This document shows, piece by piece, positions 1-64,000 of a stretch of 64,000 nucleotides of DNA (position 1 is the first letter of the stretch; the number at the start of each line of letters is the position of its first letter). The stretch is taken from positions 62,001 through 126,000 of the forward strand of contig MCGT01000013.1 of assembly GCA_002104935.1 (NCBI GenBank), read 5' to 3'. The notes below the pieces were generated by a model that saw only the letters and a list, made by a program, of their open reading frames with translations, was not told the origin of the DNA and did not search any database. A program made the translations under genes and the position numbers. Origin of the DNA: Hesseltinella vesiculosa. Taxonomy: Eukaryota; Mucoromycota; Mucoromycetes; Mucorales; Cunninghamellaceae.

Positions 1-420
1 TTTATCAAAAAAAAAAAAATGCGCGAGCAAACAAACCTTGTCCATCGAGTTTGACATTGACTATTTGCCTGTGGTAATTATACGTGCGGGTTTTCAGTTG
101 GGATGGATATTGAAAAGGCTTGGCACATGTGGGACAAATGTGGCCCCCTCCTTCGTTTGTCATTTTGAAACGAAAAGAATGTAACCAAAAGCTTCAATCA
201 TGGGGAGACCTTTTTTTGAAAAAAATTCAAACACAGAAACGCGAGACTCACAAACCCCTTTTTAAATGGTCACTTCCCAAGATGCTGATAAAAAAATGGT
301 CACTTCCCAAGATGCTGATAAAAAATAGAAGTGGACGATAGCATAGTAGGAAGTGTGTGGATAGTGGGCTTTGTGAAATTGTAAAGTATAAAAAAAAAGC
401 ACTGGTTTAATAACTCGACA
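1..420. other. Intergenic, no gene seen
   Basis: AT-rich sequence downstream of the cytochrome b5 reductase gene. The only structure seen is a two-copy 30-bp tandem duplication, listed separately. Confidence 0.5.
265..325. repeat. 30-bp tandem duplication, two copies
   Basis: The unit containing ggtcacttcccaagatgctg occurs at 269-288 and again at 299-318, a period of 30 bases, followed by a short A-run. It lies in non-coding sequence. An ORF can be read across it but has no recognisable protein. Confidence 0.85.
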
Positions 421-1578
<1,158 letters not shown>

Positions 1579-1740
1579 GGCGTGTTTTGTTTATGAGCGT
1601 TGTAACAAAAAGGAAAGAAAGAGAAAAAAAATGCTGACCCAACTTTTTTACTTTTTTTTTTTTTTTAGGATTGGGGAAGCTGCCGGGCCGGACTGCACGT
1701 GATTGCCGATTGGATGACAAAAAGTCAATCGTCTACTTTA

Positions 1741-2760
1741 TTACATTCGCCAGCGTCCTTTTCGTAATAAGGGCCGGATACGCATAAAGTAATAGGCGGC
1801 CCCATAAGCTATTCCACCCACATGGGCGGCACTGTCCACAAGCCCAGTCTAAAATGAAGACGATCGGTGAGTTGCACAGAAATGGCTTGTCCATGCTGAG
1901 CGTGAAACTTACGTTGAGCGTCGTAGCCTTGTAAATGTCATAAGCTGCAAAGAGACCCACCACACCTAAATAAAAAGGAAAGTATTAGCTTTTAGTTTTT
2001 CTACGTTATGACTTACCGATGGCTGGCATAGGAATTACAAAAAACACAAGAAACGTGGCTCGAGGAACTGGCAAAAAAAACCCCAGGTCAGCTAGAGCAA
2101 GACGGGCGTGAGCCTCCACTTACAGGCACAGGCAAAAAAGGTAGTCAGACCCATCACCGAGCCGGAAGCACCCAGGGAGCCCATGGTAGGATTGTCAAGG
2201 GCATGTCGGCCTCGGCTCCTCTCGAGAGAGGGACGAATATACTTTCGGTAAAAAATTGTCGCCAACGACCCAGCAACCCCAGCACCAGCATATAATAACA
2301 AAAAACGCGAATTCCCAATGGCCTGCAGCACCCCTTGGCCCATGGAATACAGCACCAGCATATTGATGCCCAGGTGGTCGAGATCCTTGTGAGAAAAGGC
2401 CGAGGTCAGCAGGGTGTGCCATCGCCCGTTTTGCCAAGCTTCAGGTGAATTCATAAAGTGACGCAGCATAAACTGGAGACAACCGGGATCACCAAACTGC
2501 CGGTAATTACTGATGCCGTATTGCCACACACCATAGATTGCAACGTTGGTGCCAATCACACCCCACAGTACCTTGTTCGGATCCATGGCGTTCACTTTTC
2601 GACCAAGCACCTCTGGCAAGGACGACTGGTGCTTTTGTACTGATGATCGATCATAATAAGGTCGAATGTAATGTCGTCGAGGAAGGTGCACCAGTGATGA
2701 TGGACTCGTCTTATTTCTTAAAAAAAATAATGGCTGTCGACGGCCAAGCAAACGAAACAT
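1741..2760 (-). CDS. PCP1: Mitochondrial rhomboid intramembrane serine protease
   Basis: Rhomboid protease of the PARL/Pcp1 type, which cleaves substrates within the inner mitochondrial membrane (dynamin-like GTPase and cytochrome c peroxidase processing in yeast). The first ~45 residues are rich in Arg and lack acidic residues, a mitochondrial targeting sequence. The catalytic serine lies in GASGSVMG, and the partner histidine is in DSAAHVGG in the last exon. FPRATFLVFFVIPMP, typical of this clade, comes from a small second exon (first exon ends at 2124). The protein ends in RKGRWRM. Four exons can be traced, about 285 residues in all. It is divergently paired with the Loc1-like gene. Confidence 0.9.
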
Positions 2761-2879
2761 GAGGGCTAGCTATGCTGTAAAAAAAAAAAAAAAAAAAAAA
2801 AAAGGTTTCGTGGAAAAGAAGAGCTGGCTGACCCGCCTTTTCTTCTCTTTTCCCTTTTTTTCCCCTTTCCATTGACACA
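2761..2879. promoter_or_regulatory. Shared divergent promoter, rhomboid / Loc1-like
   Basis: 119 bp separate the start codons of two divergently transcribed genes. The gap holds an A-run of about 27 bases and pyrimidine-rich blocks. The promoter role is inferred from position only. Confidence 0.5.
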
Positions 2880-3781
2880 ATGCCTAAAGACAAAGTAAGC
2901 TAACTGGCATAGATACCGTTTAGTATTTCACTATGATCAACAAAGAATGAAGAAGGAAAAGCCCACCCATACTGTCACTCACTTCCTCTCCCTTTTTTTT
3001 TTTTTAGATCACACCAAAGAGATCTGCGATCAAGAAGACCAAACAAAAACGAGTCAAAGGCACATCAGAACTCGACAATCCAAAATATGCCAGCAAGGTA
3101 TGATCTCTCCATACAGAACGAGAAAGAAAGCCCTGACTGACCTTTCCTTTATCTTGTACGTTTCATCGTGGTGTGTTGGCCATGTTATAGGACAATATGT
3201 TTGCTATCATTGACCAAGCCGCCGACAAAATCTCCCAAAAGGAAGAAGAACGACTGGCTAAAAAGGTAAAAGGATTGATATGCTGGACAACAGCTAGCGG
3301 GTGACCAGACAAGAACTCGTTGACTAAACAACGACTGGCTGGTGACTGGGCATGGAGGAGCTAGGCATGGAACATGGAATGGCGACGAGAACGAACAAAG
3401 GAACTCACTTTAAATATTTTAATTTCTAGATGGCTGTTGAAGAATTAATAGATGCGCGTGAAAAAAAGAAGCAAGACAAGGTCGACAAGAAGAAACAAAA
3501 GCTGGCAAGTGGATTGGCAAAAAAAAAAGGAGCTCCCCTGAGGCAGCCAGAAAGCTCACTTCCACTGTTTTGATTGATTTTAGGAGGATGCCAAGCAACG
3601 ATTTATCGAAAAACAGCGAGAGAAGAAACGAGAAAGCAAGAAGATGAAGAAAGAAAAAATAGCTAAAGCTATAAAGAGCGTAAGCCTGAAGCATGGCAAC
3701 CTGAAGAAAACAAATTCACCCTTTTTTTTTGTCTTTCCTTTCACCTCGTAGGCTACAAAGAAATCTGTCAAATTTGCATAA
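2880..3781 (+). CDS. Lysine-rich coiled-coil protein, Loc1-like ribosome biogenesis candidate
   Basis: Six short exons, all joined in phase 0, encode about 126 residues. The product begins MPKDKITPKRSAIKK, contains DNMFAIIDQAADK, then a long charged helix full of Lys and Glu, and ends ATKKSVKFA. No enzymatic motif is present. The arrangement of a basic N terminus, a charged helix and a C terminus close to VSFA resembles the C-terminal half of yeast Loc1, a nucleolar 60S-assembly and RNA-binding protein. That assignment is an inference and other small nucleolar basic proteins remain possible. The fourth intron appears to begin with GC (AAGCTG|GCAAGT) instead of GT. The gene is head-to-head with the rhomboid gene, 119 bp away. 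Confidence 0.6.
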
Positions 3782-4745
3782 TTCATACCAACCTCGACCC
3801 TTTTTTTCTATCACCCTTTCTCAATAAAAAGCATTCTTCTTTCCATCTAACTTGCCCACGTCGATGGTGATGTCGTTTGGTCACTGGACGCAAGCAAAAA
3901 AGGTGGTGATGTCGGAATTAGACACGCCTGGCAATTTTTTTTTTTTTGGAAAGGGAGAAGACAGACGTGCATCATTGGCTGGGTGGCTCTCTTTGAATGC
4001 GTTGGGCAATCCACAGAAACCTGACAGTCACCAGATGTTGCCAAATTTTGCATAACAGTAAAATTTGGTGGGTTATGGCTCTAACGACAACCTCAGTCCT
4101 CTCAGCCGTTTTGGTGAAGTAGGAGAAACATCCCAAAAAAAAAAAAAAATGCAGCCAGCTAGCCAGACAAGTCTAGTCTTTCTGACAAAAAATAATAACA
4201 AGATATACGGAATCTTTGAGCTGAGGAAATGGTGTGATGTTTGACAGGTGAGCACAAACTCATGAATGAGGATGATTCTGAAAAAAAACTGACTGATCAG
4301 TGGTGGCCAACCAGTTAACTTTTCAGGGTTTAGTTTTGACACCCCATAAAAATCCTTAGGTGAAAAATGACAGGCGATCCGATGCACAGCTGTGCGCCAA
4401 CGCATGATGGCATGATAAAAAAAAAAAAAGCTCACCAATACGCACCAATTCACGAATCGTCATAAACAAAAGTAAGCAGGTGAGTGACAGCGATAAGCAG
4501 CAATGATGAGTACCAGTCTCTTCCAGCGCAACATGGCATTGACTTGCCTTTTATGGCAAGTATCAGTTTACAATCCAAAGTTCTCCAGCATCGAACACCG
4601 CCATTGTGGCACTAGAGGATTGCTTCCAATTCAAGATGCTCATTTGGATTGATTGGCCAATGTCTTCGGTAAAACATGCGCCCGTTACGGCGGCCGAACT
4701 ACCGCGGAAATTTCGTGTAGCACAGGCTGATTTGGTGTTCATCAA
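3782..4745. other. Intergenic, no gene seen
   Basis: Scattered short ORFs have no recognisable domain, and homopolymer runs are common. It separates the Loc1-like gene from tRNA-Tyr. Confidence 0.5.
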
Positions 4746-4852
4746 CCACCAATAGCTCAGTTGGTAGAGCGGGAGACTGTAGTAGCATCCATCCAATCAA
4801 GATGGTTAACCCTGACATCTCTAGGTCATCTGTTCGAATCAGGTTTGGTGGA
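4746..4852 (+). tRNA. tRNA-Tyr (GTA) with 34-nt intron
   Basis: The full cloverleaf can be drawn. The acceptor stem CCACCAA pairs with TTGGTGG (4845-4851), followed by discriminator A. The D-arm is GCTC/GAGC, and the anticodon stem GGAGA pairs with TCTCT. The anticodon GTA is at 4779-4781, and the T-arm ATCTG-TTCGAAT-CAGGT carries the internal B box. The intron occupies 4783-4816, directly after the base 3' of the anticodon, the canonical place for nuclear tRNA-Tyr introns. A T5 run at 4858-4862 fits as the Pol III terminator. Confidence 0.95.
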
Positions 4853-5595
4853 TTACCTTTTTCTTTTTGTCATTTTTTCATTTTGGCTTGGCTGGATCCA
4901 AAAAAAACCTGCTGGTTTTTTTTTTTTGATGGATTTTTTGCCGGAGCTGCGCCTTTGTTTTTTCCTTATTGTTGGGTGGAGCGAGCTCCAATTGGAAAAC
5001 CTAGACTACACCTTTCTTGCCCAAGGTCAGTCTCAGGACCTTTCTGCAAGAAGGGCGACGTCAGCCATGTCTAGATTAGCCCCGTTCTGACGGTTCTTTT
5101 TTCCCTGGACCTCTTTTAACTATGTTTTCTTTTCTTTTCTTGGAAATACGTCCGTGGGAAATGTGTGGCGAAGAGGTTTGTACGTCGATGGATCCGGGAG
5201 AAGATGAGAAAATCAAAAAATAGGTTTGGTGAGTCTTCCAAATTTCCCCTCCATCATCTCAGCATCATCTCGAAACAATTTCCTTTCTTGGTTATGATAA
5301 GGTTTTCGATCTTTCACAAGATGACAGGGAAAGCAAAAAGGAAAGGGAGACTAGATGAAGTGGTTTGTTTGATCTGCTCAGCGTTCATGTTTTGGTAGAG
5401 AGTTTCGATCAAATAAAATGAAATAGATCCATTGTTCTTCTTTTTTTTTAATTCTTTAATTCATGCAAAATCGTAAATGGAAAGAAATCAAGCAGGAGCT
5501 CGAAAATGAAAAAAGGTGGGTATTTCTACGGCAGCCCACTGGGAAAATTTTTTTTCTTTTCTTTTCCATTTTATTTTTAATCGTCAGAACTCAAA
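4853..5595. other. Intergenic, permease upstream region
   Basis: No gene recognised. T-rich blocks precede the permease start codon. Several ORFs under 110 codons have no family resemblance. Confidence 0.45.
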
Positions 5596-7813
5596 ATGGG
5601 TAATAAGAGGATAGCGGATGACATCCGATCAAGAAATAGCGGACGCATGTCAACCACCTCCATTCAGAAACCTGAATCAGTAAAGCTCGACACTTTTAAA
5701 GAAGATATCACAGAAGTTCATACCGCCGCCTCCTCTTCCTCATTCTACATGCAAGATCCCACTGATCCTTCTCCTTCAACCAAGCCAAAATTACAGCGTC
5801 ACTTAAAGTCACGCCACCTTGTATTTATTTCTTTGGGTGGAACCATTGGCACTGGGTAAAAAAAAAAAAAAAAAAAAAAAATAGAAACCTTTCGGCTCAA
5901 AGCACTGACGCACCTTTTTTCTTCCTCCAAAATAGGCTATTTCTGGCTAGTGGGTCGTCCATCAGTCAAGCTGGTCCTGGTGGTGCCTTGATTGCTTATG
6001 GTTTGATTGGTATCATGGTGTTTTTTATGATGGAATCCTTGGGTGAAATGGCTACTTATCTCCCGATCTCTGGCAGTTTCAACAACTACGCCGGTCGATT
6101 CATTGAACCTGCTTTAGGCTTTGCCTTGGGTTGGAATTATTTTTACAACTGGAGTGTCACATTAGCTGTCGAGTTAGTTGCTGGTGGCATGGTCATGGAG
6201 TAAGTTTGAATGAGCCGGTATATCTTTTACTTTTGGCTGATCCCGTTTACTTTCCAATTAGATATTGGCTCCCTCACGTGCCAAACTATGTCTGGTCTAT
6301 CATCTTCTTGCTCTTTGTCATGTCCTTGAATGTCTTCTCCGTCAAGGGCTATGGTGAAGCCGAGTAATTTTTGCATATCACAAAAAAAGTCAAATGTTCT
6401 CACACTCTCAACGTCCATTAGATATTGGTTTGCAATGATCAAGGTGCTCGTGGTGCTTATCTTTGTGCTGCTGGGTATCCTTGTCGATACTGGTGTGCTT
6501 GGCGGCGTTTACATTGGTTTGGATACTTTCCGTTATGGCGGTATCCAAGCTGCTGGGATCCTGCCTACCTTTTTGACTGCCAGTTTCTCCTTCCAAGGCA
6601 CCGAGTTGATTGGTGTGGCCGCCGGTGAATCTGAAAATCCCTCTCGCAACGTGCCACGTGCCATTAAACAAGTAATGCTAAAAAAAGTTTTTTCCAGGCA
6701 CTCATCTACTTTATTTCTAGGTATTTTGGCGTATCCTGCTGTTTTACATCTTGTCCATGTTCATTGTGGGTCTGATTGTACCTTATGATGATCCCGATTT
6801 GCTCAAGAGCAGCATTTCCGACGTGTCCGTGTCACCTTTTACGCTTGTGTTCAAAAAGGCTGGTCTCGACGGCGCCGCCCATTTCATGAATGCCGTGATC
6901 TTGACCACTGTGCTGTCTGCTGGTAACTCTGGTTTGTATGCTTCCAGCCGCACCTTGTTCGATCTGGCCAATGAGCGCAAAGCTCCTCATGTCTTCTCCA
7001 AACTGACTCGCTTTGGTGTGCCCATCTACTGTGTCCTTTTGACCTCCGCCATCGGCATGTTGGCCTTCCTGACTTCCTTGTTCGGCAATGGCGTCGGTAA
7101 GTGATTGGAAAAAAAATCTCTTCAGCAAATCACTAACTTGGCTCATGTTTCCATTTCTTAGTCTACGTAAGCTTGTCTCTTTGAGCACACCCGAAGGAGG
7201 TGTTAGGAAATCGAAGCTCACCTGCTATTTTTTTTTTTTTTTTTACAGCTTTGGTTGGTGAACATCAGTGGCGTGGCTGGTCTGATTGCCTGGTTAGGTA
7301 TTGCTGCTGCTCACTGGCGTTTCCGTCTTGCCTACCGTGCCCAAAATCGCCGTGAGGATGAGCTGCCCTTCAAGGCTCGCTGGTTCCCCTTTGGCCCCAT
7401 CTTTACCTTTCTTGTGTGCTTGTTTGTACTGGTTGGCCAAGGCTACAACTCCTGGTTTGCTGACCCCATCTCTGCCTCGGACATCATTGCCTGCTACATC
7501 GGTATTCCCGTGTTCTTTTTGTTCTACTTTGGCTACAAGCTCTGGAAACGTGAGGGTCTTTTCTCTGCCATTATCCCCTTGGAAGAAATCGATTTGGACA
7601 GCGGTCGTGAAGAAATCATTCGGTAAAAAGACTTTTACATCTTTAATGAGAACAAGCGAGGCTTACTTTTTTTTTTATCCACAAAGTCACACCATGGAAC
7701 TGGACGAACGCAAACGCTTAGATCCTCTAGAAGGTGTGTCCATTCTCAAGCCCTCAACCTGGAAACGAATTCCCAGGACCTTGACTTCCTGGCGAGATGC
7801 TACACACAACTAA
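5596..7813 (+). CDS. Amino-acid permease (APC superfamily, YAT family)
   Basis: Plasma-membrane proton-coupled amino-acid transporter related to yeast Gap1-type permeases. After a hydrophilic N-terminal tail of ~75 residues, the family signature HLVFISLGGTIGTG is split by an intron and continues LFLASG. ESLGEMATYLPISGSF, the SFQGTELIGVAAGESENPS signature and about 12 hydrophobic segments follow, then a charged C-terminal tail. Roughly nine exons are needed. One is only 5 nt long (TCTAC, 7162-7166), joining GNGV to VYLWLVN in frame. The first intron starts with GT followed by 24 A residues (5858-5881). Substrate specificity cannot be read from the sequence. The start at 5596 is the first in-frame Met; the cytosolic tail is poorly conserved, so a later start is possible. 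Confidence 0.92.
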
Positions 7814-7975
7814 ACGCTTCGCTGCTCATTCATTTTTTCTTTGTAATATTACCCCACCCCACATCATGAAACAAAAAAGCATTCAGTTAAAACTCATGAA
7901 ACAATAAAAGCATTCAGTCAAAACTCACAGTCCAAGGTAGTTCGATGCTGGTGATTCCATGTTTGTAATTTCATG

Positions 7976-8133
7976 GTCCATGGTGGCATTGCCACCATTG
8001 GCATTACCACCATTGGCATTACCACCATTGGCATTACCACCATTGGCATTACCATTGGCATTACCATTGGCATTACCATTGGCATTACCATTGGCATTAC
8101 CACCATGGCTTTACCACCATGGCTTTACCATGG
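7976..8133. repeat. Minisatellite of ggcattacc-type units
   Basis: Tandem array between two convergent genes: about four 15-bp units (ggcattaccaccatt) are followed by about five 12-bp units (ggcattaccatt), then degenerate copies (ccatggctttacc). The mixture of 15- and 12-bp periods fits slippage. Both strands carry ORFs through it only because the periods are multiples of three. Confidence 0.9.
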
Positions 8134-8205
8134 TTGATTATCCTAAAGGGGATGAGGGGTATTTTTTTTTTATTTTCCAACCACAGGAAATCGAGGTGGG
8201 TGGAT

Positions 8206-9002
8206 CTATTCGTTGTCGAGGGCGGCCATCCTCTGCTTCAGTCGGATGATTTCAGCATTGACTTCCTTTTGCGCATTATCCAGGCGCTCCAGCTCTTCCT
8301 TTTCCAACTGCTCGCTAAACTCGGGGGTGGAGGGATCTTTGCTGGCGGGTTTTTTCGTTGGCAAGTTGGGCTGCATGGCATTGTTCTTGACTAGCACTTC
8401 TCGGAAGGCTTCGGTGGGTTCGTTGAAGACCTAGCAAGTAAAAAAAAAAAGTATTCAATAAAGAGGCGTGGGGAAACATCCACAGAGCACGTACCAATTC
8501 ATCATAGAGTAAGCTGAGGACAGGCTTGTCTTTGGGCCAGGGCTGACCTTGGAGATCATCTTCAAAGGGATGCAATCGCAAGTGATGGTACAGGGTGACA
8601 GGCTTTTCGCTGGTGATGGGTTGGAAGTGGATCTTGATCATGATTTCGAATTCACCCCAGCCAGTCTCTGTCAGTTCAAATGGAGGCTGTTCGATGGCTA
8701 CAGGAAGTGAATAGGTAAGACAATGCTTATTGCTGCTGCGAATTTCTTCACAATGAGCAAGGTTCATGGTGGAAAAAAAGAGACTTACATCGAAGAGGAT
8801 TGGGGTATGTTTCGTGTAGCTTGAAGACGACTTTGCGAATGTAGTAGCTAAGATCTTCGTTGTTCAGGCCTTTTACCATGACGGTCCAGCGGTGAGTGTG
8901 ATCAGGATTGGCTGGCTTCTTGCCTGTGATTGGGGTGGCGATGTTACCATAATAAATAGGTCGAGACACAATGAGACCTTTGACACGTTTGTTACTTGCC
9001 AT
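8206..9002 (-). CDS. YAF9: YEATS-domain protein Yaf9/GAS41
   Basis: Acyl-lysine reader shared by the SWR1 chromatin remodeller and the NuA4 acetyltransferase. The N-terminal YEATS domain runs from KRVKGLIVSRPIYYGN through HTHRWTVMVKG, the ETPPFELTETGWGEFEI-type region (here PPFELTETGWGEFEI) and FQPITSEKPVTLYHHLRLHP, which contains the aromatic pocket region. The C-terminal third is a charged coiled coil ending EIIRLKQRMAALDNE, typical of GAS41/Yaf9. Four exons, about 225 residues. Start at 9002 chosen because MASNKRVKGLIV aligns with the family start. Head-to-head with DAD1 over 114 bp. Confidence 0.93.
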
Positions 9003-9116
9003 TCTATACAGAAGAGAAAAACAAGTCGAAGAAAAAAGTGCGAAAAAAAACAAAACAGAGTCGAACAAAACTCACCAACCGCTTTTTTTTTTTTTTTTGG
9101 TTTCTTTTCAAAAATC
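9003..9116. promoter_or_regulatory. Divergent promoter, YAF9 / DAD1
   Basis: 114 bp between two opposite start codons, containing an A-rich stretch and a T-run of about 16. It must hold the promoters of both genes; no specific binding site was identified. Confidence 0.5.
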
Positions 9117-9377
9117 ATGTCTTCGCAGTTTGAGGTGGATCATGCAAAGCTATTGGAAAAGGTGACGCAAGGGCTGGATCAACTGGTCACCAATCTCAAT
9201 CATCTGAATCGTAACTTGGAAACTATCAACACCATTGGCAACGAATTTGAGGCACCTGCTTATTTGTGGAGCCAGTTCCACACCGCCGTCATGACGCCCG
9301 ATAATCCTATCAATGCCACCTTGACATCGTCTGTCCTTCCCAGCTCTGGCCACAAGTCAGCCGATCGTTCGTCCTAG
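9117..9377 (+). CDS. DAD1: DASH/Dam1 complex subunit Dad1
   Basis: Small kinetochore protein of the fungal DASH ring, which couples microtubules to kinetochores. A single exon encodes 86 residues. The conserved core reads LLEKVTQGLDQLVTNLNHLN, then NRNLETINTIGNEFE and LWSQFH, matching the Dad1 pattern of paired helices with an N-L-x-x-L-N repeat and a Trp-containing end. The tail after residue ~60 is variable and Ser/Thr rich. The preceding T-run lies in the shared YAF9/DAD1 intergenic region. Confidence 0.88.
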   Translation: MSSQFEVDHAKLLEKVTQGLDQLVTNLNHLNRNLETINTIGNEFEAPAYLWSQFHTAVMTPDNPINATLTSSVLPSSGHKSADRSS

Positions 9378-9562
9378 TGCTGTGTTTTCCAACGCCCTAC
9401 TCATCCACACATTTCCTTTCAACCCAAACTATACCACACACGTGAACACAGTTGCTAACCTCCGTGTCACTCTCCCTGTCTCCAAATATGAATAAAAACG
9501 ATTGCCCAAGAACGTGACGAGATGGCTAAGAAAAAGGAGAGAGGAGAGACACAGTTTTATTA

Positions 9563-11782
9563 TCATAGTTTGGCAGGATCTTGAGGAACAAGGCTGGCTG
9601 GCAGTTCGACGTAGAGACCAGAGAGAATCAATTGGGCAAAGGCTTTGCCTTGGCGATCGACAATCATCGAAGTGATGCCGCCACCACCGAGAGAGTGCGT
9701 CAAGACAAAGTTGAAGGCGTTCAGGCCGGGTAACTCATAGCGTTGAACAGGACCATGGCAATGGTGGCGCATAAAGGCACCCACGGCTTCTTCGGTGATA
9801 GAGCGCTTGATGAACGGGAGGTAGCGAAGGTCGCGTGCAATGACGCCAATATTGCTGACATCGCCCTTGTCACCGCTGCGGGCCAGAGCCACATGGATCA
9901 GCTTGACTTTCACCAAGGGCGTGTGGCCATCATGCTTGTACTCTGGGATGGCATGGCTCGAGGGTTGGACGTGGCCAAACGACAGGGCTTCGTCCCAGGG
10001 CAGCCAAGCAGTCTGGGATGCCTGGTTGTCCTTGCCTACCAGGACCTTGGTTTGCACGTGTGACTTTGGGATCAAGGCTGGGAAATGGACCATGCTGGGC
10101 ATGACTTGCGGTAGGCCATAAAACCCAGTACCAGGAGCACCACTGGTGACCATCTAAAGAAAAAAAAAAAAAGGTCAATCGTTCCTTACTGGGTACATTG
10201 GGTACATACAGGGTTGATTTCTCGAGCAAAGATAGCCAGGGCCGAAGGGTTGGGGTGACGCGCAACGAGACGGAGTAAGATTTCGCGAGGTTGATGAGAA
10301 GTGGCATGGGGCCTAACGTGAGTGGGTCAGACAACGGACCTGTTATTTGTTCAATGTCATACCCAAAGAGAGATTCACCTCCAATGGCTTCAATGCGAAA
10401 GGCTGAAAAATCCTCGAGGCCACGTCGGCGGAAGATGGATGCACATCGATCTTGGATGGCCTGGCCAATGGTTAGAGCCTACCAAAAAAAAAAAAAATGC
10501 TGGTGAGCATATGCGGGCGTTTCTTTCAGCTGGAGAGACCCTACTTTTTCCTTGGCTTCTTCCCCTGCAAGGTAGAGATCACCGCTGGCCTGCCAAGTGT
10601 CGATGTAGATGCCGCAGCATTTGAGCCAGGGGGTGGGAGGGAGGCCTTTGGCGCCAGTCACCCTGACACGGTCTTTGCCAACTTGGAGCAGCCGGACTTG
10701 GCGTAGATCCACAATCACCTCAGGCATGATGTAGCGTGCCGGATCCATGGTTTCGTACAGGATTTGTTCAGACACCGTCATTGTCGAAACAAGGCCACCC
10801 GTCTTTTCTGGCTTGGTCACAATAAATTCCCCATTTTCTTGAAACTCGGCAATGGGGTAGCCCAAGTTGGCATAGCCACCGTGGTCCGATTGCGCCACTT
10901 GTCGCCAATCAGTGAAATTGCCTTTTTTTTTTTAAAAAAATAAAGTCAAGTCAATCTCTGTTCAGATGATAAAAAAAAAAAAAAAAAAAAAAAGAAAGGG
11001 TCTGGTTTACCACCTGTGGCATGGCCACCACATTCAATGACATGGCCGGCCAAAGAAGCAGAGGCAAGCAAGTCGTGGTAGCGAGGATCTTGTGGCTGCC
11101 ACTTGAATTCATGCAGCAGTGGACCGACAACAATGGCGGAGTCGACGGTGCGGCCGGTGACGACGATTTGAGCGCCTTGGTCCAATGCAACAGCAATGCC
11201 ACTGCCTCCGAGATAGGCATTAAGTGAGAGGATGGTTTGGTTGTCCACAGGCATCTTGTCCGAAGCCAGGTCGTGTTTTGTGGTGGAGAGAGGCGAGAAG
11301 GGCAGCAGCGTGTTGGCATAGGACTCTTGGACGGAGGCCAGGTCGCTGGTTGTCTGGCCATGTAGGAGGTCGTCTCCCACCACAGCAGCTACCTTGATAT
11401 GGTTCAGCTGAAGCTTTTCCAAAAGAGATTCAATGGCTGCTTTGCAAGCAGTAGGGTCGAGTGCACCGGCGTTGGTCACGACCTTGATCCCCTTTTTTGC
11501 GACGATTGGCAGAATGTCAGGTAAAATGTCATTGACAAACAGCTCGACATAATCACAACCGGGTTGGCCTCCACGCCGTACGCGCTTGGCAGCAAAGATG
11601 CCCATGGTGATTTCTATCATTTAAAAAAAGTGAGAAGATTAAAAGTGTGCTTTGAATGATTTACCAGCTAGAAAATCGGCTACAAGGTAATCAATGTCAG
11701 CATTGACTAGTTGGACAGCAGCTTCAGTCGAATCGCCCCAAAAAGCACTACAACAGCCAATACGTATGGGTTTGGTTTGCAT
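9563..11782 (-). CDS. AtuA-family (DUF1446) protein
   Basis: Homologue of the acyclic terpene utilisation protein AtuA. The large N-terminal DUF1446 domain includes [31 protein letters not shown] and [14 protein letters not shown] (spliced across a poly-T/A intron near 10930-11000). The C-terminal AtuA-like domain contains [20 protein letters not shown]. About 640 residues in five exons, which is full length. The bacterial protein is tied to citronellol/geraniol catabolism, but the biochemical role in fungi is not established, so only family membership is claimed. Start at 11782 (MQTKPIRIG) matches the family N terminus. Confidence 0.88.
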
Positions 11783-12273
11783 GATTTCAGTGAGAATGAT
11801 CAGGATAAAGAAAAAGGAGTAAAAAAAAAAAAAAAAAGGCGTCAAGAAGTAGCTCCGCCAAAAAGCGTGTGTGGGAAAGCACGTGCGACCGTGATGCCTA
11901 AACGAATGTTTTTTTTGGGGTGGCTCAAAAAGCCAGGAGGATGGCAACCTGGCTTGTATGCCGCATTTGCCTCATGCGAAAAGGAAGAAAATGCTGAATT
12001 GTTAAAAAGGAAGAAAGTGTCAAAAAGGTGGCCGAGGATGAAACAGGGATTGGCAAACCAACGGTCATGCATGAGCGGAAGGAGTTGGTTTGAAAAAAAA
12101 AAAAAAACGCCACCCTCTGGGGATGTATAGGGATCTTCTTATGCAAGAGGGCTTGGAAAAGTAAGCATTGGGAGGGGGTTGTAAATTCATTTTTTTTTTA
12201 CTAGTGACGACAATCAAGAACAAAAAAAAAAAAAAAAAAAAAACGAAGCTAAAAATACATGAAAAACACAAGA

Positions 12274-12501
12274 TCAAAAGCCAAAAGTGACCATGATGGC
12301 ATAGCCCATGGTGACGACGAGCAACGTGCTAAAGAGACTGGTAGGAATCCCCACAATTAAAAAATCCTTGCTGGTCAAATAGGGCCGACCATGTTTGTCT
12401 TCTAAATTAGCACCGACCATGTTTGGATAGCCCGAGATGCTGAGGGCACAGGCGCTAAGATGCAAAAAAAAAGGAAGCATTGGTCAAAGTTCTTCTGAGG
12501 T

Positions 12502-12534
<33 letters not shown>

Positions 12535-14530
12535 CGTGGAGCAAGCAAGACCGGCGCCCATGACCAGGAGATTCGGATGAGGCTCGGGCAGTTGCTGACC
12601 GACCTGCTGTACAATGGGGATGATGATCAGAGCAGCAACGGTGTGAGAGACAAAGGTGGCAAAGACGAGGATCAGCATGGAGAAGACGCTGAGGATGGCC
12701 ATCAAGGGCATGGCAACAACCATGTCCTTGATATGGAGAGCGATGTCTTGGAGAAGGCCAGAGGCAGCGACGGCTTCGCCCAGAGCCATGCCGCCTTGCG
12801 CCAACACCACCACCGGCCATAAAAATTCATGCTGTAGATCATCCTTGTTCAGCAGACCAGAGCCGAACAAGACAAACAAGGGGATGCAGGCGATGACGCC
12901 GGCACCGCCAATGAATTGGTGCATCATGGTTTCGGTGCACCAGAGAAGGACGGTGATGAGGGTGACGAGTAGCACGGTGGTTTGTTGCCAACGCTGGCTG
13001 GCGGGTGTGGTGGGTATTTTTTCGTCAGGGTCGAGCGTGAGGGGCGGCAGGCGGCCCTGAGGCCGGTAGACGACCAGGAGCAGAAGCCAGCAAAAGAGAA
13101 TGGAGATCAGGCTGACAGGAAGGGACACGGCCAGCCAGCCCCAGCCAAAACCTGGCATATAACCGAGGGTGATGATGTTTTGTGGTGAGGAGATGGGGGT
13201 CAGCATGCCGGCGAGGCTACTGGCGAGGGCAATGCCGAGGACAAAGCAGGGCAGCCGTTGTTGCTGGAGCAAGGGTTGGATCAGGCTGTAGCACAAGACG
13301 GGGGTGGCGACGTTGGAGATCCACATGGACAGAAAGGCGGCGATGAGCATGATGGTCAGGAGCACGGTGGCGGGCCGGGAGCCGACGCGGGAGAGGATAT
13401 GGACGGCAAAGGCGCGGGCCAGGCCATATTTCTGAAAAGCGGTGGCCAGTGCAAAGCCGCTGAGCAGCATGACGATGGTGCTGCTGAACATGGACTGGAA
13501 GATGTGTTTGGCGGCAGCGGGGCAGGCATGGGTTGCGTCGGGTTGGCGGGATCGCGCATGACGCCGAGCAGCACAATCAGGAAGGGTAGCATGAGAGAGG
13601 TGGCAAAGAGGGGGATGGCCTCGGTTGCCCACAGCAAGGCAGCCAATAGCAGCAGCGCAAAGCAGTAGTTTTCCTCGCGGTGGTGGAAGAGGTCGAGGTT
13701 GAGCAGGATGGCAAAGACGATCAGGCAAAAGGCCAAGCACAGGAAGGGCTGGACATGGGCAGCCAGGGTGGTGAGCCAGGCGGGTGGCGTGAAACGCGAG
13801 GTAGGGGATCGGGAGCTGAGTTTAGAAGGAGAATAGGAGGTGGTGTTGATCTGCACTTGGCATTCTTTGTCTTGATGGTGTGATAGGGGCTGCAGGGCCA
13901 CGGCGAGGGCAGAAACAGTGACAATGGCTGAGTCTTTTTTCTTGTTGTGCACGTGGCTGATCCAGCGTAGCCGACGGGCGGTGGGGGCGGGCAGGAATGG
14001 GTAGGCGGAGGCGATGGTAGGCTGGTAATCGGTGTATAAGGAGGCGGTAGGAAAGACAATGTCAAACAAACAAAGGAGCTTGTCTAAAGAGGCGCGATGG
14101 GCCGAAACAAAGGCATCGAGATCGAGCAGAGCGACATGGAGCTGTCGTTCGTTCAGTGTATGCATGTAAGCTGTAAGATCATCCCTTGTTGTCCACCCCT
14201 GACGCGGCAATGGTGTGGCCTTCTCCAGGTCGGCCAAGTCTTCTTGTGGATGGTCGGGGTCGTCGAAGCAGATAGCCAAGGTGGCTTCTTTGTCCTTGTA
14301 GAAAGAGATGATTTCTTCCAGGTGTGCGTTCAAGGCAGTCTTGAAGAGGTCGGTCGCCTTGCTCACGTCGTACTGTTCCTGTTCGAGTTGGTAGATGAAT
14401 CGAAGAAGTTTTCTATGTCATCATCCAAAAGGGACAGGGTAAGTTCAAGGAGGAGGGAATGTTGTCAGGCTTACTCATCCGGCTGACTGACGACGTTTTC
14501 AACAGTAGATGTGGCTTCTGTATCCTCCAT
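12274..14530 (-). CDS. SPX-type low-affinity phosphate transporter, frameshifted
   Basis: Phosphate permease of the Pho87/Pho90/Pho91 type: an N-terminal regulatory SPX-like region and a C-terminal anion symporter domain. SPX remnants include LLRFIYQLEQEQYDV, EEIISFYKDKE and LNERQLHVALLDLDAFVSAHRA. The transporter has ~12 membrane segments with WATEAIPLFATSLMLPF, SGFALATAFQKYGL, SSPQNIITLGYMPGFG and ISGYPNMVGAN. The reading frame breaks at 13519-13522: a GGGG run (CCCC on the coding strand) would need one more base to join MRDPANPTQPMPAP to AAAKHIFQSMF. The SPX domain also lacks its canonical N-terminal helix. Treat it as a sequence error or a recently broken gene until checked. The last exon begins after a T28 tract (12506-12533). 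Confidence 0.85.
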
Positions 14531-15763
14531 GACGAAAGCTGCGTAATGAAATGAAAAAAAAAAAAAAAAAGAGAGAGAAAGGAAAAATATGAGCCAATGT
14601 TCAAGACACAAGGCACGTATAAATACCTGCAAGCAAAAGGGATTTGCTTTAATTGACCAACAAAGGAAGGAACCAAAAAAAGAAACAGCTTTTCATGCCG
14701 TTTTCCATCGTGCCCATAAGCAAATCAACCACCCCAAGACGCACGGCTATGGCAAAGGGAACAATCAAGAGGATGTGACCAAAAAAGATGAGGTTAGATG
14801 ATGCCTCTTCCCCTTTTCACCTCCTTTTTTAATTTGAATCCACACTATACTCTTTGTTCTATCCTCCCTACACCTCTTTTGCCATCTCACGTCCTTTTCA
14901 TGCACTTGCATTGTTTACCAGCCAACCTTTTTCATCAGTCCAAACCGTAACCCATTTCCCCCTCTTTCCGCACAACCTCGCTGCCGCCTCTCCACGTGTC
15001 CCGTATTTTGCACGTCAATCTTCGTGTTTCTATCCATGCATGCTCTCTCTTTGTTCTCTCACCAACCGCATTTTTCATTTTGTCTTTTTTTAAAAAAAAA
15101 AAAATAGTGGCAATATGCCAAGATGTTTCAATAGAAACAAAGTGCCTTGACACATTTACATGTGTCATGTTTAGGTCCAAAGACCTGTCCGTCCTTCTCA
15201 AGGGGATTGCCAAATATCTCTCCTTTCTAGAGTATTTAAAAAAAAAGAGGAAACAAGATCAGCAAGATTCAAGATGAGATGGATCAAGACTTACCGTTAA
15301 GCACAAAGAAAAAGGAAAAAAAAAAAAAAAACAGAACGAAAAAATTTTAAAGGCCGGCGGACATTGAAATCAGGTCGAGGACGTCCCCGCCTTTCCTTTT
15401 TTTTTCCCTTCATGTTCAAGGAGTTTGTCGGGCGAAGTGAACGATGTTCAACAAGGAAAAAAGTGAAACTTTTTGCGCGGAAACATGGGATCAGTCAGCC
15501 GATCGAGAAAAAAAAAAAGGGGCCATGCTGGGATGCCATTGAATTTTGCGTAACGGACGGTGGCCACCTTTTGAGATAAGAGGTTGGGACCTGTTTTCTC
15601 ACGCCTGATCGTGCATTCAAAAAGCATCATATCACAATGTCTTTAAGTTTTAATTGGTAAGGTTTATATACACTGGTGAGGGTCAGCAACGGATATAGAT
15701 AAAAAGAGGGAGAACGTGTGTTGTGTGTGTGGGGGGAGAGAGAGAGGGAATAAAAAACAACCT
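14531..15763. other. Intergenic, no gene seen
   Basis: About 1.2 kb upstream of the phosphate transporter and downstream of the lectin-fold gene. A/T homopolymers and a short GT/GA-rich simple repeat at about 15719-15748. No conserved ORF on either strand. Confidence 0.5.
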
Positions 15764-16804
15764 TCAAGAGCAGATTTTGTTGTCGCACAATTGGTGGATG
15801 TATTTGGTAGTAAGATGTAGTACGGTGTCTTCTTTATGATGGTGTTGATCTTGCGTTAGCATGGATTTGACCTGGTAGGAAAAAAAAAAAAGGATAAGTG
15901 AGCCGTTGGTGATCCTGGAGCGTTGAGTTGACTGTTGTTTTTGTACCTGTTGCTGGGCGTGTTCCAAAAGTTGATCGCGACCTTCGCTTTCATTTTCTTG
16001 TATGGGCTGCAAGGTTGTATTTGACCAGGTATGATAGGCAATGGCCATACTCATGGCCTTGTCGCTGTGAAAATACGAGGTAACTATCAAGGAGACGGCT
16101 TTTTTTTAATTTTTAATTTTACCTGAGATGGGCGTCGTGCTCGATAAAAAGTCGATCATGAAAATCTTTAAAGTGATCGAGGGAATGGACGGTATGGACA
16201 GAGCCTTGAGAGCCGCGTTTGGCTGGTGTCAAGCCTTTGGGGAAATCGGAATCCAAAGTGTCAGCTGATGACGAGAGGGCAGGCATAGTGACAGGGGTGG
16301 TATAGGTGGCAGAGGACCATTCTTGTTCAGGTACCCATTGCCAGGTATTGGCATGATCAGGATCAAAAAGGCTTGGTTCGTGAGGATAAAGTACGAGCTT
16401 ATCATCGACTTGCATCAACACCCAGTCTTTAAAAGCCACTGCGTGAATGCAGTGGCCGACGGTCGTCCATTGCTGATTTTGTGCTTGATCTAGATTCTTG
16501 GCGGGGTACAGACAAATCTCAGTGTCCTCAATCAGGCGTAAGCGACCTAAAGGAAGAGCATCAAGGGACTGCACACTTTTTCTTTTTTTATTTATTTATT
16601 ACCTTTTCGTACATCCAAGACCAAATCTGTAGCTTTATTGCGAATGAACGGACCATCCCAGGCCCAGAGTTCAGCATCCACTTGTCGACAAGGATAAATG
16701 TGTACTTGAGATCGTTGAGGGTCAAGTCCATTTTCGTCGATCAGTTTGCTGGCTGAAATGACTTGGCCGGTGATAGTGTTTTGAATATAAAACCATGATG
16801 ACAT
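15764..16804 (-). CDS. Ricin-B-lectin-like beta-trefoil protein
   Basis: Four exons encode roughly 290 residues. The N-terminal part has beta-trefoil lectin features: FYIQNTITGQVISAS, IYPCRQVDAELWAWDGPFIR, LVLDVRKGRLRLIEDTEICL and NQQWTTVG, i.e. repeats with Q-x-W-like ends. A Ser/Thr-rich linker and a helical C-terminal region (KAMSMAIAYHTW, LLEHAQQQVKSMLTQ) follow, ending KICS. No signal peptide or catalytic domain is seen, so it is probably a cytosolic carbohydrate-binding or scaffold protein and not a toxin. Such proteins are common in Mucorales, but their role is unknown. Splices are well supported, for example KG|RLRLIED at 16546. Confidence 0.75.
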
Positions 16805-17994
16805 TTGATAGGAGCGAGGAAGCAGTAAGAAAAGAGAAGAAAAAAAAAGAGGAGGCCGACGGTTTAAATATTCTAGGCAAGTTCCTCAGCACTCCGCAAT
16901 GGTCTCCAGCGCCGCCTGAAGCCTATCGCATTGAACACCTCATTTCCTTTTTCTAACGTTCTCCCTTTTTTTTTTTTTTTTTAAATGTTTGCCCTTGGCC
17001 TTTTCTATTACGTTTAGCCGATAATTGGATGCTTCATATCGATACCAATTCTTACAAAGATGCTTGTGTTAGGGATGAAAATCATATGAGTCAGAAAAGA
17101 GGCTGTCACCTTTTTCTATTTTTTTCTCACCCTTTTAAAACTGGGTTTTTGTCTGTGCGATGATCATGCAACTTTGTTGCCCAATTTTGAGGTTTTTTTT
17201 TTTTTTCTCAGGCCGGGCGGTGAAAAAAGAGCACGCCACGTCAGCATGATTCTTTTTTGACAGTCGCTCGGCGTACTTTTACCACCGAGGAATCAAGACA
17301 ACGGGTCAAAGGGTTAGGCAAATCATTTCATGGTTTGGCTGGGCAAAACAAAAAAAATATGCTGACGTGGATGTCAAAAGAAACCATCCAGTCGTTTCAA
17401 TTCCGCCGTTGTCAGCTTTTTATTTTTGGGGTCGAGGGGCTCGACAATTCAAGCCCAGGTGTCACGACAATGCAATGGTCTTTATTGGTGCATCTCGGTC
17501 ATCGTTATCATTTTGTTGCAATTTTTCTGTCGGGAAATGTCAAAAACAGAAATGCATGAATTCACGGACCTGGCTGGTTTGCCCTTTCTTTTTTTTTTTC
17601 ATCCTTCTTCCAAAAACCTCCCACAGCCGTCACTTCACCTACTCTGGCCTGCTCACCCTTTGCCACGTGACCGAGAGTGGAAGCGCAAAAAGAAAAGAAA
17701 GAGAAAACGGTGATAGCTTTTTTTTGCCTGCTCAACTTTATTTTGGCTGACAATTTGCACCTGATCATGACCATTTTTGTCAAAAAGGCCAAGAACACCA
17801 AGAATGGCGTGTGCATTTTTTTGTGTTCCCGTTTTCCTCTCAGAGCCGCAGCCAATTGGATGTATTCCATCGGTAACGTATCACATGTTTCAAGGGACCT
17901 CGTCTTCAGCATCCAATTCTATCAACGTTTATAAACATGGCTGAAAAAAAACGGGGGGAGGGTGAAGAAGGGGGGAGGGGGGGGGGGAATCAAG
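16805..17994. other. Intergenic, no gene seen
   Basis: About 1.2 kb with several ORFs of 60-130 codons on both strands, none with a recognisable motif or splice partners. Long T-runs at 16965-16982 and 17192-17206, and a G-rich block at 17953-17987. Confidence 0.5.
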
Positions 17995-18581
17995 TTACAT
18001 TTGGTCTTCGACGGTGTCTTGTCCACCTTGCATAGCCTTGACCAATGGGTCGGTTTGCCCTTTGAGCTGTCGAGACAGGTGAATCCAAAGTCCTAGAAAA
18101 TGGTTGTCAGCGCCTTTTCGCTTCCCGTGCCACCCTTGCCTGTGTTGGAGTCAGCCTCGGCAATCAGCGTGAGTACCAGTGGTGACTGGTCAAGCTGAAT
18201 TAATTGATACATGTCAAACATGCTGACAATGGCCTGATTTCGTAATAGACCCAGCTTGTTTGCCTTTTTTTCAAGAGTGAGTCATGGCTCCTCAGCGGTT
18301 CTTTTTTACCTGGTCGTTGGAGATGGAAAAGTTGGTGACAAGCAATGGATCAAACAGTTTTTCATGACAATCTTGCGACTGAGCTTGTTGCCATGCAAAA
18401 GGTGGATCGGAAAACAATAGGCAGGATGAAAAAGGGTTTTTGAACATTCAGCCTATCGTTTCGTGCTTTTTTTTCTTCAATTACCTTTTAACACAACAAC
18501 ACCATCACGATCAGTGAGCAAGGCGGCTTTCAATCCTTGTAAAAAATAGGGCTGACAAGTCGAATAAAACGATGGCTGCAT
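17995..18581 (-). CDS. LAMTOR3/MP1-like Ragulator subunit
   Basis: Roadblock/LC7-fold scaffold of the Ragulator complex, which anchors Rag GTPases and TORC1 signalling on the lysosome or vacuole. Spliced product about 125 residues: YFLQGLKAALLTDRDGVVVLK, FDPLLVTNFSISNDQANKLGL, RNQAIVSMFDMYQLIQLDQSPL and VLTLIAEADSNTGL follow the animal LAMTOR3 order (DRDG, KLGL, QLDQ-P, SNTGL). Four exons; the last intron is 47 nt with a GC donor (ACAG|GCAAGG...TTCTAG), needed to avoid a stop codon. Head-to-head with the CSN7 gene over 96 bp. The family match is by eye and the fold family is short, so a different roadblock protein is possible. Confidence 0.75.
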
Positions 18582-18677
18582 GCTGGCAAGAAAAAAAATA
18601 GAAAGAGAGACGACTCTGTGGTTTCCCTTTTTTTTTCGTTTTTTTTTCATCTTCTTCTCTTTACATCCGCGACGGGC
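18582..18677. promoter_or_regulatory. Divergent promoter, LAMTOR3-like / CSN7
   Basis: 96 bp between opposite start codons, with A- and T-runs. No specific sites identified; the promoter role comes from position. Confidence 0.5.
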
Positions 18678-19639
18678 ATGAAGAATCCTCACACCCACGC
18701 TCCTTTGGAGCCCTTCCTGATCCTGTCTAAATCCGTTAAAGGCAATGCCAATGCCAAGCTGATCTCGGATTGTCTAAACGCTCCTGGCATATACGTGTTC
18801 TCTGAATTGTTTGAAGCGCCCAACGTGGTCGACGTAAGGACTTCTTCATCTCCTCGTTTATTCATTTCTCTGTCGCCGTAGGCTGCTGCCCTCCCCGAAG
18901 TCAAGCCTTACTACACATTGCTACGCCTCTTTTTGTTTGGTACATTCAGCGACTACGTGGGTAAGGAAAACAAAGAGAAAGCTTCCAAAATTCACCACGT
19001 TTTCTTCTTTCTTTCTCTTAAGCCAATGCCAATGACCTACCATCATTAACCCCAGCACAGGCCATCAAATTGAAACAATTATCCATTGTCACGCTCTCCG
19101 AAAAAAACAGGGTAAGGCTTTGAAGAAGAAGAAAGGAGACCCACCTCAGCTTTCCTTAGACGCTGAGCTATGCCGAGCTGCAGCAGCAGTTGTATTTGGA
19201 CACGATTCGAGATTTGGAAGATTTGATCATTGATGCGATATACCAAGGCGTGCTGACAGGAAAGCTGGACCAACGCAAGCAACAGCTGCAAGTGGATGAA
19301 ACCATGGGCCGCGATTTACGACCTGGGCAGCTGGATGGGATGCTGGAGCAACTGGCAACTTGGAACAGGCAGGTGGCTGATCTCGGCCAAGCGCTCGAAG
19401 AAAAAATCCAGCACATCGGTCAACAAATCACGCAAAACGAACACGACAAAGTGACCTATGATGGCGCCATCGAGAAAATACGCAAAGAGGCCCAGAAACA
19501 ACTCGCCTCCGCCTCGTCTCCTCGAAAAGGTCCTGCTCCTCGGGGGGATGATTTTTACGACTCGCATGACTACTTTGAACGCATGGGCGGCCGCGCCAAG
19601 AAGCGTCAGCTCATTGGCAAAACCCGCACAAAAGCCTAA
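18678..19639 (+). CDS. CSN7: COP9 signalosome subunit 7 (PCI domain)
   Basis: Subunit of the complex that removes Nedd8 from cullins. PCI-type helices are seen in LEPFLILSKSVKGNANAKLI, DCLNAPGIYVFSELFEAPNV, LPEVKPYYTLLRLFLFGTF and LTPAQAIKLKQLSIVTLSE, then LSYAELQQQLYLDTIRDLED and LIIDAIYQGVLTGKLDQRKQ, the winged-helix end of the PCI. A long coiled coil and a basic tail (GRAKKRQLIGKTR) complete about 265 residues, the usual length. Four exons, with clean joins at DYV|ANAND and NR|TLSYAE. Start at 18678 chosen because it begins MKNPHTHAPLEPFL with no earlier in-frame conserved residues. Confidence 0.88.
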
Positions 19640-19874
19640 GTCTTATAAAAAAAAAACTTGGTTGCATGAAAGCGCTACGGAGTGTGGGGTCGGTGGTTAT
19701 TTATTTTTTTGGTAAAGTCTATGTCTAAAGAATGAAAACGAGATATTATACATACAGGTGCAAAAGAGTGTAAAGCATTAATAAAAGAGGTAATGAGCCA
19801 AAAGGAAAAAAGGGAGAGGGTTAAATACAATAATAAGATGAAAAAAGTGAGAAAGAAGCGAGGAGAGGGTTAAA

Positions 19875-21127
19875 TTACAAGGGTTTCTTGGCAATAAATG
19901 TATGGATACGGGTGAATCCATGGTATTCTTCAAATTCATCCATGACCTCTTGCGACAGAGCATCACATTCATCCGAAGAAATGCCCCAGGTCTTGACGAT
20001 GAAATCACGATGGTTGCGCAGTCTGGCCCGGTGAGCTTCTTGATTGATAAAGCCAAATTGTTTCAGTTCTATTAAAAAAATAGATGAGAACGGTTTCTTC
20101 CCAGCGTGGAGCAAACTTACCAGGGTCCGATGGCCATTCGCCCAGGGGAATATCCAGCGTCTTCTTTTCCAGGTCGGTGAAACCGGCGTCGGTCAAAAGG
20201 GAAGCCAGGGCTTCGGTGATATTGTAATCAATGCCGTTTTCTTGGCACTGTTCTTCCACGAATTTGCCAAAAGCTTGTTGCATCGGGCCAGCATTATGAT
20301 CCCAAAAATCTTCTTCGACCAACTCCACATAGCCACCAGGTTTCAGTACACGGTACATTTCTGTCAACAAGGCCAGCCATTCATTTTCCTTGATGCTACC
20401 TTTCATGTGTCGTTGGTGGACGCTAAAGACAAAAAAAAAAAAGAAAAGGCGTCAGCTGGAGTGAAAATAAAAAAAAAGAGACTGACAAGTCGACAGCATG
20501 GTCGCTCATGGGCCAGGATTGGGTGACATCGCATTCAGCAAAGCGGAGGTTATCGAGGCGTTGCTGTTCTTGAGGGAGAAGACGGTCCAGGCCGAGGACT
20601 TGGATCCGAGGATATTGCGTTGCCATTTCTAAAGCCCAGATGCCAGTGCCAGTGCCAGCATCGATCACAACAGAGCCGGTGTCGGTGTTGATGGAGGCCC
20701 AGGCGTTGGCTTTCCGGGCGCTTTTCAGCAGGTAGTGTTCACGCTGCCATCGATCGAATTCCTTATAATCAAAATCGGACAGGGCGGCAGGCGGACGTTG
20801 CTGGAGCATGCTGGGGCGTCGTTTGGTAAAATACTCGGTGATGGATTTGCGTCGTGGAGGCTGGGCGGGCCGTTCTGGCACAGGCTTTTGCTCAAAGTAG
20901 TTTTCGTTTGTTTGAGGTCGAGCCTTTTCCATGGCGGCGGCCAGGGCCCCCACACTCAATGTGGTCAGTTCGTTTTCGTCGATCCAGTCATAGTTGCCAT
21001 TGGAAATGTGCGACGACAGCGATCGGCTCTCGGCATTCAATGTGCTGCGTCGTTGGGCATGGAGCTGCGCCTTGCGAATCTTGCGATCCTTGTTTTTTTC
21101 GATAATACGACTAGCTTGATTACCCAT
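19875..21127 (-). CDS. SAM-dependent methyltransferase with N-myristoylation signal
   Basis: Class I methyltransferase of the fungal LaeA/UMTA-like group. Residues 1-7 (MGNQASR) fit an N-myristoylation site (Gly2, Ser6). A low-complexity N-terminal ~120 residues precedes FDRWQREHYLLKSA. The SAM-binding motif I is VVIDAGTGTGIWALEMA, then VLGLDRLLP and the post-motif FVHQRHMKGSI, MYRVLKPGGYVELVE. Three exons, about 390 residues, with joins at AVDF|VHQR and PSDPG|ELKQF. The substrate is unknown. Its context (CSN7, IMPDH) gives no pathway clue. A membrane-tethered location is an inference from the N terminus. Confidence 0.85.
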
Positions 21128-22463
21128 GATGAGTGAATTAATAGAAAGAGTGGCGGGGATAGAAAGGAGTGAGGGGTCAAGCTGTAAGAACTACGGCTTT
21201 CTAATTATTTTTTCCAACAAAGAGTTTACAAAGAGTGATAAAAAAAAGGAGAACAGCAGAAAAAGAAAAAGAAAGGAAAGGAGATAAAAGAAAGGCACAG
21301 GCAACAAAAAAAAAGCCCTGAACACTCAATTTTTTTTTGAACAGCGGTCCATTGAGTTTTCCCTGTAGCCATTCCTTTTCAAGAAAGTGTGACACATGAA
21401 TTTCTTTGATTGCCCTTTCCAAACAACGCTGTTCATTCCTTTGGAACCATCACACCAATCAAGAAGGGACTTCATTCATTTCACTGTATGTCTGTTTTGC
21501 TTTGTAATTTTATGACAGAACTGGGTAGGGCTTGTTCCAAACGTGCATGCTTCATTATTTATTGGTTGGTTTCTGATGTCATTGATTATCGTGGGCTGCA
21601 ACGCTTTGTCTTTCCCAGCACGTTCCCGCTGAGTTCTAAAAATAGATAAAGTCCTAATTTGGAGATGCGATCGCTTTTTTGCCCTTTGTGTCATGAAAAT
21701 GGGCACCCCTGTGATCATTCGTGTTTTTTTTTTCTTGTGTTAGCCAACGAATTTTTGTAAATTACTGCATTGGCCTTTATTGGAATGACTCAGCCGCTAA
21801 TGCGTAGTAACAATGAAGAAAAAGGGTGAGCGATCTCGGCCATTGAGCGCGCGCAGTGCGCAATTAAAAAAAAAAGGGTTCACGTCCGACGTTTTCTTTG
21901 TCTCCTCGGAGGTCTTGCTCCCCATGGTCACGCCTTTTTTTTTTTTTTTTTTTTCAAAACCGAGAACAATCTCCCAGGTTTTTGTAAAACACAGCACAAC
22001 GCCGTATCACCCAATCCACAAATGTACAGGGTATAAAATACGAAGAGACAAGCCACCTGTGATCGTTTGCCCGCTCTTTTTTGATCCAGTGATTTGGGAT
22101 CTTAAACAGCCTGCATCAACCCCATTTTGATCATCTGTCGGTAGATCACTTGGAGGATGTTGGGGTGGAAGTTATCAAATAGGGAAGGCGTGGGAAAGAC
22201 GTTTGGCGCTGCCTGTTTTTTTTTTTTTTGCATGTCATGACTGACAAATGCAGATTGAAAAAAAATTTTTTTGAACAAAAAATCCACCAATGAAAAAAAA
22301 GGGAAAGATGGCACGGGACCTTGGCCAAAAAACTATAAAAGAAGGCACTGAGCGCTTATAATTGTTAGAAGGGGGGGTAACCCCCCTCCAAAAAAAACCC
22401 CTACTTTTGTTCTTTGTCCATTTTTTTCTGAAATAAACCCTTGCTGTTACTCTCATTTTGAAC
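21128..22463. other. Intergenic, IMPDH upstream region
   Basis: About 1.3 kb without a recognisable gene. It includes the IMPDH core promoter at its right end and long T-runs (for example 21931-21954). Short ORFs have no family resemblance. Confidence 0.5.
22334..22386 (+). promoter_or_regulatory. IMPDH core promoter: TATA box and G7/C6 inverted repeat
   Basis: TATAAAAG at 22334-22341 lies 123 bp before the IMPDH start codon. About 30 bp downstream of it is G7-TAA-C6 (22371-22386), a short perfect hairpin or alternative start-site tract. The TATA call is by consensus and distance. The hairpin is seen directly and its function is unknown. Confidence 0.55.
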
Positions 22464-24175
22464 ATGTCTGTTTTGGATCATACTCAAGCTTTGTCTGTGT
22501 TGAAAGAATACAAAGAACGTGATGGTTTGTCTGCTGAACAACTCTTGGATGAACAATGGAGTGGTGGCTTGACCTACAATGACTTTTTGATCTTGCCTGG
22601 TTACATTGACTTCCCTGCTCACAAGGTCAACTTGGAATCCCACATCACAAAGAAGATCACTGTTCGCACCCCCTTCTTGTCTTCTCCTATGGACACTGTG
22701 ACGGAAGCCGACATGGCCATCTCTATGGCTGTAAGTTGATTGTTTTGACAACTCTTTTTTTTTTTTTTTGGCGCGTCTTGTCTCACGCATGAATTTCTTA
22801 CTTAGCTTCTTGGCGGTATTGGTATCATCCATCACAACTGCTCTGCTGAAGAACAAGCCGAAATGGTGCGCAAGGTCAAGAAGTTTGAAAATGGGTTCAT
22901 CATGGATCCCATTGTCCTCTCTCCCCAACACACCGTCGCTGATGTCAAGGACGTCAAGGAAGCCCATGGTTTCTGTGGTATCCCCATCACCGGTAAAACC
23001 CAAACTTTGTTATTATTATTTTTTGCCTCGGCCGAGACTGATTTTAGTTTATATTAGACACTGGCAAGATGAAGGGCAAGTTGGTTGGTATTGTGACAGC
23101 CCGTGACATCCAATTCCAAAGCGATGATGCCTCCACCTTGGAATCCATCATGACCACTGACTTGGTTGTCGCCAAGCAAGGCATTACCTTGGCCGATGCC
23201 AACCGTATCTTGTTCACCTCCAAGAAAGGCAAGTTGCCCATCGTTGACGAAGCCGGCTGCCTCGTGTCCTTGTTGGCTCGCTCCGACTTGCTCAAGAACC
23301 AAAACTACCCTCTGGCCTCCAAGTCGCCTTCTTCCAAGCAATTGTTGGCCGGTGCTGCCATCGGTACCCGCGAAGATGACAAGGAACGTTTGGCCCTCTT
23401 GGCTGATGCTGGTCTGGATGTCGTCATCTTGGACTCGTCCCAAGGCAACTCCATCTACCAAGTCGAAATGATCAAGTGGATCAAGGCCAACTTCCCCCAA
23501 GTCGAAGTCATTGCTGGTAACGTTGTCACCCGTGAACAAGCTGCTACCTTGATCGCTGCCGGTGCCGATGGTCTCCGTATCGGTATGGGCTCTGGCTCCA
23601 TCTGTATCACCCAAGAAGTCATGGCCTGTGGTCGTCCTCAAGCCACCGCTGTGTTCCGTGTGTCTGAATTTGCTCGTCGTTTCGGTGTGCCTACCATTGC
23701 TGACGGTGGTATCGGTAACGTCGGTCACATTGTCAAGGCTCTTGCTCTGGGCGCCTCGGCTGTCATGATGGGCGGTCTTTTGGCTGGTTGTGAAGAAACG
23801 CCCGGTACCTACTTCTTCAAGGACGGTGTGCGTCTCAAGCGTTACCGTGGTATGGGCTCCATCGATGCCATGACCAAGGTCAACAGCAAGGACGGAAATG
23901 CCGCCACCAAGCGTTACTTCTCCGAAGGTGATACCGTCAAGGTCGCACAAGGTGTCGTCGGTAGTGTCGTTGACAAGGGCAGCGCTCGCAGCTTCTTGAC
24001 TTACCTGATCACCGGTGTTCAACACTCTCTCCAAGACATTGGCTGCCTCTCTGCCGATGCCTTCCACAAGGCTGTCTACGACGGCCAAGTTCGCTTCGAA
24101 AAGCGCACTGCCGCCGCCCAATTGGAAGGAGGTGTCCATGGTCTCCATAGCTATGAAAAGAAGCTCTACGCTTAA
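22464..24175 (+). CDS. IMD: Inosine-5'-monophosphate dehydrogenase
   Basis: Rate-limiting enzyme of GTP synthesis, oxidising IMP to XMP with NAD+. Three exons encode 523 residues, the normal length. [13 protein letters not shown] and [17 protein letters not shown] mark the barrel start. The two CBS (Bateman) repeats lie at about residues 120-235 ([12 protein letters not shown]..., [12 protein letters not shown]..., [11 protein letters not shown]). The catalytic loop [13 protein letters not shown] carries Cys334, followed by [20 protein letters not shown] and the flap region [10 protein letters not shown]. Codon choice is strongly biased (CTC/TTG, GGT, AAG), as expected of a highly expressed gene. 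Intron 1 is after MA (22730); intron 2 splits ITDTGKM. Confidence 0.97.
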
Positions 24176-25324
24176 ATTCCCCAATCACTCGTCGTCTGCC
24201 CATTTTTTGCCTCTCTCCTGTGTTCATCTTATTAAGTTTCATTTCTCATATATCATTTTCCTCTTGCTTCATACAATTAAAAAAATAAGCTTTCCTTTGA
24301 TCTTTTGCTTTGCAGTTTGACATTCGTGTTCCTCTGAGCTCCCCCCGCCAGTCATCCGTCTAACCCTCCCCTTGTCTGGTGCAAGCAAGCAGGGCCATTC
24401 GAAATCAATAAACAATCCAAAAACTCAAAGTTTCAATTTGATGAAGGTATACCGTCATCGCTGTGATCTGGCCACGCTTAAACGTCACGGTTTATCAAAG
24501 GCTCTCTGCGGAGTATGAACAGGGCGATCCAATTTTTTTCCCCATTTGAAAAAAAAAGAGCAAACGCTCACAGCACTTTTAGTGATTGGATCTATGTGTA
24601 ATGTTGCACGGGATCGCAAATACATGGATGATAATGATGCTGAAAAAATCAGGTCCATTGGTGGAGGTCACCCAGCCAACTTTTCATCCGTTTCCTTTTG
24701 GCACTTCCGATTCCCCAGCTTAAAAAAAATGAAAATCGGCCTTGTTCACCAGGGAAACCCCCAGGTGATCTGGCCAAAAATCACAGCGCAAAATGACTCT
24801 AAATAAATTCACCCCCAAATTGTGCATGCCAGTACAAAAGGATGAGAAATGACCTTGATGAACATGGGAACTCTCTCAGGCAACGCAGGGAAGAACGGGC
24901 GCTTAGTTTTACTTTCCATTTCTGGCACGTTGAACAATGATCACACTTGAATAAACTTCTAGCACTCTGACCATGAGCCTTTTCGTGATGTGGTGCAGAT
25001 CTGCAGTCATTCAACTGGCATCTCTCAATAGGAACCGGCGAGGTTTAATGTAAAGAAGGACATGCACCTCTAGGCCGATTAGGTACAGTGAAACAAAAAG
25101 GTTAAAAATAGACGACTGCGGGCTGGCTGGACCTTCTTTTTTTTTTTTTTTTGTCAATGATCGTGGTGGTGGACTATTTTTTATTCTTGAGAAGAAAAAG
25201 GGTTGAGCAAAAGTACAAGATGAAGGAGAAGGGGAAAAAATCTATGTTGCAAATGAAGATGACAGGAGGAAGCAGGCCGGGAAGAGATGAGGGAGGATGG
25301 GTAAAGTCACTGAAGGGAAGAAGA
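24176..25324. other. Intergenic, no gene seen
   Basis: 1.1 kb between the converging ends of IMPDH and the flippase. A T-run lies at about 25137-25153. No conserved ORF. Confidence 0.5.
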
Positions 25325-28300
25325 TCAATGGGAGACATCGACCAGTTCGTGATCATTGGACATGGAATGCTTTGAGCTGGATGGGGTGATGCGTTCTTTG
25401 ACAGCGCGCATCCATTGGAGACCACCGGCGGTGGATCGTTTGGACAGTTGGTGGGGGTCAGGAGCGGTATCGTATCGTCGTAATTTGAATTCATGCAAAG
25501 GCATCCAGTCGGCTGAAGCTACGCCGGAGCTGGCCAAATCCATGGTGGTGGCATTGGCAGGATAGAACGAGTTGTTGCCATAGAACCGATCATCCACAGA
25601 AGTGGTGCTTGTTCGTCGGCCACGATACACAGCCGATCGGAATCCATCAAACGCCGAGGCATCGTCCGAGGAAAAGGCAAAGCCTGTGAAGGACTGTCGC
25701 TTGCCAGAGCCCCTGTAAGAAAAGCCAGCGTCAGTCGTGACCTCTTGGATCTCTTTGTCTAGTGGGTGTTGAGTTACTTACATATACATGATTTCGCTAT
25801 GGCCACCAGCGGCCTTCATACCAGTCCGATCGGTACGGGCATACAGAGGGGTGGGATGGGCAAGGTCAGGGTTGAGAGGCGCAGGTTCTTCAGAGATGTG
25901 CTGGGGAAAGAAGTCGTCGGGCAGATCAAAAGAGGATGGTTGGCTGTCTTGCCGGACCAAGGGGGTGGATCGCAAGATGGGGGTGGAGGCGGAGGAGAAT
26001 TGACTGAAGGTTGGTATGCTAGACTGGTCGCTGGTCGTGCGGGTCAGGGTGATTGGGATTTCTTCTTCCGTGCCCAGGTGAGAAGGGTGGCGGTGGCGGT
26101 GACGGCTGGAGCGCTTGTGGAGCAGCGATGGTTTGCGGCCAAACGCCAGCGATTCGCGCCAGGTGGAGGGAGAGGACGACAGGCTGCTGGAGTTGTTGCA
26201 GAGAACGGTCTCGCGGATGATATCATTGTCAAAGGGATGGTGCATGTGCAGGTAGTACTTGGCAACATAGCGAGGCAGCATGCAGATGACAAAGGTGACA
26301 ACCAGGCACAGCCAGAAAGAGGCTTCGCGGAACAAGATGTCTTCGCCGTAAAAGTTGAAGGACATGACGTTGGAGTAGATAGCTGTCCAGATGAAGAAGG
26401 TGGCGGAGGAGAGACCAATGACCAGGATCATGACATACGTCCAGCTGAAGATAGTGAAACCGACGAGGGCATTGGCCACCACCACGGCAATGCCGGCAAT
26501 AAACGTGCCCAGTTCGAAAACGCCTTCGGTGTCATAACCCAAGCTGCTCATCTTGCCATCAAGGAAGACCATGTAGGGTACGCCAAAGCAAATGGCTGAT
26601 TGGTAGATGGCATCAAAGACCGTCAAATAAAAACGTGATCGTTTGAATTTGTCGTTGCGGATGCCCATCAGGTACAGCTGCGGATATTTGAAAGAGTATT
26701 CGGCCTTGAGATCTTGATCCAGCACGCCAGCAAAGATACATGGAAGTGAAGTGAAGACCAAGTTGTACAATGTAATATAAGAGTAATCAAACATCATGGT
26801 GCCAGTAAATCTAAGCGCGAAAAAAATAAAATAAAAAAGGAAGTTGATGGACATTCATGATCCAGTTTTTTTTTTTTTCCTGTCGGAGAGGAAACTTACC
26901 CACAGAAGAGTTGATACCAAAACAAGACAAGAGTCCACATGATGTTCTTGTAAAAAAAGGTGAAGATCATTTCCGAGGTGCGTAGGTAGGACCAACGGCC
27001 GTGGACAAGGAGTAATTTGCCAAGGTATCGGAATTGAGCAATGGCGTAATCCGAGGCCATGACAGCCTGTCGACCTTCTTCACCCGAGATGCCCACACCA
27101 ACGTTGGCTTCTTGGATCATGGACACGTCGTTTGCACCGTCGCCGATCGAGAGGGTCATGACCTTGAGACCTTTTTTGACGAGATTAACGACCTTAGCCT
27201 TCTGCATGGGACTGACACGGCAGCAGACGACGGCGACACACTGAGTGCCGAGGCGCAGGAGGTCTACCTTGGCAGGCATTTCCAGAGCATATTTGAGCGA
27301 CTCGCCGTCAATAACCAACGCGCATTTCTGGCCGCTGGCGTGGTCCACTTGTTCCTGGGAGCGGCGGAGTTGATCTAGGGTGTCTTGCTCATCGCGTGCA
27401 TTGACACTGAGAAGCAGCATGTCCTTGGTCAGCAAGTTACAGGCAAAGCCGATGTTGATGGCAGTTTCGATCTTGTCACCGGTCAGCACCCAGATCTTGA
27501 TGCCAGCCTTGGCAAGGAGGGCAATGGTGTCAGGGACGCCTTCTTGCAGCTTGTCTTCGATGGCGGTGCCACCGATCAGGGTCAGCTCGCGTTCGATTTC
27601 TTCGCAGGTTTGTTCCATTTGTTCGTCGCGGTTGTGGATGCTGTTGGAGGCGTCCTTGTAGCGCTTAGCCCAGGCTTGGTAGTCAGCTTCCGAGAGGACA
27701 CGGCTGGCGATACACAGGGTGCGCAGGCCCTCGTTGGCAAACTGGGCGAGGTCCTTGAGGGTCTGTTCACGGATGCGCTGCTCATCGTCCGAGGTGCGCT
27801 CGGTGGGTGTGAGGCGTTCGTAGATGACCGAGTCGGCGCCTTTGCAGAGCAGGACGAGTTGGCCATCGTTGCCACGCAAGATGACGCTCATGCGTTTGCG
27901 GGTGGAGTTGAATTCGAGGACGTTGAGCAGGGTCATGTCACGTCGTTCGCCCATGGCATCGATGGTGACAGTGTCTTGTTCTCGGGCGACAAAGGTGAAG
28001 CCGACATCACGGGCGGTGGCGACCAGGGCTGATTCGTCGGGTGACTGGGCCTTATAGACAATGTCGTGCGGCTTGGCGGGGTCGTTGATTTCCGGAATGA
28101 CAGTGTGACAGAATGCCAAGGCGGAGAAGAAGTGGATGACGGCTTGGGATTGGGCGTCTTTGCGGGCCAGGTCGTCGTATATTTTGGGGTCGACAAAAGA
28201 TGAATTGGGGTTGGCATAGTGGTGGTCAAAGAGGTCAGCTTGCTTGCGCATCATGTCCTTGCGAGCGCGTTCCATGGTCAAGGTTTCGGCTACCTTTTCG

Positions 28301-30520
28301 GCTTCTTGCTCGATTTTGGACTTGGTAGGGGGGTCGTCGTCGAGCTGCCGTTGTTTGGCGCCCAAGGAGGCTTCGGTTTCGCCAAGCCCGTAGGTGACAC
28401 CATGGATAGTACATCGGCGGAATTCCATGATATTCTGGGTCAGGGTGCCAGTCTTGTCTGAGAAAATGTATTCAATCTGGCCAAGATCATCCGAAATATT
28501 CCAGGTCTTGGGGATACAAGGCTGGTCTAGCCTTTCATCATACATGTCAATATCCGAGTGAATAAAGTAGGCCTGGAAAAATAGGAAAGGGTGGGTTGGA
28601 TGATGTCCTTGTGGGAGGTTTTTTTTTTTTTTTTTTTTACCGAAGCAGTTTTGACAATTTGTACAGAGATATACAAAGAGATGGGAATGATATTTTGATA
28701 GATCACCAAGGTTACCCTAGAAAGAAAGGAGGGGTGAGCATTGGGGAAATGCGTTAAAGTGCAAGGAAGGGTGACCATACCAAAACATCAGGAAGCCAGC
28801 CATGGCAGGACTGGTGTCGCTGGTGTATTCAAAGTAAGTGGCCGAGTTTTTTCCAGAATACACAATACTGGAGGCAATGGAACAGATCAAGCAGAGCACA
28901 AACAGTAGGACAAAATTAGCAATGACCTGCAAAAGGAAAGAAAAAAAAAAGGAGGTGAGCGGCTGGTGACTTTGGCAGAGGTAGGCTTACATGAGGGTTG
29001 GTGGCCTTTTCCATTTTACTTCGTTTGCTTGGGGTTTTGCCAGAGTTGAGCATGATCTTGGTTTCGTTCCCGGTGAAGAGGACAAGGCCGATGATCCAGT
29101 CGGTATTGCGAAGGACACAACCGCGGAGGAGAATGTTGCTACCGGTGATGGCTTCGGTTTTTTCGTGCGAGACGGAGTCTTGATCGTCAAGATGAAGATG
29201 GCGGTGACGCAGGTGGTTATCAGTGGCGGCAGGGGCAATAGGAGGAGGTTCGGGCTTTTCAAGGTCAGTGTCAAAGGGAGAGGCATGGATGGGCTGAGGA
29301 ATGGGCGTAGCAGGGGAGGAGGCTGAAGAGGCTGCATCCCATTTGAGAAGGTCAGGATCGGTTTCGTCGACAGGTAGGAGATCGTCGTCATCATCGTCGT
29401 CCTGCTGGTCATGGCGACTGACTTTCCACTTGAGCACGCCGTTGTAGGAATACAGGTTGGCATGAGGAGGTTCGGAGTCGATGTAGAAGCTGCAGTTGTC
29501 GCAGTCCTCGGGCCGTTGAATGTCGCTTGTGGCCTGCAGGCCGCGTTTGATTTTGAGATTTGTTTCGCCATCGAGGTTTTGGGTTTCGACGTAGCAGAGG
29601 CCGTCAGGTTCAGAGCTGGACAGGACAACCACGTCGGCAGGCACGGCATCGTCGTTGCGCAAGAAGACTATGTCGCCGACGTGGATGTCTTGCCAAAGGG
29701 TGCGTTTCCAGCGCTTGTCGATTTGCTGTCGAGGGCGGCGGGGCGGTGGCGAGTCTTTTTTCTTTTTCTTTTTTTTCTTGAGCACAGAGTGAGGGACGAG
29801 GCCGGGGCGGTAGGGGCCATGTTGGTTGCGTTGGAACACACGTGTAAAAGAGGTGGTACTGGAGCGGATGGTTTGTCGGATGGAGGACATGGGTGACTGT
29901 AGGGAAGGGGAGAGGGGTGGCGAGCTCGGCAGAGGATTCAAGGTGGAGGTGGTGGAGGTGACGGTTTGCTGGGTATTGACACGGCTGAGCGTAAAAGGAT
30001 CGTCTTCATCCAAGAGTGGGCGAGAACGTTGAAAGGGGGAGGCGAGTGCATGACGGAGGGAGTGTAACCATCGGCGCCAGCGGGCTACTTTGTAGACGGG
30101 GATATTGACGTTGGACCATTGGGAAAGGGTGTAGGCGATGGCTTTGTTGACGCCTTGGTCAGTTTTGTGTCGTTTGTTGTCTTCAAAGGCGTCCTTCGCT
30201 CCGGTCAGGATGAGGATGGCGGCAAGCGGCAAGATGACCAAGATGGGGGATGCGGACGTGCTGAACTGAGGGAACATCTGCAGGATGACCAAGAATAAGA
30301 AATACAGATTGGCAATGCCACGGAATTGTTCAAAAAGGTTCTTTGGTAGAAATGTGAACCAGGTATATTTGGCAGTGCGGATCTTGTTGGTCATGAACGT
30401 TCGATTTGGTTGGCCATAGTCGTCGAGTTCGGCCGAGGGAATCTCCATATTGACATAGATGGTGCGCTGTTCGGTTGAAGCCGTCGGGAAACCGGATTTG
30501 CGTTTTTTCAGACCCTTCAT
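25325..30520 (-). CDS. DNF1: Phospholipid-translocating P4-ATPase (Dnf1/Dnf2 type)
   Basis: Flippase that moves phospholipids from the outer to the cytosolic leaflet at the plasma membrane and endosomes. About 1600 residues in six exons; exon 1 is 28991-30520. N-terminal signature NKIRTAKYTWFTFLPKNLFE, then GDIVFLRNDDAVPADVVVLS and LDGETNLKIKRGL (A domain). The phosphorylation site is SDKTGTLTQNIMEF, followed by KGADSVIYERL, KIWVLTGDKIETAINIGFAC and TLSIGDGANDVSMIQEANVG (hinge). Ten membrane segments are seen, with MFDYSYITLYNLVFTSLP at the end. Between TM2 and the A domain there is a Ser/Thr-rich insert of ~130 residues with a Lys run. The C-terminal ~270 residues are disordered. It probably needs a Cdc50-type partner encoded elsewhere. 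A TATA-like run (tatatata, 30679-30686) lies ~160 bp upstream. Confidence 0.95.
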
Positions 30521-32403
30521 TCTACCCAATAAAACTATACTATATACAGACCCAAAGGGAAGGACAAAAGAGGGGGAAAGTGAGTGAGTGGGAGGGGGGT
30601 ATGATACACAGGAGGTAGAAGAAGAAGAAGAAAAAAAGGAATGAACTGAGGACCAAACTAGCAAAAAGGTAAAAAAAATATATATAAAAGACAAGGGACT
30701 ACACCTATACAATCATTCAAAAAGAAATTGGGAAGCAAGAAAGTGAAGCAAAAGAGGGAAAAAAAGCTAAAAATCGCAAGTGGTACTGCACAAAAAAGAA
30801 AAGAAAAAAGGGGAGCTTTGATTTTGATTGGCTGGCAATCAACAGGAAATTATGGCAATAAAGATGTGGGCGAGCCCCTCTTCGATTCCTTCTACACTTT
30901 CTTGAGACTTCTCCTATTCCTTTTATTTTTATCCTTTTCTTGACGGAGCCCTTGTTGTCGTTCTCGGACAATGTCCTGTTTTATTTTTATTTTTATTTTT
31001 TATCTCACTTTGCTTGGCATGAAATGCAGTGTAAAATGGAAAAAGCAAGTGAACACGTGGGCCCTGCCGCCTCTTTTTTTTCTCTATGGTAGAAAAGAAA
31101 CTCAGTTGCCAATCAGGACTTGCAATGAGTGTTGGCTAAAAGCACCACTTACTGGATTAAAACACAAGCGCTTGCCTGGTTAGCTTTGGAGAGTTGCAGA
31201 CAGAGTCCAAATGGCAGGAGTGGTTGTGTCGGCGCAGACAAAAGGGCACAAGGCGTTGGTTGTGGCCAGTGGGTACCAAGTTGTAGACTGCCATCACATC
31301 CTGGATGCAGAAATTCAAATGCTTGGCTACCATTCGTGACAGAGCCTTTGGGCTGGGTTATTGCATCCAGAGCAGAACTGGGCTGGAGAAAGAAAAATAA
31401 AAAAAGTGAGCCAATCATCGAACAATAGACATTTCTTTTTTTTTTTTTTCTTGCCGTGCTTTGAAATTGGATAGTGAGATGACCGCACGTTTGTCTTGGC
31501 GTTGCCGGATTTCTAATTTGCTAGAAGTCTGGGAAGGTGAGCCGGGGAGATGGTTTTTTCATGGGGGCTGCGACTTTCCGGCCATTGAGTATCACCGAAC
31601 AGGATACGTGGAATGCGCTGGCAAGGGTGCTTTGTGGCGCCATGATGGCTCCGTGTGGTTGTTTTCATTGGCTGTGTAGGTCAACCAAGGAAAAAGTAAA
31701 TTAGCCCGGGTTTCCATTCCGCTGATCGAGGGGCGCGGTGGTCATGGTTCAGGAAAATGCGAATGTTGTCCAACGGTGTCACCAAGGATCCAAAGTCATG
31801 GAGGAATGTACGCGTGTTGCGGAGGATCAAACCATTGCCAATGCTGGTAACAACGGGCGCCAATCACGTCCTTGACCTTTTACTGCGTCGTCGTGTCGCT
31901 TTTTTGAAACGCCTTGCTGTCGATTCCTGCATTTTTCTATTATTCTTATAGCACGGTCAGGTATCCATAAAAACAAACCAAAGTCCCTGTGTAAGAGCAT
32001 TCAAAGCAAGTCATGAAAGACGGAGCTGGCATCAACGTTTTGGCTGATCACCAATCAGATCGAAGCGCCTTTCTTTCCAAGCTTCTTCGCCTGCAAGAGT
32101 CAAGCCAACCGTTCTGGAATGTCAGTGGCGACCAGTGAAATGAATGCTTTAGAGAGAATAGATGGGCAGACATCTTAACCTTCTGCCTACGACATTGCAC
32201 GTCATAAGCCTTGGCATATCTGATAGATGGTTTGAAAGAGAGAGCTAAAAAAAAAGAGGGAGGGTCCTATTCGTGCGTTTAGCGACATGGCCGCATCGGG
32301 CCTTTTGGCTGGCTGCGCTGTTATTGTTCAGTTTTGCCTAAGTGATTCGGAGCCCAAGTGGCTCGGTCGTACGGAAAAGCTTTTTCTCTGCAAGAACCAA
32401 GCA
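30521..32403. other. Intergenic, no gene seen
   Basis: 1.9 kb, the longest gap in the left half. Several ORFs of 60-100 codons on both strands lack motifs and splice partners. It contains the divergent upstream regions of the flippase and EMI1-like genes. Confidence 0.45.
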
Positions 32404-32842
32404 ATGTCTGATAAAGATACCGATGCTCTTTACCATGAAATAGAAACCGAGAGAGCCGCCAATTATTTAACATGTAGTGTTACGCAAGCCTTTGATGATG
32501 TCTGGCGATGCTATTGTAAAGTTGCTCTTTTTGGTCTGCCTCCATTTACCATTTTTTATCTAGCATTACGATCTCAAGCTGTCAACTATTATCGATATGG
32601 TTCTCGAAAAGACTGCGCTGAGAAATATGATGATCTCAAATATTGCATGAGAACAAAAACGAAATCAGCAAAGGTTGCCGATGTACGTAACCCCAATGAA
32701 TGAAGAATCAAAGGATGAGATCTCACCGCCTGGTTTTTCTTTTGTTTCTTTTCAGGAAATGCTTCGCCAGCGTGATGGCCAAAAGGCGGTAGAAAAGACA
32801 AATCAGCGTTCTTCAGAAGACGTATGGCCTACCAGAGCATAG
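32404..32842 (+). CDS. Emi1-like CX9C protein (DUF3128)
   Basis: Small protein of the fungal Emi1 family, proteins with paired cysteines linked to mitochondria and early meiotic induction in yeast. The key stretch reads SQAVNYYRYGSRKDCAEKYD followed by DLKYCMRTKTKS, a CX9C pair, then EMLRQRDGQKAVE and the family ending SSEDVWPTR. Three exons give about 105 residues. The first intron (32516-32563) is 48 nt, stop-free and in frame, so an ORF reads through it; removing it gives RCYSLRSQAVNYYRYG, a better family match. The start at 32404 gives MSDKDTDALYHE; an in-frame ATG at 32287 would add 39 non-conserved residues. Confidence 0.82.
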
Positions 32843-32991
32843 ATATATCCATTTTCTTGTACAAATACATAAACAGCTTCATATTTTTTTTTTTTCATGC
32901 ATGCACCCCCGGTTTGCTGGTTAAAAATGGAGACCCGCCTTGTCGTGAGATTTTTTTTTCTTGTTTTTTCCTCTACCGCTTTTTTTTTTAC

Positions 32992-35900
32992 ATGGCACAT
33001 GCACCGATAGCCGATTATTTTTTCGTTGCTGGCCTTCATGACACGGATATACTTGTACCAACGACCACCAGTAACTATTATCGACATCAGGAACTGGCAG
33101 CCAATGGGAAAGCCGAACGTGCCTCGTCTGCTCGAAAACGTGGTATGAGCTTGCCACTGTGCACATCCGATGAACAAGAATCATTTATCAACGACATGCT
33201 CCATCATGTGCAAACAGTCATGGTCAACTTTGACAAGGAACGAGACTTTGCTCGAGATGATATGATCCTACCTTTAGACAAACGTCGCTCCTTACACGAA
33301 TCATCTCCCAACGGTAAATTTTTTTTTTTTTTTCCACCGCTTTCTTACTCACGCTCATGTAGGTGCGCATGGTCGAACCCATCGGCCACGGCAATACTCT
33401 TTATCGTTTGTGCCTTCCACTGCAAAAACAGCCCGTCCGGAAGAGGACCCCTTTACCACCTCCCAACCTCACTTGCTGGATATCAAGTACCCTCCTTCCA
33501 TTTTGATCCGCTCGCCCACCCAACATGACCATATTCCTTTCCCCGCTTATCTCTCTATGGTAAGGAGAAAAAAAGTCTCCTTGGATGACCTCATCTTTTT
33601 CTGCATAGTTTTGTTTCCCACATGATATTTCATTGGCCTATGGTGACGAACCTCCACCTGAGCGTACGCACTCTTTCGTAAGTCTGCTTGTTTTTATTGA
33701 TTTGGCACCGACCTCCTTTTTATGTAGGCCATGACGGACGATACAGGGGCTGCAGTGTATGGGACGTGCTGTGTCTTTTATGAGCAGGTGGAGGAAAAAT
33801 ACAAGCATCAAGTCAATGACCTTTTAAAGACGTGGGTGCTGGAGAATGTCGTAAGGGTTCTTACTGAAAAAGACAGTTTTTTTTTTTTTGCATGAAAACA
33901 AAATTACTCATTTGCTCTTTGTGATCTGTGTAACTCTGCTGGTGTAGCCAACAAGCACTACCGAATATGCCAGTCATTTATTGGACAAGATGACGGCCGA
34001 AACACACAAGCTACGCACCCTGGAAGCTCTCTCTGCCTCTTCTGCCACCATGGAGAATGACGAAGCGATCCGCACCTGTAAAGAAAACTTGGCCCTTTAT
34101 AAAGAGCTGATCGAACCTGTCAAACGTGCCGTGTGTGATGCCGACCACCTGTGGCTGCCTCGGTGTGTGGGGTTGCTTGGCCGTATGCCTTGGATCAACT
34201 TTTATAGTGACTGGCTGAAGATCCTACTAGACTCTGTTGTCGGCGTGCGTGGCAAGAAAAACATGCAGTTGTCTTTGGATGTCCCAAGGTAAGCTAGTAG
34301 GGTAAAAAAAAAAAAAAGAAAGGTCTCAACCTTTTTTTTTTTTTTTTTTTTTCCAAATTTCTGTATAGTGCTGTACAATACCTTCTTAAACAGGTACCTT
34401 TGCCACCTCCTGGTCGATTTGAAATTGGCTTGACAATCAACAGCCGATCCCTTTTCATCTCTCGCCCTGCCATGAACGAGGTACCCATCTTGAAAAATGT
34501 AAGTGACATCAAATGTCCGAGATTAAAAATAGGCAGCGCTGATCCTCATTTCTAGTTCTCGCTGTTCCCACTCTTCCGAGCGCTGTCGCCGCATTTGATT
34601 TTGGCCATCTTAGAGGTAAGCTTGGCCATGACGCATCTGGCTCTGACCCTGACGCCCTCTAAACGTTAGACCTTGTTGGCCGAAGGAAAAGTGGTATTCT
34701 TATCTCAACATTTGGAAATGCTATCGATCGCAGCCGAGGCCTTCCGGTACTTGTTGTTCCCTTTTTATTGGCCTTATGTTTATATCCCCGTCCTGCCCGA
34801 GAAATTATTGACGTGTCTGCAGGCACCTGTGCCCTATATCATCGGTTTCCAAGCAGACATTGCTGACATTGAAGATTATCGACCAGAAGAGGTAGAGAAA
34901 CAACGCACCATTCCACCTTCTTCTGACCTCCTCTAAATCTAGGCTTGTATTGTCAATCTAGACAGCAATACCATCCATCAAAGTGCCCGTGTAAGGATGC
35001 TTCCAGACCGACTTCGAAGGAAACTACAGATGGCGCTGGATACCCATTGCTCGCTGCATACACGGTGCCGTGTGCCATATGGTGTGCCATTGTCTGTGCA
35101 GTCAGCTTTTCCCAATGGCCGCCTGCTGCTAACAAGCCATCGATCCAAAGTACCCATGCCTTACGATTCTGGTTCTTCTAGCAACTCGACCACACGCCAC
35201 TACATGACCCGGTCGGCTCAACATCTACCCAACGGCACTGCCACGCCCAACAACAGCTCCACCTCATCGTCCCTTGCCAGTCAAATCACAGCCACCACCA
35301 CGCCCATGCGCCCCATCCGACGTAATTCGAACGACTCGGCTCTGTCGTCCGATCTGTCCCAGTCGATGATGCCGCAACTGCCCAGCTTTGCCAAACTGTC
35401 CATCAACCCCCACGCCCTGTCCTCGACCTCGTCCTTCCAAAGCACGGTGTCAGTCTCACCCATCAGCCCTAGCCGCTCGCAAGACCGAGCCTCGTTGCCT
35501 GGTACGCCGAAATCTTCCCATGCCACCCTTGCAGAGCAAGATGCACGCCAGACACATCGCATGTCCGAGCCACCGCTCAAGCGGGATCAAGAATCTCCAG
35601 CCGATGACCGTCGCTTCTCAGACATCATGCCCAAACCCAGGGCCACCTTCCAGGTGCGAAGGGAAAAAAATAAAATAAAAAAAGAGAGAGGCTTGCTTAA
35701 CCTTATTTTTTTTTTTTTTATCCTAGGAGTCCTCGCCCAAAGTAAAGCATGCTTTCCCATTGACAGCAGACATGAATCATACCTCACTCAAGCATGGATC
35801 GGCATTGCGCCAAGGCGGAACTCAGGACTTCTCCCGTCGCGTGACACATGTCGAAGGCCATATCATGACCACGCTCTTACCCCAGGAACTCGGCGCGTTC

Positions 35901-36751
35901 ATTGGCTACCGGTGCCTCTGTGGCCAACCTGTTGAAAAGGAAAACCCACCGAAAGTATATCGTTTGTGCCAAGGTAAGCAGCAAAGAGGAAGACGAGGAC
36001 CTCGTCTTCTAGACAGGACTCACTCAGCTCACATATTTTGTATAGCTTGTCATTTGGTGACGCATGACGCATGTACCGAAGATATTCTTCACCCGTGTCT
36101 GCCTGCTAGCTTTGATGAAACCAAGGTGCAAGACTCGTTTTTGCGCATGTTTGCCTCTTTGCTCTATGGGTACCGGGCAGGCATTCGAGAGACACAGCAA
36201 CCTGTCAAGGCTGGCCACGACCTTTTATCCATCTTCTCCAAGGAAGAATTTTTAAAGCATTCTGACAAGGATACCAGGGTAAGTTCGGAAAAGAAGAAAA
36301 GAAAAGAAAACACTGGTGGACAAGGAGCATGTCTCCCTCCCCTTACCCTCGCTTTTTTTTTTTTTTTTGTATAGGATTACCTGTCCCATTTTGTCGATTC
36401 GCAGCTGTTTCATCAATTTATCACACACCGCCTGACCAAAGCAAGGAATGACCCAGAGACAGTCATGTTTGATGAGTTCATCAAGCTGAAATTGAATCGA
36501 TCCAAGCTCAAGTTTGTCAAGGCGGAAACACCGTTTTTAAACGTAAGGGTATCTCTCTTCACCACGCTTCTCCCTGACCCGGCATTCCTCTTCCTCTTAG
36601 GACGATTCTTATCGAGTATCTCAAGTCATTTGGTCCACTCCTGCTGAGGCTAATCTAAAACGCGAATGTAAGTTTAACTTTATTTATGCTGAAGCTTAAT
36701 CCTTTCTGGTCAGATTCTCGATTCCCCACCAACTGGGCCAGTGATGAGTAA
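32992..36751 (+). CDS. Tripartite DENN-domain protein with C1-type zinc finger (Rab GEF candidate)
   Basis: DENN (AEX-3) proteins act as exchange factors for Rab GTPases in vesicle traffic. uDENN: IADYFFVAGL, then PPSILIRSPTQHDHIPFPAY and FCFPHDISLAY. cDENN: YGTCCVFYEQV, LPRCVGLLGRMPWINFY, FSLFPLFRALSPHLILAILE, LLAEGKVVFLSQHLEMLSIA and PVPYIIGFQADI. A Ser-rich disordered segment of ~200 residues follows. Then comes a Cys/His cluster (CLCGQ...CQACHLVTHDAC...HPC, matching the C-x2-C-x4-H-x2-C-x7-C half of a C1 finger). dDENN: SFLRMFASLLYGYRAG through SQLFHQFITHRL. Roughly twelve exons, about 1000 residues. The start at 32992 places IADYFFVAGL at the N terminus. The Rab target is unknown. Confidence 0.85.
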
Positions 36752-37536
36752 AGCGAGCGACGCCTCCCTTTCATGCTGATCCTCTGTACAAAAACCTAAT
36801 TCTCCCTGTTTTTATTATTATTATTATTACTACTCTTCGCACTACAGCTTTATTTCACCTTAGATCGTTCATCCCTGTTGTCGTCATCATCCCCCACACG
36901 AACCTGCTCCTCTTTGTTTTCCCCTATAAACCCGATGGGCACGCGCTTGGAAATAAATAGAAAAGACATGCTCCATCTCCTTTTATTAGCTCCTATTTTT
37001 TTTATTGTTTTCTTGTTGAATGAAATCCTAGATCAAGCAAGTACTGCAAATAATAGGAGAAGGAGGGGGAGGGGGGAAAGACGCCATAGACCCTTTACAA
37101 CGAAATCATGCGTGCCTGTTTTATTTTCCTCCAAGGCGTGTTAGACATGTAAAGACTGCACGCTTGTTCATTCTCTCTCTTGCACTCCTGGAAGCAAGGA
37201 TCCCTGGAAAAGTTGATCATCTTCCATTCTCCATAACGGGGATCTGGGCTCTTCTATTTATGAATATTATTAAGGAGACCTGGTGGTTATGCTGGGGTTC
37301 GTTTTTTTTTTTCTGCTCATCGAGCACGCTCAACCCATGAGTTGAAGGGAAAAACAAGTCAACCTGTCAAGAAGGGTGAATGATTTTTACGACGTTCAAG
37401 TAGGGCAAGTTCCTTTTTTTTTTTGTTCGAACATTTAAAAAATACTTGGGCTCTCCTTGGCACTTTTTTTTTCTTTTTCTTTCCTTGATTTTCTTTGGCG
37501 AGCAGCAAAGCTGGTTATTTGTTCCTTTTCTCACCG
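36752..37536. other. Intergenic, no gene seen
   Basis: AT-rich 3' sequence after the DENN gene and 5' sequence of the C2H2 factor. No conserved ORF. Confidence 0.5.
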
Positions 37537-38555
37537 ATGGTCCCCACAGCAACAATTTACCGGTTCAAGTAAAGATCACCTTTTTTTTTCTTTTGCAAGA
37601 AACTCACCCTTTTTCTTCTTCTTCGTTTTGTCCACGGCAACCAGTGTACATATTCAACATGCCACCCACGCCAAAAAGTTTTTCCTATCCATCTATACAT
37701 ATCAAAAATACCCCACCTACAAGGATCTCTTGAAACGCCTCGAGCCTCGATTGCTGGTAAAGTTTGGCGGCGGCCCAAGTTTGCCCGTGTCTCAATTTTC
37801 CATTTTTCCTCATTTAGGACGATGTGATGCTCTATCGGTTCATACTGACAGCCGAGAATGGGGTCCAATGGTCCGTGTATGACGATACAACATTGAAACG
37901 AGGTCTATCACGGTTTCGAAAGCTGGATTTGATTGCCCTGCACCCATCACATGACCTGAAGCGCAGCGTCACGACATGGCTGTCAGCGGATGGCCATCGA
38001 GCTTTCCCGTCGGCACAAGAAGAGAGGTCCGACCATGAGCATGGGCTGGTCCCACCGGCCAACCGCAAGGACTCTGGGATTGCCTGGTCATCTTGCTCAA
38101 AAGAGGAAGACGTAGACCGGCGGTTTTCGTCGCCCTCGTTTTTACCTCCTTCTCCACCAGGCTCGGCGGCCCCTTCTTCCTGCGCATTAACTGAAACCTA
38201 CCTACCACCCTCTCCCCGCAGCATGACCAGCCAAGAAGACAGCCCTCGCTGGCGTGCCAAGCAGCCGCAAGTGTATGCGTGCGTGCACCGCAAACACGAT
38301 GGCTCTGTGTGTGGTCAGACTTTCCAACGCCCTTATGACCTGACCCGGCACCAGACCATGCACATGAATAACCGACCCTATGTGTATTGTCAAGCCTGTG
38401 GCAAACGTTTCACTCGCTTGGATGCTCTGCGGCGCCATGAACGAGTTCAAGGTCATGTTCCTTCTTCTCCCCCTTCCTCCCTTGCCACGTCTCTACCTTC
38501 TCCTAGCCGCCTCCCTCCTCTTCCTGCTTATCCCATTCAGTACCATTGGACATAA
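37537..38555 (+). CDS. C2H2 zinc-finger transcription factor
   Basis: Three exons encode 293 residues: exon 1 37537-37568, exon 2 37645-37756, exon 3 37818-38555. The joins give YRF|NVHIQHATHAKKFFL and RLEPRLL|DDVMLYRFIL, all in frame. The C-terminal third holds two C2H2 fingers. The first is atypical with nine residues between its cysteines (CVHRKHDGSVC...LTRHQTMH); the second is canonical (CQACGKRFTRLDALRRHERVQGH). The middle is Ser/Pro rich and probably disordered. The pair near the C terminus is typical of fungal DNA-binding regulators. Target genes cannot be inferred. The start is chosen from the splice fit and is less certain than the rest. Confidence 0.8.
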
Positions 38556-38965
38556 AGTATCGTTTTTTGGCACAATGACAAGGAAAAAGCACGCCTAGGT
38601 AGCTTACATTTGTTTGGATGTATCCAAGTGGGCAGCGGCGTTTCAACCTGGAGCGATGGTGGAAGGGATGCTGACATGCAGGTTGAAGCTTGAGCAAGCT
38701 GGCCAACGAGTCGTCAAGTCGCTGGGCATTCCAGCTAAAATTTCTATAAAGACATCTAATAAGTCTCGACAGTGAGCCTCTGGTGCTGGGCGACCGCCCA
38801 CCTGTCAGCATCCTCTTGTTCGTGGGATTCATCTCGGGGAAAAAAAGCGTGGAGGGCCAAGGTGAAAAAAGTGACACAAGCGGCATTTTAAATCGCAGCG
38901 TGGGTATGCGTTTCCTCCATTTTTTTTTCTCTGAGTCGACCATTTATTTTTTCCCGTCATCCAAG
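38556..38965. other. Intergenic, no gene seen
   Basis: 410 bp between two same-strand genes. No conserved ORF. T-runs precede the next start codon. Confidence 0.45.
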
Positions 38966-39924
38966 ATGAAAGACTTACATTTGGCATTGTTAGTATGTGA
39001 CACACCTCGACCTCAGGTGCTGGAAAAGTATGGCGATTACCCAAAGATGTTTTCTCTTGTGTTTGACAATGCCAAGTCAGCAAGCAACAAACCGGTGAAC
39101 ATCACTTGGGAAGCATTTGATGTTGTGCATGAGCAAGCGTACCCGCAAGACTTGGCGAAATTTGATGCGATTGTGATCACGGGGTCATCGGCGTCAGCCT
39201 ATGAAGATGTGCCTTGGATTGTCAAATTGGTGGATTTTGTTAAATCAGTGCTGGTTCAACAGAAACCAAAGATGCTGGGCATTTGTTTTGGTCATCAAAT
39301 CATTGCGCGTGCTGCTGGTGGGGTTGTTGCCAAGAATTCCAACGGTTGGGAGGTAAGCGAAAAAAAGTTCATCGGTTTTTTTTTTCTTTTTTTTTTTTTT
39401 TACGCACTCTCCATTGGGCATAGTTTGGCCACTGCAAGGTTTATTTGACGCCACTGGGACAGACGTTTTTCAAGACAACCAAGCCTTACTTGGTAGGAGA
39501 AAAGTGAGAACAGACTGGGCCTTATTTTATCGTATAGAGATTGAATCAGGTCCATCAAGATCAAGTAAGCGTGCTGCCGGCAGGGTTCCATAGCCTGGCA
39601 ACGACAGCCCCTCATACGCCGATCCATGCGCTGATCTCGGACAATGGCCAATGCTTGACGATCCAAGGCCATCCTGAATTCAACCGCGACACGGTGCGGA
39701 TCTTGTTGGGTTTGCGAGCCGAGGCAGGCGTGATTGCCAAGGACTTTGCTCAGGAACAAATCAACAAGTTGGATCAGGAAGGGCCTGACATGGAGGATGT
39801 GTGGCTGGTGCAGCACTTTTTGGACTTTCTACTAGGGGACTTGGTGCTGCAAGACACCGAGGATTCCGTCACAGCTGACACTGGCAATCCCCATGGTCCC
39901 AACATCAAGATCGGCAATGATTAG
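38966..39924 (+). CDS. Class I glutamine amidotransferase-like protein
   Basis: Stand-alone GATase1 domain. Nucleophile motif GICFGHQIIARAAGG carries the catalytic Cys; the His and Glu come from CLTIQGHPEFN. Upstream FDAIVITGSSASAYED forms the oxyanion-strand region. Three exons, about 270 residues; joins at NGWE|FGHCKVYLTP and KPYL|RLNQVHQDQV. Fungal proteins of this size resemble a family of uncharacterised peptidase- or amidotransferase-like enzymes, and the ammonia acceptor is not evident. No synthase domain is fused. The tail after ~240 residues is acidic and unconserved. Confidence 0.88.
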
Positions 39925-40663
39925 CTGTGTCTGATTTGTGGTCCTTTTAGCCGTTTGCTGGAATAAAAATCGATCGTGGTTGTATTCCTTATTTTTGGTA
40001 CCATCGGCATCCATGCGAGAGGTGAATGGTAGGACGAACATTTTAACTTGTTTCGCTTTTTGGGGGTGGCCATGTGCATGATCGGATACCGCCCAGGCCA
40101 GTTTAATTGTTGATAGGAATGGCATCATCCAAAACAAAAAAAAAATGACGAGATCTTCTTTTTTGTTCTTACGACAAACAAATGATTGTCCTACAGCTGG
40201 CAAAACAAACATCAAACAAAAAAAAAGAAAAGAAAAGAAACACATCGGGTATGGTTCTGGTTACAATTTTTTTTTTCATCTCTTTGGATGCCAACGAGGT
40301 ATGCCCATAAAAAGAGAACCTTGCCATTGACAGCACGCGAACACCTGCAGTTTTGAGTCATAAAATAAAAAAAAGTAAATCCGTAGCAGACACCGTGCAT
40401 CGACGCCCATGGCCTTGTCTTAAAAAGCAGACAGCTCGCACTGCAGAGTAAAAAAAAAAAAAGGATGCCGTTTTGCCTTCGCCCTCGATTTTGGCGCAGG
40501 GATGATTGGCGGAGAGGGGGGAAAGAGCGGAGTCGGAGAGTCTTTGCGTGGGTGGGGGGATGAGAGACGCTTTTCTTTGTTTATTTTTATTTTGATAGTC
40601 CATTCGAGTTTTTATTTTATTTTATTTTGCCAATTCAACATTCCATTGCAGTCACATTGTACA
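39925..40663. other. Intergenic, no gene seen
   Basis: 740 bp of A/T-rich sequence. T- and A-runs on both strands. No conserved ORF. Confidence 0.45.
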
Positions 40664-41263
40664 ATGAGCACCGATACCAGTACATTTGAAGCATTCGATA
40701 ATTACGATTTTGACAATGATGACAAATTCAAAGTAAAGATCATGTAAAGATGTTCACACCATCTTTTTTAAATGTTTTATTTTATTTTGTAACTATTCGT
40801 TTTCTATCCTGCCTTTATTTAGACAGGAGCAGCATCGATTATAGCTAAAGAAGGTGACGGCGACGACGTGCTGTTAAAGGCAAAGCTCTTTTATTACACA
40901 AGGTAAACATCGGCTCGAGAATGTTTGTCTGGGCTCACGTGTAGGACTTACAATTGAAAAAGGTTTATTCAAGCGATGGATGCCGATGCCTATCAAGCAT
41001 GGAAGAAGGTGCCTAGCACTACAGAGTTGGGCGACACTGTCACCATCCCACCTAAGCTAACGTTTCAACAAGTGGTGGAGATGATTGAAAGTGGTCAAGA
41101 CGTGCCAGGTAAAAAAACATTGGTAGATCCATCGTGGGTGGGGTTTGAATCTGACCTGATTTTAGGCATTCGGCAAATTCCCAACAAATTGAATCAAGGC
41201 ACGCCAAGCGAGGCTCGTTTGACAGCCAGGAGGAAACCTTGGGAACAAGAAGGAAATGAATAA
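40664..41263 (+). CDS. KPWE-motif protein, Pex39 candidate
   Basis: Small protein of about 110 residues in four exons. It opens with an acidic stretch (FDNYDFDNDDKFK), followed by KAKLFYYTRFIQAMDADAYQ, a helix PPKLTFQQVVEMIESGQDVPG, and the ending IPNKLNQGTPSEARLTARRK followed by PWEQEGNE. The KPWE motif preceded by PGI/IPN and PSE matches the KPWE domain found in the peroxisomal protein family of human C6orf226 and yeast Pex39, recently tied to PTS2-cargo import with Pex7. The domain assignment is good. The Pex39 function is inference from the motif and size. All exon joins are in frame (exon 1 40664-40732, exon 2 from 40823). Confidence 0.7.
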
Positions 41264-42013
41264 ATAACAATAGACACACGTGCCACATTCATGATCTCTC
41301 TCTTATTTTTTTATTCGAGGGAATGGGTATGATCTTTCTTCTTGCTTTGCTGGAGGCAGTCATCCATTTAGTATCAGGTTGTATTATCGAACATCAACCC
41401 AATCGGTGGTTTTTTTTCTAGATTGGTCCTCGAGAATTTTTCAAGGGAATTTTTTTTTTTTTGCCTCAATGTCATCTGATGTGGAGAACATCATAAACCA
41501 TGAAGGCGTTTTTTTTTTGTTTATTTTTCTAAACATGTGAAGGGCAAAAATAAAAAGGCAGAGGGGGGGGGCATAAGGAAAAAGGGGGGCCATAAGGAAA
41601 AAGGGGGGCCATGACTTTTTCTTGATAAATTCACCATATTTGAACATTGAAAAGGGGTTGCATATTGTTTAGAAGAACACTGCCCATATATGGAGAAATT
41701 ATTCATGAAAATGGCAATACCTTTCAGAAAACAGGGCAACGCTCTCTGTCTCCCCTGAACGAAAAAAAGGAGAACGGCAGAAACAAGGAGCACAACTCTT
41801 TTTTCTTCTCGCATTTTCATAAACAAGACGAAAAAGTTTATAAATATCCAGACTGCGTTTTTTTTTATTCTTTTTACCTTTTTTCCTTGAGTTTGCCAAA
41901 GAGTTTTTTTTTTTTTTTTCATACCCTTCGTTCCCCCCTCCCTCCACCTTTTTTTTTTTTTTTTGCTTGATACCACCTCTTCCTTTCTTCTATTTTAAAC
42001 CGTGAAAAAAGAA
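41264..42013. other. Intergenic with short G-rich tandem repeat
   Basis: 750 bp without a recognisable gene. Holds a short tandem repeat (listed) and many T-runs. Confidence 0.45.
41562..41612. repeat. G-rich tandem repeat, ~21-bp unit
   Basis: The unit ccataaggaaaaagggggg occurs about two and a half times, bounded by runs of six to nine G. It is non-coding. Confidence 0.75.
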
Positions 42014-42514
42014 ATGAAGGTCAACTACCGTATGTCTATTGCGCATCTCTTATGTGACACGCAGGAAGACAAGCACACGTTTATTGGCCATCATGGATTA
42101 CCAAGTCCCGTGTCTACTTATAGTGATGATGATCTGACCCTGCGAAGCCCCACTTCACCTTCGTTTTCACCTTACCTCTCACCTTCTCTCAAGACCCGAC
42201 CTACCTTTTACCCCATGCCAGTCGTCATGATCGCCCGTTCTCGTCACCACCCCCAAGTCACTCGACGCAGTTCACAGACACCGACTCGCATGGCTTGGTC
42301 ACCTTATGAAGATGAATTGCTGTCGCAAGGTTATGAAATGGGCTTGTCTTGGGCCATGATCTCCTCCACCTATCTTCCCCATCGATCTCGTGGCTGCTGT
42401 TGGGGTCGTTTCAAAACCCTTCAGCATAAAAAGCTCTTGTCTGCCCATAAACAGCGTCATCAACGTATCAAGACAAAACCATGGAAAGTCTTTGACCCTG
42501 AAGCCATGCAATAG
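42014..42514 (+). CDS. Myb/SANT-like DNA-binding protein
   Basis: Single-exon ORF of 166 residues. The C-terminal half contains MAWSPYEDELLSQGYEMGLS followed by WAMISSTYLPHRSRGCCWGR and FKTL, which fits a Myb/SANT repeat (Trp in helix 1, W-x-x-I in helix 2, Arg-rich helix 3). The N-terminal half is Ser/Pro rich with MSIAHLLCDTQ near the start, as in many fungal regulators. Start at 42014 is the first ATG in frame; MSIAHLL at 42032 is an alternative. Proteins of this type are common in Mucorales; the target is unknown. Confidence 0.75.
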   Translation: MKVNYRMSIAHLLCDTQEDKHTFIGHHGLPSPVSTYSDDDLTLRSPTSPSFSPYLSPSLKTRPTFYPMPVVMIARSRHHPQVTRRSSQTPTRMAWSPYEDELLSQGYEMGLSWAMISSTYLPHRSRGCCWGRFKTLQHKKLLSAHKQRHQRIKTKPWKVFDPEAMQ

Positions 42515-42830
42515 CCGCTCTCTCCACAATCCCCCCTTTCTTTCTCGATTTCAATTCGTCCTTCCTTTCTATGACCCTTTATGCCTTTTTGTATTTTTTT
42601 CCCTTTATAGTTTATGTCTATGCTTCTCTTTTTCTTTTTTTATGCGCAGTGCTTGGAATTTAGCTATCTTCTTTATCCTTCTTGAGTAAAAAGCGACCCC
42701 TCTTGATCCAACTTCACTACCCGGCGGAGTTTTCCGACCGCCTGCATCACAGGCGGGGGCTTTTTTTTTTTTTTTTTTGAGGAGGCGTCTCTTCTTTTTT
42801 TTCTGCACCTCACCTTTTTTTATTTCATCC
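42515..42830. other. Intergenic with hairpin and T-run
   Basis: 316 bp upstream of TFB5. Contains the hairpin listed next and two T-runs. Confidence 0.5.
42738..42756. repeat. 7-bp stem hairpin followed by T-run
   Basis: CCGCCTG (42738-42744), loop CATCA, CAGGCGG (42750-42756), then GGGC and a run of about 18 T. GC-rich against an AT-rich background. Confidence 0.7.
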
Positions 42831-43058
42831 ATGGTGAAAGCTGTCAAAGGCGTGCTTATAGAGTGTGATACGACTGTGAAACAAATTGTATTGAACCTCA
42901 ACAAACGCGGCAATTTTGTCATTGAAGACCTGGACGACACTCATCTTTTTATCGAAGCTTCCTGGGTGGATAATTTAAAACAGCAGCTCGACCAGATCCT
43001 TGACGAAAACGCCTATACCATTGCCAATAACGAAGATCCTCGTAAAAACAAAGATTAG
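42831..43058 (+). CDS. TFB5: TFIIH subunit Tfb5 (TTDA/GTF2H5)
   Basis: Smallest core TFIIH subunit; stabilises the Tfb2/XPD helicase assembly in transcription initiation and nucleotide-excision repair. Single exon, 75 residues, the normal length. MVKAVKGVLIECD at the N terminus and FVIEDLDDTHLFIEASWVDN followed by LKQQLDQILDEN are diagnostic. The last ~12 residues (NNEDPRKNKD) are polar and variable. Lies only 110 bp before RRN7. Confidence 0.95.
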   Translation: MVKAVKGVLIECDTTVKQIVLNLNKRGNFVIEDLDDTHLFIEASWVDNLKQQLDQILDENAYTIANNEDPRKNKD

Positions 43059-43168
43059 CCCTTCTCCCTCTCCTCTCTCTTTCTTTTTTTATATAATCTA
43101 TCGTTTCCCCATTCCTCTCTTTGTTCTTTTCTTTCTTTTGTTTTCCCCAGCTCTCATTCTAATCCACT

Positions 43169-45313
43169 ATGCCCATCTTTCGCAATCACCCTTGTCCGGT
43201 GTGTAACACCGTTCGCTATCGACGTACTGACGAATCCGGTTATGTCTGTCGCAATGGTCATCAAATGGTGGTAAGCGCGTAGCAGCTGTGCCTGTGACCC
43301 AACGATTCACCGGTGTTTTATCTCAGGGAGTCCGTCGTGAAGAAGGCGACGACGACGAAGGTCATTCTAGATTTCAACAAGGCGTGAAAAAATTGAAATT
43401 TGAAAAAGTATCCAAACGTAATGCAAAAAGAAGAAGAAAAATAAAATCACTCACCTTTTTTCCTAGGCTTCTTTGGGAACGCTGCTCGGGACGCTTATTT
43501 CCGATTTTTCCAACATGTCCTACAATTCATGTGCCGCTCCTTTATCCAGGATCTAGGCTTTCCCCAGGAATTCGAGGTAAGCCAGCACACGAAAGCGTAG
43601 GGACTCATCTGTTCCATAGTACATTGTGCGTGAGCTGTGGCTTGTGTATGTCAACAAAAATGTCAAGCTGCTGGCGACCGAACTGGAGGCCGATGACCCA
43701 ATGCATGCCTTCGGCCCCAACACCCAACCCATCGCCGCCCCTTCCCAGCTCTCACAGCATCTGCAACAAATCAATCACGCCGACCAAACCCCGGACCACA
43801 ACAATGACGACCACCGCCTGGAAGATCTCCTGCAAGATACAGACGAGGAAGTCTCCGACCCATCGACCCCACCCTCTCCCCTACTTTCCCCACAAGACAC
43901 TCCCGACGCTTCTACCTCGAACGATCCACCCTTGCTCTCCAGCCTGCTCGTGCATCAACTCCGCCACCGCGCCTCCCGCCAGCTCCAGTCCAAGCTCCAG
44001 ACTCGGCGAAATCAACGCGCCGGCTGGAAAACTCTGGAAGAACGCCGTCGCTCTACCAGAGCCTTGTTCACCTCCGCCGAGCCGCGGTCCAACCATGTCA
44101 TGGTGCCCACCAATGCGTTTCCCGAATTGAGCATTCACCATGTCATCTTCTTCTGCTACCTCGGCTGTGTCTCCTTGGGCTGGCCCGTGCTGTTCGGTGA
44201 CCTTCATCGCTGGTGCAGTTCGCTCCGTCTCCCGATGCTGACCACCATGCGCTTCCTTCCCCGCGACACCATCGACGCCCTCCCCCCTGGCGTCTTCAAC
44301 GCCATGTGGCTGCTCCCTCGCCCCCACACGCTGCGTCGCACCGCCTCCCGCTACATCCGTGCATTCCAAGTTCAAACCGGCGCCCTTCTACCCCAGCTCG
44401 ATCCCGCCCTCCTTCTTTACCGCTTTATCAAACACTTTTACTTGCCAGGTAACAACCTCACGTCAAATACAGCGCAACTTATCCCCCCCCTTTTTTTTTT
44501 TACCTCAGTGGAAATGTACTTTTGTGCCAAAACCATGTACGAAGATTTCTTGCCTCCAAGAGAAGTTGCCGGAGAAAAGGATCTAGGAAGCATTCAGCTC
44601 CGTGCCTTGGTGATTGTTCTTTTCCTGGTGAATGCCTGCTATGTCCTGGACGATACCTCGAGGTAGAAAGAGTCCACCCAAGCTTCTCACTTTGACTCAC
44701 CCCTCTAAAGTGATCCTATCTTTAGCGATAGATCCATGCCCACCCCTTTACCGAAAGCACCCTGGCTGGCCTGCATCCGAGCCCACTTGGACCAATGGGA
44801 AACACAACATCAACGGAAATTCCTGGACGCTCCCGAAGTCGACCTTGGCACCATCCTATCCTTTGTCAAACAAGGCGTCACCGAAGAAAGAAGCAATAGA
44901 GGCAAACGCAATGCTCGTAAGATCAACCTTTACCCTCCCAGGCAACCACTCATCTTTCTCTTACTGAAGGTTCCCTGATCAACTCGTACCTGACAAGAAG
45001 CGCTCAAGATTATGCACATGGCCGAGCCCAAGAGCCGCCCGGCAATGACTTTTATTTGGATATACCGGTGCCCAACGATCTTAGCTTTACTCAACAGGAT
45101 GCAACACATCTGGTTGATAAGGACTGCCTGCGTAGGTACACCGTCAGCCGTAGCCACGAGCCAATCGATCTATACCCCCAAGAGTACCTGCTCATCCTCA
45201 AGCTTGCCTGCCACCTCTCCAGCTTCTCCATCAGCTCTCTTCACCGCCATCTTCAAACCTACTGCGGGATCCTGCATACCTTTGTCCGTCTCGATCCAGA
45301 AGCCTTTGCGTGA
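43169..45313 (+). CDS. RRN7: RNA polymerase I initiation factor Rrn7/TAF1B
   Basis: TFIIB-like factor of the Pol I core-promoter complex. The N-terminal zinc ribbon reads CPVCNTVRYRRTDESGYVC followed by RNGHQM. The cyclin-fold region begins KRFFGNAARDAYFRFFQHVL and continues QEFE|YIVRELWLVYVNKN. The middle has an acidic/Ser linker. Conserved Rrn7 stretches include LSIHHVIFFCYLGCVSLGWP, LPVEMYFCAKTMY and RALVIVLFLVNACYVLDD. Eight or so exons, about 600 residues. The CGC spanning codon at VSKR|FFGN requires a GTAATG donor. One 60-nt intron after FYLP is in frame and stop-free. Gene ends RLDPEAFA. Confidence 0.88.
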
Positions 45314-45710
45314 TTTCTGATCCCTCACGCTCTTTTGATCATGAAAATAAAACTCCTTGAAACCTTCCATTGACGCTGACCTTGCCTGAACGGCAAACCA
45401 ATGGAATCCACTTGATATCGCTTTTTTTTTTTATTTGCCAAACCCATCTAACCTCGTGGCAGTGCACACCTACTGGTAGGACACGGCAGATGTCAAAAAA
45501 AAAAAAAAAAAAGGATTTGTCATGCTGGCGTCCTGGAATCTTTTTGGTTCTGCCGGAATTTCGCGCGCCCGCAACAGCCTCAGTGATGAGTCCTGCCAAG
45601 TTTGGTTGAGCCAATCAGACCAAACCTCCGTAAGCAAATCAGCTTTTTTTAAAACCATGATCATTTTTTTCATTTTGTTTCTTTTTTTTACTTGTTAAAC
45701 AAAAATAATC
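45314..45710. other. Intergenic, no gene seen
   Basis: 397 bp with T- and A-runs of 11 to 18. Holds the promoter of the glutathione peroxidase gene. Confidence 0.45.
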
Positions 45711-46569
45711 ATGTCTGCTAAGAATTTCTTTGATTTTACTGTGAAGAACATCAAGAACCAAGACTGGAACTTGAACGATCTCAAGGGCAAGGTAAAAAAA
45801 ATAAAAACAATGCTCGATAAAAGCTGATATGATCATTACGCGAAAAAAATAAAATAAAACTCAAACCAATGCTTGTAGGTGGTGCTTGTGGTCAATGTTG
45901 CCTCCAAATGTGGCTTTACTAAGCAATATGCCGGATTGGAAGAGCTCTATGAAAAATACAAGGACAAGGGTTTTGTCATTGTCGGTGCTCCCTGTAACCA
46001 ATTTGCTGGTCAAGGTAAAAAAAAAAATCCAACAACAAACAACTCGGGACCCCACGCCTCTTCGTTTCTCACCCGCTTTTTTTCCCTGCCCTGGTAGAGC
46101 CTGGCAATGAAGAGGATATTCAAAACTTCTGCTCGCTCAACTTTGGCGTCACCTTCCCCTTGCTGGCAAAGCTGTAAGCTAGACATTTTTGCGACAATGA
46201 GCAAGTCTCATTTTTGTTTTTTTTTAGCGATGTCAACGGTGACAACGAAGCTCCTTTGTACAAGTTTTTGAAGGAATCGCAACCAGGTCTTCTTGGGTAA
46301 AGTGTGGATCAGTCACGTCGACCCGATCAAGGACTCACCTTTTTTTTTAAAAATAATCTCGGCCTCTATAGCATGAAGCGTATCAAGTGGAACTTTGAAG
46401 TATGTGAGAGCATGACTGGCCATTGGATGGTTTTTAACTTTTTTTTTTTTTTTTTTTTTTTTTTCAAATTTAGAAATTCTTGATCGACCGCGAAGGCAAC
46501 GTTGTCAAGCGTTATGCCTCTTTGACCGAACCTAAATCCATTGCTCCTGAAGTCGAAAAGCTCTTGTAA
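45711..46569 (+). CDS. GPX: Glutathione peroxidase (cysteine type)
   Basis: Thiol peroxidase that reduces hydroperoxides and may signal to transcription factors. Six exons, about 160 residues. Conserved blocks: [38 protein letters not shown] with catalytic Cys (no selenocysteine codon), [15 protein letters not shown] with Gln, [31 protein letters not shown] with Trp, and [10 protein letters not shown]. The order and length match fungal GPX/Hyr1. No targeting peptide or C-terminal signal is seen, so cytosolic localisation is likely. Introns sit after LKGK, AGQ, AKL, LLG and NFE; the fifth is only a few dozen bases with a T23 tract. Confidence 0.95.
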
Positions 46570-46822
46570 ATGCCTTTACCTTTTTGACGAAGCCATCATG
46601 TACCGACTATGTAATCCTATGAAATAAAACTTTGCTCCTCTCTCTCTCTCTTTTTTTTTTTTTACAACCTCTTTTAGATAAGATATTTATACAGAAAACA
46701 AGATGGAAACTGAGAAAAAAAATGAAGAGAGGGGGGCAGGGAGTACAGAAAAAAAAAGATAACAGGATGAGGCAGGGGAAAAGAGGGGGAATCACACCGA
46801 GAGGATCAACATTTGCATGTTG

Positions 46823-49800
46823 TTAAGCATAAGGATTGGCAGCAAGGATGCGGATCAAGGGGGGTGTACGGACCATTTCGATAGTGAGGATAACGCGAAC
46901 TTTGTCGAGGGCCTTGATGGTCTGGGACGATTGCTCGACACTGAAGCTGGTGCTGTTGGACAGGCGGGATTGGATGATGGACTGGCGCTTGTTGGACGAC
47001 TTGGTGGGTTCAGGCGACTGAGGGGTTGCGGTGGGATGGTCATCCAGATCATCCAAAAAGTCTTCATAGTCATCATCGGACATGCTGCAGGGAGCAAGCT
47101 TACCGGTGGAGGTATCGACACCCTTTTTCCAGAACATGGTCAGAGTGCGGCTGGCGCTGTCCAGCTCGTGACGCCACACAGGCAGGTTGGCCAGGTGGAT
47201 GCGACGTTCCATGTTGAGCTCGGGGATCATGACATCAAAGTAGTCGTCAAACACAGCAATGACCAAGGCTTCTTGCTGGAGCACGCGGATATCGGGGTCA
47301 TCGACATGACGGGGACTGGCTAACTTGTTCAGGTACATCGAGGTGAACAGCTGGGCGCTTTGTTCACGGGCCACAATGGCCGCTTCCTTCTTGACGTTAC
47401 AGTGCTGTCCCAGCTTGTGCACCGTGTCACGGTCCAAATAAAAGTTGCGATCTACAAAAGAAAAAAGGTGAGTGCTTCTATTTTTTTTTTTTTTTTTTTT
47501 TACCATTGGTCAAGGTGGCTTCCAATTGGCGATGAACAATGATGTCGGCAAAGCGGCGACTGGGGGCTGTAAAGTGGGTGAACAAGGGCAGGTTGAGGGA
47601 ATAATGGGCAAACTTGACAATGTCCAGTACGCCTGTGCAGTAGTATTTGGGTGCTTGCATGGTCTTGAGCAGCAAGACGGAGATCATCTTTTGGAGCTTG
47701 GGATCATCAATGGCACGGATGGACTGCTCCAGGCCGTTGGCGCTCGTGACATCCAGGGTTACGCCCAAAGAGCTTTGGGCATAGTGTTGCAGGGCTTGGA
47801 TCTTGCGCTCGAGTGGGCGGGCTTGGCGACGCAACAGAGCCAGTTCCGGCATGTGGCTGGAGATCTTCTGGGCCACGCTGGTATTGGCCAGCATGAGGAA
47901 CTCCTTGACCAGCTTGGCTGACTCGGTCTTCTTGGTGGTGCCGACTTGCGTAGGGATGCAGTGGTCATTGTCGATAGGGCCCTCAAAGGTAAAGGCGAGT
48001 TGTTGGCGTTGCTGGCCGAGGGCACCGCCGCTACTGAAGCGGCGGTCATGCAGTTGCGAAGCAATGCCGTACAGGGCATGCATATCTTTTTCCAAGGCCT
48101 CACGCACGTCGTCCTGGGGAACCTTGGTCTTGTCCAAGCCTTGACCATCCAACACTTGCTGAGCGTCTTCATAGTCCAGACGTGCATAGGATCTACAAAA
48201 AAAAAAAAAAAAAAAAACCAGGGGGTGAGCAAAAGAAAGTGGAAGGTGTGGTTTTTTTTTTTTTTTTTGGGTTAGCCTGCATACTTGACAATGGACTTGC
48301 CAAACCAAGTGTCGAGGATCTTGCCGTCCGAGTCGATTTTCCAAACAACGGAAAAGGCGAAGCGGGTTTCGCCAGGTACCAGGTTGGTGACCTGCTGGGT
48401 CAGGGGTTCAGGCAGCATGGGCACGGCTTTGTGAACCAAGTCCACACGGACGCCACGAGCACGGGCTTCCTTGTCCAAAGGCGAATTGGCCTTGATAAAG
48501 TACGTCACATCGCTAATATGCACACCCACTTCAAATGTATCTTCACCCACCCGCTGAATCGTCAATGCATCATCCAACACTACAAATAAAAGAGTGAATA
48601 AAAAATGCGCCACTTTTTTTTTTTTTTTTTTTTTACCATCCGAGCCCACGGGATCCAAGGTGAAACAAGTGATTTTGGTGAAATCACGACGATGGTCGCT
48701 GGGAATAGGGGTGTATTCATAGGGAATGGAGGGTAGGCATTTGTAGACTTGCTCTGTGAAATCGGTATGGGTGACATTGTTGTCGGCCAAGATCGCCATG
48801 GTCTGCACATCCAAGCGAACAATCTGGCCAAGCTCATGTTCCAACGTACCAAAAGGATGTAGCGACGTGATGGGCCAGCGCTTGATGGAGCTCTACACAA
48901 ATTGTAAAAAAAAAATGAGCAAGGTTCCTTTGTTTTTTTTTTTGAAGGCTTTACGACAAAGAGACGGTCAGCGTAAGCCTCGTGCTGCTCGACAAAATCA
49001 GCAGGCACTTGCTCGATGGGAATGGCAATCAAAGGGACACGCTTGTCGACGGCTTTGAACCAGACGATACGGGGAGGATCAGAGGTGGGCTTCATATTGT
49101 TGTTGTCTTGCTGATCTTCTTGTGCACGCTTGTTGTTGGGGCGGCGGAGAGTCAGGGTGCCGGAGAAGACTTGGTTTTGAGCTCGCTCGAGGATGGCAAC
49201 AACCATGCCACAGTATTTGGGTCGGACGGTCTCGATGTCATCGTCGCCGCCAAAGATGATTTCATTCTCATCTTCTTCGTCAGGCAGACGGACCTTGACT
49301 TGGCCGCCGTTGCGGTTGAGCTTGGCTTCTTCCTTTTCCTTCTTTTCGCTGAGCACACGCTGGACATCGACCAGACGGATGGCCACCACATCGCCTTCGA
49401 GAGCACGGTTACGGTCGCGTGAGCCACATACGTAAATGTCGGCATCCAGTTCTTCACAGGCAACATAGGCATCGCTGCGGTTGCGCTTGTTGACGCGGAG
49501 CATACCACGGACCAGCTGGCGGGAGCGGAACAAGGGTGTCAGTGCCGAGAAAGGCAAGTGTGGAATGAACAGCTGGCGGCGCTGATGAGGATTGGCATCG
49601 TCCCGCGAGAAGTTGACACGGGTGGGGGTGAAAGGAACCAGGTTAAAGGTCGGGACGGATAAGGACGAGCTGGTGGAGGAGGCGGAGTGGCGGTGAGCCG
49701 GAGGTGCACTGGAGCGCCAGGACGACGACGAGGCCGCCGACGTCGAGGCGGAGGTGCCAAGAGGTTCCGGCCCAGGTCCAAGTTGGCCCATGGAGGAGTA

Positions 49801-50618
49801 GGAGGCCGAGCGGTGGTGCTGGTGATGCTTCTTGGCATCGTCCAGGTTCAGAGGTTTGTTGAACTGGATGCGGCGGGAGCCTCGGCGGGAGCCAGGGTTG
49901 CTGATGCTGTCGACCACGGCATTTTCACTGAGGGTGGGCAGCTGGTGGGGTTGAAGGGATTGGCGTTTGGTGGACGAGGTCGGGGTGGGCACAGTCTGGT
50001 CAGGGCGCTTGTAGGTGCCCATGAGTTTGGCTTCGGCTTCGGCCAGGGCAGCCTCGCGCGAGTGCTCATCTTGTTCATCTTGAACAATGAGGGCAGGCCG
50101 CATGAGGAGGGTGGAGGAGGCGCGACGGCTTGAGGTATTGGACTTGGTTTTTTCTTCACGAGCGGGCATGCTTTTCAAGGTATTGATCATGTGCTGCAGA
50201 TTGTCTACGGTCATGGGTTTGTCATTGTAGGCTGAATGGCGCTGTTGGCCATTACCCGCTTCTTCAGGCAAGGATTGCAGACCAAAAGTGTTGTTGGTGT
50301 TGACTTGATAGCTACGCCGATAGCCATTGTTGGCTGCCAGAGATTCAGCCGACACAGACGACCGTGAACGTGGACGACGTTGGATAGGTAACGAGTGACG
50401 GTCATTGAGGCCTTGAAATGATAACCGTTTGTCATGAGGTGGCATGAATGGTATCTGAAAAAAGTTGAACACTCGTTAGCCTTTTCCAGTCTTTCTTTCA
50501 AGTCCGTTCACATTGAATGCTTTTTAAACGTCATAATTTTTTTTTTCCATCTTACTGTTTCAGGTGTATCAAAGAGCCCTCTTGTGCTTTCAGGAGCTGT
50601 TTGGTGTTGATCATCCAT
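46823..50618 (-). CDS. SSD1: Ssd1-type RNase II-fold mRNA regulator (pseudonuclease)
   Basis: RNA-binding post-transcriptional regulator of cell-wall and growth mRNAs. Exon 1 (MDDQHQTAPES..., start 50618) joins IPFMPPHDKRLSFQ. A disordered N-terminal region of ~280 residues is followed by cold-shock-like domains (LVRGMLRVNKRNRSDAYVAC, DIYVCGSRDRNRALEGDVVA). The RNB domain includes LDPVGSDVLDDALTI, VGVHISDVTYFIK, RGVRVDLVHKAVPMLPEPL, HYSLNLPLFTHFTAPSRRFA. In the active-site block one of the four acidic ligands of RNase II (position D207) is Val, as expected of a pseudonuclease. S1-like C terminus ends ILAANPYA. About 1150 residues, seven exons. Confidence 0.9.
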
Positions 50619-51198
50619 TGTTTTTAATGTAAAAAGATGGGTGAGCAACAATAAACAAAAAAAGAATGAATAGGATAAAAAAAATCAGGGAATGCCAGTA
50701 AAAAAAAAGTAAGAAGGAAAGGAAGGGTCGTTCGGAAAATGTAAAGAAAAAGAAAAAGCTGAAGAAGAAAAAAACGAAACAGAAAAAAAATGGGGTCGTC
50801 TTTTTTTTGTGCGACCTGAAAAGGCTTCCTTCTAGGTCAAATGAAAAGTATTGAAAGCTTGAGGACAAACCATATTTTTTTAGGTAGCATTTGACACCAC
50901 AAAGACGGTAGCGTTCATTTCCTTCTTTTCTTGCTGCCTCTCTCCAACGACGAATCAGAATTTTCATTCATTATCATAAGAAAAGGATAGTTCCAGACGG
51001 AAAAAAGCCGGCGAACAAGTAGTGGAGGAAGGGCCAAGGTCATTTTTTGGCACCGGCCAATCAGAACCGTCCATTGGGCCAGTCGTCACGCCCGCAAAAA
51101 AAGAGATTTTCTCTTTTTCGTGTCGCTTGTTTTTTCCTTTTTATTGCCAGAGCTTTTTTTTTTTTTTTTTTGATTGCCCACCATAAACCTTCATAGAC
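50619..51198. other. Divergent intergenic, SSD1 / MCM6
   Basis: 580 bp between opposite start codons, rich in A/T homopolymers. No gene or clear MCB-type element was recognised. Confidence 0.45.
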
Positions 51199-54695
<3,497 letters not shown>

Positions 54696-55276
54696 GTGTC
54701 TCCCTCTTCTTTTTTTTTCGCTTCATCATTTTTTTTTATTTTATTTTTCATTTTTTCATGTGTGTATATAATATATTGATTGCTACCTCTTCGTTCCAAT
54801 AAAATCATTTCAAAAATAGACTGGCATGGGCGTTTTCCAAAAGGAAAATAAAAAGCTTTGATCAGGGGTAACAGGGAATACGTGCCAAAAAAAGCGCTAG
54901 CTCAAAAATCTTAAATGCTTTTTTTTGAAAGGTTGCCAAAACATTTGTCACCTCGGCTTTGCCTTTTTTTTCAATGTCCATGGCTGGTGCAACCGTGGCG
55001 ATGTTATTTTGGTCCAAAAAAAAAAAAAAGACCGACTTGCGGTCATCGATGACAGAGCGGGAAGACCATTCCAACATTGACAACTTCCCGACACACTTTG
55101 GAAATGAAGTAATTTACAATCAAGTTTTTTTTTAATGGTGTATATTGAAATGAGAGGGATAATACATATGGTAAAGTAGATATATATAAAAGGAAAGATA
55201 TTCAAAGATGGCTATACAGGGTTAAAATAATGGATGACTATGATACAAAACGAAAAAAAAAGGGAGATGCAAAGGT
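54696..55276. other. Intergenic, no gene seen
   Basis: 580 bp between converging genes. No conserved ORF. Confidence 0.45.
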
Positions 55277-55999
55277 TTAAGCAGCAGCCATGACCATGTT
55301 TCGTGGAGGAGGGTTGCCAGAGTATTCCGAGAACCAAACAGGCGTGGGCTTGTTGGACCGACAGGAACGCATGGAGCTGATTTGGTCACCACCAGAGCGG
55401 GTATCCACGGTTTTTTGCTTTTTCTTCTTCCCAAACAAGCCTGACAGCTTGGTGACCCAGTGGTCAATGACGGAGGAAGAGTCTGGCAGGCGGGCGGATG
55501 CGGAGGTGGAAGCAAGGGGCTTGATGTTGCGCCGTGCAGGCTGGGGTGGGGCACTGGAGGCACGGCGCGGGACTGTAGCCAGGGGGATATATTTGGGCTG
55601 GGCGCTGAGAGTGGAAGTGATGGTGCGTTGGGAGTAGACACTTTGACTTGACACGGAACCAGCCTTTTGTCGGGGAGAATAAGTGTGGTAACGCTCAGCC
55701 GTGGGTAGGAAATGGTCGTCGTTGTGGTACGGAAAGGTGGCGGAGCGAGGTGAGTCCATGACGATGTCGCGGGTGGACGTCTTGCGTTCACGGCGAGGAG
55801 GAGGCAGTCCCAAAGGTGGAGGTGATGGCAGATGGTCCTGTAAATAGTCACTGGGACGACGGTGCTCAGCAGCTGCATAGTACCGCCGGATGGAGTCAAG
55901 ATGCAAGGAAACGTTGGATTCTGACCACTGATCGTTCATTCTTGACATATTGGCTTCGGTCAAGGGTGATAAAGGTTGGCGTGACATGTTGGCGTTCAT
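55277..55999 (-). CDS. Unknown 240-residue Ser/Pro-rich protein
   Basis: Uninterrupted ORF with a credible start (MNANMSRQPLSPL) and stop. The sequence is polar and probably disordered, with Ser/Pro/Arg clusters, and ends with conserved-looking NPPPRNMVMAAA. Near the end are HWVTKLSGLFGKKKK (a basic amphipathic stretch) and a single Cys. No known domain is recognised. Length and absence of stops on a fully coding frame, unlike the shorter random ORFs around it, argue that it is a real gene. No T-tract introns needed. Function unknown. Confidence 0.6.
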   Translation of the reverse strand: MNANMSRQPLSPLTEANMSRMNDQWSESNVSLHLDSIRRYYAAAEHRRPSDYLQDHLPSPPPLGLPPPRRERKTSTRDIVMDSPRSATFPYHNDDHFLPTAERYHTYSPRQKAGSVSSQSVYSQRTITSTLSAQPKYIPLATVPRRASSAPPQPARRNIKPLASTSASARLPDSSSVIDHWVTKLSGLFGKKKKQKTVDTRSGGDQISSMRSCRSNKPTPVWFSEYSGNPPPRNMVMAAA

Positions 56000-57502
56000 T
56001 TATTTTTTAAGTGTTTTTTTTTTTTTTTTTTTAAAAAATTATAAAAAAGAAAGAAAGAATAAAACAACGGATCGACAGGCTGGTTTCTTCTTATTTATAA
56101 GCGCCGTTTTCCGTTGGGGGGGGAGAAATAAAGTTGCTCAGGGCGCGCAAGGACCCACTTTCCCGAGCCGATGCTCCACGTTTTATTATCATTTGTGGTC
56201 CAATGGACCATTTTTCTATTTTCTTCCCAAGGGTAACGGTGTGCTTATCGATTGACAACTTGGCGATTGTAAAAATAAGAAAAAGCCGGACCCCATGTTC
56301 CTTCACGCCTGTTGAGAAATAAAGGTTGTCAAAAAAGATGAAGGCGCCCGGCAAAAAGCGCTAAATTTGGGCTGTGGAGGACCCATTCCCAGCCATTTAA
56401 TCTCCGTCGGCACCCTTGATTTTTTGGGGGAGCACAAGCTGAAAGAGGTTTGCCAGGAGAAAAATAACGTTTTTTTTGGTCTCGACTCTTCTGTTGTCAA
56501 GATACCCAAGCATTTTTATCCGCTTTTGTCTTTTCCGAGCCCTCCTTTTTCATTGGCTACCGACGACTTGCCCTTGAAACAAGATGTTACAGCGTCATCC
56601 TTACCAAAGTGTGGGACGCCGTGTGGTTGAAAAAAAAAATTCATTCTTTGCTTTCAATTTTGTTTTACTGTCAACACGTTGGCTAGAACCCAATAGCCCC
56701 AGTGTCTAGAGAACAGCCTATTCTCTTTCTCTATTTAGGCGGAGCGATCAGTCTCCATTCATTGTCAAAAGAGGCATGAGATAGAAAAACAGCCCATTCA
56801 ATAAAGTAGCGGGGTAGCGGGCCTTCACATGTTGGAATGATCCTCATTTCCCAGTCATCCACTAAAAACAAGGCGATCGATTCTTTTGGACTCGGCGTTT
56901 TTTTTTTTTTTTCGCCCAAGGCGTCGGCTCGGCATTCATGGCTTCCTGAAACTTTGCACACGAAAATTGGCGCGTGGGCACCTTGCTTTTACAAGACAAG
57001 GTTTAGGCAGGGATAAAAAAGAATGATTGGCCTGTCATTTTTTTTTCATGGTTTCCAGGGAGTCATCTCTCTCTCTTATTTTTATCCATCTGCTCGATAA
57101 GCCCAAGTAGCAGCTACACGTGAAAAAAAAAAGAGTTCTGTCAATGCGATGATACGAGATCCGGAATTAAAAAAGGTGGGGTGCACAGAGGTCACCAAAG
57201 AGCCTTCAAGGTTTGAAACATGTCCGAGCATGTGCCAATACTTCATTGCGTCCTACCATTTGTCCAACACCCTCAGTCATGGTCCAATGCCCCTTCCTGT
57301 TTCATCGCCTGCCTTTTTGTCCACCATCAGGTCTGACTTGGCTGTTACTTATTTAAACAGGATGGAACGAATGCCAGCCTACTAGCAAAAAAAAAAAAAA
57401 AAAAAATAGAAATAGCAGAACAGGGTCAATGGTTCAGGTATCTTTGTCAGATAAATTACCATGGTGACACAGGCAGTCAAAGCCAGGCCAGGATCAAGGT
57501 GC
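56000..57502. other. Intergenic, no gene seen
   Basis: 1.5 kb with A/T homopolymers and ORFs shorter than 90 codons. No conserved motif on either strand. Confidence 0.45.
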
Positions 57503-58032
57503 TCAGCACCACTCAGGCGTGTTTCTTGGGCAAAATGGGGCAAGGGCTCGTGGACACCTCAGTTGGAAGGGCTGGAAGGTTGTGTGAAGTTGACATTGGT
57601 AGCAGGCGACATCACCGGTTGATGGCAAGGCAGAGAGAGATTGGTCAATCCATTTTTTGCAGCCGACGCATTGGGAGAGTCTTGTAGAAAAAAAAAAGTT
57701 ACTAGAGCTGACCTGGAGACATATTTTGGGTGTAGGTGCCAGTAGTGGAAGATGGAGGCTGGTGCAAACTGGTGCTTCAGAAAACGATAGCCAGAAAGGG
57801 AGACTTGACAAACACAGGGCAACGGCGCAGGCAAAGCTGGAAATGCCGAGCGGGCGGTGGAGGAGGAAATAAAAAAATGAGAAAAGAAGGAATGCAAATG
57901 CACGATGTCAGTCAGCAAAGGCTGGGAAAATGGCCATGAAGGGTGGTATCGTGTTGCCTTTGTAGGCTCCCAGCTAAAGGGATCGCGCCTGATGGACCAT
58001 TTCCAAAAAAGAGAATCGGTACCGTGTGACAT
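57503..58032 (-). CDS. Weak gene candidate with paired-Cys motif
   Basis: A possible two-exon ORF: exon 1 starts MSHGTDSLFWKWS at 58032, and a 32-nt intron (GTCAGC...TACAAG) joins HPKYVSR to LSQCVGCKKWIDQSLS. The second exon has CVGC...ACYQC, which could bind zinc, and ends NTPEWC. The intron is unusually short and the first exon is compositionally odd, so this could be chance. No family recognised. Confidence 0.25.
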
Positions 58033-58894
58033 TTTATCACTCTGACGGCAACTGGCGCAATTGATTGCTTAACGTTGTGCTCTTCGGCGATGTCAATGTG
58101 TCCAATGAATTAAATACGAGATTAATGAAGAAGAAGAAAAGACATCAGCTTAGGCACCTGATTTTATTTTTTTACTGTGAACTGCTCACAGAAAAGACAA
58201 CTTGATCCTTCCTCTTAAAAGATATGGCTTACAGTGACATGCATAGAGATGTCAGTTTTAGCTTCAATCCTCTGATCCCCAAGCTATATCTGCCAGGAAC
58301 CCCTTCCTGTTGGTTTCGATGAGAACGTTCTCATACCCAAGCTTGACGACCACACTGCCTGCCGAAAGCTGCGTCCAAACCCCCTAACGGTTTACCCTAA
58401 ACTGTGCAGCCCTTGATGAGCTTCGGCCATTATCTAAAATGGTAACATCCCTAGATACAATTCAATATGTGACTAAGTGTTAGCTCATGCCAAAAGTCAG
58501 ATTTTCTCCCTCCACGGGAAATGCGAAATGGTGAGCCAATTAAAAACGCTGTAATATTGATAGTACTAAATTGAGGAAGCGCGATTAAACCAATGAGACG
58601 AGGTACAAAAATACCATGAAGATTAGCACTGGTTCATGAAGGCGCCGTGAATGGAGAAAAGAAAAAGTGAGAGTTGCTGCATGCACTTTTCCTTTTTAAG
58701 TTCGCGTTCAATAGGTTATATTTATCATCAATACAAACATGAATACTCTCCACTTCAAACCTGTTCAAGTTACCAAACTGGATATTCGTTTGACTTTTCA
58801 TCTCGTAATCTGGAAGTATCATGCTCCACTTATTCCTTGTATTCTTGAAGGTTGAAAAGGTAGTAAATAAACAAATCCTTCCTACAGACTTTGC

Positions 58895-58988
<94 letters not shown>

Positions 58989-59111
58989 GCCAGAGGCAAG
59001 AAAAGCAGCGAGCGGGGTTTATTGAAAAGGGTGCTGCGCGTTCAAAGAGTTCTTTTTCTTTCTTTACTTTTTTTTTTTACAACCTTGCTTCAGCATTTAT
59101 TTACATTTAAA
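58033..59111. other. Gene-free flank of the Fanzor element
   Basis: Just over 1 kb. No gene recognised; contains a (GA)n microsatellite near its right end. A left boundary (terminal inverted repeat or target duplication) of the mobile element was looked for and not identified by eye. Confidence 0.45.
58897..58985. repeat. (GA)n microsatellite, about 44 units
   Basis: Uninterrupted GA dinucleotides over 89 bp, 127 bp before the Fanzor start codon. Reads as (Arg-Glu)n or (Ser-Leu)n ORFs on the two strands. Confidence 0.97.
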
Positions 59112-62100
59112 ATGGGGCGTCATATAAGAAGAAGGCAATTACGAATAGATGCAAATAAGACTTGGCTGTATAACTTGAAAATGAGGAAATATTACATTCT
59201 CAAAGGTAAATCCCATTGTTGACCTTGTTTGTTTATTTTTTAAAACGCGTTGCTTCATGATCTCATTCTCTTCCATTAGGTTTAAAGTGTACATTGTGCC
59301 ATGGATTAGGGCACATGCGAGCAGATTGTCCTTTCAACCGTTAGTATTGATCGCCCCTACATTGCCAGTTTCTAACATTTACTTTTAAAGGTGGCAAACG
59401 AAAGTCCAAAACCCAGCTCAAAAGGGCCAATAAGCTTCTACGTAAGGCTGGCTCCATGGCCCGCAAGGAAAAGCAGAAGAACCCTGATGGGAAAAAAAGG
59501 GCCAAGAAATTCAAGTTGAAGGATCTCCAGTCTCTCTTGCTTGGTACCAATTTCAAAACCCGTGTTCGCAAGATATCTCTTTGTCATGCTCTTAACATGA
59601 CCCAGGACAATATCCAAGACCAATGTCAAGCAAAGATGGACGTCCAAGAAACCATCCACCTATGGGTCGATCACATCCGCTATGTCTCCATCTGCGCCCA
59701 GTCGTTCTTCAACTATTATGTTCTGCATGTCATGTCTGAGGGTTCTGTGGTCAACGATACTGTATTCTGTAAAGATTTTTTCTATGGGATCTGCCAACTG
59801 GTGACTGGCAAGGCTGTGACCTCCTCCAACTCGAACATACCTGATCCTACAGCAATTTATCACCATTACCAGTCTCTCTTGGGTGACTGCCGCTTCGAAT
59901 TATATTGGATCAAGGGTGCTAGTAACATGATTTCTGAAATGGCGGATGAGTTAGCCCAAATCAGTCTCTTGGCTGTGACTGAGCGTTTTGAAGAAAAGTG
60001 TATCAAGTATATTCGCTTTCGCTTGGTCAACACCCTCAAGGATCAGCTGTCTGACGGCCAGGTCAGTAAGAAAGAGAGAGAAAATAAGAAGGCGCGAGTT
60101 GCTCACTTTTTTTTGACATAGGAAATGCCAAAGTCCGGTTATATTATGAATGCATGCCAGAATATTTACGACACTGTCACCCGTCAAGAAAAAGTTGAGC
60201 CACTGTCAGAAAATAGCCCTGATCTCTTGCGAACGATCGTCTCAACATTTATCTCAACCCTGAACTTTGGTCCAAGTCCAGTTACGCTGAAGGAACTTAC
60301 TGCAAACCCCGGAACATATTTGCAAGTACTTTGCCGACTATTGCAAGAAATGGAACAAGGCAACGACCTGGAGCCATCTGAGATGGGGCATGACGATGTG
60401 CATGATCAAATGGACACAATCACCATGAAGCTCTTACTATCATCTAACATGGACTATAAGGTGCTGCCTCGTCGCTGTCGCCAAAGAGTATTCAAGGGCA
60501 TGATGCAATTGCTGGAGCACCCAGACAATCCAATTGACATCCCCTGGAGTCTACCGGAAGAATTTAAGACCTGGCTGTCAGATCTCGTCCTTGGCCTTCG
60601 TGTAAAGTTGGCAAACTCCAAGGCGAAACTGGCTGGCACTGACATATCAGCAGACCTTTGCTTCTCCTCCTCCACCATGAGGCAATCCAAGTCAACAGCC
60701 CTCTTTTCCCTTGTGCCGACTCTGTCCTTTCGTCGCCGGTTTATCACTTTGGATGCCTACTCATTTCGGTCAATTCTCAAGCAAGCCGGTATAAACGTGA
60801 CTGTGCCGTCAGGTGTCAATACTCATCCTTTTACCCGCCTTGCTCGCGATGCCACTCTCTTTTTCACCTACCTGGACTTTCAGAAGGCTCGTCTTCGAAA
60901 ATGGTAACTGAGGAACATTGTGATGGCAGGAATCGTGACTGATTTTTTTTTTAGTACTGCCGCATTTTTGCATTATCCAACGCTCACTGAAACTGACAGC
61001 GACAGTGATGATGACGCTGGTGGTGCTGATCCCGATGTTGACAACGGTGATGCCGAAGTTGATAGTGGCAGTGTTACTGATGGAAATGCTGACATCGGCA
61101 ACCCTGCTGACGGTTCTGATGGTGCTCACAATACCCCATCGGAGGGCGAAAGCGACGATGGTGATCAAGATCAAGGCAGATTTACTGATGAGACAACACG
61201 CCTGGAAGATGGCAGCGATACTCAATTGACTGAAATAGATAGTAGCGATAGCGATGAAGAGGAAGATGATGATCCTGCCTCCTTGGTATTTTCCAATCGT
61301 GTTCGCACTGATGGGCTTCAATTGGAATTTATCTATGGCAAACGCGCACCCCAAATTGAACTTCCTGATCTCGAAATGGACGACTTACATGGTGAACCAC
61401 AAGAACGTATGCAGCTGTATGGAGTCGATCCAGGACATAGTGAGCTTTACACATCTGCTCAAGAAGACAAGCACCTCCCGGGAAATGATCGCACTGCCCC
61501 GGGCACTGAGCACAGCAGCAGCAGCACCAATGGTTGGCATGGTCGGTACATGCGATTCTCGAATAATGAATGGCTATCACTCTCTGGTCGACATGGGCGC
61601 TCATGCATTCGAAAACGTTGGCTCAAAGATTCTGGCATGGAGGAGATCCTCACGCGTATACCACCAGCAAAAACTAGCCATCCTGACCGCTTCATTCAGC
61701 GCACCATCTATGTATTCCAACACCTTGATGATATCACCGAACATTTTGCTGATGACTATAGCCTGCATCGGTTCCTGGACTATTGTGGGGACAAGAAGAT
61801 GTGCGCAGAAGTCATCAACCACTTCGTCCATGGTGGTAACAAGTACAAACACCAGAAGGAAGACTATGATAGGCATGCACTACACAAAAAAAGGTGTGGT
61901 GCCTGGACTAACTTTTTTTATAGCCGCAAACTTCCAGTGATTGCCTATGGTGGTGCATTGTTTGCGCAAACCCGTAGAGGGAAAAAGTCCACTCGCTCCG
62001 GAAAAGTGTACAAAGCACTCAAAATAGCGGAAAAGCAAGGGTTACTTCTTGTTACAAAAACTAATGAATACAACACAAGCAAGGTAAATCATGAGGAGAG

Positions 62101-62467
62101 GGAAAAATGAAGCGCAAAATGACCTTTTTTTTCTATCTCATTTTTTTTACAGGTCTGTCCAATGTGTGATGAAAAAGACCTTGAACACAAGACCGTCGGT
62201 GACCCATTCCTGCGAGGTACAAGCATGTCTTTGTGGTCGGTTCTACAGTGCCAACACTGTAAAATCAACTGGGACAGGGACAAGCTTGCGGCTTGGAATA
62301 TGTTGCGTCTTGGCAAGACTGCCCTCCAAGGATTGCCTCGCCCAGCGTTGTTCTGCCCACCACGATCCACCTCCACCGACCAATCATCACCACACCAACA
62401 AAGTTCAGCAGTTGCTTCTTCGTCTCGGGACCCTCACAATGAATATCTTTACCTCGCTGGCCAATAA
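59112..62467 (+). CDS. Fanzor: eukaryotic TnpB-like RNA-guided nuclease of a mobile element
   Basis: Six exons (59112-59205, 59280-59339, 59391-60061, 60122-60903, 60955-62083, 62153-62467) give 3051 coding bases, 1016 residues. N terminus: CCHC zinc knuckle C35-x2-C38-x4-H43-x4-C48. A basic region and a helical REC-like region follow (HLWVDHIRYVSICAQSFFNY). An acidic Asp/Ser insert of ~100 residues lies at about 550-650. RuvC-I is YGVDPGH with Asp694, RuvC-II is TNEYNTSK with Glu907, and RuvC-III is DRDKLAAWNM with Asp955. Between II and III is a four-Cys zinc ribbon (CPMC 914-917, CQHC 945-948). All catalytic residues are present and no frame break is seen. Known Fanzors use a guide RNA to cut DNA; activity here is inferred. 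Exon joins are supported by phase. Confidence 0.88.
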
Positions 62468-62629
62468 ACCAGCTTATTTACGTAAGCCTGAGGCAGAATG
62501 TGAAGAGGAAATGCTGATTTTTTTTTTTTTTGGCAGGTTTGTCATGAAAATGAATAAAGTAAGTTTAGATGAAAATAATTCAAGCGCCTGATTGACTATT
62601 AACATTGGATTTTTTTCTGTAGTGTCATG

Positions 62630-63648
62630 GGCTGACGGTGACAATTTTAACATCGATGTTGAAAACCCAAAAAATGATGTCAGATCGTATGAACCATCTA
62701 GTCAACTACCTGCGCGTAGAAAAAAAAGCACGGTGACGGTATACAAAGGTACAGAAGATTTCGAAAAAAAAAATTAGATGCGCAACAACTCTCCTAGAAA
62801 AAATCTGAAAGGATAAATGACGTACAAAAAAAAAACTGCTCTAGTTCACTTGGATTAAGCTTGTGAATGTACTTTTAAGGACGGAGTGCGTTCATCTCGA
62901 AAAAAAAATTGGTCTCCAGGACAGGCGTGAAAAGCGTCAAAGTCTGAAAAAGCAATTGTGGGGACGGAAACCAAGTCAACCCAGGTTCGAAAAAAAACCC
63001 ATATTTAGACATAGCAAGAAAGAGGTCCAGTTTAAGCAAATACTTGCCTTCAATGGGAATTTAAATAATTGTGAGCGATATATTTTTCTTTATATGGGTG
63101 GTGGATTTTTTGAAAAAATACGTGCCATAAAAGGGTCAATTGCCTTGAAAAGGCATGTATTTTTTCAAAAAATCCACCACCCATATAAAGAAAAATATAT
63201 CGCTCACAATTATTTAAATTCCCATTGAAGGCAAGTATTTGCTTAAACTGGACCTCTTTCTTGCTATGTCTAAATATGGGTTTTTTTTCGAACCTGGGTT
63301 GACTTGGTTTCCGTCCCCACAATTGCTTTTTCAGACTTTGACGCTTTTCACGCCTGTCCTGGAGACCAATTTTTTTTTCGAGATGAACGCACTCCGTCCT
63401 TAAAAGTACATTCACAAGCTTAATCCAAGTGAACTAGAGCAGTTTTTTTTTTGTACGTCATTTATCCTTTCAGATTTTTTCTAGGAGAGTTGTTGCGCAT
63501 CTAATTTTTTTTTTCGAAATCTTCTGTACCTTTGTATACCGTCACCGTGCTTTTTTTTCTACGCGCAGGTAGTTGACTAGATGGTTCATACGATCTGACA
63601 TCATTTTTTGGGTTTTCAACATCGATGTTAAAATTGTCACTGTCAGCC
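62630..63648. repeat. Near-perfect 497-bp inverted repeat with 25-nt loop
   Basis: Left arm 62630-63126, right arm 63152-63648, loop 63127-63151; paired positions sum to 126278 throughout. Two mismatches were seen (62637/63641 near the outer end, 63122/63156 at the loop) and no indels inside. Identical 121-codon ORFs (62863-63228 plus, 63050-63415 minus) arise purely from the symmetry. Confidence 0.93.
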
Positions 63649-63650
63649 AT
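63501..63650 (-). CDS. Short ORF, possible first exon of an unknown gene
   Basis: Reads MADSDNFNIDVENPKNDV and on to ARRKKSTVTVYKGTEDFEKK, 49 residues, from an ATG at 63650. A donor-like GTACAG lies after VYK, so it could be a first exon. The mirror copy in the left arm has ATG-GGC-TGA because of one extra G, so only this copy keeps an intact start. No family recognised. Confidence 0.35.
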   Translation of the reverse strand: MADSDNFNIDVENPKNDVRSYEPSSQLPARRKKSTVTVYKGTEDFEKKN

Positions 63651-64000
63651 GATCTTGTCTACTGAAGAAAAAACAAACTGCACCCGTATTACTTGATGAC
63701 GTCTTTCTATCTTGCCTATTGATTTGTCTGCTACCCCTCTTCTCGTGGAGCCGTACCTGTCAGGCACAGCTTGCCCCGTATCCCTTTCTCTCTAATAGGG
63801 GTGTTGACCATTGCTCCCTTATATAAACTAACCACATCCCCAAGCGATTTGTTGTTGCCGTCCTCGTGGGTGAACACATGCTAACCGCAGCTCAATGGCT
63901 GCGGCTCCTCCATAAGCAGCGCGCAAGGCCAGTGATCGACTCGTTTTAATGCTGCCCTGGAAGGTCGACCAGGTCAAACAAAACGGTCAAAAAAAATAGA

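Follow-up and report, generated by a model that had tools for sequence, protein, structure and literature searches.

In this work we find that a stretch of 64,000 nucleotides from Hesseltinella vesiculosa (Mucorales), referred to here as the window (bases 62001–126000 of contig C5, in an assembly of 27.05 Mb and 85 contigs), very probably carries a single copy of the family A mobile element, whose sole recognisable gene encodes a large Fanzor1, interrupted by introns and most likely working like other Fanzor1s. Homology, gene structure by comparison of copies, copy number, element ends and constraint on the protein are established directly. The features of the element are as follows.

58502..62626, + strand: Fanzor element of family A, about 4.1 kb, delimited by the common places at which similarity among copies stops
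58512..58548, + strand: conserved left terminus, CCACRGGAAATGCGAAATGGTGAGCCAATTAAAAACG, the last 35 bases of which were searched genome-wide
59112..59205, + strand: exon 1, with the start codon (gene model, family comparison)
59280..59339, + strand: exon 2, with a zinc-knuckle-like motif in the translation, C35-x2-C38-x4-H43-x4-C48
59391..60061, + strand: exon 3 (gene model, family comparison)
60122..60903, + strand: exon 4 (gene model, family comparison)
60955..61872, + strand: exon 5 as corrected by copy comparison, with the acidic linker and RuvC-I (D694 in GVDPG)
61873..61923, + strand: added putative intron, 51 nt and in frame, with a GC donor here (GT in 14 of 16 copies; NCBI models)
61924..62083, + strand: exon 6 as corrected, with the relocated RuvC glutamate in NEYNTSK (E907 of 1016 residues, E890 of 999)
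62153..62467, + strand: exon 7, with the four-cysteine ribbon, the RuvC-III RD and the C-terminal tail (PF07282 match)
62482..62536, + strand: first intron-like segment, in the 3' non-coding region (two segments found against 0.03 in shuffles)
62559..62622, + strand: second intron-like segment, followed by the last four bases of the element (copy comparison)
62623..62626, + strand: right terminus TGTC, found in 15 copies

The sequence-only reading had described an apparently intact Fanzor nuclease gene, and this description stands in part. Its coordinates were reproduced to the base (ATG at 59112, end of the stop codon at 62467, + strand, 3051 nt, 1016 residues), the joins of its six exons and five GT-AG introns (51–74 nt) exactly, and the triad Asp694, Glu907, Asp955 and the cysteines 914, 917, 945 and 948 lie where it had placed them; exon 5, the intron count and the word "intact" need qualification. 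The five introns are very likely old and real, because they are shared with a family B relative on contig C12 that is only 32% identical (903-residue protein, 843 aligned residues): four coincide in alignment column and phase, and the first has the same phase and lies 5 columns away, beside a gap. This relative has two introns beyond those five. The segment 61873–61923 passed as coding because it is 51 bases long and holds no in-frame stop, and copy comparison suggests that the count of five introns and 1016 residues is probably off by one intron and 17 residues. Among the 16 copies that have the region (the seventeenth, on C67, lacks it), the donor is GT in 14 (GATAG/GTATGC) and GC in the window and C34 copies, an ACTAAC branch is present in 14, and a T tract and TATAG/C in all 16. 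The NCBI protein models P0001 and P0002, for the copies on C25 and C39, splice out the same segment (EDYD-SRKLPV); P0001 has no RuvC-I motif, which we take as a model artefact because the C25 copy has a frame problem close by. In family B, an intron of the same phase (phase 2) interrupts this linker no more than about three codons away, the linker itself not being alignable. The gene therefore probably has six introns, seven exons and 999 residues, with the triad at D694/E890/D938, the splicing of the window gene being predicted from its sequence and from the models.

The homology of the predicted protein places it with Fanzor1, Fanzors being relatives of the gene-editing enzyme Cas12. The HMM search proposed by the sequence-only reading gave a match of Pfam PF07282 (Cas12f1-like TNB) to residues 894–962 (E 5.2e-8, 33.4 bits, cut-off 26.3), and together with the profile matches described below it shows that residues 680–970, on which that reading had staked its case, do have Fanzor/TnpB matches. 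Motifs, Pfam and profiles thus bear out the term "Fanzor nuclease gene", nuclease activity itself being what such a protein would be expected to have. The pattern given for Fanzors by Bao and Jurka in 2013, D-X(125,275)-[TS]-[TS]-x-x-C4 zinc finger-X(5,50)-RD (PMC3627910), is found as D694, X215 (198 in the 999-residue form), T-S-K-V, C4, X5 and R-D. The two features described in NAR 2023 (PMC10711439), DPG at RuvC-I and a glutamate six residues before the first CxxC, are present as GVDPG and E-YNTSKV-CPMC. The search pattern in the same account is DPG x120–160 E, CxxC x12–18 CxxC, then x4–8 D; the window protein has 193 (or 210) and 27 residues in the first two intervals, outside these ranges, and 6 in the third, within it, but that pattern served to find Fanzor-related TnpBs and not to define Fanzors (PMC10711439). 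The longer spacing is allowed by the 2013 pattern.

In the PDB, the single sequence gave nothing meaningful (one spurious match, E 1.4), and a two-sequence profile had SpuFz1 of Spizellomyces as its sole match (E 1.5). With a profile of the RuvC and TNB parts of four sequences from three families, searched against 177,635 PDB sequences at E up to 10, SpuFz1 came first (E 1.7e-4) and GtFz1 second (0.078), followed by L79, which is TnpB-like (0.093), one AI-designed RNA-guided nuclease (0.25) and two LaTranC entries (0.52 and 0.56), the last two of the eight rows being unrelated proteins (0.67 and 0.88). A whole-protein profile of four sequences also placed SpuFz1 first of six rows (E 0.0054); a photosystem protein, unrelated, came next (0.14), above GtFz1 in third place (0.2). 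No chain named PpFz1 was among the matches of the single-sequence or profile searches. Protein searches, whose candidates were limited by length and shared words, returned no homologue outside the H. vesiculosa genome: residues 540–1016 gave none at E 0.001 among 7933 candidates preselected in this way, the fifth-exon query gave two matches and the family B query two further ones, all four from H. vesiculosa, and one scan each of viral and prokaryotic contigs found no relative. An AlphaFold2 model of the family B relative P0003, not of the window protein, had a mean pLDDT of 36.1, too poor for fold comparison. Traits of the Fanzor2/IS607 type are lacking in that none of the eight other frames in and beside the element matched a recombinase family and the protein, at 999–1016 residues, is not compact. 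This length agrees with the earlier remark that the protein is larger than most characterised Fanzors, Fanzor1 proteins reaching about 800 residues in the NAR 2023 description (PMC10711439). In H. vesiculosa itself, families B and C also have large proteins, with NCBI models of 877 and 901 residues. In conclusion, the gene is real and, as far as homology can tell, a Fanzor1 carried by a repeated element. The enzyme type is already known, and some relatives are recorded in NCBI and UniProt under the names hypothetical or "Cas12f1-like TNB" protein.

The near-identical copies that the sequence-only reading had proposed to look for do exist: family A comprises 17 copies at different sites, 93.4–99.0% identical (mean 96.8%), its copy counts being lower bounds because 45 of the 281 protein-search candidates were scored. 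The open frame, read with the window's exon map, is kept in seven copies; in the other ten it is interrupted by frameshifts, stop codons, deletions or the end of a contig. The pN/pS ratio is 0.29 among the seven open copies (60 non-synonymous and 42 synonymous private changes, over about 2344 and 656 sites) and 0.41 among nine broken copies (69 and 36), the heavily deleted C67 copy being left out of the broken set and the 51-base intron counted as coding. The suggestion of a recent or active element thus gains support at the level of the family. The right end is sharp after TGTC and common to 15 of the 17 copies, the exceptions being those on C25, cut by a contig end, and C41, where it is replaced; the left end is uncertain by about 10 bases (58502–58512). 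The last 35 bases of the left terminus recur at 15 places in the genome when up to 3 mismatches are allowed, and 14 of these matches are exact (in 12 family copies and two solo fragments); the two solo left-end fragments align to the whole element at 73% and 84%. One of them lies upstream of an ORC2 gene. The Fanzor is the only recognisable gene in the element; eight other frames of 97–233 amino acids in and beside it matched no transposase or recombinase family, apart from one low-complexity match below the cut-off.

We infer RNA guidance, cleavage, the position of the guide RNA and the mode of transposition. The protein would bind a guide RNA read from the right end of the element and, so guided, would seek DNA matching the flank beside a short recognition motif. 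The RuvC centre (D694, the relocated E890/E907 and D938/D955) would cut, the zinc ribbon being part of the TNB domain, and cutting the donor site once it is empty would channel repair towards a copy that still bears the element, which would maintain copy number.

No transposase was found in the element, and movement must therefore come from elsewhere. We saw no terminal inverted repeats in the family A element, and this absence, the sharp right end, the slightly ragged left end and occasional short duplications make a rolling-circle or single-strand mechanism fit better than a cut-and-paste DDE transposase. The most specific form of this idea, a Helitron2-like passenger that a Helitron-type Rep/helicase would mobilise in trans, the situation described for the Chlamydomonas elements CRe-1 to 3, is a serious candidate that falls somewhat short of probable. 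The absence of inverted repeats and of a uniform target duplication (10 copies scanned) agrees with it, and so do the TTTT found immediately before the shared left-end CTC in five of 11 copies, the clear 14-base duplication in one left-truncated copy and the solo left-end fragments, since CRe-1 to 3 are described as inserting after TTTT without duplication and as having duplications in truncated copies (PMC3627910). The genome also holds one Helitron_like_N match, but no ends common to the element were found in the compared part of the 6 kb around it. The TTTT is missing in the other six of the 11 copies, the end is CTGTAGTGTC and not CTRR, folding of the terminal DNA does not exceed that of shuffled sequence (z 0.04 and -0.90), with no clear hairpins, and the duplication scan of the 10 copies is not above permutations (best result 3 bases at one offset in 6 of 10; 60 permutations averaged 3.9 and reached 6 at most). 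A duplication of TCACAGC is visible in another copy. To the right of 15 copies, the adjoining 60 bases tend to be rich in pyrimidines (mean 0.61, range 0.42–0.88, against 0.50; P 0.0006, 5000 window draws). Some copies lie near a gene start, such as a TTI1-like start codon about 90 bases off.

A second question is whether the window copy, in a family that is or was mobile, is itself dying and without a working enzyme, because the GC donor would leave 17 residues in the RuvC region and because the C-terminus is out of frame. We consider this unlikely, though it deserves weight. "Intact" remains right for the catalytic residues, which neither change touches, but has to be qualified for the unusual donor, which is found only in this copy and one broken copy out of 16, and for the last nine residues, which are out of the family frame because this copy differs in length by one base from each of the 15 others that have the region. 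The window copy also has 14 internal substitutions and a one-residue deletion that are absent from the six other open copies, one substitution falling within the zinc-knuckle-like motif, though not at a ligand. Against loss of function, if the GC donor is unused the frame is kept and the 17 extra residues fall in a linker whose length varies between families, the altered tail lies beyond the TNB domain, and the triad and the ribbon cysteines are free of substitutions. Moreover, GC-AG introns are commonly spliced. The window copy is not clearly the best kept of the seven open copies. That the gene is instead a domesticated Fanzor, a host gene and no mobile element, as its introns, purifying selection and ordinary neighbouring genes might suggest, is highly improbable given 17 near-identical copies with common ends at different sites, ten of them without an open frame.

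At least two further Fanzor families, B and C, are present in the H. vesiculosa genome, with proteins 31–57% identical between families A, B and C. Counted from matches of at least 90% identity, family B (P0003, 877 residues) numbers eight copies or more, and for family C (P0004, 901 residues) at least 16 are among the matches listed. The right end of family A reads ..GTAGTGTC and those of B and C mostly ..AAAGTGTA, with AATAAAGTGTA in six of the seven family B copies read and AATAAAGTTTA in the remaining one, and GGATAAAGTGTA in both family C copies read. Immediately upstream of the C12 copy of family B lies a further Fanzor-like gene (DPG, TNEFWTSQ, CSTC...FCTTC...WDRD), the TNB part of which is below the cut-off (E 1.2e-4); at least 1.1 kb of this upstream DNA is common to four of the five other B copies compared, at 98–99% identity. 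Several family C copies are cut by a contig end; the telomeric location at which contig ends hinted was set aside, as no run of telomere repeats was found at the four ends read. This small genome of 27 Mb, which has several near-identical open copies of family A and at least two sister families, is a convenient source of large Fanzor1 proteins.

What appears to be new here, as judged from sequence and comparison, is a pair of intron-like segments at the place where the guide RNA is expected. Both family A segments have a donor, a T tract and an acceptor. Across the 15 copies with a right end, the second has the donor GTAAGT in 14, the branch TACTAAC in 13 and a TAG or CAG acceptor in 13, the exceptions including a TATTAAC branch in the window and one other copy and an AAG acceptor in two. 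A pattern scan of one copy per family found two segments each in A, B and C, where shuffled sequences averaged 0.03, 0.04 and 0.06, and the opposite strands had none; the pattern was chosen after family A had been seen, so B and C are the fairer tests. Both segments were also present in a second family C copy. In all three families they are placed beyond the last conserved domain, where the guide RNA is expected, but "non-coding" holds for A and B only, because the NCBI model P0004 reads both C segments as coding introns. The predicted RNA fold of the right ends is not unusual against shuffles (z +1.2, +1.1 and -0.3), and extra conservation there is not convincing (divergence 0.020–0.021, against 0.024 for introns and 0.034 for third codon positions, in 15 of the 17 copies), the left-region values of this comparison being inflated by copies without a left end. 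Right-end introns are likely to exist. That they shape the guide RNA is a bold guess, and we regard as improbable the idea that these fungal Fanzor elements have a guide RNA end organised around spliceosomal introns. The last family A acceptor lies four bases before the flank, so that splicing would join a short element exon directly to the host sequence expected to act as guide. Were the idea true, splicing would mature the guide RNA, or let host transcripts pass the insertion, and the arrangement would be a eukaryotic counterpart of bacterial IStrons as described in PMC4227781. Among the open-licence papers listed, we found no report of Fanzors in H. vesiculosa or of introns in the guide RNA region. 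The pair raises the questions of how the host makes a precise guide RNA from an element transcript and whether splicing takes part.

The protein has other unusual features. The N-terminal zinc-knuckle-like residues C35, C38, H43 and C48 do not vary across the four proteins from families A, B and C that were aligned; Pfam zf-CCHC matches the motif below threshold only (E 0.21). An acidic stretch at about 550–645 is present in family A and not in B or C, family A has a 24-residue insert after RuvC-I relative to family B, and the window protein ends in a Ser/Pro tail.

Among known systems, the Spizellomyces punctatus Fanzor1, SpuFz1 (PDB 8GKH, 9CEU–9CEZ), shares with the window protein a colinear RuvC-I, RuvC insert, zinc ribbon and RD, the relocated glutamate (DEYKTS in SpuFz1, NEYNTS here) and a final RP-x-x-F motif. 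It differs in having 633 residues in a single frame, compared with 999–1016 residues and six probable introns here, and its element has 33-bp inverted repeats and TA duplications, whereas family A is without inverted repeats (PMC3627910). Closer in taxonomy, Bao and Jurka (2013; PMC3627910) describe Mucorales Fanzor1 families in Mucor (ten), Rhizopus (four) and Phycomyces (three). By that description family A resembles MCi-2 and MCi-5 of Mucor, which have no recognisable inverted repeats, the 5' ends of MCi-2 being fuzzy, and is set apart from them by the 11–12 bp duplications of MCi-2, as it is from MCi-4, ROr-4 and PBl-3 by their MuDR-like ends and 9-bp duplications, none of which were seen in family A (PMC3627910). 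PpFz1 of Parasitella parasitica is likewise a Mucorales Fanzor1, with an FRI domain described as about 100 extra RuvC residues that bind cyclophilin (PMC11423790); by this description the 193 residues from DPG to E and the 24-residue insert of the window protein are too short for FRI, and alignment with family B reveals no insert of that size. Finally, CRe-1 to 3 of Chlamydomonas have ends that match verified Helitrons, a partner of which no equivalent was found for family A, but as described by Bao and Jurka (PMC3627910) they are the systems that family A resembles in being multi-exon Fanzor1 elements (theirs with 5 or 10 exons), in the TTTT target and in having no duplication where the 5' end is full and duplications where copies are truncated.

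Besides the family to which the Fanzor of the window belongs, the H. vesiculosa genome carries at least two more multi-copy Fanzor families, B and C, whose proteins are 31–32% identical to that of the window. Many family C copies lie at contig ends, which apparently reflects assembly breaks at repeats. Family B has a second Fanzor-like gene immediately upstream of its Fanzor, located here in the stretch extracted around the copy on contig C12 (L038, oriented along the gene):

L038, about 3-2810: second Fanzor-like gene

In several copies one element apparently carries both genes, which makes it a two-Fanzor element.

The left end of the window's Fanzor element also occurs on its own, at two sites in which the 35-base terminus is fully conserved:

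C34:291539: solo left-end fragment
C45:785642: solo left-end fragment

One of these fragments has an ORC2 gene downstream, and the other lies next to the point where a reading frame weakly matching AAA ATPases begins. Only a few bases past the right end of the element in the window begins a perfect palindrome:

62630-63648: palindrome with 497-base arms and a 25-base loop

This palindrome is one member of a family of palindromic repeats, of which the genome holds tens of copies (82 arm matches). A genome search for Helitron_like_N gave a sole match, at C9:517097-517381; the sequence that follows it consists in part of N.

Two RNA genes were found in the window with Rfam:

4746-4852, plus strand: tRNA gene (54 bits)
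15097-15235, minus strand: U6atac minor spliceosomal RNA gene (RF00619, 56.3 bits)

Unlike Rfam, ARAGORN did not predict the tRNA gene, perhaps because of an intron within it. The U6atac gene indicates that H. vesiculosa has at least the U6atac part of the minor spliceosome.
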